Made by a program: the position numbers and the translations under genes. Positions 1-64,000 of a stretch of 64,000 bases of DNA are shown piece by piece. Under the pieces are notes generated by a model. It had not been told where the DNA came from. It made no database searches and was given only the letters and a program-made list of their open reading frames with translations. The stretch's first letter is position 1. Each line of letters begins with the position of its first letter. The stretch is from Synechococcus sp. 1G10 (GTDB lineage: Bacteria > Cyanobacteriota > Cyanobacteriia > PCC-6307 > Cyanobiaceae): positions 62,001-126,000 of the forward strand of contig NZ_NQKW01000005.1 of assembly GCF_002252625.1 (NCBI RefSeq), written 5' to 3'.

Positions 1-113
1 AGCGGGATTGTACGGCTGGCCGTTGAACCCCCTGTGGCACTGGATCTGGGGCCCATCGAGCTGTGCCAAAGTCCGAGGAACGGCAGAACGCCCGGAGACC
101 GGCAGGGACAGCC

Positions 114-1256
114 ATGAACAGGAGTTCGCAACAACCGCAGACCCCCCGGCCGGAGCAGCAGCCGACCGAGCAGCGTCAGAGCCCCTGGCGGATCCTCTCG
201 CTTCTGCTGATGGCGCTGGTGCTCACCTGCGGCACCAGCTTTGGCCGGGTCAGCCCGGCGGCGGCGGCCCTTCCTCCGGGGAACGCCGTCACCGATCCAG
301 CAGCACTGCTGCGCAACGCCTTACCGATCGAGCAGCAGGATCTGCAGAAGCTGCAGCATCGCCTCGAAGACAGCAGCGACGACCTGCGTGCCAAGCGCTG
401 GAGCGCCCTCACCGGCAATGCCCGCAAAGCCCAGGCGCAGTTGAGCAGCCGCCGCTCCGCCCTGCTGACAGCCTTCCAGCCCGAGCAGCGCGAGCAGGCC
501 ACGACCCTGCTGGCCAACCTTGAGTCTGAGTTGCAGGCGGTGTCCGAAGCCGCCGAGCGACAGGACCGCGAGGCCTTCCTGACCACCCGCCGCAGGGCCC
601 TGAGCACCATCGGTGCGGCGGAAGCATTGTTGGTGGGACCGTTCCCCTTCGAGATTCCGGAACAGTTCGCCGACCTGCCAAGACTGCTGGGTCGCGCCAC
701 TGTGAAGCTCACCACCACCAAAGGTGACCTGACTGCCGTGGTGGATGGCTACAACGCACCACTGACCGGCGGAGCTTTCGTCGACCTGGTGCAGCGGGGC
801 TTCTACGACGACCTGCCCTTCATCCGCGCCGAGGACTTCTACGTCCTGCAGACCGGCGATCCGAAAGGTTCCGCCAGCGGCTATGTGGACGCCTCCGGCC
901 AGGAGAGGAAGGTGCCCCTGGAGATCATGGTGCCGGGTCAGAGCAAGCCCTACTACAACCAGACCTTTGAGGACCTCGGCCTGTTCAAGGCCACACCGGT
1001 GCTGCCGTTCGCAACCAAGGGAACCCTGGGCTGGGCCCACTCAGATACAGCCCTCGACGATGGCTCTTCCCAGTTCTTCCTGTTCCTGTTCGAAGCGGAA
1101 CTGACCCCGGCGGGCCTCAATCTGATCGACGGCCGCTACGCCGCCTTCGGCTACGTGGTGGAGGGCTTCGATGTCCTCCAGGAGCTCACTGCCGACGACG
1201 GCATCGTCAAGGCGACTGTGGTGGATGGTGCTGGCAACCTGCGGCCCCATGCCTGA
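114..1256 (+). CDS. Cyclophilin-type peptidyl-prolyl isomerase, TLP40-like, exported
   Basis: This encodes a peptidyl-prolyl cis-trans isomerase that should act in the thylakoid lumen or periplasm. Residues about 28-55 form a hydrophobic signal segment ending in an Ala-rich cleavage region. A helical, Gln/Glu/Arg-rich region follows (about 60-180), and then a cyclophilin domain (about 200-375) with recognisable elements such as FVDLVQRGFYDDLPFIR and SSQFFLFL. This layout matches cyanobacterial and plastid TLP40/TLP38 proteins. I chose the ATG at 114, after a GGCAGGG stretch; an in-frame GTG at 63 would add 17 residues. The stop overlaps the start of thiL by 8 bp (ATGCCTGA), so the two genes are probably translationally coupled. 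In related genomes efp lies divergently upstream, which would place the first 113 bp in an intergenic region; this is inferred from memory of synteny. Confidence 0.88.
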   Translation: MNRSSQQPQTPRPEQQPTEQRQSPWRILSLLLMALVLTCGTSFGRVSPAAAALPPGNAVTDPAALLRNALPIEQQDLQKLQHRLEDSSDDLRAKRWSALTGNARKAQAQLSSRRSALLTAFQPEQREQATTLLANLESELQAVSEAAERQDREAFLTTRRRALSTIGAAEALLVGPFPFEIPEQFADLPRLLGRATVKLTTTKGDLTAVVDGYNAPLTGGAFVDLVQRGFYDDLPFIRAEDFYVLQTGDPKGSASGYVDASGQERKVPLEIMVPGQSKPYYNQTFEDLGLFKATPVLPFATKGTLGWAHSDTALDDGSSQFFLFLFEAELTPAGLNLIDGRYAAFGYVVEGFDVLQELTADDGIVKATVVDGAGNLRPHA

Positions 1257-2271
1257 GGGCGTCAGCAACGCGCCCACACTGGCTGATCTGGGGGAATGGG
1301 AGCTGATCAGACGGTTGGGAGCCTTTGCTCCTCCCGGTCAGTTCGCCGATGACGCCGCCCTGCTGGACGGCAGCTCGGAGCGGGCCCTGGTGGTCAACAC
1401 CGACGTCCTGGTGGAGGGAATCCATTTCAGTGACGCCACCATGGCCGCCGAGGATGTGGGTTGGCGGGCAGCGGCGGCCAACCTCTCGGACCTCGCTGCC
1501 ATGGGCTGCCGGGACGTGCTTGGGCTGACGGTGGCCCTGGTGGCGCCGGCTGCCACCCCCTGGGCGTGGGTGGAGGGGGCGTACCAGGGGCTGAGCACTG
1601 CCTTGAGGTGTTACGGCGGCACGCTGCTGGGGGGCGATTGCAGTGGCGGTGGCCAGCGCCTGCTCGCCGTCACGGCCCTGGGGCGGCTCGGAGCGGACGG
1701 ACCGATCCGCCGCCTCGATGGACGCCCCGGTGACGCCCTGGTGAGTACCGGACCCCATGGGCTCAGCCGCCTGGGCCTCGCGGCGCTGCTGCAGGAGGTC
1801 CCGTCTCCGGCCGCTCCCGACTGGCACCAGGCCTCACCGGCCCTGCTGGAGCGGAGCGTTCAGGCCCACCGCAGGCCGCGGCCCCGGCTGGATGCTGTGG
1901 CGGCACTGGCCTCATGCCGGCCAGTGGGCTGCCCCTGGCGAGTGGCAGGCACCGACAGCAGCGATGGACTGGTGGCAGCGCTGAAGGTCCTCGCCCAGGG
2001 GAGTGACTGCGACGCTCTGCTGGAGCCGCGGGACCTTCCGCTCGATCCCGAGATGATGGACCTGGCCAGGGCCGAATCCTGGTGCCTGAACGGGGGGGAA
2101 GACTTCGAACTGGTGTTGGCCCTCAATCCCAACTGGTCCCATCAGCTGATCCAGGCCCTGCCCGGGGCCCGCCGGATCGGATCACTGGTCCCGGGCTCAG
2201 GGATTCTGCGCTGGGCCGACGACGGTTTGCCTCTGGCTGACGCCAGTGAAGGCTTCACACATTTTCACTGA
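1249..2271 (+). CDS. thiL: Thiamine-monophosphate kinase ThiL
   Basis: ThiL phosphorylates thiamine monophosphate to the active cofactor thiamine diphosphate. The 340-residue protein has the family's N-terminal metal/ATP-binding region (FADDAALLDG), the NTDVLVEGIHF segment, the LSDLAAMG helix, the GGDCSGGG loop and the C-terminal GTDSSDG and NGGEDFEL motifs. Length is normal for the family. The ATG at 1249 lies inside the end of the cyclophilin gene (8-bp overlap). This start fits the family better than reading further upstream through the cyclophilin frame. The gene is followed by the terminator of the convergent gap2 gene. Confidence 0.95.
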   Translation: MPEGVSNAPTLADLGEWELIRRLGAFAPPGQFADDAALLDGSSERALVVNTDVLVEGIHFSDATMAAEDVGWRAAAANLSDLAAMGCRDVLGLTVALVAPAATPWAWVEGAYQGLSTALRCYGGTLLGGDCSGGGQRLLAVTALGRLGADGPIRRLDGRPGDALVSTGPHGLSRLGLAALLQEVPSPAAPDWHQASPALLERSVQAHRRPRPRLDAVAALASCRPVGCPWRVAGTDSSDGLVAALKVLAQGSDCDALLEPRDLPLDPEMMDLARAESWCLNGGEDFELVLALNPNWSHQLIQALPGARRIGSLVPGSGILRWADDGLPLADASEGFTHFH

Positions 2272-2290
2272 GTTCATTGCCTGAGCCATG

Positions 2291-2317
2291 AAAAAGCCGC
2301 CCCAAACGAGGGACGGC
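2291..2317 (-). terminator. Rho-independent terminator of gap2
   Basis: Read on the minus strand this is a GC-rich hairpin (GCCG-T-CCC, a 7-base loop, GGG-C-GGC) followed at once by five U residues. It lies 29 bp past the gap2 stop codon, in the short convergent gap between thiL and gap2. The A-run is on only one side, so it is oriented for gap2. Confidence 0.85.
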
Positions 2318-2345
2318 CGGACATGAAAAGCTCAGGAAGAGGGGC

Positions 2346-3368
2346 TCACTTCCAGTTCTTGGCCACAACTTCGGCCAGATCCACCACCCGCTGGCTGTAA
2401 CCCCACTCGTTGTCGTACCAGGAGATCACCTTGACCATGTTGTCCCCCATCACCAGAGTCAGGTCGGAGTCAACGATCGTGGATTCATCAGTGCCGGCGT
2501 GGTCAGAGGAAACCAGAGGCAGATCCGAGTATTTGATGATCCCTTTCATGGCCCCTTCGGAAGCTGACTTCAGCACGGCATTCACTTCGTCCCGGTTGGT
2601 GGAGCGGCCTACTTCAAGCACCATGTCCACCACCGAAACATTGGGAGTCGGCACCCGCATGGCGATGCCGTTGAGCTTGCCCTTCATCGGCGGATAAACC
2701 AAGGCCACGGCCTGGGCGGCACCGGTGCTGGTCGGCACGATGTTCACTGCCGCGGCCCGGGCCCGACGCAGGTCGCGGTGGGAAGCGTCGAGAATGCGCT
2801 GGTCACCAGTATAGCTGTGGGTGGTGGTCATCGTGCCCTTGACGATGCCGAAGGTCTGATCGAGAACCTTCACCAGAGGCGCCATGCAGTTCGTGGTGCA
2901 GCTGGCGTTGCTGAGAATGTCAAAATCCTCATGCCGGTACTGATCAGCGTTCACACCCACAACGAAGGTGCCCACGCCGGCACCCTTGCCGGGGGCGGTG
3001 AGGATGACCTTGCTGGCGCCTGCCTGAAGGTGCTTGCTGGCGCCGACGTCGTCATTGAAGACACCGGTGGACTCAATCACCAGATCGACATCCCAATCCT
3101 TCCAGGGAAGGTTGAGAGGATTGCGGTCAGAGAAGCATTTGATATGCCTTCCATTGACAACAATGGTGTTATCAGTATAGCTTACTTCCGCGTTGCGAAT
3201 GCGGCCCAGCATTGAATCGTACTCAAGTAGGTGCGCATTGGTACGCGGATCTGAAGTGTCATTCAGGCCGACCACCTCAATCCCGGTATTTTCGCCACGG
3301 CTGAGCCAACAACGCATAAAGTTGCGACCGATCCGGCCGAATCCATTGATCGCAACGCGCAGGGTCAT
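2346..3368 (-). CDS. gap2: Glyceraldehyde-3-phosphate dehydrogenase, Gap2 type
   Basis: This is the Calvin-cycle/gluconeogenic NAD(P)-dependent GAPDH of cyanobacteria. The 340-residue protein begins with the Rossmann motif INGFGRIGR and carries the catalytic SNASCTTNC, with Cys at residue 157 and the pairing His in the THSYTGDQR region. Length matches the plastid-like Gap2 family. The reading frame is open further upstream, but ATG at 3368 puts INGFGR directly at the N-terminus as in all family members. It is transcribed divergently from murC and has its own terminator downstream. Confidence 0.97.
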
Positions 3369-3411
3369 GGCTGGAACGGGAAACCCGTTGACAAGGGGAG
3401 TTTGGGTGTAG

Positions 3412-3417
3412 ATCATA
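3412..3417 (-). promoter_or_regulatory. Possible -10 element of gap2
   Basis: On the minus strand the hexamer TATGAT (5 of 6 to consensus) lies 43 bp upstream of the gap2 ATG, in the 157-bp divergent gap with murC. No good -35 box is visible at the expected distance, so this is a weak assignment. Confidence 0.3.
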
Positions 3418-3525
3418 CAGAAATGCTCTCCCCCTCCTGGAGCCGCTTCGGCAGCGGATCCATTCGCGGAGCCAAACAAGCGTTAAAAAGGGAGAGACAA
3501 GCGCAGCGCCAACACCTACCTTCGG

Positions 3526-5007
3526 GTGCGCATGGAGACGCATTTGGCACCGCTGCTCGACCACCGGGCTCCCCTTCACTTCATCGGGGTCGGCGGCATT
3601 GGGATGTCGGCATTGGCCGGAATCCTGGCCGACCGCGGTTTTCAGGTGAGCGGATCCGATCCGCGGGACAGTCCCGTGCTCGAGTCCCTGCGCCGCCGCG
3701 GGGTGCGGGTGTTCGCCCACCAGGATTCAGACAATATTGCGACTTTGAACAGTGAGACAGGCCCCTCACCGCTGGTTGTGATCAGCACGGCGGTGCCGGC
3801 TGGCAATCCCGAGCTGATGGCAGCTCGCGAGGCCGGCCTGACCATCTGCCACCGCTCCGACGTGCTGGCGGCGCTCATCAACGCGCAGCCCTCGATCGCC
3901 GTGGCCGGCAGCCACGGCAAGACCACCACCAGCACCCTGATCGCCACCCTGCTGGCGGCCACTGACCAGGACCCCACTGCCGTGATCGGTGGCATCGTGC
4001 CGGCATTTCAGAGCAATGCCCGCAGCGGCCGGGGTCGGGTGCTGGTGGCCGAAGCCGATGAATCCGATGGCTCCCTGGTGAAATTCAGATCCAGCCTCGG
4101 GCTGATCACCAACCTGGAGCTCGACCACACCGATCACTACCCCGACCTTGAGGCTCTGATCCAGACGCTCCAGCGCTTCGCGGCCGGCTGCGGCTCCCTG
4201 CTCGCCAATGCCGATTGTCCGGTACTGCGCCAGCATTTCCAACCCGGCGCCTGGTGGTCGATCGAGACCAGCGAAGGGGTGGAGTTCGCCGCCCTGGCAG
4301 TGGAGGAGCACGGCGAAGGCACCGTTGCCGACTTTTACGAAAACGGAGAACTGGTGGGACGCTTCAGCCTGCCCCTGCCGGGCCGCCACAACCTCAGCAA
4401 CGCCACAGCCGCTCTGGCAGCCTGCCGGCTGGAAGGCGTGCCGTTCGGCGCCCTGGCCTCGGAAATCGGAACCCTGCGCTCCCCAGGGCGCCGCTTCGAC
4501 TTCCGGGGCCGCTGGGCTGGCCGCCAGGTGGTCGACGACTATGCCCACCACCCCAGCGAGGTGGAAGCCACGCTGCACATGGCCCGCCTGATGGTGACCA
4601 GCGGACGCAGCCCCCTGCCGGAGGTGCCCCAGCGACTGGTGGCCGTCTTCCAGCCCCACCGGTACAGCCGTACCGCCGAATTTCTGGATGCTTTCGCGTC
4701 TGCCCTCTCTCTCGCCGACATGGTGCTGCTTGCCCCGCTCTACTCAGCTGGAGAAGTGCCCATCCCCGGTGTCGACAGCCAGGCCCTCGCTGATCGTCTG
4801 CAGCAATCGCGACCTGACCTGCCACTGATGGTGAGCGCCACGCTCGATGAGCTGGCTGAACAGGTGGTGAGGGGCAGCCAGCCCGGCGATCTGGTGTTGG
4901 TGATGGGAGCGGGAGATGTCAACGGCGTCTGGGCTCGACTCCAGACCCTCGCGGAGCTGAAGTCGTCCGATGCGCCGGATGCCCCCGCCGCTCGCCTGGC
5001 CGCCTGA
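3526..5007 (+). CDS. murC: UDP-N-acetylmuramate--L-alanine ligase MurC
   Basis: MurC adds L-alanine to UDP-MurNAc in the cytoplasm, the first peptide step of peptidoglycan synthesis. The 493-residue protein shows the three Mur ligase parts: an N-terminal nucleotide-sugar domain ([12 protein letters not shown]), a central ATPase domain with P-loop GSHGKTTT from residue 128 and EADESDGS, and a C-terminal domain with [10 protein letters not shown] and FQPHRYSRT. The listed start is GTG at 3526; an ATG two codons later (3532) is equally possible. murB starts 3 bp after the stop, so the two genes form an operon. Confidence 0.97.
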
Positions 5008-5010
5008 GCC

Positions 5011-5958
5011 GTGCCTCTCACCCCGGCCCACGAGCCAGTCCGGAACCAGGTGTCACTGGCCGACTACACCACCTGGAAGGTGGGCGGACCAGCTGAATGG
5101 TTCGCCGAACCGGCCAGCCTCGATGAACTGATGGCGCTGGCCCGCTGGGCGCGGGCGAAGAACCTGCCCCTGCGTCTGATCGGAGCCGGCTCGAACCTGC
5201 TGGTGAGCGACGGCGGCCTTGAGGGGCTCACCCTCTGCAACCGCAGGCTGCAGGGCAGCGTGATCGAGCCGAGCACGGGACTGGTGGAGGCCCAGGCCGG
5301 CGAACCGATCCCCACCCTGGCGCGCAAGGCAGCCCGGGCGGGCCTGAGCGGGCTGGAGTGGGCGGTGGGCATCCCCGGCACCGTGGGTGGTGCCGCAGTA
5401 ATGAACGCCGGTGCCCAGGGGGGCTGCACGGCGGACTGCCTCCAGGAGGTGACGGTGCTCGATCCAGCAGCTGGGGATGAGCCTTTCGTGCTTCAGAGCA
5501 GCGAGCTGCAGTTCGCCTACCGCCACAGCCGACTGCAGCAGGAGCCCCTGCTGGTGCTGTCGGCGCGGTTCCGCCTCAGCTTCGGCCATGATCCAGCCGA
5601 GATCAGCCGGCGCACCAGCACCAACCTCTCCAGCCGCACCAGCAGCCAGCCCTACCAGCAGCCCAGCTGTGGCAGCGTCTTCCGAAATCCCGAGCCCCGC
5701 AAAGCCGGCCAGTTGATCGAGCAGCTCGGGCTCAAAGGCCTGGCCGTGGGCGGGGCGATGGTCTCACCGATCCATGCCAACTTCATCGTCAACACCGGCG
5801 GCGCCAGCGCCCACGACATCGACCAGCTGATCCGGCTGGTCCAGCAGCGCGTCTTCAGCGCCCACGGCATCGAGCTCCACACCGAGGTGAAGCGTCTCGG
5901 GTACTTCGCCGGCAGTGGGGCGAGGAGCCTGAGCGTCGAAGGGGAGGCCGTAGCCTGA
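5011..5958 (+). CDS. murB: UDP-N-acetylenolpyruvoylglucosamine reductase MurB
   Basis: MurB is the FAD/NADPH enzyme that reduces UDP-GlcNAc-enolpyruvate to UDP-MurNAc, the substrate made for MurC. The 315-residue protein has the N-terminal FAD-binding half ([28 protein letters not shown]) and the catalytic SCGSVFRNP motif. The latter contains the serine that protonates the enol. It is a type II-like, shorter MurB. The start is a GTG 3 bp after the murC stop. ebfC follows 21 bp downstream. Confidence 0.96.
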
Positions 5959-5979
5959 ACCAGCGCTCTTGATTCCCGC

Positions 5980-6315
5980 ATGGCCGGCTTCGGACTTCCT
6001 AATTTCGGACAGCTGACCGAAGCCTTTCGCAAGGCCCAGCAGATCCAGCAGGATGCCCAGAAGCTCCAGGACGAGTTCGACGGCATGGAACTGGAGGGCA
6101 GCAGCGCCGATGGCCGGGCCAGCGTCTGGCTGACCGGCAACCAGCAACCACTGAAGGTGCGGCTCTCCCCCGAACTGCTGGCCGATGGCGCTGAGGCGAC
6201 CGAGGCCGCCACCCTTGAGGCCCTCAAAGCCGCCTATGACGTCTCCACCGGCACGATGAAGGAGCGAATGGAAGAACTGACCGGCGGCCTGAATCTTCCC
6301 GGCCTGGGGGGCTGA
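5980..6315 (+). CDS. ebfC: YbaB/EbfC-family nucleoid-associated protein
   Basis: This is a 111-residue protein of the YbaB/EbfC family, which are dimeric DNA-binding, nucleoid-associated proteins. It has the long N-terminal helix ([20 protein letters not shown]), a central beta region ([13 protein letters not shown]) and a C-terminal helix rich in Ala and Glu. It closes the murC-murB run and converges on rsgA with a 12-bp gap. Residues 1-10 include a Gly-Phe-rich tip typical of cyanobacterial members. Confidence 0.9.
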
Positions 6316-6327
6316 GGCGGCCCTGGT

Positions 6328-7290
6328 TCAGCCCAGATCAGGGGCCTGCTGGCGCTGACGGCGACGGGAGGGACCGCTGGGTTGACGCTGGAAGCGGGAC
6401 TCCACGGCCGCAGGGCTGGCCTGCAGCAACTCTTCCAGGCCCTCGGCGTAATAGGCATAGCGGTCCCAGGCAGTTCCCACCTGGCAACCGGGATCACCTC
6501 TGTGCTGGCAGTTGCTGAAGCGGCAGGGACCACCCTGCCGCAGGGCATCCACGATTTCTGGGAAGAGCGCCGGCAGAACAGCGGGATCGTGCGGCAGGTC
6601 GGGCCTGTTGAAGCCAGGGGTGTCAGCAATCAGGGCACCGGAGGCGAGGGGGAAGAGCTCCACGTGCCGGGTGGTGTGGCGTCCGCGTCTGAGCCGACCG
6701 GACACAGTGCCGACCCGCAGGGCCAGGGCCGGCACCAGTGCATTGAGCAGGCTGCTTTTGCCCACCCCGGACGGACCGCAGAGCACGGCGATTCCGGGCT
6801 GGGCAAGCCGATGTTTCAGTGAGGCCATGCCTTCACCGCTGGCTGCGCTGACCGCGATGGGGTCATAGCCCCAGCTCTTCAGTCGTTGACGCCAGCTCTC
6901 GAGCTGAACGAAAGGAACCAGATCCACCTTGGAGAAGACCACCTGCACCGGCTGACCGCTGTGCTCGGCGGTGATCAGAAAACGGCTGAGCTGCTCAGGA
7001 TCCGGAGCAGGATCGGCCATCGCAATGACCACCACGATCCGATCACAGTTAGCCACCGGTGGCCGCCCCAGCAGACTGTTGCGCGGCAGCAGATCGCTCA
7101 CGGCAGCACGACCCGCCGGCCAGTCGATACCCTCCAGCCCCACCCGATCACCTACGTGGATGCGCGCACCCGCCTGACCCAGCCGGCTGCGCCGGGTGCA
7201 GAGCAACTGGTCCAGCCCACCGGGGCCAGGGATCTCCAGGCTCACTTGGCAGAAGTTGGCCTGAATCGCGGTGACCAGACCCTTGACCAT
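6328..7290 (-). CDS. rsgA: Small-subunit ribosome assembly GTPase RsgA
   Basis: RsgA is a circularly permuted GTPase that checks late maturation of the 30S subunit. The 320-residue protein has an N-terminal OB-fold, then the permuted G motifs: FSKVDL (G4) precedes GPSGVGKSS (P-loop, residues 172-180) and DTPGFNRPDL (G3). The C-terminal zinc site is CRFSNCQHRGDPGC. I chose the ATG at 7290 because a GGAGG lies 7 nt upstream. The open frame continues to 7410 with another ATG at 7332, which would overlap the previous gene. It is last in the grpE-dnaJ-TusA-like-rsgA run. Confidence 0.94.
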   Translation of the reverse strand: MVKGLVTAIQANFCQVSLEIPGPGGLDQLLCTRRSRLGQAGARIHVGDRVGLEGIDWPAGRAAVSDLLPRNSLLGRPPVANCDRIVVVIAMADPAPDPEQLSRFLITAEHSGQPVQVVFSKVDLVPFVQLESWRQRLKSWGYDPIAVSAASGEGMASLKHRLAQPGIAVLCGPSGVGKSSLLNALVPALALRVGTVSGRLRRGRHTTRHVELFPLASGALIADTPGFNRPDLPHDPAVLPALFPEIVDALRQGGPCRFSNCQHRGDPGCQVGTAWDRYAYYAEGLEELLQASPAAVESRFQRQPSGPSRRRQRQQAPDLG

Positions 7291-7297
7291 GACCTTG

Positions 7298-7302
7298 CCT
7301 CC
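7298..7302 (-). promoter_or_regulatory. Ribosome binding site fixing the rsgA start
   Basis: GGAGG on the minus strand, 7 nt before the ATG at 7290. The two alternative upstream starts (7332 and 7410) have no such sequence. The site therefore decides between a 320-residue protein starting at 7290 and the longer readings. Confidence 0.65.
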
Positions 7303-7321
7303 GTCAGCCCTGGTCTCAGCC

Positions 7322-7615
7322 TCAGCCCCCATGGCGGCAAATCCAGAACCGGACCCCCTGCTGAACGTCAGCGTCCTGAGCGTGCTCGGCCTCTCTTGAA
7401 ATGCGCTCAACCCGGTGGCCCTCCTGGCGCAGGCCCTCAGCCACCATCAACTCGGGTTCGCCGGTGTCGAGGTCGAGCTGAAGCCACTCACCCGCCGCGA
7501 TCGTCTCGAGGGCCAGTCGGCTGCGGATGAAGTTGAGGGGGCAGGGGGTGCCACGCAGATCGAGCCGCAGGGTTGGTTCCGCGGGCGGGGACCCCGATGC
7601 AGGGCTGCAGGTCAC
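7322..7615 (-). CDS. TusA/SirA-like sulfur-carrier family protein
   Basis: This is a 97-residue protein with the TusA/SirA fold signature DLRGTPCPLNFIR near residue 20, followed by the usual helix and strand pattern (GEWLQLDLDTGEPE). TusA proteins relay sulfur on the Cys of a CPxP motif; here the motif reads CPLN, so the second proline is missing. The start is GTG at 7615, 15 bp after the dnaJ stop. The stop lies 31 bp before the rsgA start. The family is clear, but whether it carries sulfur is not shown by the sequence. Confidence 0.8.
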   Translation of the reverse strand: MTCSPASGSPPAEPTLRLDLRGTPCPLNFIRSRLALETIAAGEWLQLDLDTGEPELMVAEGLRQEGHRVERISREAEHAQDADVQQGVRFWICRHGG

Positions 7616-7630
7616 AGGCAGACCATCGCG

Positions 7631-8752
7631 CTAACCGAACAGCCCTCCGAACAGACCGCTCTTGTGAGGATGGTCCTTGGCGGAGTGGTGACCGGCCAGC
7701 TGCTCCAGCAGCTCCCGTTCGTGGCTGCTGAGCTTGGTGGGCACCTGCACCTTCACTGTGAAGAGATGGTTGCCCCGGGCCACCGGGTTGCCCAGCTTGG
7801 GAACTCCCTTGCCGGTGAGGGTGAGGATGGTACCGGGTTGGGTGCCCGCCGGAATCTCCAGGGTGGCCGCACCATCCACCGTGTCCACCTCGATCTTGTC
7901 GCCGAGGATCGCCTGGAGGTAGTTCACCGCCACATCGGAGTGAATATGGATCCCATCGCGGCGCAGCTTGTCGTGGGCCTGAACGAACAGGTACACGTAG
8001 AGGTCACCGGCGGGACCGCCGCGCTGGCCGGCATTTCCCTCGCCAGCCACGCGCAGGCGCGTGCCGGAGTCGACACCGGCGGGAATCGTGATCCGCAGCT
8101 TCTTGCGCACCTGCTGGACCCCCTGGCCGCCACAGGCACCGCAGGGATCGGCGATCACCTGGCCGGTTCCCTCACAGGTGGGGCAGGGGGCCACCTGGGT
8201 GAAGCTGCCGAAGGGGGTTCGGGTAGCCCGGCGCACCTGACCCTGACCGCCGCAGGTGCCGCAGGTGGTGGGTCCGCTGCCGCTTTTGGCGCCGCTGCCC
8301 TCACAGGTTGCGCAGTTTTCCAGATGGCGGATCTGAACCTCCTTCTCCTGGCCGAAGACCGCTTCGTTGAAGCTGATGCTCAGATCGAGGCGGAGGTCGT
8401 CCCCCTGGCGGGGACCACGGCGGCGCGGGCCGGCTCCGGCTCCGCCGCCAGCAGCTGGACCTCCGAAACCACTGAAGAAAGTCTCGAAGAGATCGGCGAA
8501 CCCTCCCATGTCGCCCATGTCGGGCGCACCCGCACCGGAAACACCCGCTTCACCGAACTGGTCGTAGCGGGCCCGGGTCTGTGGATCACTGAGCACCTCG
8601 TAGGCCCGCCCGATCTCCTTGAAGCGATCCTCCGCGCCTGACTCCTTGTTGATGTCGGGGTGGTATTGGCGGGCGAGGCGTCGATAGGCCCGCTTGAGGG
8701 TGTCGGCATCCGCATCGCGGGACACCCCCAGCAGGTCGTAGTACTCGGCCAT
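7631..8752 (-). CDS. dnaJ: Chaperone protein DnaJ
   Basis: This is a type I Hsp40 of 373 residues. It has a J-domain with HPD (YHPDINK, about residues 30-35), a Gly/Phe/Met-rich linker, and a zinc-finger domain with four CxxCxGxG repeats ([32 protein letters not shown]). The C-terminal substrate-binding domain follows. It stimulates the DnaK ATPase. The ATG shares one base with the grpE stop (TGATG), a typical coupling junction. Confidence 0.97.
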
Positions 8753-9468
8753 CAGCTGGATTCCTCACCACCCACTGTCCCGTCCTGGGCCAGGGACGCG
8801 GCCCCCTCCGAGGCCCCGGGACCCGGTCCCATCGAGACTTTGACCAGAGCATGGCGCAGTACGCGCCCATTCAGCTGATAGCCGCGCTGGAGTTCCTCGA
8901 TCACCAGGTCCTCGTTCACCAGGTCACTGGGCTCGCGCAGCACTGCTTCGTGAAGGCTGGGATCGAACGGTTCACCCTCCACCCGCATCGGGGCCACCCC
9001 CAGCTGCTTGAAGGCATCCACCAGCTGCTTGTAGAGACCCTGATAGCTGCGATGGAGGCCCAGGGCCTCCTCACTCTGGGGATCGAGCTGCTGGCGGGCA
9101 CGGTCGAAGTTGTCGACGACGGGCAGAATCTCGCTGAGGGTGGAGCAGGCGATCTGCAGGCGCAGGTCCTCCTGGTCGCGGCTCTGGCGTTTGCGGAAGT
9201 TGTCGAAGTCGGCGGCGATGCGCATGTACTGACCGCGCAGGGTCTCATGCTCACGCCGCAGAGTCTCGAGTTCCGCGGACAGTTTCTGGGCCACGGACTC
9301 CGAGTCCGTCTCGGCACCGGCAGCTGCCGAAGCCTGCGGATCGCTGGGCACCGGCACCGGGGCGGCGGTGTCGGCCGGAGATTCCAGCCCCGACTGCTCA
9401 GGGTTTTGAATCAGGGAGTCCGCCTCGGCGGAAAGATCCTCTGGGAAGGGAGTGGCTTCGCCGCTCAT
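8752..9468 (-). CDS. grpE: Nucleotide exchange factor GrpE
   Basis: GrpE releases ADP from DnaK. The 238-residue protein has an acidic, low-complexity N-terminus (about 1-75), a long coiled-coil helix ([19 protein letters not shown]), the [13 protein letters not shown] signature and a C-terminal beta-wing ([24 protein letters not shown]). The frame is open far upstream, but ATG at 9468 is the family-consistent start. The gene is divergent from pilB, with 102 bp between the starts. I see no CIRCE element (TTAGCACTC inverted repeat) in that gap. Confidence 0.95.
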
Positions 9469-9570
9469 GCTGACTGCAACGCCAATCGGTCCTAAACATG
9501 TTGATGGTCGACGGGCTCCTCCCACAAGCGGCGGAAGCCCGCACCTGATCCCTGCGGCCCCGTCCTGGCC

Positions 9571-11379
9571 ATGACCCTCTCGGCGACACGCCCTGTCCCT
9601 GCGGCCGAAACACCCCAGCAAAGGCGCCTGGAGGCCGAGCTGCTAATCGGTGAAAAGCTTCTGCTGCCCGTCGAGCTGCAGCAGGCCGATCCACGGGCCG
9701 CCGAAGCCTGCCCCACCATCGAAGCCCAGCAATGGCGCGAATGGGTGGCCCTGCCCCTGCTGCGCCAGGGGGAGCGGCTCCAAGTCGCGATCCCCAGCAA
9801 TTGGCAGGCGCAGCAGCGCCAGCAGCTGGAGGAGGCCGTGCTGGCCAACGGCATCACCCCTGACCTGCGCCTGGGACTGGAAGAGGAGATCAGCGAGGCG
9901 CTGCAACAGAAAATGGCTGATCGTCGTCATCGCCCCAGAGAAGACACCACCCTGACCTCCCAGCCCAACGGCCTCTCCCTGCTGGAGGGCCTCAGCCTGG
10001 AGAGCCGTCTGGAGGAGGCACCCGCCGAGCAGGAGCAGGAGCTGGAGCTGGAGGAGAGCCTCAAGGCCTCAAATGCCTCACCAGTGGTGAGCCTGGTGAA
10101 CCGCATTCTGATCCAGGCGATGGAGTCGGAGTCGAGCGACATCCACGTGGAGCCGGAGGAGGACGGGCTGCGGATCCGCTTTCGCCAGGACGGGGTACTG
10201 CATCCAGTCGATCACCTGCCCAGAAGCCTGGCGCCAGCGGTCACCTCCCGCTTCAAGATCATGGCCGAGCTGGACATCGCCGAGCGGCGGATGCCCCAGG
10301 ACGGCCGCATCCGCCGGATGTTCCGCGGCCGCACTATCGAACTGCGGGTGAGTACCCTTCCTGGCCGCTGGGGGGAGAAGGTGGTGCTGCGGCTGCTCGA
10401 CAGCGGCAGCACCCGTCTGGGCCTCGACCGGCTGATCACCGAGCCCGCCGCCCTGAACGCCGTGCGATCGATGGGCTCAAGGCCCTTCGGGATGGTGCTG
10501 GTGACCGGGCCCACCGGGTCGGGCAAGTCGACCACGCTCTATTCCCTGCTGGCGGAGAGGAACGAACCCAGCATCAACATCTCCACCGTCGAGGATCCGA
10601 TCGAGTACATGCTCCAGGGCATCACCCAGACCCAGGTGAACCGCGACAAGGGCTACGACTTCAGCACCGCCCTGCGGGCCTTCATGCGCCAGGACCCTGA
10701 CGTGCTGCTGGTGGGGGAAACCCGTGACGGGGAAACGGCCAAGACCGCCATCGAGGCGGCCCTGACCGGCCATCTGGTGCTCACGACCCTGCACTGCAAC
10801 GACGCCCCCAGTGCCATCGCCCGGCTCAGCGAGATGGGAGTGGAGCCCTTCATGGTGAGTGCCTCCCTGATCGGGATCGTCTCCCAGCGCCTGCTGCGCA
10901 AAGTCTGCGGGACCTGCCGTGTGCCCTACCACCCAGGGGAGGAAGAGCTGGGCCATTTCGGCCTCTTCGCCAGCCAGGAGCAGTCGATCACCTTCTACAA
11001 AGCCCGAAGGGGACCCAGGGCCGACGGCAGCAGCTGTCCCACCTGTCAGGGACGGGGCTACAAGGGCCGCATCGGCGTCTATGAGGTGCTGAGGATCAAC
11101 GACGACCTCGCCAGTGCAATCGCCAAGGGCGCCAGCACCGACGTGATCCGCAAACTTTCGATCGAGACCGGAATGAAAACCCTGCTGGTCTATGGCCTGG
11201 AACTGGTCCGTCACGGCCAGACCACCCTTGAGGAAGTGGAGCGGATGCTGCTCACCGACACGGAGCTGGAGTTACAGCGACGCACCCAGGCACTCACCAC
11301 CTTGACCTGCCAGGGCTGCGGAGCGGGACTCAGGGATGAATGGCTGGAGTGCCCGTACTGCCTGACCCCCCGCAGCTGA
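9571..11379 (+). CDS. pilB: Type IV pilus assembly ATPase PilB with C-terminal zinc ribbon
   Basis: PilB is the hexameric ATPase that powers pilus extension. The 602-residue protein has a variable N-terminal region with an acidic Glu-rich linker (about 150-165). The GspE/PilB core follows, with Walker [11 protein letters not shown] near residue 313, the Asp box, Walker [13 protein letters not shown], a His box, and the internal tetracysteine zinc motif (CGTC...CPTC). After the core, residues about 575-597 form an extra CxxC...CxxC ribbon (CQGCGAG...ECPYC) not needed for ATPase function. It heads the pilB-pilT-pilC operon and is divergent from grpE. Confidence 0.94.
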
Positions 11380-11435
11380 GTGTTGCGGGCCACCGGAGCG
11401 GAACTCAGAATCCAGATCAACCCGGCGTGGTCCCG

Positions 11436-12515
11436 ATGGAGCTCCAGATCGAGGAGTTGATGGAAGAGCTGGTCGAGCAGAAGGGCAGCGACCTTCACCT
11501 CTCGGCGGGCCAGCAGCCCTATGGGCGCTTCAACGGGGAACTACGGCCGATGCGGGAGCAGGCCCTGAGCGAGGAATCCTGCAACCGCATGATTTTCTCG
11601 ATCCTCACCAACTCCCAGCGCAAGCAGCTGGAGCAGACCTGGGAACTCGACTGCTCCTATGGCCTGCGCGGCCTGGCCCGCTTCCGCATCAACGTCTTCA
11701 GCCAGCGCGGCACCTACGCCGCTTCCATGCGAGCCCTGAACAGCAAGGTGCCCACCCCCCAGGAGCTGGGCCTGCCTCCAGTGGTGGTCGACATAACCAA
11801 GCGGCCTTCGGGGCTGGTGCTGATAACAGGGCCGACGGGATCGGGCAAGAGCACCACCCTGGCCTCGCTGCTCGATTACATCAACCACAGCCGGGTCGAG
11901 CACATCATCACGATCGAAGATCCGATCGAATTTACTTACATCAATGACAAGAGCCTGATCCATCAGCGCCAGATCAACGAAGACACCAAAAGTTTCAGCA
12001 ATGCCCTCAGGGCAGCCCTGAGGGAGGACCCCGACGTGATTCTGGTGGGGGAAATGCGTGATCTCGAAACGATTCAGCTCGCCATCACCGCAGCCGAAAC
12101 CGGTCACCTGGTATTCGCCACCCTGCACACCAGTTCCGCCGCCCAGACAGTGGACCGCATGGTGGATGTGTTTCCGGCAGGCCAGCAGGCCCAGATCCGC
12201 ACCCAGCTCAGCAGCAGCCTGGCCGCGATCTTCGCCCAGACACTCTGCCGCCGGAGTTCACCCTCCAGCCACAGCTATGGAAGGGTGATGGCCCAGGAAA
12301 TAATGTTAAGTACGCCGGCCCTGGCCAACCTGATCCGGGAGGCAAAAACCGCCCAGATCTATTCGCAAATTCAGACAGGAGGCCAACTGGGCATGCAGAC
12401 TCTGGAAAAAGCCCTGGCCTACATGGTCAAGCAGGGGGACATTGCCCTGGAGGAAGCTCGCACCCACTCCACCAAGCCGGATGAGCTGAATCGACTGCTC
12501 AGCAACTCCCTCTGA
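11436..12515 (+). CDS. pilT: Type IV pilus retraction ATPase PilT
   Basis: PilT depolymerises the pilus for twitching and DNA uptake. The 359-residue protein shows the N-terminal PAS-like domain (SDLHLSAGQQPYGRFNGEL) and the RecA-like core with Walker [11 protein letters not shown], Walker B DPDVILVGEMRD and the HLVFATLHT His box. There is no N-terminal extension like that of PilB, which supports PilT rather than PilB. I start it at ATG 11436; an in-frame GTG three codons upstream is possible. It lies 56 bp after pilB and 12 bp before pilC. Confidence 0.94.
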   Translation: MELQIEELMEELVEQKGSDLHLSAGQQPYGRFNGELRPMREQALSEESCNRMIFSILTNSQRKQLEQTWELDCSYGLRGLARFRINVFSQRGTYAASMRALNSKVPTPQELGLPPVVVDITKRPSGLVLITGPTGSGKSTTLASLLDYINHSRVEHIITIEDPIEFTYINDKSLIHQRQINEDTKSFSNALRAALREDPDVILVGEMRDLETIQLAITAAETGHLVFATLHTSSAAQTVDRMVDVFPAGQQAQIRTQLSSSLAAIFAQTLCRRSSPSSHSYGRVMAQEIMLSTPALANLIREAKTAQIYSQIQTGGQLGMQTLEKALAYMVKQGDIALEEARTHSTKPDELNRLLSNSL

Positions 12516-12527
12516 TCAAGATCCTCC

Positions 12528-13931
12528 ATGCCAGCCTATCTGGCCACGTACACCAGCACCCAGGGGGACCAGCGTGAGCTGCGGCTGGAAGCCTCAGATC
12601 TGCCGGCGGCCCGCCGCAACCTGCGACGGCGAGGCATCCTCGCCAGCTCTCTGGTGCCGGCGAAGGAAGGATCCACCCCGATCTTCACCGCCACCTATGC
12701 CAATCAAAGGGGCCAGCAGAAGGTGATCCAGCTGAAAGCCCCTGATCTGGCAAGCGCCAAGCGGGACCTGCGCCGACGTGGCATTGCCGCAACCGCCGTG
12801 GTTCCGCTGGCCTCGACCCGCTCGGTGCAGGCCAGCGGAGGCAAGGGGGGCACCGGTCTGTTCAGCCTGGATCTGGGCACGATGTTCCAGGCCAGGCCCA
12901 CCGTGCGGGAGAAGGCTCTGTTCGCCAGCAAGCTCTCAGCACTTGTGGATTCTGGCGTGCCGATTGTGCGGGGCCTTTCCTTGGTGGCCAAGCAACAGAA
13001 GAAGCCGATCTTCCGGCAGGCCCTCGAGGCCGTCGCCAGGGAGGTGAGCCAGGGGATGAGCCTGGGCGTGGCGATGCGCCGCTGGCCCAAGGTCTTCGAT
13101 CGGATCACCATCGCCATGGTCGAAGCCGGCGAACTTGGAGGGGTTCTGGATGAAACCCTGAAGCGACTTGCCCTGTTGCTTGAGCAGAACGCAAAGCTGC
13201 AGAATCAGATCAAGGGAGCCCTGGCTTATCCAGTCATCGTTCTGCTGATCGCCATTACCGTCTTCCTCGGCATGACGATTTTCCTGATCCCCACATTTGC
13301 CGAAATCTTCGAACAACTGGGTGCGCACCTGCCTGTCTTCACCCAGATGATGGTGAATCTGAGCGCCCTGCTTCGCTCAGCATTCTCTCTGTTTCTGATC
13401 GCCTTTCTGATCCTGGCCGGATGGCTGTTGGTCGGTGTTTACAACACTCCCCTGGGCAAACGGCGGATCGACGGCTTCATCCTGAAGCTGCCCCTGTTCG
13501 GCGACCTGATACAGAAAACCGAAACAGCCCAGTTCTGCCGAACCTTCAGCTCCCTGAGCAAAGCGGGTGTACCGATTCTGATGAGCCTGGAGATCGTTCG
13601 AGATACCTCTCGCAATTCAATCTTTGCCGATACGATCGAGGACTGCCGGGTGGAGATTCAGGATGGCATTCCCGTGAGTGTCGCTCTCTCCCGCAAGAAC
13701 GTGTTTCCAGAGATGGCTCTCAGCATGCTGGCCATTGGCGAAGAAACGGGAGAAATGGATGCCATGCTCTCCAAGGTCGCTGATTTCTACGAAGACGAGG
13801 TGGAGGTTGCAGTCAAAGCACTCACCTCTCTCCTGGAGCCCATCATGATCGTGATCGTCGGCATCATCGTGGGTGCAATTCTCGTGGCCATGTATCTCCC
13901 GATGTTCTCGGTCTTCGACAAGATTCGCTGA
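12528..13931 (+). CDS. pilC: Type IV pilus inner-membrane platform protein PilC with duplicated N-terminal module
   Basis: PilC is the polytopic platform on which PilB and PilT work. The 467-residue protein contains two GspF/PilC repeats (about 130-255 and 330-455), each with FASKLSALVDSGVPI- or FCRTFSSLSKAGVPI-like segments, and three transmembrane helices. Before them, residues 1-45 and 50-95 are clearly homologous copies of one small module: TATY/LATY, then DLPAARRNLRRRGI in the first and DLASAKRDLRRRGI in the second. PilC normally carries one such N-terminal module. The gene ends the pil operon, 15 bp before a convergent gene. Confidence 0.94.
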   Translation: MPAYLATYTSTQGDQRELRLEASDLPAARRNLRRRGILASSLVPAKEGSTPIFTATYANQRGQQKVIQLKAPDLASAKRDLRRRGIAATAVVPLASTRSVQASGGKGGTGLFSLDLGTMFQARPTVREKALFASKLSALVDSGVPIVRGLSLVAKQQKKPIFRQALEAVAREVSQGMSLGVAMRRWPKVFDRITIAMVEAGELGGVLDETLKRLALLLEQNAKLQNQIKGALAYPVIVLLIAITVFLGMTIFLIPTFAEIFEQLGAHLPVFTQMMVNLSALLRSAFSLFLIAFLILAGWLLVGVYNTPLGKRRIDGFILKLPLFGDLIQKTETAQFCRTFSSLSKAGVPILMSLEIVRDTSRNSIFADTIEDCRVEIQDGIPVSVALSRKNVFPEMALSMLAIGEETGEMDAMLSKVADFYEDEVEVAVKALTSLLEPIMIVIVGIIVGAILVAMYLPMFSVFDKIR

Positions 13932-13946
13932 AGGTCGACGCACCGC

Positions 13947-15209
13947 TCAATCCGCCCGGGCGATGGCGCCGCCGGCCAGCCAGCCGCTGGTCCAGCAGTG
14001 CTGGAAGTTGAAGCCGCCGGTGACTCCGTCCACATCCAGCAGCTCTCCTGCGAAGTACAGGCCGGGCTGCTTTCGGCTCTCCATCGTGGCCAGGTTCACT
14101 TCCCCCAGGCTGACGCCGCCAGCCGTGACGAATTCCTCGCCGAAGGGGCCGCGACCACCCACCGCGTAGGCGCTGGAGCGCAGAGCGCCCAGCAGATTGT
14201 CCTCGTCGCGCCGGCGCAGATCAGCCCAACGCTGGTCGGGAGCCACACCATGACGATCCAGGAGGTGAATCCAGAGACGGCGGCTGAGCTCGGGCCAGGG
14301 GCGGGCGTTTAGCAACTGGCGACGGGCCTGCTGTGCGCGGGCGTCCTGGAAGCGTTGACTCAGCTCGTCGGCGGAGCAGCCGCCGCTCCAGTCGATCGAG
14401 AGCTCAGCCCGGTAGCCGCTTTCTTTCAGGGCCCGCGCCGCAAAGGCGGTGAGCCGCAGGGTGGCAGGACCGCTCACCCCCCAGCCGGTGATCAACAGCA
14501 CCCCGCGCTCACGAAAGCGCCTTGAGGGCAGGCGCAGCTCCAGTCCCACCGGATCCATCACCACACCGCGTAGGGCGGCCAGGGGATTGGACTCCAGGGC
14601 CAGGGTGAACAGGGAGGGCACCGGTGCCACCACGACATGGCCCAGCTGACTGGCCAGCTGACGGCCACTGGGATGGCCCCCGGTGGCGAGCAGCAGGCGA
14701 TCGGTGCTGAGGCTGCTGGAAGCCCCATGGGCCAGCCCCGGTGCCAGGCGCAGCCGCAGGTTGAAGCCGCCACCTTCGAGCGGATCCACCTGGCGCAGGG
14801 ATGCCCCCCTCCACACCGTCACCCCGGCGGCAGCGGCCGCCGCCTCAAGCACGGCCACCACGCTGCTGGAGCGGTTGCTGCGGGGAAAGAGGCGGCCGTC
14901 GGGTTCCTCCACCAGCTCCAGTCCCCGCTCGGCGAACCAGGCCAGGCAGTCGCCGGGGGCGAAGCGGCTGAACGGCCCGCGCAGGGCCCGCGATCCGCGC
15001 GGATAGTGCCCCACCAGGGCCAGCGGATCCCAGCAGGCATGGGTGACGTTGCAGCGCCCGCCACCGCTGATCAGCACCTTGCCCAGCGGCTGGGGTGTGG
15101 CCTCCAGCAGCAACACCCCAGCCAGCCCCTGCTCCGCGGCGGTGATGGCCGCCATGTAGCCGGCGGGCCCGCCCCCGGCGACCACCAGGGACCAGTCGAC
15201 AGGCAGCAT
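13947..15209 (-). CDS. HI0933-like (YhiN/aminoacetone oxidase family) flavoprotein
   Basis: This is an FAD-binding enzyme of the HI0933/YhiN family, sometimes annotated as aminoacetone oxidase; the physiological substrate is unknown. The 420-residue protein begins with a Rossmann dinucleotide motif (VVAGGGPAGYMAAI). It has the family signature KVLISGGGRCNVTH near residue 45 and ends with YFAGELLDVDGVTGGFN plus GWLAGG, which bind the FAD. I start it at ATG 15209, because it gives the Rossmann strand at residue 8. That start is only 6 bp from the dusA start on the other strand. Confidence 0.9.
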   Translation of the reverse strand: MLPVDWSLVVAGGGPAGYMAAITAAEQGLAGVLLLEATPQPLGKVLISGGGRCNVTHACWDPLALVGHYPRGSRALRGPFSRFAPGDCLAWFAERGLELVEEPDGRLFPRSNRSSSVVAVLEAAAAAAGVTVWRGASLRQVDPLEGGGFNLRLRLAPGLAHGASSSLSTDRLLLATGGHPSGRQLASQLGHVVVAPVPSLFTLALESNPLAALRGVVMDPVGLELRLPSRRFRERGVLLITGWGVSGPATLRLTAFAARALKESGYRAELSIDWSGGCSADELSQRFQDARAQQARRQLLNARPWPELSRRLWIHLLDRHGVAPDQRWADLRRRDEDNLLGALRSSAYAVGGRGPFGEEFVTAGGVSLGEVNLATMESRKQPGLYFAGELLDVDGVTGGFNFQHCWTSGWLAGGAIARAD

Positions 15210-15215
15210 GGGGGA

Positions 15216-16222
<1,007 letters not shown>

Positions 16223-16226
<4 letters not shown>

Positions 16227-17635
16227 AAGGATGGGGCCTCAGGGCCCAGGCGCTCACGGCAGAGCCTGAGCTGCTCGGCCACCCGCTCGAAGCCCGTGCC
16301 CCCCTCACTGCGGCGGGCGGCCACCACCTGCCGCGGCTCGATCTCGGCGTGGATGTCCGCCTCAAAGGCAGGATGAAGCTGGCGCCAGCGCTCCAGGGGC
16401 AGATCCCGCAGCAGCAGCCCCTCGCCCAGACAGGTTTTCACCAGACCGCCCACCAGTTGGTAAGCCTCGCGGAAAGGAACACCGCGGGCCACCAGGTAAT
16501 CAGCCACATCGGTGGCATTGGAGAAATCAGCCGCAACGGCCTGCTCCAACCGCTCGGGCCGGAAACGAATGCCCTCCTCAAGCAGGATCGCCATCGCCTC
16601 GAGGCAATCCGCAGTGGTTCGCACCACATCGAAAAGGGCTTCCTTGTCTTCCTGGAAATCCTTGTTGTAGGCCAGGGGAAGCCCCTTGATCATGGTCAGC
16701 AACCCCATCAGGTGCCCGAACACCCGGCCGGCCTTGCCGCGTACCAGCTCGGGCACATCGGGGTTCTTCTTCTGGGGCATCAGGCTGCTGCCGGTGGCAC
16801 AGCGGTCGGTGAGGCGCACGAAACCGAACTCCTCACTGGCCCAGAGGATCACCTCCTCCGAGAGACGGCTGAGATGGACCAGGATCAGGCTGGCGGCGGC
16901 ACTGAATTCCACGGCGAAGTCGCGGTCGCTGACCGCATCGAGGCTGTTGGCATAGATCGCCTCGAAGCCCAGTTCCTCGGCCGTGAGCCGTCGATCGATC
17001 GGCACCGGCGTGCCGGCCAGGGCCGCAGCACCCAGGGGTGAGATGTTCACCCGGCGGCGCACGTCCGAAAGGCGCTGGCGGTCGCGTTCGGCCATCTCCA
17101 CATAGGCCAGCAGATGGTGGGCCAGGGAGAGGGGCTGGGCGCGCTGCAGATGGGTGTAGCCGGGAATGAGGGTGTGCAGGTGGCTGTCGGCCTGGTCGAG
17201 CAGGGCCTGCTGGAAGCGCCGCAGGCCGGCATCGAGTCCATCGATCGCCTGGCGCAGCCAGAGGCGCAGATCGGTGCCGACCTGATCGTTGCGGCTGCGG
17301 CCGGTATGCAGTTTCTTGCCCAGGGGGCCGATCAGGGCGATCAGGCGGTGCTCCACGGCGAAGTGCACGTCTTCGTCCTCCAGCCCAGGGCGGAAGTGGC
17401 CCTCGGCCGCTTCCGAGCGCACGGTCTCAAGGGCAGCGATGAGCTCCTCCGCCTCAGCAGTGCTGATCACCCCGCAGCGGCCGAGCATGCGGGCGTGGGC
17501 GATGGAGGCATCAAGGTCCTGCTGCAGCAGGGTGATGTCGAAACCGATCGAGGCATTGAAGCGCTCGATGGCCGGATGGAGCCCTTCCTCGAAACGGTCA
17601 CTCCATCGCGCCGGTTGGGAAGCCTGTGCCGCCAT
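16223..17635 (-). CDS. argH: Argininosuccinate lyase ArgH
   Basis: ArgH splits argininosuccinate into arginine and fumarate, the last step of arginine synthesis; argG lies 33 kb away in this window. The 470-residue protein has the fumarase/aspartase superfamily signature [12 protein letters not shown], the TGRSRNDQV segment that binds substrate, and the [11 protein letters not shown] motif with the catalytic His. ATG at 17635 leads into the conserved WSDRFEEG start. The C-terminal stop overlaps dusA by 4 bp. Confidence 0.96.
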
Positions 17636-17704
17636 CGAAGCCGAACCGTGCCGCGAAGCGTCAGCTTGGCATCCGACACTTTCATCAGACCCTGGCGGCC
17701 GCAC

Positions 17705-19069
17705 TCAGCCAGGCAGGGAGGGGAGCACCACCTCCTCACGCACCTTCAGCACCACCATCGAGGCATCGTCGTTCAGCTGATGGTCGGCACCCACGAAGCG
17801 GTCGAGCCGCTCGAACAGTGCATCGAGAACGCCCTGGGCGCTCTTGCCCGCCCGACAGGCTTCGCCCAGGTACCGCAGCAGGCGCTCCTCCTCGAAGCGT
17901 TCACCCGTGAGGCCGAGGGCTTCACTGACCCCATCGGTGTAATAGAGCACCACATCACCGGGCTCCAGCAGCACCCGCTCGCAGCCGTACTGGGCCTCCG
18001 GTTGCAGGCCGATCAGCAGCCCGGGAGCATCGAGGCGCTCCACCGCATGGCGCTGGTGCCGCCAGAGCAGCGGCGGATTGTGGGCGGCGTTGGCATAGCG
18101 CAGCAGGCGACTGCGGGGATCAAAGTCGGAATAGAAGAGGGTGACGAAGCGGTGCGAATGAGCCAGATCCTCCTGCGCCAATTCGTTGAGGTCATGCAGA
18201 ATCCGGTCGGGGGCATGGCCGCTGAGCACCTCGGCCCGCAGCATGCCCCGCAGCAGGGTCATCAGCAGACCGGCCGGCACCCCCTTGCCCATCACATCGC
18301 CCATCACCAGGGCCCAGCGGGACGTTTCGCGGCGGCGTCCGCTGAGCTGGGGCCGGGTCGGGATGAAGTCGTAGTAATCGCCCCCCACCTCGAAGGCCGG
18401 TCGGCAGCGGGCGGCCAGCTCCACCCCCTCAATCACCGGACACTGATCAGGAAGAAGTTGCGCCTGGATCTCGGCGCCCGTGTTGAGCTGGCGATCCAGT
18501 CGCTCATGGCGGCGGCGGTCCTCCTGGAGCAACTCGGTTTCGATCGCCACTCCCGTGAGGTCGGCCACCAGTTGCACGTGGCGGCGGTGGACATCGCTCC
18601 AGGTCAGGCCTTCGGCGCTGCCGAAGACATAGAGGCGACCACGGGCCCGGTTGCGGGCCACCACGGAGGTGCCGAACAGCTGCACCTCCCCCAGCAGACG
18701 GCGCACCTGCAGATCGAGCTGGGAGACCTCCTCCTCCTCAGCCAGGCCAGCGGGCAGATCCAGCTCCCCCAGCAAGCGCACCAGCTCGCCGCTGCGGGCC
18801 GCGGGACTGGCCTGGGTGTGCTCCCGCCAGAGGCGCCCATCGGGGTGGAAGACCACTAACAGACTGGCCTCGGCTCCCACCAGCCGGGAGGAGACCAAAG
18901 GAACCAGCTCCAGAAAGCGGTTCAGGTTGGTGAAGCTGCGGAGGGCAAAACCCAGGGAAGCCAGCAACTCCTGGTTGCGCCGTTGTTCCCGGCTGAGGCT
19001 GTCGAGCAGTTGCCGCAGAGAAGCCGATGCCGTGAGGGCCTGGTGGGGCCGGGGCGATGGCAGAGGCAC
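17705..19069 (-). CDS. SpoIIE/PP2C-family serine phosphatase with N-terminal GAF-like region
   Basis: This is a 454-residue RsbU-like phosphatase. The N-terminal half (about 20-190) resembles a GAF sensor domain (FLELVPLVSSRLVGAEASLLVV). A coiled linker with DRRRHERLDRQLNTGAEIQ leads to a PP2C domain whose metal-site motifs are GGDYYDF, VMGDVMGKGVPAGLLM and NDDASMVVL. It probably dephosphorylates an anti-sigma-factor antagonist or a similar regulator; no partner gene is nearby. The start is uncertain: I use GTG at 19069, because the open frame upstream runs into ftsY (stop at 19146) and has no ATG in the gap. Confidence 0.82.
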   Translation of the reverse strand: MPLPSPRPHQALTASASLRQLLDSLSREQRRNQELLASLGFALRSFTNLNRFLELVPLVSSRLVGAEASLLVVFHPDGRLWREHTQASPAARSGELVRLLGELDLPAGLAEEEEVSQLDLQVRRLLGEVQLFGTSVVARNRARGRLYVFGSAEGLTWSDVHRRHVQLVADLTGVAIETELLQEDRRRHERLDRQLNTGAEIQAQLLPDQCPVIEGVELAARCRPAFEVGGDYYDFIPTRPQLSGRRRETSRWALVMGDVMGKGVPAGLLMTLLRGMLRAEVLSGHAPDRILHDLNELAQEDLAHSHRFVTLFYSDFDPRSRLLRYANAAHNPPLLWRHQRHAVERLDAPGLLIGLQPEAQYGCERVLLEPGDVVLYYTDGVSEALGLTGERFEEERLLRYLGEACRAGKSAQGVLDALFERLDRFVGADHQLNDDASMVVLKVREEVVLPSLPG

Positions 19070-19145
19070 GCGGCTGGCGGAAAGCGGCTCGAAACAGGCG
19101 GCCGCAGGGGCCGAACGGTAGCAGTATTCCCCCGGTGTCGGCCGC

Positions 19146-20801
19146 TCAGCTGGAGAGGAGAGCTTCGACGAACTCGAAGCTGTTGAAGGGCCGCAGGTCA
19201 AGGATGCCTTCGCCGGCACCCACGAAACGGATCGGCAGGCCAGCTTCGGAGGCCACCGCCAGAGCCACGCCTCCGCGGGCGCTGCCATCGAGCTTGGTGA
19301 GCACCACCCCGGTAAGCCCGGCAGCGCTGGCAAAGGCCATGGCCTGGCGCAGGCCGTTCTGGCCCTGGCTGGCATCGAGCACGAGCAGGGATTCCACCAC
19401 CGCCTCCGGGGCCAGCTTGTCAACGATGCGCCGCACCTTGCTCAGTTCCTCCATCAGGTTGTTCTTGGTCTGCAGCCGACCGGCGGTGTCCACCAGAACC
19501 AGCTCGATGCCTTTGGAGCGGGCCGCGCCGATGGCGTCGTAGACCACGGCAGCCGGGTCGGCATTGGCGCTGGGGTTGGCGATCACCTGCACCCCACTGC
19601 GCTCACCCCAGATGGTGACCTGCTGCACAGCGGCAGCGCGAAAGGTGTCGGCAGCGGCGATCAGGCAGCTGTAGCCACTGCGCACCGCCAGATTGGCCAG
19701 CTTGCCGAGGGTGGTGGTCTTGCCCACTCCGTTCACGCCCACCAGCAACCAGACGTTGAGCCGGTCCCGCTGTGGGGCCAGCAGGGGCTCACCGCTGGCC
19801 GCGATCGGCGTCTCGAGCAACCCGCACAACTGCTCCTTGAGAAACCGCAGACCCTCCGCCGGCTCCACCACCTCTTCGTTAAGACGCCTGCGCAGGGCCT
19901 CAATCACCTGATCGGTGGCCTGCACGCCCACGTCGGCTCGCAGCAGGCTGGTTTCCAGATCGTCGAGCGCCTCCGGGGTGAGGGGATCGTCGCCCAGGGT
20001 CTCAAGCAGCTGGGTGACCAGGCCGCGGCGAGTCTTCTCCAGGCCGCGGCGCAGACGGCTGAGCCAGTCGATCTCCTCAAGCGACACCTGATCGACGCGC
20101 CGGCCCTGGGCCGCGAGCACCTCGGCCGACCAGGTGAAGTCGGCATCGAAGGATCCCAGTTGCGGGCTGGCCTCCTCGCTCGAGGGGGCAGGAGCGGCGG
20201 GGACCTGCGTGGGGATGGCAACAGCACTCGGCTCGGCCTTGAGCGGCGGTTCGGTGCTGGGGGCGAGCACGGTCTGCTGGCGCTCGGCACGGCTGGCCGC
20301 GGCCAGCTCCAGCAGGGAGGGGCCGGCGGGGGTGGGCATCTCCCGCACTGGAGCCGATGCTGACTCCAGCGTCGTCAGCGGAACTGGTACAAGCTCAGCC
20401 GCATCAACTGGATCTGGTTGAGGCGCCGCGGTTTCAGCCGGTTCAGGCGTTGGTTCAGGGGTTTGTTCAGGAGTTGGTTCAGACGCCTTGGAGACGGCAG
20501 CGAGCTGGCTGCGCTCCTGCTCCGCCTTGAGGCGGGCATAGGCCTGGCGAGCCCAGTCGAGGGCGTCCTGATCCACAGCGGCAGCTGAGGCGGCTGAAGG
20601 AGTAGGTATCTCCTCAGGCACGCCGGCGGGACCAGCGGCAGTTTGAGCCTCGGATTTGGCTGGGGATTCCGAATTGGCTTCAGCTTCAGTCTTGTCCTCG
20701 GCTGTGTCTTCAGCTGTGTCTTGGCCGACCTCGGGTGCCGCAGCAGGCTCAGCCGCCGCCTCGGTTGTGGTGGGGCGCCGCCGGAACCAGTCGAAGACCA
20801 T
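19146..20801 (-). CDS. ftsY: Signal recognition particle receptor FtsY
   Basis: FtsY is the membrane-associated GTPase that docks ribosome-SRP complexes. The 551-residue protein starts with FDWFRRRP, a typical membrane-targeting tip. It then has a long acidic Ala/Glu/Pro/Thr-rich linker (about 15-215) that includes EPTP repeats, and then the NG domain. The G motifs are GVNGVGKTTTLGKLA (about 355), DTAGRLQTKNNL and TKLDGSARGG. It is 6 bp downstream of nusB, in the DUF502-nusB-ftsY cluster. Confidence 0.96.
   Translation of the reverse strand: MVFDWFRRRPTTTEAAAEPAAAPEVGQDTAEDTAEDKTEAEANSESPAKSEAQTAAGPAGVPEEIPTPSAASAAAVDQDALDWARQAYARLKAEQERSQLAAVSKASEPTPEQTPEPTPEPAETAAPQPDPVDAAELVPVPLTTLESASAPVREMPTPAGPSLLELAAASRAERQQTVLAPSTEPPLKAEPSAVAIPTQVPAAPAPSSEEASPQLGSFDADFTWSAEVLAAQGRRVDQVSLEEIDWLSRLRRGLEKTRRGLVTQLLETLGDDPLTPEALDDLETSLLRADVGVQATDQVIEALRRRLNEEVVEPAEGLRFLKEQLCGLLETPIAASGEPLLAPQRDRLNVWLLVGVNGVGKTTTLGKLANLAVRSGYSCLIAAADTFRAAAVQQVTIWGERSGVQVIANPSANADPAAVVYDAIGAARSKGIELVLVDTAGRLQTKNNLMEELSKVRRIVDKLAPEAVVESLLVLDASQGQNGLRQAMAFASAAGLTGVVLTKLDGSARGGVALAVASEAGLPIRFVGAGEGILDLRPFNSFEFVEALLSS
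20441..20484 (-). repeat. 12-bp tandem repeat in the ftsY linker
   Basis: About 3.5 copies of a 12-bp unit, on the plus strand beginning GTTCAGG, lie at 20441, 20453, 20465 and 20477. Units differ at one to three bases. On the coding strand they encode an EPTP-type repeat in the disordered acidic linker. Because 12 is a multiple of 3, copy-number change would keep the frame. Confidence 0.8.
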
Positions 20802-20807
20802 GCTTGC

Positions 20808-21422
20808 TCAAGAGACGGAGGTGGTGAGCCGGCGCAGGATCCCGTTGATCATCCGGCGGCCCTGATCATCGCTGTAGCGGTTGGCCAGCTCCACAGCCTC
20901 ATTGCAGGCCACCGGAGCAGGGGTTCCGAAGGTGTGAAGATCCACAGCCGCCAGCCGCAGAATGTCGCGGTCGATGCGGGGCAGCCGGCCGAGGCGCCAG
21001 CCTTCCATAACGGCATCGAGCCGGGAATCCAGGGCGTCGCGGTCCTGAAGGACGGCACGGGTGCGGGCGAGGGCTCCTTCGCGAATCTCGCTCTGGTCGG
21101 CAAGCATCAGCAGACGGGGCAGCTCCAGGCTGGCGGAGAGCCGATTGAGCGCCTGTTCGGCATGGGTCAGACCCCGCTGCAGGTGATCCCGTACCCGCGG
21201 CAATTGATCGGCCGCATCGACCAGTTCGCTCTCGAGCAATTGCTGCTGTGCCTGCTGCAGATCGATCTCAGCATTGTCGAGGGCCTCGCGGACATGCTGG
21301 GACAAGCTGGCCAAGGCCTGCTGCAGCAGAATCTCCAGCGGCAGATCGGCCGGCGGAACGCGGTCACTTACCTGGCCCAGCATCAGAAGGGCCAGTTCTC
21401 TGGAAATGGATCGACTCGGCAT
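20808..21422 (-). CDS. nusB: Transcription antitermination factor NusB
   Basis: NusB joins NusE (S10) at boxA to support rRNA antitermination. The 204-residue protein is the long cyanobacterial form: an N-terminal SRSISRELALLMLGQV, an extended middle helix region (about 45-100), then the conserved RLPRIDRDILRLAAVDL and NEAVELANRYSDDQGRRMINGIL. I chose ATG at 21422, which gives the conserved N-terminus. It lies between the DUF502 gene (29 bp) and ftsY (6 bp). Confidence 0.92.
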   Translation of the reverse strand: MPSRSISRELALLMLGQVSDRVPPADLPLEILLQQALASLSQHVREALDNAEIDLQQAQQQLLESELVDAADQLPRVRDHLQRGLTHAEQALNRLSASLELPRLLMLADQSEIREGALARTRAVLQDRDALDSRLDAVMEGWRLGRLPRIDRDILRLAAVDLHTFGTPAPVACNEAVELANRYSDDQGRRMINGILRRLTTSVS

Positions 21423-21451
21423 CGGGTGGGTCGAGGGTGGCAAGCCGCAGA

Positions 21452-22204
21452 TCAGGGCTTGTTGGTCGGAGAGGACGAGAACACAGGAGCACGCAGCTGG
21501 GCGAGCAGGCTGGAGAAGCTGCGGCTGGCTGGGATTTCTCGATCATCATCAGGGCTGACAATCCCAGCGGAGATGATCGTGCGGAATGCATCCTCCACAG
21601 AGAGGTCAAGATCGCGGACCGCGGTTTCCGGCACCACGGCGTACCAACCGGTGGTGGGGTTGGGAGCCGTTGGAATGAAAACGCTCAACATCGGTTGGTC
21701 GAAGCCTCCCTGCATGGCATTGCCGAGGACACCGGTGACGAAGCCGAGAGCAAACAGACCTTTGCGCGGATATTCCACAAGAACGACCCGCCGAAAACGA
21801 GTGGAATTGTCACGGAAAACTGTTTCAAGCAGTTGCTTGAGAGTCTTGTAGACAGAGCCGGCAAGGGGAATGCGCTGGAGGGTTTCCTCGCCAAAATCCA
21901 ACAGCCAGCGGCCCACTATGTTGCGTGCCATCAGGCCGATCAACAGAATTCCCAGCAAGGGAACTAACAACCCGACACCCAGATTGATCAACTCCTGAAG
22001 GAGTGGATTAAGGGTATTGAAAGGATTGAACTGCTTGGGAATCGAGGTCAGAAATGCCAGTACAAAACGACTTACCGTGGTCGCCAACCAGATGGTGGTG
22101 GCCAGGGGAATGACCACCAGCAGGCCGGCGATCAGATCGTTTTTGAGGTCCTGCTGCAACCGGGTCCCCAACGGTTGATCAGGTCTGGGGCTCGACTGCA
22201 CCAA
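21452..22204 (-). CDS. DUF502 family membrane protein
   Basis: This is a 250-residue conserved protein. It has two N-terminal transmembrane helices (about 22-50 and 68-92), with the DUF502 signature DLIAGLLVVIPLATTIWL at the first, then a soluble domain (IPLAGSVYKTLKQL, VLVEYPRKGLFALGFVTG, MLSVFIPTAPNPTTGWY). The function is unknown. It is regularly found before nusB-ftsY in cyanobacteria and is probably co-transcribed here. Start is the ATG-equivalent codon at 22204; a TAGGTT hexamer at 22244-22249 on the minus strand could be part of its promoter. Confidence 0.85.
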   Translation of the reverse strand: MVQSSPRPDQPLGTRLQQDLKNDLIAGLLVVIPLATTIWLATTVSRFVLAFLTSIPKQFNPFNTLNPLLQELINLGVGLLVPLLGILLIGLMARNIVGRWLLDFGEETLQRIPLAGSVYKTLKQLLETVFRDNSTRFRRVVLVEYPRKGLFALGFVTGVLGNAMQGGFDQPMLSVFIPTAPNPTTGWYAVVPETAVRDLDLSVEDAFRTIISAGIVSPDDDREIPASRSFSSLLAQLRAPVFSSSPTNKP

Positions 22205-22297
22205 GGATGGTCCCGGTTGTCCGGTTTTCGAATTGCTCCCATCAACCTAGCCAGCCGCCTGGTGCAGCAGCAGCTTCAGGATGGTTTCGAAGGATTA

Positions 22298-22945
22298 TCA
22301 GAGTAAAGCGGCCAGAGCCAGCAGGGTGAACGCCACGGCCAGCACCGCAGCCGATCCGGTGCCGGCATAGCGGCGCTGATTCACCGCCAGGCCCTGAGCA
22401 CGCCCCGCTTCCTGGACCTGCTGCTCCATCTGCTGCAACTGACGGTTGATGAAGCCGCGGGCTGCCTGCTGCTTCTGCTCATCGGTGGCCTGGGGCGGGA
22501 CCTGACCCGACTGCTCGGCCTGGCGTACCAGTTGCTGCAGCACCTGGGGATTCTGGCTTTGCTGCTTGGCCATCTCCAGCTGACTGCGCTGGGCGGTCAA
22601 TGCCTGCTCGGTCTTGGCGGTCAGCACACCATCGCCGCTGATCGCCACCGGCACCGACACCGCCAGGCCAATGGCAAGCAGAGCCGCCAGACCCGCCACC
22701 AGCCAACGCAGGGGGGTGCGGGAGTCGGTCTGATCGAGGCGTGAGCCGAACAGGGCCAGCAACAGGCCCACCAGAGCCATCGGTGACTGGGTGATAAGGC
22801 GCTCGATCACCATCTGGCGGAAGGCCTCTTCCTGCCAGCTCCAGGCGGAAACCACAGCCGCCAGCTGCAGCACCAGCAGCACGACAAGGGTGAGACCGAG
22901 CCAGCGCAGGAGATAGCCAAGTCGGCCAGTGGAAGCAGGATTCAC
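22298..22945 (-). CDS. Membrane protein, possibly HpsJ-like
   Basis: This is a 215-residue protein from GTG 22945. It has transmembrane helices at about 8-30, 45-65 and 75-100, then a Gln/Ala-rich coiled-coil stretch (about 105-185: TEQALTAQRSQLEMAKQQ and QLQQMEQQVQEAGRAQ), and a last hydrophobic helix at the C-terminus. The layout resembles cyanobacterial HpsJ-like proteins, which I judge from memory of similar picocyanobacterial annotations. The function is unknown. The frame is open upstream to 23095, but that part overlaps the divergent queG gene. Confidence 0.65.
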   Translation of the reverse strand: MNPASTGRLGYLLRWLGLTLVVLLVLQLAAVVSAWSWQEEAFRQMVIERLITQSPMALVGLLLALFGSRLDQTDSRTPLRWLVAGLAALLAIGLAVSVPVAISGDGVLTAKTEQALTAQRSQLEMAKQQSQNPQVLQQLVRQAEQSGQVPPQATDEQKQQAARGFINRQLQQMEQQVQEAGRAQGLAVNQRRYAGTGSAAVLAVAFTLLALAALL

Positions 22946-22976
22946 AGCAGGATGACAATCAGCGGCAACTGTACGG

Positions 22977-23936
22977 GTGAGATCAGGCCATCCCCAGAAA
23001 CTGGCCACTGCGCTCAAGGACCAGGCCAGGTCCCTGGGGTTCGAGCCGGTGGGGCTGGCCGCCTTACCAGGCGACGGGCGGATGACCCTGCGCAATGCGG
23101 CGCTGGAACGCTGGCTGGAGGCCGGTCACCAGGCCGGCATGGCCTGGATGGCCGACCCCCGACGCAGCGAGGTGACCAGCCTGCTGCCCGGCGTTCGCAG
23201 CTTGTTGGCCGTGGGTCTCAACTATCACGTGGCTATGAAGCGCACGCCGGGCAGCCTGGCCGTCGCCCGCTACGGCTGGGGCAGGGACTATCACCGGGTG
23301 ATCGATGGACGTCTGCGTCGGTTGGGGCGCTGGCTGGAGAAGCAGTGCCCTGGCGTGGCCTGGCGGGCCTGCGTCGACAGCGCCCCCCTGCTGGACAAGG
23401 CCTGGGCCGAACAAGCGGGTCTTGGCTGGATCGGCAAGAACGGCAACCTGATCCACCCCCGCCGTGGATCGTGGATGTTGATCGGCCACCTGCTCAGCAC
23501 AGCCGATCTGCCTGGCGATGCTCCATCTGAACCCCTGTGCGGCCGCTGCAGCCTCTGCCTCGAGGCCTGCCCCACCGGGGCCATCAGCGAGCCCTTTGTG
23601 GTGGATGCCAACCGCTGCCTAGCATATCACACGATTGAAAACCGAGACGACACCCTTCCGACGGCCATGGCCGCGGCCATGGGTCCCTGGGTGGCTGGCT
23701 GCGACATCTGTCAGGACGTCTGCCCATGGAACCAGCAGACGCTTCCCAGCTCGGTGGATCCAGACCTGCAGCCCAGGCACTGGCTGCTCAACCTGCACGC
23801 CGAGGAGGCCCTCGCCTGGAGTGATGCCGAGTGGGACGAGCGGCTGAGGGGGTCTGCCCTGCGAAGGATCAAGCCCTGGATGTGGCGGCGCAATCTTCGG
23901 TCGGCGCAGGCCAGGACCCCAGAAGCAGACCCCTAG
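22977..23936 (+). CDS. queG: Epoxyqueuosine reductase QueG
   Basis: QueG is the cobalamin/iron-sulfur enzyme that makes the final step to queuosine in tRNA. The 319-residue protein has the N-terminal B12-binding region (YHVAMKR, VDSAPLLDKAWAEQAGLGW, GKNGNLIHP). Two 4Fe-4S clusters follow: CGRCSLCLEACP from residue 188 and CDICQDVCPWN near 240. The listed start is GTG at 22977. The stop is 8 bp before the TPR gene, so the two may be co-transcribed. Confidence 0.95.
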   Translation: MRSGHPQKLATALKDQARSLGFEPVGLAALPGDGRMTLRNAALERWLEAGHQAGMAWMADPRRSEVTSLLPGVRSLLAVGLNYHVAMKRTPGSLAVARYGWGRDYHRVIDGRLRRLGRWLEKQCPGVAWRACVDSAPLLDKAWAEQAGLGWIGKNGNLIHPRRGSWMLIGHLLSTADLPGDAPSEPLCGRCSLCLEACPTGAISEPFVVDANRCLAYHTIENRDDTLPTAMAAAMGPWVAGCDICQDVCPWNQQTLPSSVDPDLQPRHWLLNLHAEEALAWSDAEWDERLRGSALRRIKPWMWRRNLRSAQARTPEADP

Positions 23937-23944
23937 GCTGAAAT

Positions 23945-24865
23945 ATGGATCGAACAGCTGGCATGGCTCCGCGCTGGTTCAACTCTCTGGCGGCGGCTCC
24001 CCTGGCGCTTGCCCTGGCCATCGGCCCAGCAGCTTCGGCGCAGGCCCTTGTTCCTTATGTCTACGTGCCCAGGGCGGAGGAACTGGAGGCGGCGGGACTG
24101 GGCATCGCCCAGGCAGCCACACGGCTGTTGCGGCTTGGCCAGGCCGATGACGCGGCCCGATTGGCTGGCCTGACTGTGCAGCTCCTGCCCAACGACCCCC
24201 GCGGCTGGGTGTTGTTGGCGGAAGCGCAGCTGCGCAGCAACCAGATCAAATCCGCCGGCCAGTCGCTGGCGCGAGCCAAGGAACTCGATCCCCGCAACCC
24301 CGGCATCTGGTTCGCGGAAGGCTCGCTGGCCCTGCGGGATGGTCAGCCGGGACAGGCGGTCGGTCTGCTGGAAACAGGTCTTAGATTCGACGGCAAGAAT
24401 CCAGGCGCCCACTTCGACCTGGGCAACGCCCACCTGTTGCTCAACAATCCCCAGGCGGCGCTGGGGTCGTTTGATCGCGCCTCTGGGCTGCGCAAGGATT
24501 TCTGGGAGGCAATCAACAACCAGGGGCTGGTGCTCTACGAGCTCGGCCGCAACGACGACGCCATCCGGCGCTGGCGCAGGGCCCTGGAGATCAATCCCAA
24601 GGCCGCCGAACCGATGCTCGCCCTGGCTGCGGCACTTCATAGCCGGCCGGGCGACCAGAAAGAAGCCCTGGAAATGGCCAGCCAGGCGCTGGCGATCGAG
24701 CCCAACTACGTGCTGGACGCCTACCAGAAGGAGCAACTCTGGGGACCGCGGCTGCGCAGCAGCACCCGCGTTCTGCTTGAGAACCCGGCGATCAAGGCCG
24801 CCGCCGACCGGGCCAATGCCAACGCCACCGGCAGCAGCGACGGGGAAGACTCCGGGGAGGAGTGA
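23945..24865 (+). CDS. Exported tetratricopeptide-repeat protein
   Basis: This is a 306-residue protein with a signal peptide (about 12-33, ending ASAQA). It has about five TPR units between residues 50 and 270, for example WVLLAEAQLRSNQIKSAGQ, AHFDLGNAHLLLNNPQAALG and NNQGLVLYELGRNDDAIRR. The C-terminus is Asn/Ser/Glu-rich. TPR arrays bind partner proteins, but nothing here identifies the partner. An ATG at 23963 is an alternative start and would also leave a good signal peptide. It sits between queG and the gyrA-like gene, as in related picocyanobacteria. Confidence 0.85.
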   Translation: MDRTAGMAPRWFNSLAAAPLALALAIGPAASAQALVPYVYVPRAEELEAAGLGIAQAATRLLRLGQADDAARLAGLTVQLLPNDPRGWVLLAEAQLRSNQIKSAGQSLARAKELDPRNPGIWFAEGSLALRDGQPGQAVGLLETGLRFDGKNPGAHFDLGNAHLLLNNPQAALGSFDRASGLRKDFWEAINNQGLVLYELGRNDDAIRRWRRALEINPKAAEPMLALAAALHSRPGDQKEALEMASQALAIEPNYVLDAYQKEQLWGPRLRSSTRVLLENPAIKAAADRANANATGSSDGEDSGEE

Positions 24866-24941
24866 GGCCGGACGCTGGATGGGGCCTCACCAGAGAGGAT
24901 CTGTAGGCTAAGCGCCTTCCGCCCTCAGATCCCAGAACCGG

Positions 24942-27404
24942 ATGGCCGAGGAGCGCGTCCAGCCGATCGCCCTGCATCAGGAGATGCAGCGTTCGTACCT
25001 CGAGTACGCGATGAGCGTGATCGTGGGCCGCGCCCTGCCCGATGTGCGTGATGGCCTCAAGCCCGTGCAACGCCGGATCCTGTTCGCGATGCATGAACTG
25101 GGGCTGACCCCTGACCGTCCCTACCGCAAATGCGCCCGGGTGGTGGGCGACGTGCTGGGCAAATACCACCCCCATGGCGACCAGGCGGTCTACGACGCCC
25201 TGGTGCGTCTGGTGCAGACCTTCGCCAGCCGCCATCCGCTGCTGGATGGCCACGGCAACTTCGGCTCGGTGGACGACGACCCGCCGGCCGCCATGCGCTA
25301 CACCGAAACCAGGCTGGCGCCGATCGCCCACCAGGCGATGCTCGATGAGATCGGCAACGACACCGTTGATTTCGCTTCCAACTTCGATGGCTCCCAACAG
25401 GAGCCCACCGTGCTGCCGGCCCAGCTGCCGTTCCTGCTGCTCAACGGCTGCTCGGGCATCGCGGTGGGCATGGCCACCAGCATTCCTCCCCACAATCTGG
25501 GCGAGGTGGTGGAGGCACTGATCGCTCTGATCCGCAAGCCGGAGCTGGGCGACGAGAAGCTGCTGGAGCTCGTGCCCGGGCCCGACTTCCCCACCGGTGG
25601 GGAGGTGCTGGTCAGCAGCGGTGTGCGCGACACCTATCTGCTGGGGCGCGGCAGCATCCCCATGCGGGGCATTGCCCACATCGAGGAGGTGCAGCCCGGC
25701 AAGGGTCGTCACCGCCGCAGCGCTGTGGTGGTGACCGAGTTGCCCTATCAGCTGAGCAAGGCGGGCTGGATCGAGAAGCTCGCCGAGCAGGTGAACGACG
25801 GCAAGATCGGCGGCATCGCCGACATCCGTGACGAGAGCGACCGGGAAGGGATGCGGGTGGTGATCGAGCTGCGCCGGGATGCCGAGGCCAGCAAGGTGCT
25901 CGCCGACTTGCAACGGCGCACCTCCCTGCAGAGCAATTTCGGCGCCATCCTGCTCGCCCTGGTGAACGGCCAGCCCCAGCAGCTCAGCCTGCGCCAGATG
26001 CTCAACCACTTCCTGGAGTACCGGGAACACACCCTGATCCGCCGCACCAGCCATGCCCTGCGGCGTGCGGAAGACCGGCTGGAAGTGGTGGAGGGCCTGA
26101 TCCGCGCCCTCAAAGCCCTGCCCGAGGTGATCGAGCGTATCCAGGCGGCAGCGGACGCCGCCAGCGCCAGAGCCAGCCTGCAGGTGCACTTCGACCTGAG
26201 CGAACGCCAGGCCGATGCCGTCCTGGCGATGCCGCTGCGACGGCTCACGAGCCTGGAGCAGGACGGGCTGCGCCAGGAGTCGGGCGAGCTGCTGGAGGAG
26301 CGGGAGGGGTTGCGCCACCTGCTCGACGATCGACCAGCCCTGCTCGATGCCATGGTGGCCGAACTCAGGGCCCTCAAGAAGCGCTACGTCACCCCCCGCC
26401 GCACCCGGCTGGTGGCCGGCGGCGACGATCTGGTGGCCCAACGGGCGGCAGCGGTGCGGCCCAACACCGAGCTCCAGCGGCAACAGGCCCTCGATGCCCT
26501 GCCCGGAGATGGACGACTGCTGATCCAGGCCGATGGGGTGGTGCGGATCGTGGCACCGCAGGCACTGGGCCGACTGCATCTTGATGAAGCAGCGCCCATC
26601 GGGGAGCATCCGGCCCCGGCACGCCTGATCCTGCCCGTGGCCGAGAGACCTTCCCTGCTGGCCTTCAGCGCCAGTGGCCGGGTGGCCATGCTGCGCTGGG
26701 AATTCGCCGCCCAGCAGCCCGGTTCACTGGAGAAGTTCCTGCCCGAGAGCCTGCTGGGTGACCCAATCGTGGAAGTACTGCCCCTGCCGCAGACCCCAAC
26801 CGGAACACTGGGTCTGCTCAGCAGCGATGGCCGCTTCAAACGGCTGCCACTGGAAACGTTCCGCGAACTTTCCGGCCGTGCCGCCACCGTACTGAAGCTC
26901 AAAGATGGCGTGCAACTGCGCCGGGTCGTGCCCTGCACAGACGGTCAGGATCTGGTGGTGGCCAGCACCACAGGTCGTCTGCTCAGGCTGGCCGTGAATG
27001 ACGACACCCTGCCGCTGATGGGCAAGGCCGCTCAGGGTCCGACGCTGTTGCGCCTGCTGCCTGGCGAAAGCGTGGTGGGGGCGGCCTGCGTCGATCCAGG
27101 AACCGATGTGCTGCTGGTCAGCCGCCACAGCCAGCTGAAGCGGCTGGAGGTGGAGAGCCTGCGTCGCTGTGAACGTGGAGACCTGGGTCAGATCGGTCTG
27201 CGCTTCCGCCAGCGGGAGGACGAATTGGTCGATCTGCAGGCGGGAAGCGCCGCCATCGTGGGCCTGAGGTTCTCCACGGGCCGAAGTCTGCGGCTGGTGT
27301 TGGCCGACCTCCAGCGCAGCACTGGCGAGGAGGGTCCGAAAGAACCGCTCTGGCCCTGCTCAGCCGATGAAACCGTGATTGACCTGGTGCCCTTGCTCAG
27401 CTGA
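24942..27404 (+). CDS. gyrA: Type IIA topoisomerase subunit A (GyrA/ParC family)
   Basis: This is the DNA-cutting subunit of gyrase or topoisomerase IV. The 820-residue protein has the winged-helix region with the catalytic Tyr120 in [10 protein letters not shown], preceded by the quinolone-region helix [14 protein letters not shown]. The tower and coiled-coil domains follow, then a six-bladed C-terminal beta-pinwheel (about 500-815). I find no GyrA-box (QRRGGKG-like) in the C-terminal domain, which is the usual mark of a true gyrase. It may therefore be the second, ParC-like paralogue. No GyrB/ParE gene is in the window. It ends 10 bp from convergent purF. Confidence 0.9.
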
Positions 27405-27414
27405 GGAGCATGGA

Positions 27415-28896
27415 TCAGACCCTGGCCGCCATCCCCGTGGGCTCAAGCATCAACTTGCTGGAGCGCACGGAGTCGTCCATTTCGATCGGGTAGTTGCCGT
27501 CGAAGCAGGCGGTGCAGAAGTGAGAGGCGTTGTCGTGGGCAGCCTCGAGCATGCCCTCCTGGCTGAGATAGGCCAGCGAATCAACCTGGAGGTGATCGGT
27601 GATCTCCTGGAGATTGAGGCGCGCAGCAATCAGCTGGTCCTGGTTGTCGGTGTCGATGCCGTAGAAGCAGGGGTGGGTGACCGGCGGCGAGCTGATGCGC
27701 ATGTGCACCTCGGTGGCACCGGCATCGCGCAGGGCGATCACCAGCTTGCGGCTGGTGGTGCCCCGCACGATCGAATCGTCGATCACCACCACCCGCTTGC
27801 CGGAGAGCACATCCGGCAGGGGATTGAGCTTGACGCGGATGCCGGCCTCCCGCATCGCCTGGGTGGGTTGGATGAAGGTGCGGCCCACGTAGCGGTTCTT
27901 GATCAGACCGTCGGCGAAGGGAATGCCGCTGGCCTTGGAGAAGCCGATGGCGGCGGGAATGCCGGAATCGGGCACACCGATCACGATGTCGGCCTCCACC
28001 GCCGTTTCCCGCGCCAGCACCTCACCGATGCGGTGGCGGTAGCTGTAGAGAGATTCGCCGAAGAAGCGGCTGTCCGGCCGGGCGAAGTAGATCATCTCGA
28101 ACACGCAGAGCTTGGTGGGCTCTTCGCACCAGCGCTGGCGGGCCGGCACCGGATCGCCGGCGCTGAAGCGGATCAGCTCGCCGGGGCCCACGTCACCGTC
28201 GTAAGCCGCGCCGATGATGTCGAGCCCGCAGGTCTCACTGCTCACCACCCATTGACCCTGGTGCTTATCGCCGATGTGGCCGAACACCAGGGGCCGCACC
28301 CCATGGCCATCGCGCAGAGCGAACAGTCCAGCGGGGGTACCGATCGCCAGGCTGAAGGCACCACGGCAGCGGCCTGCCGCATCGCGGATCGCCTCCTCCC
28401 AACCCAGCCCCCCATCAACCGCATGCTGCAGGGCGAAGGCGATCAGCTCGGAATCGGTGGTGGAGGTGAACTGAATGGCACTGGCCTGCACCGACTGGCG
28501 CAGATCCTCGACGTTGACGAGATTGCCGTTGTGGGCCAGCGCGAACGGACCGAGGCGGGTCATCAGCACCACCGGCTGGGCATTGCAGACACGGCTGCTG
28601 CCGGTGGTGGAGTAGCGGTTGTGGCCCACGGCCAGATCACCGGGCATGCGCTCAAGCACGTCCTGATCGAAGACCTGGCTCACCAGACCCATGTCCTTGT
28701 GCAGCCGCACTTTGTCGCCGTTGAACACAGCGATCCCTGCCGACTCCTGACCCCGGTGCTGCAAGGCGTAGAGGCCGAAATAGGTGAGGTTGGCCACCTG
28801 CTGGCCAGGGGCGTAAACGGCGAAGACCCCACAGGCCTCTTCCATCCGGTCGGGCCTCTCCGGCGTGGGGTGCGCGCTTGCCACAGGCCCGTTCAC
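27415..28896 (-). CDS. purF: Amidophosphoribosyltransferase PurF
   Basis: PurF makes phosphoribosylamine from PRPP and glutamine, the first committed step of purine synthesis. The N-terminal class II glutamine amidotransferase domain begins CGVFAVYA, whose Cys becomes the catalytic N-terminus after propeptide removal. The C-terminal phosphoribosyltransferase domain has the PRPP motif VVVIDDSIVRGTTSR. Four Cys typical of Fe-S type PurF are present (including HFCTACFDG near the end). I list the GTG at 28896 (493 residues); ATG at 28845 (476 residues) is also possible. purL lies 25 bp upstream. Confidence 0.95.
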   Translation of the reverse strand: MNGPVASAHPTPERPDRMEEACGVFAVYAPGQQVANLTYFGLYALQHRGQESAGIAVFNGDKVRLHKDMGLVSQVFDQDVLERMPGDLAVGHNRYSTTGSSRVCNAQPVVLMTRLGPFALAHNGNLVNVEDLRQSVQASAIQFTSTTDSELIAFALQHAVDGGLGWEEAIRDAAGRCRGAFSLAIGTPAGLFALRDGHGVRPLVFGHIGDKHQGQWVVSSETCGLDIIGAAYDGDVGPGELIRFSAGDPVPARQRWCEEPTKLCVFEMIYFARPDSRFFGESLYSYRHRIGEVLARETAVEADIVIGVPDSGIPAAIGFSKASGIPFADGLIKNRYVGRTFIQPTQAMREAGIRVKLNPLPDVLSGKRVVVIDDSIVRGTTSRKLVIALRDAGATEVHMRISSPPVTHPCFYGIDTDNQDQLIAARLNLQEITDHLQVDSLAYLSQEGMLEAAHDNASHFCTACFDGNYPIEMDDSVRSSKLMLEPTGMAARV

Positions 28897-28921
28897 CTTT
28901 CTTTTACCTTTGCATTGTGCC

Positions 28922-31297
28922 TCAGCCGGCCGCGGCCAGTCGGCGCGGTAGAGCGTTCTCGTAGCTGATGCGCAGCTCCTCCACTGCCAGCGACAGCAGG
29001 CAGGTGCCGGCCTGCTTGAAGCTAAGGGCCTCCCCGGCCGCACCCACCCGACCGATCGGCCTGGCCAGCGCTTCCTGCTCCCCTTGCCGCTGGGCGTCCA
29101 GCAGCTCCTGCCAGGCCCGCTCCTGATCTGACTTGATCGACACCAACACCCTGGCGCCCCCTTCAGCGAACAGCAAGCGATCAAGGCGGCCCGCATCAGC
29201 GGGAATCTCCAGGACTGCACCAAGGCCAGAAGCGATGCAGGCCTCGGCGACCGCCACGGCCAGACCCCCGTCGCTGAGATCGTGGGCAGAAGCCACCAGG
29301 CCCGTCGTGATCGCCTGGCGCAGCAGGGCTTGCACCGCCCGCTCCAGCTTCAGGTCGGTCAGAGGAGGTCGGCCCGTGGCCAGACCATGGACACTCTCCA
29401 GATAACTGGAGGCGGCCAGAGCCAGCCGCCCTTCACCGTCGCCTGTGGCCAGAGGCACCCCCAGCAACCAGATGTGATCGCCAGGCGCCTGCCAGCCCAG
29501 ACCAGTGACGTGATCGAGATTGTGCACAAGGCCAACCATGCCCACCACGGGAGTGGGATGGATCGGCTGGAGGCTGCCATCAGGCCTCCGGGTTTCGTTG
29601 TAGAGGGAGACGTTGCCGCCGGTGACGGGGGTATCAAGTGCCAGGCAGGCTTCCGAGAGGCCGCGGCAGGCCATGGCCAGCTGCCAGTAGCCGGTGGGGG
29701 TGTCCGGCGAGGGGAAGTTGAGGTTGTCGGTGACCGCCAGCGGTTCGGCACCGACGCAGCTGAGATTGCGGGCGGCCTCGGCCACCGCCGCTGCAGCCCC
29801 CCGCTCCGGATCCAGGGCCACCCAGCGATTGGGACAATCCACGGTGGCGGCAACCCCACGGCTGACAGCAGCCATGGCGCCGTCACCCCGCTGGGGCCGC
29901 AGGCGCACCACGGCCGCATCGGCTCCACCTGGGGGCATCACCGTGTTGGCCTGCACCTGGTGGTCGTACTGGCGGTAGACCCAGCGCTTGCTGGCGATGG
30001 TGGGGTCATCGAGCAGGCGCAGCAGCACCGCACCCCAATCCAGGGGCTGGCCTGCCAGGGGACCACCCGTCGGTGTGATCCCTTCGGCGATGGCGGCAGG
30101 CAGGTCAGCTTCGCTCCAGCGCCAATGGGCCTGGATGGCAGCCGGCGGCTCACTGATCAGCTCGTGGTGGTTGATCGGAGTGTCATCGGCGAGGGCGCTG
30201 GCTGGCACCTCCGCCGCCACTTCCCCTCCCTGCAGCACCCGCACCACGTTGTCGGCCAGCACGCGGCCCACCACAGCGGCCTGCAGACCCCAGCGTCGGA
30301 AGCGGGCCATCAGGGCCTCCTCGCATCCAGGTCTGACCACGAACAGCATCCGCTCCTGCGACTCACTGAGCAGGAATTCGTAGGCGCTCATGCCGCTCTC
30401 CCGGGCCGGTACCCGGTCGAGATCGAGCTCGATGCCCAGCCCGCCCTTGGCTGCCATCTCCGAGCAGCTGCAGGTGAGGCCAGCGGCGCCCATGTCCTGG
30501 GCAGCGAGCACATCACCACTCTGGAAGGCCTCCAGGCAGGCCTCGATCAGTCCCTTCTCCAGGAAGGGGTCACCCACCTGCACCGCCGGGCGGTCATCCA
30601 GTGATGCGGCACTCAGCTCCGCCGAAGCGAAGCTGGCACCGCCCATGCCGTCGCGGCCGGTGGTGCTGCCCACGTACACCACCGGATTGCCCACCCCAAC
30701 GGCCCCTGAGCAAACGATCTCCTCGGTTTCCATCAGCCCCAGGGCCATGGCGTTCACCAGAGGATTGCCGGAATAGCTGGGGTCAAAGGCCACCTCACCG
30801 CCCACGGTGGGGACCCCCACGCAATTGCCGTAGTGGGCGATGCCCGCCACCACACCCTCCATCAGGCCCACGTTGCGCTCGTCCTCAAGTGGACCGAAGC
30901 GCAGGGCATTGAGCAGGGCAATCGGCCTGGCACCCATCGTGAAGATGTCGCGGAGGATGCCGCCCACACCGGTGGCCGCCCCCTGGAACGGTTCCACCGC
31001 CGAAGGGTGGTTGTGGCTTTCGATCTTGAAGGCCAGCCGCTGGCCCTCACCCAGATCCACCACACCGGCGTTTTCGCCGGGGCCCACCAGGATGCGCGGC
31101 CCGCTGGTGGGGAAGCCCTGAAGCAAGGGCCTGGAGTTGCGGTAGCAGCAATGCTCCGACCACATCACCCCGAACATACCCAGCTCGGCGCGGTTGGGCT
31201 CACGACCGAGCCGGCGACGGATCTCCTCGTAGTCGGCCTGGCTGAGGCCCTCCTGGCGCAGGGCCTCAGCGACCAGAAAAGAGGGTGTGGCAACCAC
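28922..31297 (-). CDS. purL: Phosphoribosylformylglycinamidine synthase subunit PurL
   Basis: This is the large ATP-dependent subunit of FGAM synthase, which works with PurQ and PurS (neither is in the window). The 791-residue protein is the stand-alone PurL size. It shows the N-terminal [12 protein letters not shown] and [21 protein letters not shown], the [15 protein letters not shown] motif, and a second copy of the AIRS-like fold with [11 protein letters not shown] and [15 protein letters not shown]. The start is GTG at 31297. It lies between dnaN and purF, as in related genomes. Confidence 0.96.
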
Positions 31298-31362
31298 AGC
31301 ACGGAATCATCAGGGCTCCAGTGTGGCCGAGCCCGTGGCCCCGGCCTGCCACCGGTCAGGGT

Positions 31363-32175
31363 TCAGATCCAGGGATCTTCCGGCTCGAGTGGATCGGCAT
31401 CGAGGGGCCGTCGCCGCTCACGCCCGGCCCTGCTCTGTGGCGGGGCCGCAAACTCCCGTACGGGCTCCCCCCAGGCCTCGGGGTCATCCCAGTCCTCCTC
31501 CTCGTCAAGCCGATTCAAGGGGAGATCTTCCTGACGGGCTGTGGGTTCGAGGGGATCAGGCTCCTGCCAGGGCGGCTCCTCCAGCCAGCCCTCCAACCGT
31601 TCCTCGAAGCGCCCGCCCGCCTCCTCGAACTGCTCCCGCCAGCGGCGGGAGCGCCGCAAGAACTCCTGACGCACGCTGGCGCGCGCCAGGGGCAGATCAT
31701 CGAGGCCATGCAGGGCAGTCATCACCTGGCCGGGCTGCTGATCGACGATGCGCTCGGGCGAGAGCAGCCAACGGCTGCTGCCAGGCAGACGGGGATCGCT
31801 GCGGGCAACCAGATAGTCGAGGATCCGGCCGCTGCGCAACTCCACATTGGCGTCAGCGATCACACCCAGTAGTTGATTGTCGGTACCGAGCAGGGCCGCC
31901 TCAAAGAGGGTGGGCAAGCGCTCCAGTGTGGCGGGGTCGGTCTCTGCGGGCTCCCCCAGCACCAGAGCCTCCTGATCGGTGAGCCCGCGCAGCTGATTGA
32001 GCCGCCAGACCATCCGGCGGGTACCGAAAGCCGACGGCTTGCTCACCCAGCCCAGCAGGCGGTGCACGGGCGGGTGCATCCAACCGAGCAGACCAGCCCC
32101 ATGGTCGATCCCCTGGTGGCAGCGCACCCGGTGGCGCAGCAGGTCGCTGAGCAGCAGTTGCTCGGGCAGGGTCAC
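31363..32175 (-). CDS. Conserved cyanobacterial protein with PRC-barrel-like segments
   Basis: This is a 270-residue protein between dnaN and purL. Two PRC-barrel-like segments are suggested: residues about 5-60 (LLLSDLLRHRVRCHQG) and 95-150 (VELRSGRILDYLVARSDPRLPGSSRW, then ERIVDQQPGQV). The rest is a charged helix (RRWREQFEEAGGRFEERLEGWLEE) and an acidic, Pro-rich tail. PRC-barrels occur in photosynthetic reaction-centre H subunits and in RimM. The assignment here is from pattern only. The start is GTG 32175, 4 bp from the dnaN stop, so it is probably co-transcribed with dnaN. Confidence 0.75.
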   Translation of the reverse strand: MTLPEQLLLSDLLRHRVRCHQGIDHGAGLLGWMHPPVHRLLGWVSKPSAFGTRRMVWRLNQLRGLTDQEALVLGEPAETDPATLERLPTLFEAALLGTDNQLLGVIADANVELRSGRILDYLVARSDPRLPGSSRWLLSPERIVDQQPGQVMTALHGLDDLPLARASVRQEFLRRSRRWREQFEEAGGRFEERLEGWLEEPPWQEPDPLEPTARQEDLPLNRLDEEEDWDDPEAWGEPVREFAAPPQSRAGRERRRPLDADPLEPEDPWI

Positions 32176-32179
32176 GGCC

Positions 32180-33322
32180 TCAGCTGCGGATCTGAACGGG
32201 CATCACCAGGTAGGTGAAGGTCGGATCCTGCACAGAGGTCAGCACCGCCGGGGTCGTGGGGGCGTTGCAGCGCAGCTCGACCCGCTCGGATGTCATCGCC
32301 TTGAGCCCATCGAGGATGTAGCGGACATTGAAGGCGATCTCGATCGGATCACCGCTGATCACCGCTGGCAGGTCTTCGGAGCCGCTGCCCACATCCTGGG
32401 CATCGGCACTGATGTGAAGCTGACCGCTGCCGGGATCACTGCTGAGCTTGACGACATTGTTGTGTTGGTCGGCGAGAACAGCCACCCGCTCGAGGGCCTG
32501 CACGAACCCACGGCGATCAAGCTCCAGGGTCCGGGTGAAGCGATCGGGGATCAGCTGGCGGTAGTTGGGATAGGTGCCATCGAGACTGCGGCTGGTGAGC
32601 ACCTGGTCGGCCCAGAGGAACACCACCTGGCCGCGATCGCAGTAGAGGCTCACCGGATCGTCACTGCTGCAGGCGGAGAGCAGTCGCTCAAGTTCCCTCA
32701 GGGAGCGGGCTGGCACCGTGACCGCGAAGGGCTCACTGCCATCCTCCGCGCCGGAGAAGGCCTTCTCGAGGCGGAGCACCGAAAGGCGATGCCCATCGGT
32801 GGCGGCGCATTCGAGATCCTGATCCGCCAGGCCGAGGTGGACGCCGGTGAGCAACTGCTTGGCCTCATCACCGCTGCTGGCAAAAAGGGTGGCCCGCAAA
32901 CCCTTCACCAGCGCCTCCGGTTGAAGGCGCAGCGGAGTTCCGCTCTGAACAAGGGGCAGATCGGGAAAGTCCTCGGCAGAGAGACCGCGCATCTGGTAGC
33001 TGCCGGAGCGACTTGTGAGCTCCACCTGCTCCTGACCTTCTTCGCAGCTCAGGCTGATCGGGCTGTCGCTGGAGAGGCGCGCCACGATCTCGCCGAACAG
33101 GCGTGAAGGCAGGGTGATGGTGCCGCTGCTCTCCACGGAAGCGGGAAGGCTGGTCTGGATGCCAAGGCTGAGATCAAAGCCGGTCAAGCTGAGCCGGCCA
33201 GTGCCGGCATCGGCGGTGAGCAGCACATTCGCCAGCACCGGGTGGGTGGGGCGTGAAGCCACGGCACGGCTGACCAGCTGAAGGCTGGCGCTCAGTTCCG
33301 CCTGAGAGCAGACCAGCTTCAT
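32180..33322 (-). CDS. dnaN: DNA polymerase III beta sliding clamp DnaN
   Basis: DnaN is the ring clamp that tethers polymerase III to DNA. The 380-residue protein shows three repeated clamp domains, beginning KLVCSQAELSASLQLVSRAVASRPTHPVLANVLL. The later segments FPDLPLV, GTYPNYRQLIPDRF and IAFNVRYILDGL are typical, and the C-terminus ends YLVMPVQIR. ATG at 33322 gives the conserved MKLV start; the open frame beyond it is not clamp-like. It is transcribed away from the putative origin region at 33323-33826. Confidence 0.97.
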   Translation of the reverse strand: MKLVCSQAELSASLQLVSRAVASRPTHPVLANVLLTADAGTGRLSLTGFDLSLGIQTSLPASVESSGTITLPSRLFGEIVARLSSDSPISLSCEEGQEQVELTSRSGSYQMRGLSAEDFPDLPLVQSGTPLRLQPEALVKGLRATLFASSGDEAKQLLTGVHLGLADQDLECAATDGHRLSVLRLEKAFSGAEDGSEPFAVTVPARSLRELERLLSACSSDDPVSLYCDRGQVVFLWADQVLTSRSLDGTYPNYRQLIPDRFTRTLELDRRGFVQALERVAVLADQHNNVVKLSSDPGSGQLHISADAQDVGSGSEDLPAVISGDPIEIAFNVRYILDGLKAMTSERVELRCNAPTTPAVLTSVQDPTFTYLVMPVQIRS

Positions 33323-33502
33323 CGCGATACGACTCCAGAGGGAAACAGCCCGCCAAGGGCCACACCACGCTTCCACACCACTGCCGGAAGCGCAACGAGG
33401 TCCAGCTTGCTCGAACCGCTTTCCAACTGCCCTCTCCCCAATCCGGTTACTGGTTTTGTCTTGATGCAGAAGAAAACAAATCCAATCCGTAGTCGTAGGG
33501 GC

Positions 33503-33694
33503 TGGGGAAAAGGTGGAAAAGATCCATGGCCCAGTCACAGTCTCAGGTCTTACGAATCAGAACTGAGGAAAGAGCACCTGAATGTCGGCTGCAATCAAGG
33601 TTTTCCACTCTTTCCCGGATCTGGGGAAAACGTCGACATTTTCAGGGTGCTCGCTTTGCTCCTCTTTTCCCCGTGTTGAGGATCTTTTTCCCGT
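33503..33694. promoter_or_regulatory. Cluster of DnaA-box-like 9-mers
   Basis: Six 9-mers, three on each strand, each match TTTTCC at the first six positions and TTTTCCACA at six to eight of nine positions. Two are directly adjacent in tandem (33503-33520). Such clustering in under 200 bp, next to dnaN, is what a DnaA-binding origin would look like, though an exact TTTTCCACA copy is absent. Confidence 0.5.
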
Positions 33695-33764
33695 GGACGC
33701 TTTGACCAGTGCACCCGAGATCCGTTGTGATCCGCAAGCTCAGCCAGGCGCTCCACACAGTCCA

Positions 33765-33797
33765 AAGCCCCGCACCGGAGTCTCCGGTGCGGGGCTT
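33765..33797 (-). terminator. Strong hairpin downstream of thrC
   Basis: A perfect inverted repeat with a 12-bp GC-rich core stem (GCCCCGCACCGG paired with CCGGTGCGGGGC), extended by an A-T pair inside and two A-T pairs outside, with a 3-base loop. It lies 29 bp past the thrC stop. The trailing U-run on the thrC side is only UUU, so it may be a weak-tract terminator or an mRNA 3' stabiliser. Confidence 0.7.
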
Positions 33798-33826
33798 ACT
33801 GAGCTGTTGTGTTCAGATTTTCGCGT

Positions 33827-34885
33827 TCAGAAGCCCATCACCTTGGCGACCACATCCACCTCAGGTGCCAGGCCGGCATGGAAGGCCCCATCGCAGTTGT
33901 CGATGGCAGTGTTGGGATCCTTCAGACCGTTGCCAGTGAGCACGCAAACCACCGTGGCTCCGGCGGGCACCTGCTCCGCCTGCTGGAGCAGACCGGCCAC
34001 GGAGGCAGCGCTGGCCGGTTCGCAGAACACTCCTTCCTCCCGGCCGAGCAACTGGTAGGCCTCAAGAATCTCCTGGTCGGTGACAGCGTGGAAGGAGCCA
34101 CCGCTCTGTTCCCGCACGTTGAGGGCTTTCTCGCGGTTGGCAGGATTGCCGATCCGGATCGCGGTGGCGATGGTGTCGGGTTGCTCGACTGTGTGACCAA
34201 GCACCAGTGGCGCGGAGCCAGTGGCCTGGAAGCCCATCATCCGGGGGAGGCGTCGGCTGTGGCCTGCCTGCCGGTACTCCTGGAAGCCCATCCAGTAAGC
34301 ACTGATGTTGCCCGCGTTGCCCATGGGGATGCAGAGCCAGTCGGGGGCGTCACCGAGAGCGTCCACCACCTCGAAGGCGGCGGTCTTCTGCCCCTGCAGG
34401 CGGTAGGGGTTGAGGGAATTCACCAGCGTGACCGGGTAGGTGTCGGCCACTTCGCGCACGATCGCCAGGGCACGATCGAAGTTTCCCTTCACCGCAAGCA
34501 CTTCGGCGCCGTAAACCAGGGCCTGGGCGAGCTTGCCCTGGGCCACATAGCCGTCGGGGATCAGCACGAAGGCGCGCATGCCGCCGCGGCGGGCGTAGGC
34601 GGCAGCCGCGGCACTGGTGTTGCCGGTGCTGGCGCAGATCACCGCTTCGGCGCCGGCTTCCCGGGCCTTGCTCACCGCCATCGTCATCCCCCTGTCCTTG
34701 AAGCTGCCGGTGGGGTTGAGACCGTCGTATTTCAGGAACACCTTGATGCCACGGCCCAGCCGTGCCGCCACAGACGGCGCAGGGATCAAGGGAGTCGCGC
34801 CTTCCCTCAGGGTGATCACAGGGGTGGCCTCGCTCACCGGCAACCAGCGTCGGTAGGCCTCGATCAGCCCCGGCCAGTCCTGCAT
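33827..34885 (-). CDS. thrC: Threonine synthase ThrC
   Basis: ThrC is the PLP enzyme that converts O-phosphohomoserine to threonine. The 352-residue protein is of the short bacterial type. It has the PLP Lys in [11 protein letters not shown] (about residue 58), the [13 protein letters not shown] phosphate loop and the PMGNAGN substrate loop. I chose ATG at 34885 because [17 protein letters not shown] aligns with the N-terminus of short-type ThrC proteins such as that of B. subtilis. A GTG at 34930 would add 15 residues. It is the first gene on the far side of the putative origin from dnaN. Confidence 0.95.
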
Positions 34886-35004
34886 CGTTGGTTGCTGGCC
34901 CAGTCGCCGAAGAGCTGAAAGCAGGGGCACGTCGACCGGAGGACAGGCTGATATGAATCTACGCGCCCAGTTCCCAGCAGCTTCCTGCTACGAGCTCGGT
35001 TGGC

Positions 35005-35643
35005 TCAGGGGGCTGGCGACGGGGCCGTTGGCTGGGTTGCCGGGGAGCTTGCTTTCGGCGGTTCGCCGCCGGACTGGGCAGCTCCATCTCCGCGTAATCC
35101 GTCAAGGGGCGATTCGGAGAAGAAGCGCACAAGCTCGGAGATCGAGCTTGCTTTGCTCATCACCCCAAGCAGAGCAGGAATATTCACCGCCAGCTCCTGG
35201 GACGGATAGGCCTGCAGGAACCCAGTGGCGGTGAGGTTGCCGTTGCCGCTGGCCAGGCCTGTGATCAGGGCGCCCCGGATGGCCTGGACCCCCTTCTGTG
35301 GTGTCCGCAAGGGGGAGAAGATCCCCGCGAGCCGCTGAAGAAGCGCTTCGCCGATCCGCGTGGAGAGCAGCCGGCTGGTCAGCACGATCGGCAGGGTGAG
35401 TTGTTGGTTCAGCAACTTGGCCACCGAGGCCGGCTCCTGCTTGCCGAAACGCAGCACATCCGCCAGGAGCCCCCGGGCCTGTCCCGTCTGGGCCAGATGT
35501 TCCAGGTCGGCCACCGGAATCGAGCGTCGGAAGGCTCCACTCACGAAGACCACCTGTTCGGCGGCCTGCACCTGCAGTCCTGGCGTGACTGCACTCAGTG
35601 AAAGGCCCAGCAGGACGGCCAGGAGTTTGGGCGGACGGGCCAA
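35005..35643 (-). CDS. Exported DUF1400-domain protein without hydrolase domain
   Basis: This is a 212-residue protein with a signal peptide (about 5-28, LLAVLLGLSLSAV to QAAEQ). One DUF1400-type domain follows (about 28-180): VFVSGAFRRSIPVADLEHLAQTG, QQLTLPIVLTSRLLSTRIGEALLQRLAGIF, and AIRGALITGLASGNGNLTATGFLQAYP. The tail is a Gly/Pro/Ser/Ala-rich linker. In other proteins DUF1400 precedes an alpha/beta hydrolase, as in the gene at 43058-44632. Here the hydrolase is absent. The only start at the right place is TTG 35643. The biochemical role is unknown. Confidence 0.75.
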   Translation of the reverse strand: MARPPKLLAVLLGLSLSAVTPGLQVQAAEQVVFVSGAFRRSIPVADLEHLAQTGQARGLLADVLRFGKQEPASVAKLLNQQLTLPIVLTSRLLSTRIGEALLQRLAGIFSPLRTPQKGVQAIRGALITGLASGNGNLTATGFLQAYPSQELAVNIPALLGVMSKASSISELVRFFSESPLDGLRGDGAAQSGGEPPKASSPATQPTAPSPAP

Positions 35644-35670
35644 GATTTGAAACCTGGTGGTCTATTAACT

Positions 35671-37629
35671 CTAAGAGCTGCCGGTGGCGCTGAGTACGGC
35701 GCTCTGTCGCAGCTCGGGAGCCACCAGAACATCGCGCAGCAGGCGCACCACGCTGCGTTCCGCCAGGCCCTGGGCCAGCTGCACGCCCATGCGGCGCAAG
35801 TCGGGTTCGCCCAGAAGCCTGGGCAGACGGCGCAGCAGCAGCTGGGGCTCGAAGCCGGGCAGCTGACGCAGGATCATCAGCAGTTGCTGGACCGGCTCCA
35901 GGCTGAGCAGGGCACTCTCGCCGCTCTCGAGGCGGTTACTGCGCAGTCCGGGTGGTTGCAAGCGGCTGGGCAGCCGCCTGCCCAGCCGACGGAAGGCCCG
36001 CCAGCTGATCGCATCCACCCGGTCCACCAGGGCGTCCACCAGCTGCTGGCGCAGCAGGCCGCCCTTGGGGGAGAAGAGGAAGTCGAGCACTTGATCGAGC
36101 AGACCCTCCAGATCCAGTTGGTCCTGAAGGGAGGCGCTGCTGATCAGGTCCTCAAGCCGCTGCCAGCGGAACTCCTCGCCGTCGAAGAGCATCTCGCGCA
36201 GGCTGCTGCGCAGGGCCGGATCCGGGTCCTCCATAAGCCTGCGGGCGAAATAGGGGTAAGCAGCACCGAGGATCTTGAAGTCGGGGTCCACACTCAGAGC
36301 GATGCCTTCCAGTGTCACCAGGGAGCGGATGATCAGGGCGTAGTAAGGCGGCACCTGGAAAGGGAACTTGTACATCACCCCGGAGAGGTCGTCGGTGACG
36401 GCCTTGAAGTCCATACGGCTGACTCCCATCTCCAGAGCCTGGCCGAACACATTCTCGAAGGCAGGAATGATGGGCTCGAGATTCACCTCCTCTCCGAGAA
36501 AACCCAGGTTCACGAAATCTCGTGAGAGGGAGTTGAAATTACGGTTCACCAGATGCACCACCGCCTGGATCAGCCCCGTTCTTGATTCGCGGCTCACCTC
36601 GCTCATCATGCCGAAGTCGAGATAGGCCAACCGGCCATCGGGCAAGGCCAGCAGGTTGCCGGGGTGGGGATCGGCGTGGAAGAACCCGTGTTCCAACAAT
36701 TGCTGCAGACTGCAGTTCACACCCACCTGCACCATGTCGTCCGGGTTGATGCCAAGGGAGCGCACCGCATCGAGATTGGTGAGCTTCACCCCCTCGATCC
36801 ACTCCATCGTCAGCACCCGGCGGCTGGTGAGTTTGTGGTAGATGCGCGGAACGGCGATGCGGGGGTTATGCAGATGCAGGCGTGCGAAGTGTTCGGCGTT
36901 GCTGGCTTCGTTGACGTAGTCCATCTCTTCGAAGACCCGCTTGCCGAGCTCATCGATCAGGGCCACCAGATCACTGCGGATCAAGTGCACGTTCCGGTTC
37001 AGCCAGGCCGCGATCTGGCGCACGATGTAAAGGTCGAGGGTGATCTGCTCACGCAGCCCCGGCCGCTGCACCTTCACTGCCACGGCCTCGCCGCTGAGCA
37101 GGACACCCCGGTGCACCTGGCCAAGGGAGGCCGCTGAGATCGGCTCCCGGTCGAGATGCTGGAACAAGTTGCTGACCGGTGCGCCGAGGTCTTCCTCGAT
37201 GCAGGCCATCGCCAGGGAGCTGTCGAAGCCGGGCAGCTGATCCTGCAGCTGGGCCAGTTCTTCCAGCAACAGCGGCGGGATGATGTCCGGCCGGGTGGAG
37301 AGGGCCTGGCCAGCTTTGATGAAGGCCGGCCCCAGGGCAGCCAGAAGTTCGGTGAATTCCCGCGCACGCTCACGAGCGCGCTCTTCGTTGCTGAGCACCC
37401 CGAAAAACTTGTCAAAGCCCACCCCGATCAGAAACAGGCTGATGGGCACCAGGGTCTGCCAGAGACGCCTGAGCAGCCGCTTGGGGTGGCCGGCGTAGAT
37501 CCGCGTGATGGTCTGTGGGTCGTAGCTCTGCAGACCGGCGGCTTCGATGAAGTCGCTGAGTTCCTCGGGGCGGCTGGTTTGTTCGGCGATCGTGTCCCCG
37601 GTGATCGTGGCCTGATCCGAGCGGACCAT
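35671..37629 (-). CDS. AarF/ABC1/UbiB-family atypical protein kinase
   Basis: This is a 652-residue UbiB-family protein. Members act in isoprenoid-quinone or plastoglobule lipid metabolism; the cyanobacterial substrate is uncertain. The family motifs are AFIKAGQALSTRPD (the KxGQ segment), VAVKVQRPG (ATP-site Lys), EMDYVNEASNAE, HADPHPGNLLAL (catalytic loop) and YLDFGMM (metal Asp). A hydrophobic helix at about 60-80 precedes the kinase, and the C-terminal 120 residues are helical and Arg/Leu-rich. I start it at ATG 37629; the open frame beyond runs into recN. It is divergent from recN. Confidence 0.9.
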   Translation of the reverse strand: MVRSDQATITGDTIAEQTSRPEELSDFIEAAGLQSYDPQTITRIYAGHPKRLLRRLWQTLVPISLFLIGVGFDKFFGVLSNEERARERAREFTELLAALGPAFIKAGQALSTRPDIIPPLLLEELAQLQDQLPGFDSSLAMACIEEDLGAPVSNLFQHLDREPISAASLGQVHRGVLLSGEAVAVKVQRPGLREQITLDLYIVRQIAAWLNRNVHLIRSDLVALIDELGKRVFEEMDYVNEASNAEHFARLHLHNPRIAVPRIYHKLTSRRVLTMEWIEGVKLTNLDAVRSLGINPDDMVQVGVNCSLQQLLEHGFFHADPHPGNLLALPDGRLAYLDFGMMSEVSRESRTGLIQAVVHLVNRNFNSLSRDFVNLGFLGEEVNLEPIIPAFENVFGQALEMGVSRMDFKAVTDDLSGVMYKFPFQVPPYYALIIRSLVTLEGIALSVDPDFKILGAAYPYFARRLMEDPDPALRSSLREMLFDGEEFRWQRLEDLISSASLQDQLDLEGLLDQVLDFLFSPKGGLLRQQLVDALVDRVDAISWRAFRRLGRRLPSRLQPPGLRSNRLESGESALLSLEPVQQLLMILRQLPGFEPQLLLRRLPRLLGEPDLRRMGVQLAQGLAERSVVRLLRDVLVAPELRQSAVLSATGSS

Positions 37630-37705
37630 CAGCGAGGAGTTCAACTGTTTCTCTTCTAAACGAAAGCGACCGCCGCTACGGTCTTGGCAATCACCGGAGA
37701 CAGGC

Positions 37706-39394
37706 GTGCTCACGGGTCTGCGTCTGGAGAACATCGCCCTGATCGATGCTCTGGATCTCAGTTTCAGGCCCGGGTTCACAGTTCTCACCGGGGAGACCGG
37801 CGCGGGCAAATCTCTCCTCCTAGATGCGCTCGATGCCCTTCTCGGCGGTGCCCAGGGGGTTGAGGGCCTGCGGCTGCTGCGACCTGGCTGCGAGCGAGCG
37901 TGCATCGAAGCCGGTTTCTCCTGCTCTGAGTCGGTGCGGGCCTGGTTGATCCAGCAGGACCTCGAGCCGGAGGACTCCGATCTGACGATCAGCCGGGAGT
38001 GGCGCCAGCAGGAGGAACGCAGCAGCAGCCGTAGCCGCGTCAATGGGGTGATCGTCAACCGCGCTCAGCTGCTGGAGCTGCGCCCCCTGCTGCTGGATCT
38101 CACCGTTCAGGGGCAGACCCAGCAGCTGGCGCGTCCGGGGCAGCAGCGCCGCTGGCTGGATCGCTTCGGTGGAGAGCCGCTCAGCGAGGCACTGCTGGCG
38201 GCCCGCTCGGCGGTTCGTGACTGGAAAGCAGCGGCGGTTGCGCTGCACACCGCCAGGGCTGAGCAGCAGCGCCAGCAGCTCGACCGCCAACGGCGTCTTC
38301 AGTTGCTGGAGGATCTGGAGGCGGCTCAGCTCGAGGATCCCCACGAGCGGCAGCGGCTGCAGGGGGAGCAGGACCGCCTGGCCCATGCCGTTCGCCTGCA
38401 GGAGGGGGTGATGATCGTGACGGGACGGCTGGTGGAGGGCCTGGACGGGGGGCCATCTGTGCTTGATCACCTCGCCGCCATCGAGCAGGAGCTGCAGCAT
38501 CTGCAGGGGTTTGATGCGAGCCTGCAGCCCTGGCTGGAGCGCTGCTGTGAAGCGGCTCAGCTGCTGCAGGAGCTGGCTTCGGGCCTCGATCGCTACGGCG
38601 GTGGCCTGGAGAGCGATCCCGAAACCCTTTCGGGCCTGCAGGAGCGGATGGCCCAGCTCAAGGCTCTGGAGCGCCGTCACGGCCAGGAGCTGGGGGCCCT
38701 GATCGCCCTGCGCGACGACCTCCGTAGCCAGTTCGATGCCGATGGACAGGAGGCCTCGCTGCGGCAACTCGAGCAGCAGGAGGAGAGCAGACGCCTCCTG
38801 CGCGACTGGGCCTGCGCCCGGCTGACCCAGCAGCGTCAGGCTGCTGGGTCAGCCCTGGAGCTGCAATTGATGGAAACCCTGCGGCCCCTGGGGCTGGCCC
38901 AGGTGCGCTTCTCGGTCTCGATCGAGCCGGCCCCGCCCTCTGATGAAGGGGCTGATGCGATTGGGTTCCTGTTCTCGGCAAACCCTGGCCAGCCGCTGGC
39001 CCCCCTGCAGGAGGTGGCCTCCGGCGGGGAGATGAGCCGCTTCCTGCTCGCCCTGAAAACCTGTCTGGCGGCGTCCGATTCCCAGGTCACCCTGCTCTTT
39101 GATGAAATCGACAGCGGCGTCAGCGGCCGGGTCAGCGGGGCAATCGCCGCCCTGCTGCGCCGCCTTGCCGAGCAGCACCAGGTGTTCTGTGTCACCCACC
39201 AGCCTTTGGTGGCCGCCATGGCCCAGCACCACTTCCGCGTGAGCAAGCAGGTGGAGGCGGGGCGTACCCGCACTGGGGTGACGGCCCTGCAGGAGACCGA
39301 GGAGCGGGAGCGGGAACTGGCCGAACTCGCCGGGGGCGATTCCGGAGAAACCCGCAGCTATGTCGCCAGCCTGCTGCAGCAGGGAGCTTCGTGA
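37706..39394 (+). CDS. recN: DNA repair protein RecN
   Basis: RecN is an SMC-like ATPase that acts in double-strand break repair. The 562-residue protein has the N-terminal LRLENIALIDALDLSFRPG and Walker A GETGAGKSLLLDAL. Long coiled-coil arms (about 155-390) flank a central hinge, and the C-terminal signature EVASGGEMSRFLLALK precedes Walker B LLFDEIDSGVSG. The start is GTG 37706, with GGAG 6 nt upstream. I see no LexA-type box in the 76-bp gap with the divergent UbiB gene. uvrA follows 44 bp downstream. Confidence 0.96.
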   Translation: MLTGLRLENIALIDALDLSFRPGFTVLTGETGAGKSLLLDALDALLGGAQGVEGLRLLRPGCERACIEAGFSCSESVRAWLIQQDLEPEDSDLTISREWRQQEERSSSRSRVNGVIVNRAQLLELRPLLLDLTVQGQTQQLARPGQQRRWLDRFGGEPLSEALLAARSAVRDWKAAAVALHTARAEQQRQQLDRQRRLQLLEDLEAAQLEDPHERQRLQGEQDRLAHAVRLQEGVMIVTGRLVEGLDGGPSVLDHLAAIEQELQHLQGFDASLQPWLERCCEAAQLLQELASGLDRYGGGLESDPETLSGLQERMAQLKALERRHGQELGALIALRDDLRSQFDADGQEASLRQLEQQEESRRLLRDWACARLTQQRQAAGSALELQLMETLRPLGLAQVRFSVSIEPAPPSDEGADAIGFLFSANPGQPLAPLQEVASGGEMSRFLLALKTCLAASDSQVTLLFDEIDSGVSGRVSGAIAALLRRLAEQHQVFCVTHQPLVAAMAQHHFRVSKQVEAGRTRTGVTALQETEERERELAELAGGDSGETRSYVASLLQQGAS

Positions 39395-39438
39395 GCAGCA
39401 GCTGCAGCCCGTAGACTCCAGGTTGTCAGGGTGACTGA

Positions 39439-42462
<3,024 letters not shown>

Positions 42463-42471
42463 TCCCAGGCG

Positions 42472-42960
42472 TCAGCGGCAGCCCTGAACGGAAATGCGAT
42501 AGCTGAAGCCCGTGGAGTCCGGGTCAGAGCTGGAGCCCACCTTGAAATTCATCTGGCTGGCCTGCTTGCCGGCAATCGCTGGGAAGGGGCCGAACATCCG
42601 GCCCGTGCCGATTGGGGGTGTCATCAGCTCATTGATGACCTGGAGGCTGGAGCCATCGTTGAACTTCATGAACCCTTCCACCGGATACTTGGCTGCGGCG
42701 TCAGAGGACACAGCCGTGAAGAAGAACTTGAAGTTGCTGTAGGGCTGATCCACGCTGAAATCGGTGTTCCAGTTGGTCTGGCCCAGCACCATGCCGAGTG
42801 GGGACAGCCGTGGTCGTTGCACGCGCTTCGTGACGATCGGCGTTGTGCCGGTGCCGCCGATGGGCTGGAGAAAGGTGCAGCGCTCGGCGGCCACGGCGCC
42901 GCCAGCTCCGCCGCTGACCAGAAGGGATGCCGTCAGGGTCAGCAGGGCGAGGCGGTTCAT
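42472..42960 (-). CDS. Exported hypothetical protein
   Basis: This is a 162-residue protein that I do not recognise. A signal peptide (about 3-24, LLVSGGAGGAVAAE) is followed by a mature part with one Cys near the start (AERCTFL) and one at the penultimate residue (SVQGCR), which could form a disulfide. The region QTNWNTDFSVDQPYSNFKFFFTAVSSDAAAKYPVEGFMKF suggests a beta-rich fold. No transmembrane helix occurs after the signal. It converges on uvrA and is divergent from the DUF1400-hydrolase gene. Confidence 0.7.
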   Translation of the reverse strand: MNRLALLTLTASLLVSGGAGGAVAAERCTFLQPIGGTGTTPIVTKRVQRPRLSPLGMVLGQTNWNTDFSVDQPYSNFKFFFTAVSSDAAAKYPVEGFMKFNDGSSLQVINELMTPPIGTGRMFGPFPAIAGKQASQMNFKVGSSSDPDSTGFSYRISVQGCR

Positions 42961-43057
42961 ACGATGCTTTCAAGTTGATCCAGTTAAAGCGGTTGCCTGG
43001 CGGCCCGGTTGAGGGGGTTGGCTTGTGATCTGCCAATCGGTGATCCAATCGGAGATC

Positions 43058-44632
43058 ATGGTGGGATTACGCCAACCCGACGTGCGCGCGTCCAGCTTTC
43101 CGTTTCCAGCTCCCTGGCTCGTCGTCACAGCAGCGCTACTCGCCTCGATTGGGGGATTGTCGCGGCCGGCGGCCGCCCTCGAGCGGATCGATCTGCGTTT
43201 ACCGCTGCTGGACACCAGCTTCACCATCAAGCTCTCGGAATTCCAGAAACCCGGCGGCCTGTTGAGCGGCAACAGTGATCTGGCCGAACTGGATCAGGCC
43301 ACCAATGGGGCGGTGGGCCGGAAGCTTGGGGTGTTCCTCGACTATCGCCTGCCGCTGCGAAGCAAGGAGGTTTTGGGTCAGGTGGCGGGTTCGGCTCTGC
43401 TGAACCAGGCCCTGCTGCTGGTGTCGGCCATCGGTGGAATCGATGGGCTGCCTGCCAATCTCAATGGCCAGGAAATCTCTGCTGTGCTGGACCGGGCTGC
43501 TGCCAAAGGGCCGCTCACCATGCTCAATGTCTTGCAGGCCCTGCCTGGCCAGACCGCATCGGTGGACCTGGAGGTGGCCCTGTTTGCCGTGCGGCGTCTC
43601 GCCTCGCAGCAGAAACCGGCGGACCGCCTGATCGCCGCCACCCCTGCGGCAACGGTGGATCCTGCCCTCAGCAAGCCTGGCCCCCTTCCGGTGGAACGCC
43701 GGGAGACGAGCCTGGTGGTGAGCCATCGCCCCGAGCCGCTGCGGCTGGTGGTGATCGCCCCGAGCCGACAGGCCAATGGCCGCCTTGTGCTGATCTCCCA
43801 CGGGCTCTGGGACAGTCCGCTGAGCTTCGAGGGCTGGGCGAAGCATCTGGCCAGCAATGGCTACACGGTGCTGATGCCCTTCCATCCCGGCAGCGATCAA
43901 TCCCAGCAACAGGCCATGCTCTCCGGCAAGGTGCCACCACCGGACCCAGCCGAGCTCAAGTTGCGGCCCCTGGATGTGTCGTCTTTGATTGATGGGGTGG
44001 CCTCCGGCAAGCTGGGGCTGCCAACCGGTCTCAACACCGACTTCGTCGCGGTGCTGGGTCAGTCCTGGGGTGCCACCACCGTCTTGCAGCTTGCCGGTCT
44101 GCAGCCCAGTGCGGTGCGCCTGAACGAACGCTGCAAGGACGTCAAGGATCCCTCCCGCAATCTCAGCTGGGTGCTGCAGTGCAGTTTCATCAGTGCGGTC
44201 GACAATGCTGGCCTGGCCGATCCCCGGGTCAAGGCGGTGGTGGCGGTGAGTCCGCCGATGTCGCTGCTGTTCAACACCGGTGCCGCCCGCGCCATGAACG
44301 CCCGGGTGTTGCTGGTCAGTGGCAGCCGTGACTGGGTGGTGCCGGCCGGGCCGGAGGCGATCACGCCGATGCAGTCCAATGCCAGGGGATTGGGCGGTGG
44401 CCATCGCCTCGTGCTCGCCCAGGGCGGCGACCACTTCAACCTTGGTTCTACCTACGCCGAAGACGGTGGTGCCCTGCGTGGCCTGCTCCTGGCCTGGGTG
44501 AATGGCGCCTTCTCGGCCGGTGCCGCCGCCGCCCCAGGGCCGAACGCTCCTGAACTGCTTCCTGCCAGCGGCTGGGGTGATGCGGCCATGCCCCTGGTGG
44601 TGGTCTCCCGAGATCAGCTGGGATCGCCCTGA
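43058..44632 (+). CDS. DUF1400 plus alpha/beta hydrolase fusion, exported
   Basis: This is a 524-residue protein with a signal-like segment at about 14-35. A DUF1400 domain (about 35-190: LPLLDTSFTIKLSEFQKPG, LLNQALLLVSAIGGIDGLPANLNGQE) is followed by an alpha/beta hydrolase domain (about 210-510). The hydrolase has the oxyanion region LISHGLWDSP, nucleophile GQSWG, and the His segment GGDHFNLGS. It could be an esterase or lipase-like enzyme outside the cytoplasm; the substrate is unknown. I use ATG at 43058, preceded by GGAG; a GTG at 43025 is possible. Confidence 0.85.
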   Translation: MVGLRQPDVRASSFPFPAPWLVVTAALLASIGGLSRPAAALERIDLRLPLLDTSFTIKLSEFQKPGGLLSGNSDLAELDQATNGAVGRKLGVFLDYRLPLRSKEVLGQVAGSALLNQALLLVSAIGGIDGLPANLNGQEISAVLDRAAAKGPLTMLNVLQALPGQTASVDLEVALFAVRRLASQQKPADRLIAATPAATVDPALSKPGPLPVERRETSLVVSHRPEPLRLVVIAPSRQANGRLVLISHGLWDSPLSFEGWAKHLASNGYTVLMPFHPGSDQSQQQAMLSGKVPPPDPAELKLRPLDVSSLIDGVASGKLGLPTGLNTDFVAVLGQSWGATTVLQLAGLQPSAVRLNERCKDVKDPSRNLSWVLQCSFISAVDNAGLADPRVKAVVAVSPPMSLLFNTGAARAMNARVLLVSGSRDWVVPAGPEAITPMQSNARGLGGGHRLVLAQGGDHFNLGSTYAEDGGALRGLLLAWVNGAFSAGAAAAPGPNAPELLPASGWGDAAMPLVVVSRDQLGSP

Positions 44633-44656
44633 GACTGAAGCCTGAAAACCGGAGCC

Positions 44657-45706
44657 TCAGCGCATGTCGTTCGTCTCGAGGGCGTTTGCATCTCCAGATT
44701 CCGCTTCCAGCGAGGCGGAGTGGCTTGTGTTCAGGTCCGGCATCCAGTAGCTCAGGTCGTCGTGCCAGTAGAGCCGGCCCGCCAGCCGCGTCGTGCTGAG
44801 CCTGGTGCTGCCCAGCTTGCTGATCAGATTCCCCAGCTCCAGCGGCGAGAGATCGGTGCTGAGGTCGTTGCCGGCGATCCTGAGCAGCTCAGGCAGGCGG
44901 GTCACGGAGCTGGGCTGGGCCAGTTTGCGGAACACCTCGCGGATCACCAGCTGCTGGCGTTCCATCCGGCCGATGTCGCCCAGCTCGTCATTGCGGAAGC
45001 GCAGGAAACCCTCCAGGTCTTTCCCCTTGAGTAACTGCACGCCGGGGTAGAGATCGATGTAGAGACCCTGGCGGGTGTCGGTGTAGTACATCCGTTTGGG
45101 CACATCCACCTCGACACCCCCCAGGGCCTCGGCGAGGTTCTGGACCGCGTCGAGATTCACCAGCAGGTAACGGTCCACCGGGGTTCCCAGCAGGCCGGTG
45201 AGCTCCTCCTTGACGGCTTCCAACCCACCGGAGGCGTAGAGGGCGTTGGCCTTGAGCACCCCGAAGCGACTGGATTCGATGAAGGTGTCCCGCGGCACCT
45301 GGGTGAGCTTGGTGGTGCCGTCGTGGATGTCGGCGACCACCATCACATCCGTGCTGCCGCTGATCTGGTCGGAGCCCAGGATCAGGATGCGGTGCTGATC
45401 GATGGGGAGAGGCGGCACCAGCTTGCCCAGCGTTGGCGCCATGCGGCTCAGGGCCGCCAGGGCAGGAGCGATCAGCTGTGGCAGTGGGCCCGCCAATCCA
45501 TAGCCAAGGCCGATGCCGCTGGCGAAGGCCAGCAGGATGGCCGGCCGCAGGACACGCCTGAGCAGACCAATAGGCTTAGTTGTGGCAGTGCCGTGCCCCT
45601 GGCGGCGGTTGAGGGCGATCACGGTGGCCGCCGCTCGCTCAGCCTGATTGGCAGCGTCGCCCTTGCCGGAGCTTGAATGGTTGGGGCGTCGCTGGGCCTG
45701 GGACAT
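44657..45706 (-). CDS. LytR-CpsA-Psr (LCP) family cell-envelope ligase
   Basis: LCP proteins transfer undecaprenyl-linked glycopolymers to peptidoglycan or other acceptors. The 349-residue protein has a cytoplasmic N-terminus rich in Arg/Asn, one transmembrane helix (about 53-78), and the LCP domain (about 100-300). The domain contains ILILGSDQISGSTDVMVVA, the basic VPRDTFIES and the conserved Arg-rich RMERQQLVIREVF. The C-terminal 40 residues are Ser/Asp/Glu-rich. The substrate is unknown. In this chromosome it may serve surface polysaccharides, since an O-antigen-ligase-like gene occurs at 58.8 kb. Confidence 0.9.
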   Translation of the reverse strand: MSQAQRRPNHSSSGKGDAANQAERAAATVIALNRRQGHGTATTKPIGLLRRVLRPAILLAFASGIGLGYGLAGPLPQLIAPALAALSRMAPTLGKLVPPLPIDQHRILILGSDQISGSTDVMVVADIHDGTTKLTQVPRDTFIESSRFGVLKANALYASGGLEAVKEELTGLLGTPVDRYLLVNLDAVQNLAEALGGVEVDVPKRMYYTDTRQGLYIDLYPGVQLLKGKDLEGFLRFRNDELGDIGRMERQQLVIREVFRKLAQPSSVTRLPELLRIAGNDLSTDLSPLELGNLISKLGSTRLSTTRLAGRLYWHDDLSYWMPDLNTSHSASLEAESGDANALETNDMR

Positions 45707-45768
45707 GGGGAATCCTTACGGGCGCACCATAAATCCCAAAAGAGCTAGTGGCCAGTGGGCAACACGGC

Positions 45769-46956
45769 TCAGCCCGCCGCCACCACGGTGATTTTCCCGG
45801 CAGCACGATCAGCCAGAGCCCGCGCCTCGGCCACGTCCGTTCCGGTCGCCAGGGCAACCCCCATGCGGCGATTGGGGCGGGCGTTGGGTTTGCCGAAGAG
45901 CAGCACCTGGGTGCCTGGTTCCGCCAGGGCCTCGGCCACACCGGTGTAGGCCACGGTGTCGAGGGTCTGATCCGCCAGGATCACCCGGCTGGCGGCGGCG
46001 GAGCTGGAGCGGATGACCGGGATCGGCAGGCCCAGCACCGCGCGGAGGTGCAGCTCGAATTCGCTCAGGTTTTGCCCCATCAGCGTGACGAGGCCTGTGT
46101 CGTGGGGGCGGGGGGAGAGCTCGGAGAAGACCACCTCCTCCCGGCCGGGCTCGCCGCAGAGGAAGAACTCGACCCCGAACAGCCCGGCGCCCCCCAGCTC
46201 GTCGGTGACGGCCAGGGCCATGGCCTGGGCGGCCGCCAGCTGTGCTTCCCCCAGAGCGGCCGGCTGCCAGCTGCATTGGTAGTCGCCGCGCTCCTGCAGA
46301 TGGCCGATCGGCGGGCAGAAGAGGGTGGGGCCCGACCAGGGCCTGACGGTGAGCAGGGTGATCTCCAGCTCGAAGGGCTGGAACTCCTCCACGATCACGC
46401 AGGAGCCGGCGCCCCTGGCCCCGTCGAGGGCCGCCTGCCAGGCGGCGGCAAGGCCGTGCTCTGAATGCACCACGCTCTGGCCCTTGCCGGAGGAGCTCAT
46501 CACTGGCTTGACCACCACGGGCCAGCCCAGGGGAGCCGCCACGGCCATCAGTTCCTCGGCACTTTCGGCGTAGGCGAACCGGGCTGTGCGCAGGCCGAGC
46601 TTGCCGGCGGCCAGATCCCGGATCCGGTCGCGGTTCATGGTCATCGCCGTGGCCCGTGCGGTGGGAATCACCGTGATCCCCTCCGCTTCGACCTCAGCAA
46701 GGGCGTCCACCGCCAGGGCCTCGATTTCCGGGATAACCAGATCGGGGCGGTGGCGCCTCACGACGGCCTTGAGAGCCTCCGGGTCGGTCATGGCGATCAC
46801 CTCCGCCTGATCGGCCACCTGCATCGCCGGCGCGCCGGGGTAACGGTCGACAGCGATCACCCGGCAACCCAGCCGCTGGGCGGCTATGGCCACCTCCTTG
46901 CCCAGTTCACCGCTGCCCAGCAGCATCAGGGTTCGCGGCAGGGAGGGGGCGGCCAT
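45769..46956 (-). CDS. purT: Formate-dependent GAR transformylase PurT
   Basis: PurT makes formyl-GAR from GAR, formate and ATP, bypassing formyl-tetrahydrofolate. The 395-residue protein has the ATP-grasp layout: N-terminal GSGELGKEVAIAAQ, the KPVMSSSGKGQSVV loop, the VIVEEFQPFELEITLL segment, GLFGVEFFL, and the C-terminal ELSPRPHDTGLVT. The length equals the E. coli enzyme to within a few residues. ATG at 46956 fits; the open frame continues 60 bp upstream. The divergent small membrane gene starts 75 bp away. Confidence 0.96.
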   Translation of the reverse strand: MAAPSLPRTLMLLGSGELGKEVAIAAQRLGCRVIAVDRYPGAPAMQVADQAEVIAMTDPEALKAVVRRHRPDLVIPEIEALAVDALAEVEAEGITVIPTARATAMTMNRDRIRDLAAGKLGLRTARFAYAESAEELMAVAAPLGWPVVVKPVMSSSGKGQSVVHSEHGLAAAWQAALDGARGAGSCVIVEEFQPFELEITLLTVRPWSGPTLFCPPIGHLQERGDYQCSWQPAALGEAQLAAAQAMALAVTDELGGAGLFGVEFFLCGEPGREEVVFSELSPRPHDTGLVTLMGQNLSEFELHLRAVLGLPIPVIRSSSAAASRVILADQTLDTVAYTGVAEALAEPGTQVLLFGKPNARPNRRMGVALATGTDVAEARALADRAAGKITVVAAG

Positions 46957-47031
46957 GGGGCTAGTGGAAATCTCGCCTCGATCTTCGCCCCCGGCAAAGC
47001 CTGCTAGAGAAGGCATCCGCGCCTGACCGTC

Positions 47032-47193
47032 TTGCAGAGCCTGCTGTTCGCCTTCTCCACCGCCGGTGATGCCGATGCCGGACTGGTGTTCGGTCAGGAC
47101 ATCGCCACGTTCCAGAAGTGGGCCCTGATCTACCTGGTGCTCTCCTCGCTGGGGTTTGTGGCCGTATGGGTGGTGGGCTACCTGCGTCGCTGA
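47032..47193 (+). CDS. Small single-span membrane protein (53 residues)
   Basis: This frame begins at a TTG (47032) and ends at TGA 47191. It encodes a 53-residue protein: an N-terminal segment containing LLFAFSTAG, a short Asp/Gly loop, then a clear transmembrane helix (WALIYLVLSSLGFVAVWVVG) and a basic end (YLRR). The organisation fits a small thylakoid or plasma membrane subunit, but I cannot name it. The frame is not interrupted, and it occupies a gap otherwise without a gene, divergent from purT. A TAGAGA at 47005-47010 could be a -10 element. Confidence 0.65.
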   Translation: MQSLLFAFSTAGDADAGLVFGQDIATFQKWALIYLVLSSLGFVAVWVVGYLRR

Positions 47194-47208
47194 GGGCCCG
47201 GGAGCCGC

Positions 47209-47451
47209 TCAGCCTCCTGGGATCAGATCCAGCTGGCGCACCGGCGGCTCCTCACTGATGAACCCATAGGCCTCGAACACGCCCTCATCGGGATGGGTGA
47301 TGTGCTGCCCGTCGCTGTGCCGCTCCAGGTTGAACCCCTCAGCGGCCATGCGCCGCATCAGCGCCGCCGCCTCCTCGAAGCGGGCCGCCATGGCCTCGAG
47401 GCTGGCGCAGTCGGCGGTCAGACCCTGTTCCTTCCAGGTGAAGTAGGCCAC
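47209..47451 (-). CDS. Small conserved cyanobacterial protein (80 residues)
   Basis: This is an 80-residue soluble protein from GTG 47451. It has an N-terminal YFTWKEQGLTADC, an Ala/Met/Arg-rich amphipathic helix (SLEAMAARFEEAAALMRRMA) and a C-terminal segment with GVFEAYGFISEEPPVRQLDLIP. It looks like a family of uncharacterised picocyanobacterial proteins; the function is unknown. It converges on the 53-residue membrane gene and lies 50 bp downstream of mraY. Confidence 0.7.
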   Translation of the reverse strand: MAYFTWKEQGLTADCASLEAMAARFEEAAALMRRMAAEGFNLERHSDGQHITHPDEGVFEAYGFISEEPPVRQLDLIPGG

Positions 47452-47500
47452 TTCAGACTCCCGTTGATTCAGTCACCCCTCAATTCTGCTGCGGATTCAC

Positions 47501-48589
47501 TCAGGGCAACAACAGCAATCCCAGCAGCACCAGCAGGGCGCTGGCCCCCCAGAAGCGCACCACCACCGTCAGCTCGGGCAGGCCACCCAGCTCGTAATGA
47601 TGGTGCAGCGGTGCCATGCGGAACAGGCGACGGCCCTGACCATCGGGGCCCTTGGTGGCCTTGAACACCCACACCTGCAGGATCACCGAGAGCGATTCCG
47701 CCAGGAACACGCCTCCCATCAGCAACAGTGGCCAGAGGCTGTCGCTGAGCAGGGCCACCGCGCTCAGGGCCGCCCCCATTGCCAGAGAGCCGGTGTCGCC
47801 CATGAACACCCGGGCCGGGTGGCGGTTGTGGGCCAGGAACCCAAGCCAGGCCCCGGCCATGGCGGCGCAGAAACCGGCCATGGCCGGATCCCCCAGAGAG
47901 CTCCGCAGCATCAGCTGGGCGCCGAAGCCGGTGAAGACGATGGCGCCGCAGCCTGCCGCCAGGCCATCAAGGCCGTCGGTGAGGTTGGTGGCGTTGCTCT
48001 CCGCCAGGAACACGAACAATCCCAGGGGCAGGATCAGCAGTCCGAGGGGCAGCACCCAGCCCAGGGCCAGGGAGACATCCGGGCGGATCCAGAGGTTCCA
48101 CTGGGCCAAGGCCAGGAACAGGGCCGCAGCCAGGGCCTGCAGCAGCAGCTTGCCCGGTGGGGTCAGTCCGGTGTTGGTCTGGCGGGTGAGACTGCGCCAG
48201 TCGTCGATGCCGCCGATGGCCAGGTAGGCCAGGGTGATCGCCGCCACCGCCAGCAGCCGGTCATCACCGGGTGAGACCAGCCCACCCACGATCACCCCCA
48301 CCGGCACCACCAGCAAGCCACCCATGGTGGGCGTTCCGGCCTTGCCGTGGTGGCCCTGGGGGCCCTCTTCCCGGATCACCTGGCCGAGCTTCAGGACCCG
48401 CAGCCGGGGAATCCCCCAGTGGCAGAGCGCCCAGCTCACCAGGGCGGCCACCAGCAGGGGCGGTGTGAGCTGGGGAGCACCGCTGAGGCGGTCAAAGATC
48501 ACGCAGGCGACCAGGACGGCCGCGGCCAGCAAAAGGGCGCCCGGCCGACCATCGGCTGGGGTTGCTGGAGACCCTGCTGGGGCCGGCAT
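47501..48589 (-). CDS. mraY: Phospho-N-acetylmuramoyl-pentapeptide transferase MraY
   Basis: MraY attaches the UDP-MurNAc-pentapeptide to undecaprenyl phosphate to make lipid I in the plasma membrane. The 362-residue protein has about ten transmembrane helices. The catalytic motifs are IGGIDDW (adjacent Asp pair), the Asp/Asn-rich [13 protein letters not shown] loop, [16 protein letters not shown] and [11 protein letters not shown]. The ATG at 48589 is preferred over the TTG at 48607. It completes the peptidoglycan set seen here with murC and murB. Confidence 0.95.
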
Positions 48590-48662
48590 TTGGGTTGTTC
48601 GGGCCAAGACTCCTGGCGCCGCCGCGGCGCTGTGGCGATGCGGCCGGACCTTAGGTCAGGAC

Positions 48663-48914
48663 TCAGTCCTCCCAGTTCTCGTCGGACTGCTCATCGGCCT
48701 GGTTGTACTCCTCCTTCTCGCCCATCAGAGCCGAAAGCTCCTCTTCTTCCACCGTGCTCACATCCGGAGCTGCCGTTTCCTCATCTGCCACCAGGCGGCC
48801 ACTGCTCTCCAGCCAGCTGAGCAGATCGGGCTCATCCCGCAGGGGTAGCACCGGAGCCGGCTCATCCCGCCGGTAGCGGGTGAGCGAGGGGTTGATGCTG
48901 TCGAGGGTGCTCAT
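48663..48914 (-). CDS. DUF3134-family acidic small protein
   Basis: This is an 83-residue protein of the cyanobacterial DUF3134 family. It starts SLTRYRRDEPAPVLPLRDEPDLLSWLESSGRL after eight residues and ends in a strongly acidic tail (VEEEELSALMGEKEEY and ENWED). The function is unknown. No transmembrane segment is present. ATG at 48914. It lies between mraY and the argG region. Confidence 0.8.
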   Translation of the reverse strand: MSTLDSINPSLTRYRRDEPAPVLPLRDEPDLLSWLESSGRLVADEETAAPDVSTVEEEELSALMGEKEEYNQADEQSDENWED

Positions 48915-48985
48915 GGAAAGCCTGTTAAGCGTGCAACCGTTGGACGCCGATCGACCACCATAAGCCAGCAGCTCGAATCCTTCCC

Positions 48986-49174
48986 TTGATTGCCGGCAAA
49001 CTCACCACGCTGGTCCTGGGCTGGAGCCTGGCCCTGCTGATCAGTGCTCTGCTGGTGTCGGCAGGCCAGCGCTGGCCCGACCCCCTGCCCGTGGTGGCCT
49101 GGCAGGTGTGGGGACTGGTGCTCATCCCGCCACTGCTGATGGGGGTCTGGATCGCCAGCCGCTGGCGCCGGTGA
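48986..49174 (+). CDS. Small two-helix membrane protein upstream of argG
   Basis: This is a 62-residue frame from TTG 48986 with two hydrophobic helices ([20 protein letters not shown] and [20 protein letters not shown]) and a basic end (SRWRR). Such a short membrane protein is plausible, and the hydrophobic pattern is not typical of a random frame. The TTG start and lack of a recognised family keep it tentative. argG starts 45 bp after it on the same strand. Confidence 0.5.
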
Positions 49175-49218
49175 CAAGGGACAATCCTGCAACAGCTCGC
49201 ACGCACAGGACTGAGGGG

Positions 49219-50442
49219 ATGGCACAGGAGCAGGGCGCCAGGGCAAAACGGGTGGTGCTCGCCTACTCCGGTGGGGTGGACACCAGTGTCTGCATTCCCT
49301 ACCTGAAGCAGGAATGGGGCGTGGAGGAGGTGATCACCTTCGCCGCCGACCTCGGCCAGGGCGATGAGCTGGAGCCGATCCGCCAGAAGGCGCTCGACTC
49401 CGGCGCCAGCCAGTCGATCGTGGGGGATCTGATCGATCCCTTCATCCGCGAGTTCGCCTTCCCTGCCATCCGTGCCAATGCCCTCTATGAGGGGCGCTAT
49501 CCCCTCTCCACGGCCCTGGCCCGGCCCTTGATCGCCCGCCGGTTGGTGGAGGTGGCCCGGGAGCTGGGCGCTGATGCCGTGGCCCATGGCTGCACGGGCA
49601 AAGGCAATGATCAGGTGCGCTTCGATGTGGCGATCGGCGCCCTTGCTCCCGATCTGAAGGTGCTGACCCCGGCCCGGGAATGGGCCATGAGCCGGGAGGA
49701 AACGATCGCCTACGGCGAGCGCTGCGGCATTCCGGCCCCGGTGAGCAAGGCAAACCCCTATTCGATCGATCTCAACCTGCTGGGCCGCAGCATCGAGGCC
49801 GGCCCGCTGGAGGATCCTCTGGTGGAGCCTCCGGAAGAGGTCTTTGCCATGACCCGCTCGATCCGCGACACACCTGAGGAGCCCCAGGTGGTGGAGATCG
49901 CTTTCGAGCAGGGCAACCCCGTCGCGATCGATGGCGTCAGCCTCGATCCGGTCAGTGTGATCCGCCGTGCCAATGAGCTGGCCGGCCTCCATGGCTTCGG
50001 ACGCCTTGACATCATCGAGAACCGGGTGGTCGGGATCAAGTCGAGGGAGATCTATGAAACTCCTGGTCTGCTGTTGCTGATCCGTGCCCACCAGGAGCTC
50101 GAAAGCCTCACCCTGGCCGCCGACGTAATGCGCTACAAGCGCCAGATTGAATCCAGCTGGGCCGATCTCGTCTACCAGGGACTCTGGTTTGGCCCGCTCA
50201 AGCAGGCACTCGATGGTTTCCTGGATTGCACCCAGGCCACAGTCAATGGCATGGTGCGTCTGCGGCTGCACAAGGGCAATGCCGTGGTGATCGGCCGCTC
50301 CAGCAGCAGCGACAGCCTTTACGTGCCCTCGATGGCCACCTATGGCAGCGACGATCGCTTCGATCACCGGGCTGCAGAGGGCTTCATCTACGTGTGGGGG
50401 ATGCCGACCCGGCTGTGGGCGGCCAGCCGGCGTCAGGCCTGA
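49219..50442 (+). CDS. argG: Argininosuccinate synthase ArgG
   Basis: ArgG joins citrulline and aspartate with ATP to give argininosuccinate, the substrate of ArgH (16.2-17.6 kb here). The 407-residue protein has the pyrophosphatase-type loop AYSGGVDTS (about residue 14), [14 protein letters not shown], the [12 protein letters not shown] aspartate/citrulline motif and [12 protein letters not shown] at 49219 sits directly after a GGGG; the open frame upstream is not related to the family. Confidence 0.97.
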
Positions 50443-50473
50443 GGAAAAACCGACAGCGGGACTCGGCGTTGAT

Positions 50474-50947
50474 TCAGGCGGGAGGCTGACCACGCCTTAG
50501 CCAGCGCTGCCGCAGGGCCCGCAACGGCTCGAAAGCATCCTGCTGACTTGCGCCTCGCGCTGGTCTGAGCTCGTGCTCAGGGACTGGTGGGGGAGGCGGT
50601 GGTGCCGGCGGCAACAGGCGCCTTGCCTGCTCCCTGAGGGCGTGATTGTCCTGGGCCAGCAGCTGCTGCTGATCGAGCAGGGGCTGCAGGCGCTGGTGAA
50701 ATTTACGCTCGAAGATCTGGGGCAGATCTCTTATCAGCTCCTCGAGATCGGCCAGTTGAAGTCTCGCCCGCTCCAGGTCCTGCTGGCAGGTCAACAGTTG
50801 AGCCTTGGTGGCCTCCAGCTCCAGAGTTGCCTCCCGCAGAGCGCTCCTGAGCCGATCCCCCGTGGGCTCAGAATCTGGCTCTGGACTCTGCAGGTCGGCC
50901 GGAATCTGCACTGGCGGGATTCCTGGCCTGGGGAGGTCATCAACCAT
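50474..50947 (-). CDS. Coiled-coil hypothetical protein
   Basis: This is a 157-residue protein that I do not recognise. The N-terminus is Pro-rich. Residues about 33-110 form a coiled coil (LRSALREATLELEATKAQLL to LQPLLDQQQLLAQDNHAL), and residues about 110-125 are a polyproline run. The C-terminus is basic (RQRWLRRGQ). No signal or transmembrane helix. It converges on argG and lies 68 bp downstream of the rpsF stop on the same strand. Confidence 0.7.
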   Translation of the reverse strand: MVDDLPRPGIPPVQIPADLQSPEPDSEPTGDRLRSALREATLELEATKAQLLTCQQDLERARLQLADLEELIRDLPQIFERKFHQRLQPLLDQQQLLAQDNHALREQARRLLPPAPPPPPPVPEHELRPARGASQQDAFEPLRALRQRWLRRGQPPA

Positions 50948-51015
50948 CAGTTGGCCAGGATTGATGGCGGATCCATCATCCCCAGGTTGGGCGGGATTCG
51001 TTGATTTCCGCTGGT

Positions 51016-51369
51016 TCAGCTTTCGGCTGTGACCGGTTCTGCGGCGGCAGGAGCGCTGCGGGGGGTGGGCAGCGGCCCGTCCTGCTTGACGGTGAGATAG
51101 CGGATCACGTCTTCGCTGAGGCGCATGGCGCGCTCAAGCAGGGCCACCTGCTGCCCGTCACCGTCGTGGTTGAGCTGCACGTAGATGCCTTCGCGGTGCT
51201 TGGCAATCGTGTAGGCCAGCCGACGTTTGCCGCGCATCTGGCAATCCAGCACTTCAGCGCCGGCTTCTGTGAGCAGATCGCGGTACTTGGCCACATGGGT
51301 TTCCACCTCTTCCTCCGGGATGTCCGGACGAAGGATGTACATGGTTTCGTAGTAAGGCTTCTGCGACAT
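51016..51369 (-). CDS. rpsF: 30S ribosomal protein S6
   Basis: S6 binds the 16S central domain with S18. The 117-residue protein has [12 protein letters not shown] at the N-terminus, the [28 protein letters not shown] core and DVIRYLTVK, followed by an Ala/Pro/Ser tail typical of cyanobacteria. ATG at 51369 gives the conserved start. A TAGGCT hexamer at 51438-51443 on the minus strand is a possible -10 element. Confidence 0.94.
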
Positions 51370-51484
51370 GGGGGCTGAGGCTCCGTGATGGGCTCTTGGG
51401 AGGCCGGCGGCAGAGCGCTGCCAGCAACGGATTGGCCAGCCTACCTGCCGGTCTCCTGCGGATTCCGCTCTGCCGCCCCTGCTG

Positions 51485-51976
51485 TCAGTAGAGCTGCATC
51501 CGCACCGCTTCCGAGACCGTGGGGATGTCGGCTTCACGGCCACGGATGCTCTGAACCACCGAGAACACCACCAGCAGCAGGGTGGCGAGGAACACGGTGT
51601 TGCTGAGGGTGCGAAGTGCAAAGCCTGCCCCCAGCGGGCGCAGCAGAACGCTGAAGGCCAATGAGAGCAGGATCAGCACGATGTCGATCAGGATCGCCTG
51701 CAGCACGTTGAAGCGGATGAAATAAGGCACCCGGGCATTGCGGACCACTGCCAGGAACAGCATCAGGAACAACAGAAACCCTCCGAAGGGAATCTGCTGC
51801 TGCAGGGCCATCAGCGGCAGTGCCGGCAGCACCAGCCACTGCAGGGCCGGCACCAGGCTGAACAGGGCCTCACCGAAGGGCACCCCGTCACTCCAGGGGA
51901 GCAGATAGGCCAGCACGGCCAGGAGCCGTTGCCAGATCGGGGGGCCTTCCATGGATGCGGGGCGCGTTGGCTGCAT
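51485..51976 (-). CDS. Tic20-family membrane protein
   Basis: This is a 163-residue protein with four transmembrane helices (about 15-35, 42-62, 68-95, 105-150). It has the Tic20 pattern: [57 protein letters not shown]. In plastids Tic20 is part of the inner-envelope protein import channel; the bacterial role is not established. Start at ATG 51976; ATG 51952 ([10 protein letters not shown]) is also possible. Confidence 0.87.
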
Positions 51977-52014
51977 TGCGCTCAGGCTAGGGGGGTAGCC
52001 CCTGCCGCCAGTGA

Positions 52015-52953
52015 TCAGGCGCTGCTGAGCTGATCGAGCGCGGCCTGGCGCATCGCCGCCAGCGGCAGTGCCAGCGGCGTGGTTTCGGAGCGCCCCGGCG
52101 CTGAGAGCCAGAGCCTCAGGGCGGCGGCTCCCTGCTGCACCAACATTTCCAGGCCATCGAGCACACTGCAGCCCCGCTGGCGGGCCTCCAGCAGCAGGCG
52201 GCTTGGCCGGGGTGTGTAGATCAGGTCGTAGACCAGACTGCCAGGGCGCAGTGCTTCGAGGTCAGCCGCCTCCAGAGGGCAGGCGCCGGCGTTGGCTCCC
52301 ATGCCCACAGGCGTGGTGTTCACCACCAGATCGGCCTCGGCCAGCGCCATCAGCAGGTCGCCGTGCCCATCGGCCGCCGCCGGCCAGGCCACTCCGCTGA
52401 GCTGGGGTGCCCATGACCCGCACTCCGCCAGGAACGCCGCCAGGGCATCGGGCCGACGTCCGGCCAGCTGAATATGCTCCAGTCCCAGCTCCACCAGGGC
52501 CGCCACCACGGCCCGGGCGCTGCCGCCGCAGCCCAGCACCAGGGCCCGTCCCCCCGCCAGGTCTGGCACCGAACCCGCTTCTTGGCCGACGCCGGCTCGC
52601 AGCGGCGCGAGAAACCCTTCCACGTCGGTGTTGGTGCCCAGCCAGCCGCCGCCCTCACGTCGCACCAGGGTGTTCACGGCCCCGACCCGCCGGGCCAGGG
52701 GGGTGAGCTCCGCCGCCAGCTCCGCCACCGCCCGCTTGTGGGGCAGGGTCACGTTCAGTCCACGACAGTCGATGGCCTCCAGGGCCCGCACCACCACCGC
52801 CAGATCAAGGGCCTGCACCGGCAGGGCCAGGTAGATCCAGTCGAGACCCAGCTCCCGCAGGGCGGCGTTGTGCATCGCCGGCGAGAGGGAATGGCGCACC
52901 GGATCGCCGAGAACGGCCACGAGCGAGGTGCGGGCGGAGATCTCAAGTGGCAT
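52015..52953 (-). CDS. aroE: Shikimate dehydrogenase AroE
   Basis: AroE reduces dehydroshikimate with NADPH in the aromatic pathway. The 312-residue protein has the substrate motif LGDPVRHSLSPAMHNAAL, the catalytic Lys in NVTLPHKRAVAEL, the GAVNTL motif and the NADP Rossmann loop LVLGCGGSARAVV. The C-terminal end has MLVQQGAAALRLW. ATG at 52953 is the family start; the open frame upstream is not similar. dnaK is divergent, 154 bp away. Confidence 0.95.
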   Translation of the reverse strand: MPLEISARTSLVAVLGDPVRHSLSPAMHNAALRELGLDWIYLALPVQALDLAVVVRALEAIDCRGLNVTLPHKRAVAELAAELTPLARRVGAVNTLVRREGGGWLGTNTDVEGFLAPLRAGVGQEAGSVPDLAGGRALVLGCGGSARAVVAALVELGLEHIQLAGRRPDALAAFLAECGSWAPQLSGVAWPAAADGHGDLLMALAEADLVVNTTPVGMGANAGACPLEAADLEALRPGSLVYDLIYTPRPSRLLLEARQRGCSVLDGLEMLVQQGAAALRLWLSAPGRSETTPLALPLAAMRQAALDQLSSA

Positions 52954-53090
52954 GGCGGCTGGGTTCTGGGGCGATGCCGGGAGCGAAATGTACGGGCCTG
53001 GCCGCCACCCGCCCGCTCTCTGTTCGGAAACCACACCTCGCCTGCGGTGGCCCCCGCTGCTGAAGATGCATGGGACAGAACATTCAATTC

Positions 53091-53101
53091 AAAGGAGGTG
53101 A
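53091..53101 (+). promoter_or_regulatory. Extended Shine-Dalgarno sequence before dnaK
   Basis: AAAGGAGGTGA at 53091-53101 is an 11-nt match to the 16S rRNA anti-SD end and lies 6 nt before the ATG at 53108. This is unusually complete for this window, where many genes show no clear SD. It predicts strong, early translation of DnaK. Confidence 0.85.
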
Positions 53102-53107
53102 GAACCC

Positions 53108-55024
<1,917 letters not shown>

Positions 55025-55098
55025 ACGGGTCGTGATCGTGGCCGGGTGTCTCTTGGTGTCGCCCGCCACGGTCGTCGACCATAGCCTCAACCAGGAAA

Positions 55099-55129
55099 GC
55101 CCTCTTTGCATTGCAAAGAGGGCTTTTTT
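55099..55129 (+). terminator. Rho-independent terminator between dnaK and pstS
   Basis: Perfect 11-bp stem (GCCCTCTTTGC paired with GCAAAGAGGGC) with a 3-base ATT loop, then six T residues. It lies 75 bp past the dnaK stop. An AAA on the left side would give a short U-run in the opposite direction, so it may also end pstS transcripts, whose stop codon is 48 bp away. Confidence 0.9.
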
Positions 55130-55176
55130 CTGCTCCGATACCGGTCAAAGGTCCCGTAGGGATCGACTGGCGAGGA

Positions 55177-56187
55177 TTACTTGCCGATGCTGGCCACGGC
55201 TTCCTTGGCCCGGGCCACCACTTCGGGGGGCAGGCTCACGTAACCAAGTTCGGGGGCCAGCGATTGTGCCTTTGGAGAGAGGGTGTGCTCGAACACTTTC
55301 TGCAGTAACGCGGTCTTGTCACCGTTACCGCTCTTGTAGAGCAGGATCCAGGTGAAGGTCACGATCGGGTAGCCGGCTGCCGGATTCGGATCACTTCCCA
55401 CCAGATCCGGACCGATGTCGATCGAGCCCAGTGCCGTAGTGGCGGTTTCGTTCGTGGGTTTGAGCATCTCACCGCTCTTGTTCTGCACGGCCGCCGCCTG
55501 CAGTTCTCCCTGTACGTAGGCGGTTTCCACATAGCCGATGCCGCCGGGTGTCTGCTTCAAGGTGGCGGCGATTCCTTCATTACCCTTGGCACCCACGCCG
55601 GTGGGCCAGGCCACCGATTTGGCTGCCCCGGGTCCGTTCTTCCACTCGTCGCTGAAGGCCGCCAGGCTGTTGGTGAAGTTGTAGGTGGTGCCGGAGCCAT
55701 CGGAGCGGTACACCACGTTGATCGGCTTGTCCGCGCAGCCCAGATCCTTGTAGTTCTTGATCTTGCCGAGGAACACGTCCACCACCTGCTCCTGGCTGAG
55801 CTTGAGATCACAACCCGGCAGGTTGTAGGCCACGGCGATGGCGCCCGCCGTCATCGGCACCTGAACCACGCCTCGCTTGACCTTGGCGATGTCGTCCGCC
55901 TTCATCGGCGCGTCGGAGGCGCCGAAATCGACGGTACCCGCCACAAACTGACGAACGCCAGCTCCTGATCCAACCGATTGGTAGTTGACGTTGATGCCCT
56001 CGCTGGCCAGATCCTGGAACCAGCGCTGATAGATCGAGGCCGGGAAGGAGGCTCCGGCTCCATTGAGGCTGCCGGTGAGAGCCCCGCCGCCGCCGCCGCC
56101 ACCGCCGCAGGCGGAGAGGGCCAGGCTGAGGCTGAGACCCAGGGCCGTACCGACCTTGGCGAGGGAATTTGGCTGGCTTCGTTTCAT
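55177..56187 (-). CDS. pstS: Phosphate ABC transporter substrate-binding lipoprotein PstS
   Basis: This is the periplasmic phosphate-binding protein. The 336-residue protein has a lipobox LSAC with Cys27, then an eight-Gly run, and the PstS fold: LNGAGASFPASIYQRWF, VNYQSVGSGAGVRQF, DFGASDAPMKADDI, VYRSDGSGTTYNFTNSL. The phosphate loop residues (ASFP, SGT) are present. No pstC, pstA or pstB lies in the window, so it is an orphan copy. ATG at 56187. A possible Pho box lies about 65 bp upstream (56252-56270). Confidence 0.95.
   Translation of the reverse strand: MKRSQPNSLAKVGTALGLSLSLALSACGGGGGGGGALTGSLNGAGASFPASIYQRWFQDLASEGINVNYQSVGSGAGVRQFVAGTVDFGASDAPMKADDIAKVKRGVVQVPMTAGAIAVAYNLPGCDLKLSQEQVVDVFLGKIKNYKDLGCADKPINVVYRSDGSGTTYNFTNSLAAFSDEWKNGPGAAKSVAWPTGVGAKGNEGIAATLKQTPGGIGYVETAYVQGELQAAAVQNKSGEMLKPTNETATTALGSIDIGPDLVGSDPNPAAGYPIVTFTWILLYKSGNGDKTALLQKVFEHTLSPKAQSLAPELGYVSLPPEVVARAKEAVASIGK
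56083..56106 (-). repeat. Glycine-codon tract after the PstS lipobox
   Basis: Eight consecutive Gly codons (GGC/GGT/GGG type, on the plus strand a CCG/CCA run) follow Cys27 of PstS. They likely form a flexible spacer between the lipid anchor and the binding domain. The tract is a trinucleotide repeat that could vary in length without loss of frame. Confidence 0.75.
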
Positions 56188-56251
56188 GGTGTGGAGAAAA
56201 CTCTTCGGGCCTGCAGTCACCCAGTGACGCTATCCAGCCGTCTACCCCAAT

Positions 56252-56270
56252 TCGTTAACGACAGGTAAGG
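56252..56270 (-). promoter_or_regulatory. Possible degenerate Pho box upstream of pstS
   Basis: Read on the minus strand, CCTTACCT, a 3-nt spacer and GTTAACGA each match the cyanobacterial PhoB-type 8-mer CTTAACCT at about six of eight positions. The site is about 65 bp before the pstS ATG and overlaps the stop codon of the upstream gene. Spacing matches the tandem 8+3+8 arrangement, but the match is weak. Confidence 0.35.
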
Positions 56271-57328
56271 GAACCTTCGATCTGCTCCACGGCCCACTGG
56301 GCAGAGGCCGGTGCCAGCAGCACTCCATTGCGGTAGTGACCACTCAGCAGCAGCAGTCCAGGCTCCAGATGCTCCAGCAGCGGGGCCGGCCTACCGAGGG
56401 GCCTCGCCCGCAGGCCCTGCCAGCGGCGGATCACTGCCGCATCTCTCAGCCAGTCGCAGCCCAGGACCCTGCCGGCGAGCTGTCGCATCGGTCCCAGCAG
56501 CTCCGGGTCGGCCTGATCCCCCGGCTCCAGGGTCGCCCCCAGCCAGAGACCCCCGCCTGGCCGAGGCACCAGGTTGAGCCCCTGCCAGACCACTGGGCAG
56601 GGCCAGCGGATCGGCGCGCTGGTCGCCAGCTCCAGGCACTGGCCGAGCACGGGCTGCAGCGGTCGCTGGTGCCCGAGGGGGGCAAGAAGCCCTTCGCTGG
56701 CCAGGCCAGCTGCCAGCACCACCCAATCGGCCGTGATGGCCTGCGCGCCTGAGCAGCCCTGCACTCTCCAGCCTGCCGGCTGCCGCTCCAGCCCCACCAC
56801 CCGCTCGCTGAGCAGCTCCAGGCCCTGCCGCAGGCCATCACGGCGAAAAGCATCCATGGCGGCCAGGGGATCCAGCTGTCCGTCCTGGGCGGAGTGGAGG
56901 CCACCCGCGTTGGTCTCGGTTTCAACCAGGCTCAGACCCAGCTCCTGCAGCCGAGATGGCTCCCACCAGCTCAGGGGCAGACCGAGGGCCTGGCGTTCCT
57001 CCAGCAGCTGGCGCAGCCGTTTGGTGTCGCCGATGTCATGCGGCAGCAGAAGCAGGCCGGCCTGGAAGGGGATCGGCCAGCCACGCCCGCTCAGCTGCTG
57101 GCGCCACTGGGTCCAGAGGCTCAGGGAGGCCTGGCGCAGGTGCCAGGCGCGGCCCCTGCTGCGCTGGAACACCTGGGCCATCAACACCCCCAGGGCCGCG
57201 GCACTGCCGTTGCCGCAATCCTGCGGATCAGGCCCATGGGCGTCAGGGGCGATCAGCCGCACTCGATGGCCGCGGCCTTGAAGCAGCCAGGACGTGGCCA
57301 GGGCGACGATGCCGGCGCCGATCACCAC
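56255..57328 (-). CDS. FAD-dependent oxidoreductase, DAO/ThiO-like
   Basis: This is a 357-residue flavoprotein of the D-amino-acid-oxidase/glycine-oxidase superfamily. The N-terminus has the Rossmann motif VIGAGIVALATSWLL. The middle contains DGQLDPLAAMDAF and a second FAD segment (WVVLAAGLASEGL), and the C-terminus has LLLLSGHYRNGVLLAPASA. Related cyanobacterial genes are often called thiO, but the substrate cannot be read from sequence, so no symbol is given. The start is GTG 57328 (no ATG nearby). It follows psbQ by 47 bp. Confidence 0.85.
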   Translation of the reverse strand: MVIGAGIVALATSWLLQGRGHRVRLIAPDAHGPDPQDCGNGSAAALGVLMAQVFQRSRGRAWHLRQASLSLWTQWRQQLSGRGWPIPFQAGLLLLPHDIGDTKRLRQLLEERQALGLPLSWWEPSRLQELGLSLVETETNAGGLHSAQDGQLDPLAAMDAFRRDGLRQGLELLSERVVGLERQPAGWRVQGCSGAQAITADWVVLAAGLASEGLLAPLGHQRPLQPVLGQCLELATSAPIRWPCPVVWQGLNLVPRPGGGLWLGATLEPGDQADPELLGPMRQLAGRVLGCDWLRDAAVIRRWQGLRARPLGRPAPLLEHLEPGLLLLSGHYRNGVLLAPASAQWAVEQIEGSLTCR

Positions 57329-57375
57329 TACCGAGCGAGGCTCGGCCGGACGCTCAGGATGTGGCTGGGAAGCGC

Positions 57376-57873
57376 TCAGGCTGCGGAGCCACTGGGCAGC
57401 GCAGCGGCGGGGAGCACCTCGGAGTAGGAACCGAAGCCCCTGGCCACCTTGATGTAGCCCTTACGCAGCCGTTCTCCGTCCTGGAGGCGTGCGGCCTCAT
57501 CCAGCTCGGCCAGAGCGCTCTTGAGCTGGTTGGCCCTGGCGGTGGCTTCGACGCGGTCGGCGGGGAGAAGACGCTGATTGATGTAGAGCATTTCCCGGCC
57601 CACTTCCTGCATGGGTCCGTGGATCAGATTCCTGGTGAACACCCAGTTCTTGTCGTTCACCAGTGAGGCCAGCTCGGGCAGCCGTTCCTTGGCTGCCAGG
57701 AATCCCTCGGCCTGCCGCTGGATGATCGCCAGATCGGCGGGACTGATGCTCGGGGGTTTCTTGGCCTGGCCGCCATCGCAGGCCACCAATCCGAAGCTGA
57801 GCACCACGGCGAGCGCCAGGAGGCCCAGTTGCCTCAGGGCATGACGAAGGGTGGAAACCAGCTGAACGGCCAT
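57376..57873 (-). CDS. psbQ: Photosystem II lipoprotein CyanoQ (PsbQ-like)
   Basis: CyanoQ is a lumenal lipoprotein that stabilises the oxygen-evolving face of photosystem II. The 165-residue protein has a signal peptide ending in the lipobox LVAC, then the PsbQ four-helix bundle: ISPADLAIIQRQAEGFLAAK, PELASLVNDKNWVFTRNLIHGPMQEV, ANQLKSALAELDEAARL and KVARGFGSYSEVLP. ATG at 57873; the open frame upstream is not PsbQ-like. It is divergent from purU, 116 bp away. Confidence 0.9.
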   Translation of the reverse strand: MAVQLVSTLRHALRQLGLLALAVVLSFGLVACDGGQAKKPPSISPADLAIIQRQAEGFLAAKERLPELASLVNDKNWVFTRNLIHGPMQEVGREMLYINQRLLPADRVEATARANQLKSALAELDEAARLQDGERLRKGYIKVARGFGSYSEVLPAAALPSGSAA

Positions 57874-57989
57874 GGTGGGCACCGAAGACAGGCGCGACTG
57901 TACGTCGCACCGGCATGGCCGTCTGCCCTGCTGGCGACTGGCCTGGAGAGCGCCGGCCACAATGCCCTTCGAGACAGGCCCTGGTGCCG

Positions 57990-58844
57990 ATGAGCGTGCC
58001 CACAGCAATCCTGCAGGTGATCTGCCCCGACCGTCCGGGTCTGGTTAGTGAGCTCTCCGGCTGGGTGGCGGCCAACGGTGGCAACATTCGCCATGCCGAT
58101 CACCACACCGACGCCGGCGCGGGGCTGTTCCTCAGCCGGATCGAGTGGCAGCTGGAGGGTTTCGGACTGCCGCGGGAGGCGGTGGCGCCGGCGGTGACGG
58201 CCCTGGCAGAGCGGCTTGGCGGTGACGGCCAGGTCCATTTCTCCGATGTCGCGGCACGCGTCGCGATCTTCGTGAGCAAACAGGATCATTGCCTGGTGGA
58301 TCTGCTCTGGCGCACCCGGGCCGGGGAGTTGCCGATGCAGGTGCCGCTGGTGATCTCCAATCACCCCGATCTGCAGGCCCTGGCCGAGGATTTCGGTGCA
58401 CGCTTCGTTCATCTGCCGGTGCTGCCTCACTCCAAGCAGGAGGCAGAGCGGGCGCAGTTGCAGTTGCTCCAAGACCACGGCATCGAGCTGGTGGTGCTGG
58501 CCAAGTACATGCAGGTGCTCAGCCCCGACTTCCTGGCCAGCTTCCCTGCGGTGATCAACATCCACCATTCGTTCCTGCCGGCCTTCAAGGGCGCCCAGCC
58601 CTATCACCGCGCCTGGGAGCGGGGCGTGAAGCTGATCGGGGCCACTGCCCACTACGTAACCGAAGATCTCGATGGCGGACCGATCATCGAGCAGGCCACC
58701 GTGCCCGTCAGTCACCGGGATGATGTGGAGGACCTGATCCGCAAGGGACGTGACATGGAGCGGCTGGCCCTCGCCCGGGCCCTGCGGCTGCACCTGCGCC
58801 GCCAGGTGATGGTCTACCGGGGTCGCACTGCCGTGTTCTCGTGA
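57990..58844 (+). CDS. purU: Formyltetrahydrofolate deformylase PurU
   Basis: PurU releases formate from 10-formyl-THF. In E. coli it supplies formate to PurT, which is encoded 11 kb upstream here. The 284-residue protein has an N-terminal ACT domain (ILQVICPDRPGLVSELSGWVAANGGNI) and a C-terminal formyltransferase-like domain. The latter has the catalytic Asn/His/Asp set in VINIHHSFLPAFKGAQPYHRAWERGVKLIGATAHYV. ATG at 57990, close to a GTG at 57984. The stop overlaps the next gene by GTGA. Confidence 0.94.
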   Translation: MSVPTAILQVICPDRPGLVSELSGWVAANGGNIRHADHHTDAGAGLFLSRIEWQLEGFGLPREAVAPAVTALAERLGGDGQVHFSDVAARVAIFVSKQDHCLVDLLWRTRAGELPMQVPLVISNHPDLQALAEDFGARFVHLPVLPHSKQEAERAQLQLLQDHGIELVVLAKYMQVLSPDFLASFPAVINIHHSFLPAFKGAQPYHRAWERGVKLIGATAHYVTEDLDGGPIIEQATVPVSHRDDVEDLIRKGRDMERLALARALRLHLRRQVMVYRGRTAVFS

Positions 58845-60118
58845 GGCAGGAGTGGCTGCGGCGCCTTGATGCGACCAGGCCCGAGGGCGCCTCGCCCCTG
58901 GGCTGGCGTTGTTTTCAGCTGGGCTTGCTGCTGCTGGCCAGCTCAGCCCTGCTGGCCGGAGTTCTCCTGCTGGTGGCCCTGATCCTTGCTTGCCGCCAGC
59001 GCCTGCCCTGGTGGCGGGATCGGGTCAATCAGGTGCTGCTGCTGGTATCAGCCCTGATGGTGCTGGGTTGTTTCACCGCCTCCAGCGGCTGGCTGGCCTG
59101 GGTGGGCCTGGGTAACTGGCTGCCCTTCTTCTGGGCGTTCTGGGGGTTCCAGCCCTATCTGGCCTCGGCCCAGGCCCGACGCCGGGTGGCCCTCTGGCTT
59201 GTGGCCGGCACCGTGCCGGTGATCGTCACCGGCCTTGGACAATTGTTCTGGGGTTGGAGCGGGCCGTTCCAGATCCTGGGGGGAGCGATCATCTGGCACC
59301 TCAAAGCCGGCGGCAATCCGTCTGGTCGCCTGGCCGGCCTGTTCGACTACGCCAACATCGCCGGAGCCTGGCTGGCCCTGGCCTGGCCTTTTGCCCTGGC
59401 GGCCCTGCTGCAGCGCTCTCAGTCGTGGCTGAAGCGCTTGCCGGCCTTGCTGATCACGGTGGGCCTGGTAGCCGCCATCGCCCTCACCGACTCCCGCAAC
59501 GCCTGGGGGGCTCTAATACTGGCGCTTCCCCTGGTGGCGGGGCCGGCCCGCTGGATCTGGTTCTTGCCCCTGCTGCTGCTGCTGCTGATCCCCGTAGGGC
59601 TCGCCAGCCTGCCGGGGGTGCCCATGGTGCTGCAGGCCCCGGCCCGAGCCATGGTGCCCGAGGCGGTCTGGGCTCGTCTCAACGACTTCAAGTTCGCCGG
59701 CGATCGCGACCTGGCCAGCACCCGTCTCAGCCAGTGGGGGGTGGCCGTGGGGCTGATCGCCGAACGGCCCTGGCTGGGCTGGGGCGCTGCGGCTTTCAGC
59801 GTGATTTATCCCCTGCGGACGGGCCTGTGGCATGGTCATCCCCACAACGTGGTCATCGACCTGGCCCTGAGCCATGGCCTTCCCGCGGCGGCGATGGTGG
59901 TGGCTCTGGTGATCTGGCTGCTCATCCAGGCAGCGCGCCTGGGAATCACCGCAGCTCCGGTGTTCGATCGCGCCTGGTGGGCGGCGGCCCTGGTGCTGGT
60001 GACGCTGCACTCCACCGACATTCCGATGTATGACAGCCGCATCAACATTGCCGGCTGGGTGCTGCTCTGCGGCCTGCGGGCCTACTCCCTCAGCCCGGAG
60101 TCGCGCAGGCGGGTCTGA
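58841..60118 (+). CDS. O-antigen ligase/polymerase-like membrane protein
   Basis: This is a 425-residue protein with ten or more transmembrane helices and the Wzy/WaaL-type layout. A large periplasmic loop lies at about 275-330 and contains RLSQWGVAVGLIAERPWLGWGAAAFSVIYP; HGHPHNVVIDLALSHGLPAAAMV, just after it, is the most conserved part of O-antigen ligases. It probably joins or polymerises surface glycan. The start is GTG 58841, overlapping purU by 4 bp, so it is translationally coupled with an unrelated enzyme. Its end overlaps the convergent radical SAM gene by 29 bp. Confidence 0.82.
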   Translation: MRQEWLRRLDATRPEGASPLGWRCFQLGLLLLASSALLAGVLLLVALILACRQRLPWWRDRVNQVLLLVSALMVLGCFTASSGWLAWVGLGNWLPFFWAFWGFQPYLASAQARRRVALWLVAGTVPVIVTGLGQLFWGWSGPFQILGGAIIWHLKAGGNPSGRLAGLFDYANIAGAWLALAWPFALAALLQRSQSWLKRLPALLITVGLVAAIALTDSRNAWGALILALPLVAGPARWIWFLPLLLLLLIPVGLASLPGVPMVLQAPARAMVPEAVWARLNDFKFAGDRDLASTRLSQWGVAVGLIAERPWLGWGAAAFSVIYPLRTGLWHGHPHNVVIDLALSHGLPAAAMVVALVIWLLIQAARLGITAAPVFDRAWWAAALVLVTLHSTDIPMYDSRINIAGWVLLCGLRAYSLSPESRRRV

Positions 60119-61754
60119 CGCTGGCTGCCGCGAGGGCCTCCTGCCTGTGACGGGCCAGTGTGGCCTTGGGCAGGGGCCCCTCCAGATGCTCCCAGGGCAG
60201 CACCCTCTCCGTGTCCCAGTGACCATGGATCGTGTCCTGCCAGGGCGGGAGCGGGGGCAGGCTTCCCTCTGGTTGCTCGCACACGCTGCGGTAGGCGGTC
60301 TTCCAGCCCCCCTGGCTGCCGTGGCGGCCCCGCACGGCGGCGATCACGGCGGCCAGGCGCCGGTCGCTGCGGGAGAGCAGCGCCTGGATCACGCTCCAGC
60401 CGTAGCTCTCGGGCCGCAAGTCGATGCCCTTGGGCTGCAGGCGGCGCGCCAGCCGTTTCAGGCGCTTTTCCGCTTCGGGCCGCACCGGTTCCCACTGGAA
60501 CGGGGTGTGGGCCTTGGGTACGAATGTGCTCACGCCCAGAGAGAGGCGCAGGCAGGGGGAGGCGTTCTTCAGAGCCAGCAGCAGATCGGCGGTGGCTTCG
60601 ATGTCATCGTCGTCCTCGGTGGGAAGGCCGGCCATGCCGTAGAGCTTCAGGCCGCTGAGCCCGCCCTCCCTGGCGTAGCGGGCCGCCGCGAAGATCTCCT
60701 CCGTGGCCAGCTTCTTGTTCACCACCTGCCGCATCCGCTCGCTGCCGCTCTCGATCGCAATCGTCAGCGACTTGCTGCCGCGCTTGGCCAGAATTCGCCC
60801 CAGCTGCGGCGTCACTGTGGCGGCCCGCACCGAGCTCACGCTCACCCGGGTGTCATCGAAGCGGTCCTGGTCGAGCCAGCTCAGCAGGTCGGCGAACTGG
60901 GGGTGCTGGGTGACCGAGGCCCCCAGCAGGCCCAGCCGGCGTGTGGCCCCCAGGCCCGCCTCCACGGCGGGGATCAGGCCGTCGTCAAGCGACGGGGTGC
61001 GGAAGGGCAGGGTGAGATAGCTGGCCAGGCAGAAGCGGCAGAGCTCTGGGCAGCTGCGCACCACCTCCACCATGTGGATCGAGGGCCAGGCCGCCTCGGG
61101 GGTGATCACCATCGAGTGGCTGAGGGTGTTACCCCGCCAGGTCTGCTTGGCCACGGTCGCCGGGATGTCTGCTTCGATCGGCTCCACCGCCAGAAGGCTT
61201 CCGGCGCTGTCGTAGCGCGGGGCGTAAAGCGCCGGCACATACACACCCGGCACCCGGGCCAGGGCGCGCAGCCTCTCGGCCCTCGGTGCCTGCCGGTGGG
61301 CGATCACCGCCTCCACGAAGTCGGGCAGCAACTGTTCGCCATCGCCCAGCAGCACGGCGTCGAAAAAGGGGGCCAGGGGCTCGGGGTTGGCGGTGAGCAC
61401 CGGTCCGCCCCCGAAGACGATCGGATCGTCCTCGCCCCGCTGACGGCTCCAGAGCGGAATGCGTTGCTGCTCCAGCAGGTCCAGCAGCACCGGGCCATCG
61501 AGTTCCCAGCTGAGCGAGAGACCGAAGAGGTCGCAGTGGCGGTGGGGGGGGTCGCCGCGGTCGGTGAACAGCCGCCGCACATCCAGATCGGTGCGCCGCG
61601 CCAGGGTCGCCCAGACCACCTGGAAGCCCAGGCTGGTGATACCCACGGAATAAGTGCTTGGGAAGGCAAGCACGGCGCGCAGGGCTCCTGCCTCCGGGGT
61701 GGAGGGCTCAAATAGCAGAATTTCCTGGTTCAGAGGTCGGGGGAGAGCGTGCAT
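60090..61754 (-). CDS. B12-binding-type radical SAM protein
   Basis: This is a 554-residue radical SAM enzyme. The N-terminal part (about 10-165) looks like a degenerate B12-binding-like domain (LAFPSTYSVGITSLGFQVVWATLARRTDL and GGGPVLTANPEPL). The radical SAM core has the cluster motif CPELCRFC, a CxxxCxxC arrangement, and the later signatures VSVSSVRAATVTPQL and SLTIAIESGSERMRQVV. The length fits the TIGR03960-like families. The reaction is unknown. ATG at 61754. It converges on the O-antigen-ligase-like gene with a 29-bp overlap. Confidence 0.85.
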   Translation of the reverse strand: MHALPRPLNQEILLFEPSTPEAGALRAVLAFPSTYSVGITSLGFQVVWATLARRTDLDVRRLFTDRGDPPHRHCDLFGLSLSWELDGPVLLDLLEQQRIPLWSRQRGEDDPIVFGGGPVLTANPEPLAPFFDAVLLGDGEQLLPDFVEAVIAHRQAPRAERLRALARVPGVYVPALYAPRYDSAGSLLAVEPIEADIPATVAKQTWRGNTLSHSMVITPEAAWPSIHMVEVVRSCPELCRFCLASYLTLPFRTPSLDDGLIPAVEAGLGATRRLGLLGASVTQHPQFADLLSWLDQDRFDDTRVSVSSVRAATVTPQLGRILAKRGSKSLTIAIESGSERMRQVVNKKLATEEIFAAARYAREGGLSGLKLYGMAGLPTEDDDDIEATADLLLALKNASPCLRLSLGVSTFVPKAHTPFQWEPVRPEAEKRLKRLARRLQPKGIDLRPESYGWSVIQALLSRSDRRLAAVIAAVRGRHGSQGGWKTAYRSVCEQPEGSLPPLPPWQDTIHGHWDTERVLPWEHLEGPLPKATLARHRQEALAAASVRPACATPG

Positions 61755-61849
61755 CTCCAGCGTCTCACCCGGTGGCTGCTCGCAATCCTGAGGGGCTGGA
61801 TCGGTTGAGGTGTCATCTCTGAGCTGGTGTCGACATCAATGAGGAACCT

Positions 61850-63982
61850 TCAGACAAAGCTGGTCCAACTGGCGGTAGTGCCCAGGATGTAGACGCCAGT
61901 GCCTGTGGCCAGATTCACGCCCTGGATTGTGGCGATGAATTCGTCATTGCTGCTGAATGTGTTATTGCCATTTCCAAGGAAGAGCTCAGTGTTGGATCCA
62001 TTGTTGCGAATCAGGTATTGACTACCACTGCGCAGCTGAACAAGGTCGCCTTCGCTGCTGTTCAGGTCTTTGATTAGCGCATAGTCGCCAGTACCTTGAT
62101 TCCTGTTGTTGCCATCGTTGTAAAAGGTGCTGCGCCTCGCGTCGGCCAGCACGAAGGTGTCCTTGCCACCTAGGCCAGTGAGCGTGTCAATGGTACTTTT
62201 GCCGTTGTCGTTGCCGCTTTCGCTGACGCCCGCAATCAGGTTGTTTCCGGCATTTCCGGTGATGGTGTCGTTGCCGGGCGTTCCCCAGAAATTGGGACTA
62301 ACAGGGGCTGGATCGTTGTCGACAATGTTGATCGTGGCAGAACTTGCGCTGCTACTGATGCTGTAGCCAACTCCGCTGGCCAGCGTCAGGATCACGGTTT
62401 CGGTGCCTTCGTAGATCTGATCATCGATGGGAGTGATCATCAAATCGACGCTGCTTTGACCAGGATTAAATGTGATGCTGCTGGCAAGTTCCCCACCATT
62501 GCTTGAATAGTCGCTGCCGTTGGTGGCGGTTCCGCCGATCTGCAGGAACACCTCGAGACTGTCGTTGGAATCCGAGCGGCTGAGGCGGAAGGTTCCTGGG
62601 TCTGGTCCCGTTTCTGAGGCGCTGGCGTCAAAGGCGGCGAGAGACACTTGGGGCAGGGGCACGCTGCTGCCAACGAGCTGGCCGAGGCGCGTGATCGACG
62701 AAGGAATATCTAGACGTCCTCCGCTGACGGTGATCCCCGCCAAGGAGCTGGTAGGTGCTGTCCCTTCCAGCAGCGCCTGCTTGATCTGGGCGCCTGTGGC
62801 GGCGGGGTAAACCGATTTGAGCAGGGCGGCGGCACCGGTTACGTGTGGTGTGGCCATCGAGGTGCCGCTGTAGCTGGCATAGCTGACATTGGGCACTGTC
62901 GACCAGATTCCACTGCCAGGGGCTCCGAGGTCCACCGTGGTGGCGCCGTAGTTGGAGAAGCTGGATCTACTGCCGGTGCTTGTGATCGCCGCGACAGCAA
63001 TCACATTTGAATTAGTATAATTAGAGGGATAACTGGCTAGGCTGTCATTGTTGTCGCCAACACGATCGATGCCGCCATTGCCTGCAGCGGCGATGAACAG
63101 AATATCGGCCTGATTGGCGCGTTCGATCGCATCGTACAAGGCCTGCGAGTATCCACCTCCGCCCCAGGAATTGTTGGTGGCAACAATGTTGACGCCTTTA
63201 TTCTTCAGGGCCGTGAAGTAGTCGACGGCCTTGATGGCATTGGCCGTTGTGCCGCCATTGCTGCCCAGGAATTTGGCACTTAGCAGTTTCACGTCCCAGT
63301 TCACTCCGGCAACGCCGCTGCCATTACCCCCCCTGCCGCCAATCGTGCCGGCGACATGGGTGCCATGGTCGTCACCAGTGCCGTCGTAGACAGTGTTGTT
63401 ATTGGCGTCAAAATCCCAGCCGTAGACATCATCGACATAGCCGTTAAAGTCGTTGTCGATGCCATCTCCGGCCGTTTCGCCAGGGTTGGTGCCAGCGTTG
63501 TTGGCCAGGTCAGGATGGGCGTACTGGTAGCCCTCGTCGATGATGCCGACATACACGCTGCTGGAGCCGGTGTAGCCGGAGGCCCAGGCTTCGGCGGCCT
63601 GACTGCCGTAGGCATTTGCGGGGCTGCTCGCATCGCCATACATGCCCCAGAGGCTGCCGTTTGTGAAGTAGGTGTCGTTACTGGTGGCCTGGGCCTCCAG
63701 CTTCCAGTTCTTCTCGGCATAGGCCACGCCTGGGCGTCGGGCGAGGATGGCAATGGCCTGTTCTGCGCTGAGACCAGGCGGCAGATTCACCCACTCGAGC
63801 ATGCCGGCAGCGTTGTTCTTCATCGCCGCCGTGTAGATCTCCTCGCGCAGGGACAAGCCAAAGGCTTGACGTGCGGTAGCTCGATCACTGGCTGTTGTGC
63901 CTGGCTGCCAACTCACCAGCAGGCCATCAAAGCTTGAACTGAAGTTCTTGTTGATTGGGGACGTTCCATCTGGACCGCCCAT
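61850..63982 (-). CDS. Secreted S8 subtilisin-like protease with Calx-beta and RTX-like modules
   Basis: This is a 710-residue protein at the window edge. Its true start may lie further right, because the frame stays open to base 64000. A pro-domain (about 1-105) is followed by a subtilase domain. The catalytic triad is Asp149 (VGIIDEGYQYAHPDL), His206 (DDHGTHVAG) and Ser375 (SGTSMATPHV), and the oxyanion Asn sits in ATNNSWGGGG. A Calx-beta domain (about 455-565) and a hemolysin-type region with GTPGNDTITGNAGNNL (about 575-700) follow. No N-terminal signal peptide is visible, which suits type I secretion through the C-terminal RTX part. It is clearly less GC-rich than its neighbours. Confidence 0.88.
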   Translation of the reverse strand: MGGPDGTSPINKNFSSSFDGLLVSWQPGTTASDRATARQAFGLSLREEIYTAAMKNNAAGMLEWVNLPPGLSAEQAIAILARRPGVAYAEKNWKLEAQATSNDTYFTNGSLWGMYGDASSPANAYGSQAAEAWASGYTGSSSVYVGIIDEGYQYAHPDLANNAGTNPGETAGDGIDNDFNGYVDDVYGWDFDANNNTVYDGTGDDHGTHVAGTIGGRGGNGSGVAGVNWDVKLLSAKFLGSNGGTTANAIKAVDYFTALKNKGVNIVATNNSWGGGGYSQALYDAIERANQADILFIAAAGNGGIDRVGDNNDSLASYPSNYTNSNVIAVAAITSTGSRSSFSNYGATTVDLGAPGSGIWSTVPNVSYASYSGTSMATPHVTGAAALLKSVYPAATGAQIKQALLEGTAPTSSLAGITVSGGRLDIPSSITRLGQLVGSSVPLPQVSLAAFDASASETGPDPGTFRLSRSDSNDSLEVFLQIGGTATNGSDYSSNGGELASSITFNPGQSSVDLMITPIDDQIYEGTETVILTLASGVGYSISSSASSATINIVDNDPAPVSPNFWGTPGNDTITGNAGNNLIAGVSESGNDNGKSTIDTLTGLGGKDTFVLADARRSTFYNDGNNRNQGTGDYALIKDLNSSEGDLVQLRSGSQYLIRNNGSNTELFLGNGNNTFSSNDEFIATIQGVNLATGTGVYILGTTASWTSFV

Positions 63983-64000
63983 GACGCCAGAGGTTCGATA

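Follow-up and report, generated by a model that had tools for sequence, protein, structure and literature searches.

Cyanobacterial origins and the DnaA-trio module

Replication origins located beside dnaN and carrying TTTTCCACA boxes have been shown or predicted for many cyanobacteria, and in one compilation dnaN lies on one side of the origin in 55 of 68 cyanobacterial species (PMC3480399, PMC4674748). As described, oriC of Synechococcus elongatus PCC 7942, Cyanothece ATCC 51142, and Anabaena PCC 7120 contains a cluster of TTTTCCACA-like boxes; oriC lies beside dnaN in S. elongatus and Cyanothece, and dnaA is located away from the origin in S. elongatus (PMC3480399, PMC4674748). The locus described here resembles these origins in all three respects, and since an origin beside dnaN is standard in cyanobacteria, its location is ordinary. 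It differs in having six boxes versus 11 reported for S. elongatus, in the drift of its boxes to TTTTCCCCA and relatives with no exact TTTTCCACA, and in the presence of thrC on the other side. In DoriC 10.0, drift of the DnaA box from A/T to G/C was already reported for the origin of Cyanobium gracile PCC 6307, which is likewise GC-rich and picocyanobacterial; the passages of that report dealing with this origin concern the box alone and do not mention triplets (PMC6323995).

The second system for comparison is the DnaA-trio unwinding module (BUS), in which boxes and a short spacer are followed by DnaA-trios that run 3' to 5' along the opposite strand; the published search requires a spacer of no more than 16 bp and at least three consecutive NAN triplets (PMC8287927). 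BUS is predicted in most bacteria. A genome survey failed to detect DnaA-trios in 15% of its genomes, and in vitro tests of BUS activity have included the DnaA of S. elongatus (PMC8287927). Structural work on BUS in B. subtilis has reported a contact between Asn187 and the amino group of the adenine at the triplet center; a central cytosine is roughly equivalent to adenine in strand separation, and strains with cytosine at this place outperform those with guanine or thymine in growth and initiation (PMC10721633).

The region between dnaN and thrC is very probably the chromosome start site of a cyanobacterium, judging from its sequence. We infer DnaA binding, unwinding, and initiation, and we put at roughly 80% the probability that this is a Synechococcus/Cyanobium-type origin opened by DnaA through its boxes and altered trios.

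The dnaN-thrC intergenic region

The window, that is, the whole stretch of 64 kb that we analyzed, corresponds to bases 62001-126000 of contig C16 in a 3.34-Mb draft genome of 84 contigs. Positions 33323-33826 form a 504-bp intergenic region between the start of dnaN (33322) and the end of thrC (33827), both on the minus strand; we propose this region as oriC based on its box array and its conservation in relatives. The dnaN gene (32180-33322, minus strand) is predicted to encode the DNA polymerase III beta clamp, with a match to NCBIfam TIGR00663 from residue 1 (332.7 bits), and thrC (33827-34930, minus strand) is predicted to encode threonine synthase (NCBIfam TIGR00260, 329.8 bits). The dnaN frame is open further upstream, to a GTG at 33538; we preferred the ATG at 33322 because the family match begins there and because 79 of 80 relatives have an ATG at the same residue. 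The dnaN protein sequence is 100% identical to that of Synechococcus sp. Cruz-7E5, the nearest named dnaN, and 98% identical to that of WH 5701. In this draft genome, dnaA is on a contig other than that of dnaN.

A preliminary description of this DNA had placed the region beside dnaN, which the coordinates and the TIGR00663 match confirm, and had called it the only noncoding stretch longer than 300 bp in 64 kb. The latter statement also holds: a crude gene caller left two further long gaps in the window, and we checked both, finding that 15423-16222 falls within an ORF bearing a Dus domain and that 50443-51484 contains two ORFs, one for ribosomal S6 and one of 157 aa that has no match in Pfam. 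An Rfam search of the intergenic region matched no RNA element up to an E value of 0.1, and a consensus scan returned no sigma-70-like promoters and no intrinsic terminators. Downstream of thrC, there is a strong hairpin (33766-33796, minus strand) with a 15-bp GC-rich stem (z -5.5) that is terminator-like apart from lacking a T run.

DnaA-like boxes

The motif TTTTCC occurs 14 times in the window, and six of these sites lie within 33323-33826. As 9-mers they start at 33503, 33512, and 33622 on the minus strand and at 33601, 33665, and 33686 on the plus strand, in agreement with the earlier report of six DnaA-box-like sites, three per strand and two in tandem. Motif and alignment together identify the tandem pair (33503-33520), which consists of a proximal box TTTTCCCCA (33503-33511, minus strand) and a distal box TTTTCCACC (33512-33520, minus strand), each one mismatch from TTTTCCACA. 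The box TTTTCCACT (33601-33609, plus strand) is 21 bp from a second TTTTCCCCA (33622-33630, minus strand); many relatives retain this pair, and its minus-strand member is among the best conserved of the array. The remaining two boxes are TTTTCCCCG (33665-33673, plus strand), also recognized by motif and alignment, and TTTTCCCGT (33686-33694, plus strand), within a conserved block at 33684-33704. The alignment additionally shows a conserved CTTTCCTCAG (33563-33572, minus strand) that is possibly a weak DnaA box. The consensus TTTTCCACA is absent from the whole 64-kb window, as had been noted for the region, and four of the six TTTTCC sites differ from it by one mismatch; both exact copies of TTTTCCCCA in the window sit within the intergenic region.

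Box density in the region, a comparison proposed in the preliminary description, is far above that of the genome. In 5000 dinucleotide shuffles of the region, TTTTCC occurred on average 0.65 times (maximum 5), and no shuffle reached the observed six; for TTTTCCNC, the observed count was five against a shuffled mean of 0.18 and a maximum of 3. Genome-wide, TTTTCCNC occurs 180 times, which corresponds to 0.03 expected per 504 bp, and two of the 49 copies of TTTTCCNCA in the 3.34 Mb lie in the region.

Our alignment comprised the 480 bp preceding dnaN in the window and in 79 of 80 relatives retained from the search; L047 was dropped for its truncated dnaN start. Relative to dnaN, the boxes are at -372, -351, -308, -287, -198, and -189, in aligned blocks that are conserved with drift across the 80 rows. 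At the -308 box, the sixth position is C in all 80 rows and the ninth is A in 73. The exact tandem TTTTCCN3TTTTCC was present in 11 of 81 sequences; elsewhere one or both boxes are mismatched or hard to recognize, and the number of exact TTTTCC sites varies among relatives, with L078 having one. The earlier suggestion that this DnaA may prefer TTTTCCCCA is supported in part, in that C is the commonest seventh base at five of the six aligned box positions; a changed preference of the protein itself is at most a possibility. Weak ATP-DnaA boxes have also been characterized by a C at position 7 (PMC8235120).

A BUS-like triplet module

The preliminary description overlooked a candidate unwinding module next to the tandem boxes. 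Read in the direction of dnaN, the sequence runs TTTTCCACC, TTTTCCCCA, GCCC, CTACGACTACGG, and then ATTGGATTTGTTTTCTTCTG. Based on the alignment and the sequence, GCCC is a 4-bp G+C-rich spacer (33499-33502, minus strand) that separates the tandem boxes from four triplets (33487-33498, minus strand) reading CTA CGA CTA CGG, equivalent to 3'-GAT GCT GAT GCC-5' on the plus strand; we regard these aligned triplets as candidate altered DnaA-trios. A T-rich stretch (33467-33486, minus strand) follows in the alignment and is a candidate unwinding region.

This arrangement of boxes, spacer, triplets, and T-rich stretch is the geometry of BUS. It shares with B. subtilis BUS the tandem boxes, the short spacer, the in-phase triplets beginning with G, and the T-rich stretch, together with conserved DnaA pocket residues. 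One or two DnaA boxes are expected next to the triplets and two are present (33503-33520), and the 4-bp spacer is within the 16-bp limit (PMC8287927). Unlike in BUS, however, the central base alternates between A and C (A, C, A, C), so there is no run of three NAN triplets; we therefore refer to the module as a BUS-like variant rather than as a BUS member by the published rule.

In the mechanism that we propose, DnaA would bind the box array of the dnaN-thrC region and would be guided from the tandem pair across the 4-bp spacer onto the plus-strand triplets; by analogy with B. subtilis BUS, it would then open the T-rich stretch in the direction of dnaN. The triplets would descend from canonical DnaA-trios in which the central adenine has often been swapped for cytosine.

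We scanned 291 cyanobacterial genomes with the exact motif pattern, leaving the centers of triplets 2-4 free. The pattern occurred at 71 places in 66 genomes, including once in this genome, at the dnaN-thrC region; it was absent from 225 of the 291 genomes of the class, 28 of the 36 same-family genomes among them, and an exact pattern misses drifted copies. At 34 of the 71 places the sequence reads CTACTACTAC, and 33 of these are outside the family. Among 20 places picked by eye from the 71, 19 precede dnaN by 131-532 bp and share its strand, and the twentieth (G022) is about 0.5 kb after dnaA. Because 18 of these 20 genomes were chosen with CTACTACTAC in view, the 17 outgroup rows they provided are not an unbiased sample of triplets.

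A different reading of the same conserved sequence is that the region is an origin in which the triplets are not a DnaA-trio, with CTACGACTACGG serving as the site of another protein or as part of a regulatory element and unwinding taking place elsewhere in the region. That 74 of 80 aligned rows fail the rule of three NAN triplets agrees with such a reading, as does a second, unexplained conserved block close by, CGTTGCG-N-TGTGGAAGCGTGG (33365-33397, minus strand), which lies between the unwinding module and dnaN and shows a level of conservation similar to that of the boxes across the 80 aligned sequences. An exact pattern for this block matched in three of 291 class genomes, all of the same family, and a similar pattern occurs once in this genome. 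We nevertheless consider this reading unlikely, given that the triplets are homologous in position, spacing, and phase to an exact CTACTACTACTG in other cyanobacteria and in low-GC members of the family, that substitutions at their centers are nearly confined to A and C, and that their first base is G in 312 of 320 cases.

Bases at the triplet centers

Canonical trios (3'-GAT GAT GAT-5') are found in many other cyanobacteria and in low-GC family members. Across the 80 aligned rows, which are related to one another, 311 of the 320 triplets have A or C at their center and nine have another base. The center of triplet 1 is A in every row, whereas the 240 centers of triplets 2-4 comprise 153 C, 78 A, 7 T, and 2 G, and only six rows have a run of at least three NAN triplets. 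A motif-scoring search misplaced the motif in a few of 79 loci, and its column counts, among them some G or T centers and some non-T first centers, are noisier than those of the 80-row alignment.

We added 18 low-GC family loci, all new to the analysis and fetched without knowledge of their triplets; 17 have a convincing motif, of which 14 lack a central C and three have one. In all, 40 family loci were hand-picked from 61 genomes with a dnaN match, with the triplets of G143 and G150 already known and at least six repeating earlier loci (e.g., G330 and L005). Removing rows with identical upstream 150 bp reduced 118 family rows to 112; L225 and L228, without a convincing motif, were left out of the tree and of the GC3 comparison. 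The number of central C averaged 0.18 in the 17 rows with GC3 <0.4 and 1.83 in the 95 others, seven of which have none.

Over the 112 distinct family rows, central C follows GC3 (Spearman 0.63, not corrected for relatedness), and repeats are able to exchange sequence; the A/C pattern could thus reflect mutation bias or copying between triplets, with no binding rule behind it. The kinds of substitution make this improbable. Parsimony on a dnaN tree of 133 sequences assigned to the centers 22 T>G changes, 21.7 G>T changes, and 8.3 of all other kinds together. At the centers, T>G thus outnumbers T>C/A by 22 to 1.7, whereas 60 four-fold sites of dnaN on this tree show the reverse, with T>G (94) below both T>C (142) and T>A (169; together 311). 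The difference is significant (Fisher p=1e-11, counts rounded), and GC pressure alone would permit T>C equally. As the outgroup did not form a monophyletic group, we rooted the tree at its midpoint, which leaves the direction of change uncertain; the restriction to T and G is independent of the root.

We think it rather probable, as part of the preferred reading of the triplets as altered trios, that this GC-rich cyanobacterial lineage uses a mixed trio code of G followed by A or C, a repeated natural A-to-C swap that would widen the definition from NAN to N(A/C)N. A or C at the center fits the B. subtilis result that cytosine could replace the central adenine, and we propose that an unchanged DnaA pocket tolerates either base because both carry the amino group contacted by Asn187. 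The origin itself would be of the expected kind, and the variant triplets, which we infer to act like BUS, are the new part: we found no report of a natural mixed A/C trio in the literature searched. Mixed A/C triplets could account for part of the 15% of genomes in which trios were not detected (PMC8287927), could put the amino-group model of trio recognition to a separate test by evolution, and could improve origin prediction in picocyanobacteria.

DnaA protein

The residues Asn187, Ile190, Ile193, Arg202, and Glu228, which are reported to bind trios in B. subtilis (PMC10721633), are identical in the DnaA of this genome and in 37 other cyanobacterial DnaAs (38/38). These five residues were placed by counting from the FTN motif, not by alignment with B. 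subtilis DnaA, and we take the B. subtilis numbering (Asn187 and the others, and position 191) to apply to these proteins. L183, a partial DnaA, was left out of the comparison, and the genomes of L030 (canonical triplets) and L078 gave no DnaA match, perhaps owing to partial assemblies.

Gln occupies position 191, flanked by the two isoleucines of the ISM, in 14 of 15 DnaAs from GC-rich family members (the exception is G059) and in none of 12 low-GC family members or 11 outsiders; the 24 other DnaAs have Ala, Ser, Thr, Leu, or Val. Gln191 may be part of an adaptation to the mixed trio code. As a trio adaptation in its own right it was set aside: one change in one clade could suffice, and L029, G071, and G205 have Gln191 with few or no central C.

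The DnaA of this genome (L081) has the recognition helix GGKDHSTV, with Ser where all 11 outside-family DnaAs have Thr. The helix reads HST rather than HTT in 11 of the 15 GC-rich family DnaAs; however, an altered specificity for TTTTCCCCA could not be firmly linked to it because G143 and G150 combine HTT with TTTCCCCA boxes.

Nucleotide skew

We sampled a complete relative, G353 (2.75 Mb), in 20 stretches, each 20 kb long. Its GC, T/A, and keto skews (keto being G+T against A+C) all change sign from negative to positive in the interval 2,084-2,202 kb, which contains the dnaN intergenic region of G353 (2,128.5 kb). The return turn lies about half a chromosome from there, at 708-825 kb for T/A and keto skew and one stretch earlier (570-688 kb) for GC skew; at 1,789 kb, a single stretch shows the opposite sign for GC skew. 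An origin at dnaA (395 kb) was rejected for this relative, as the skews have no turn there.

On the 190-kb contig of the window itself, the left and right sides differ in keto (p=0.0005), GC (p=0.0016), and T/A skew (p=0.008), although these and the following skew p-values are only a guide because the stretches are neighbors. The cumulative keto minimum is at window position 34,073, inside thrC and 0.6 kb from the triplets, whereas the GC-only minimum is at 16,859, 17 kb away. In WH5701, the two sides of dnaN are distinguished by T/A skew (p=0.0006) but not by GC skew (p=0.32), and the same is true of G002 (p=0.0014 and p=0.90, respectively), in which the two stretches adjoining dnaN carry T/A skew of the wrong sign; in both, a turn is seen for T/A and keto only. 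The check by GC skew suggested in the preliminary description gave a turn at dnaN in the complete relative and a minimum elsewhere on the contig of the window, and the interpretation as an origin is supported by box density together with the turn in G353.

Some other cyanobacteria replicate independently of DnaA from multiple origins (PMC7198777), and the boxes might instead form a DnaA-regulated promoter or operator of dnaN, with replication of the chromosome beginning at another place, such as dnaA, or at several. The region probably also contains the dnaN promoter, though the sigma-70 consensus scan gave none, and both the location of dnaA on another contig and the GC-only minimum agree with this alternative. 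We consider it very unlikely, however, since in the complete relative it is at dnaN, rather than dnaA, that the skews turn, and since the keto minimum of the contig is nearby; in addition, V-shaped skew is described for most species of clades C-G (PMC7198777), one of which may hold this lineage.

Record starts are no guide to the origin in this family because they fall at either gene. The single-contig records G354, G045, G305, G278, G327, G320, G345, and G104 start at dnaA, hundreds of kb from the dnaN origin, and G059, G150, G321, G030, and G005 start ~170 bp before dnaN.

Boxes away from the proposed origin

Three direct DnaA-like boxes ~22 bp apart occur between a CbiX-like gene and a DUF2811 gene on another contig of this genome (G000:C59:29794-29845; L249:1495-1546). 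We rejected this cluster as a conserved datA-like site, as its exact pattern was found in one of 71 family genomes; it may serve to titrate DnaA or be a promoter under DnaA control. The cluster is present in WH5701 (L250) too.
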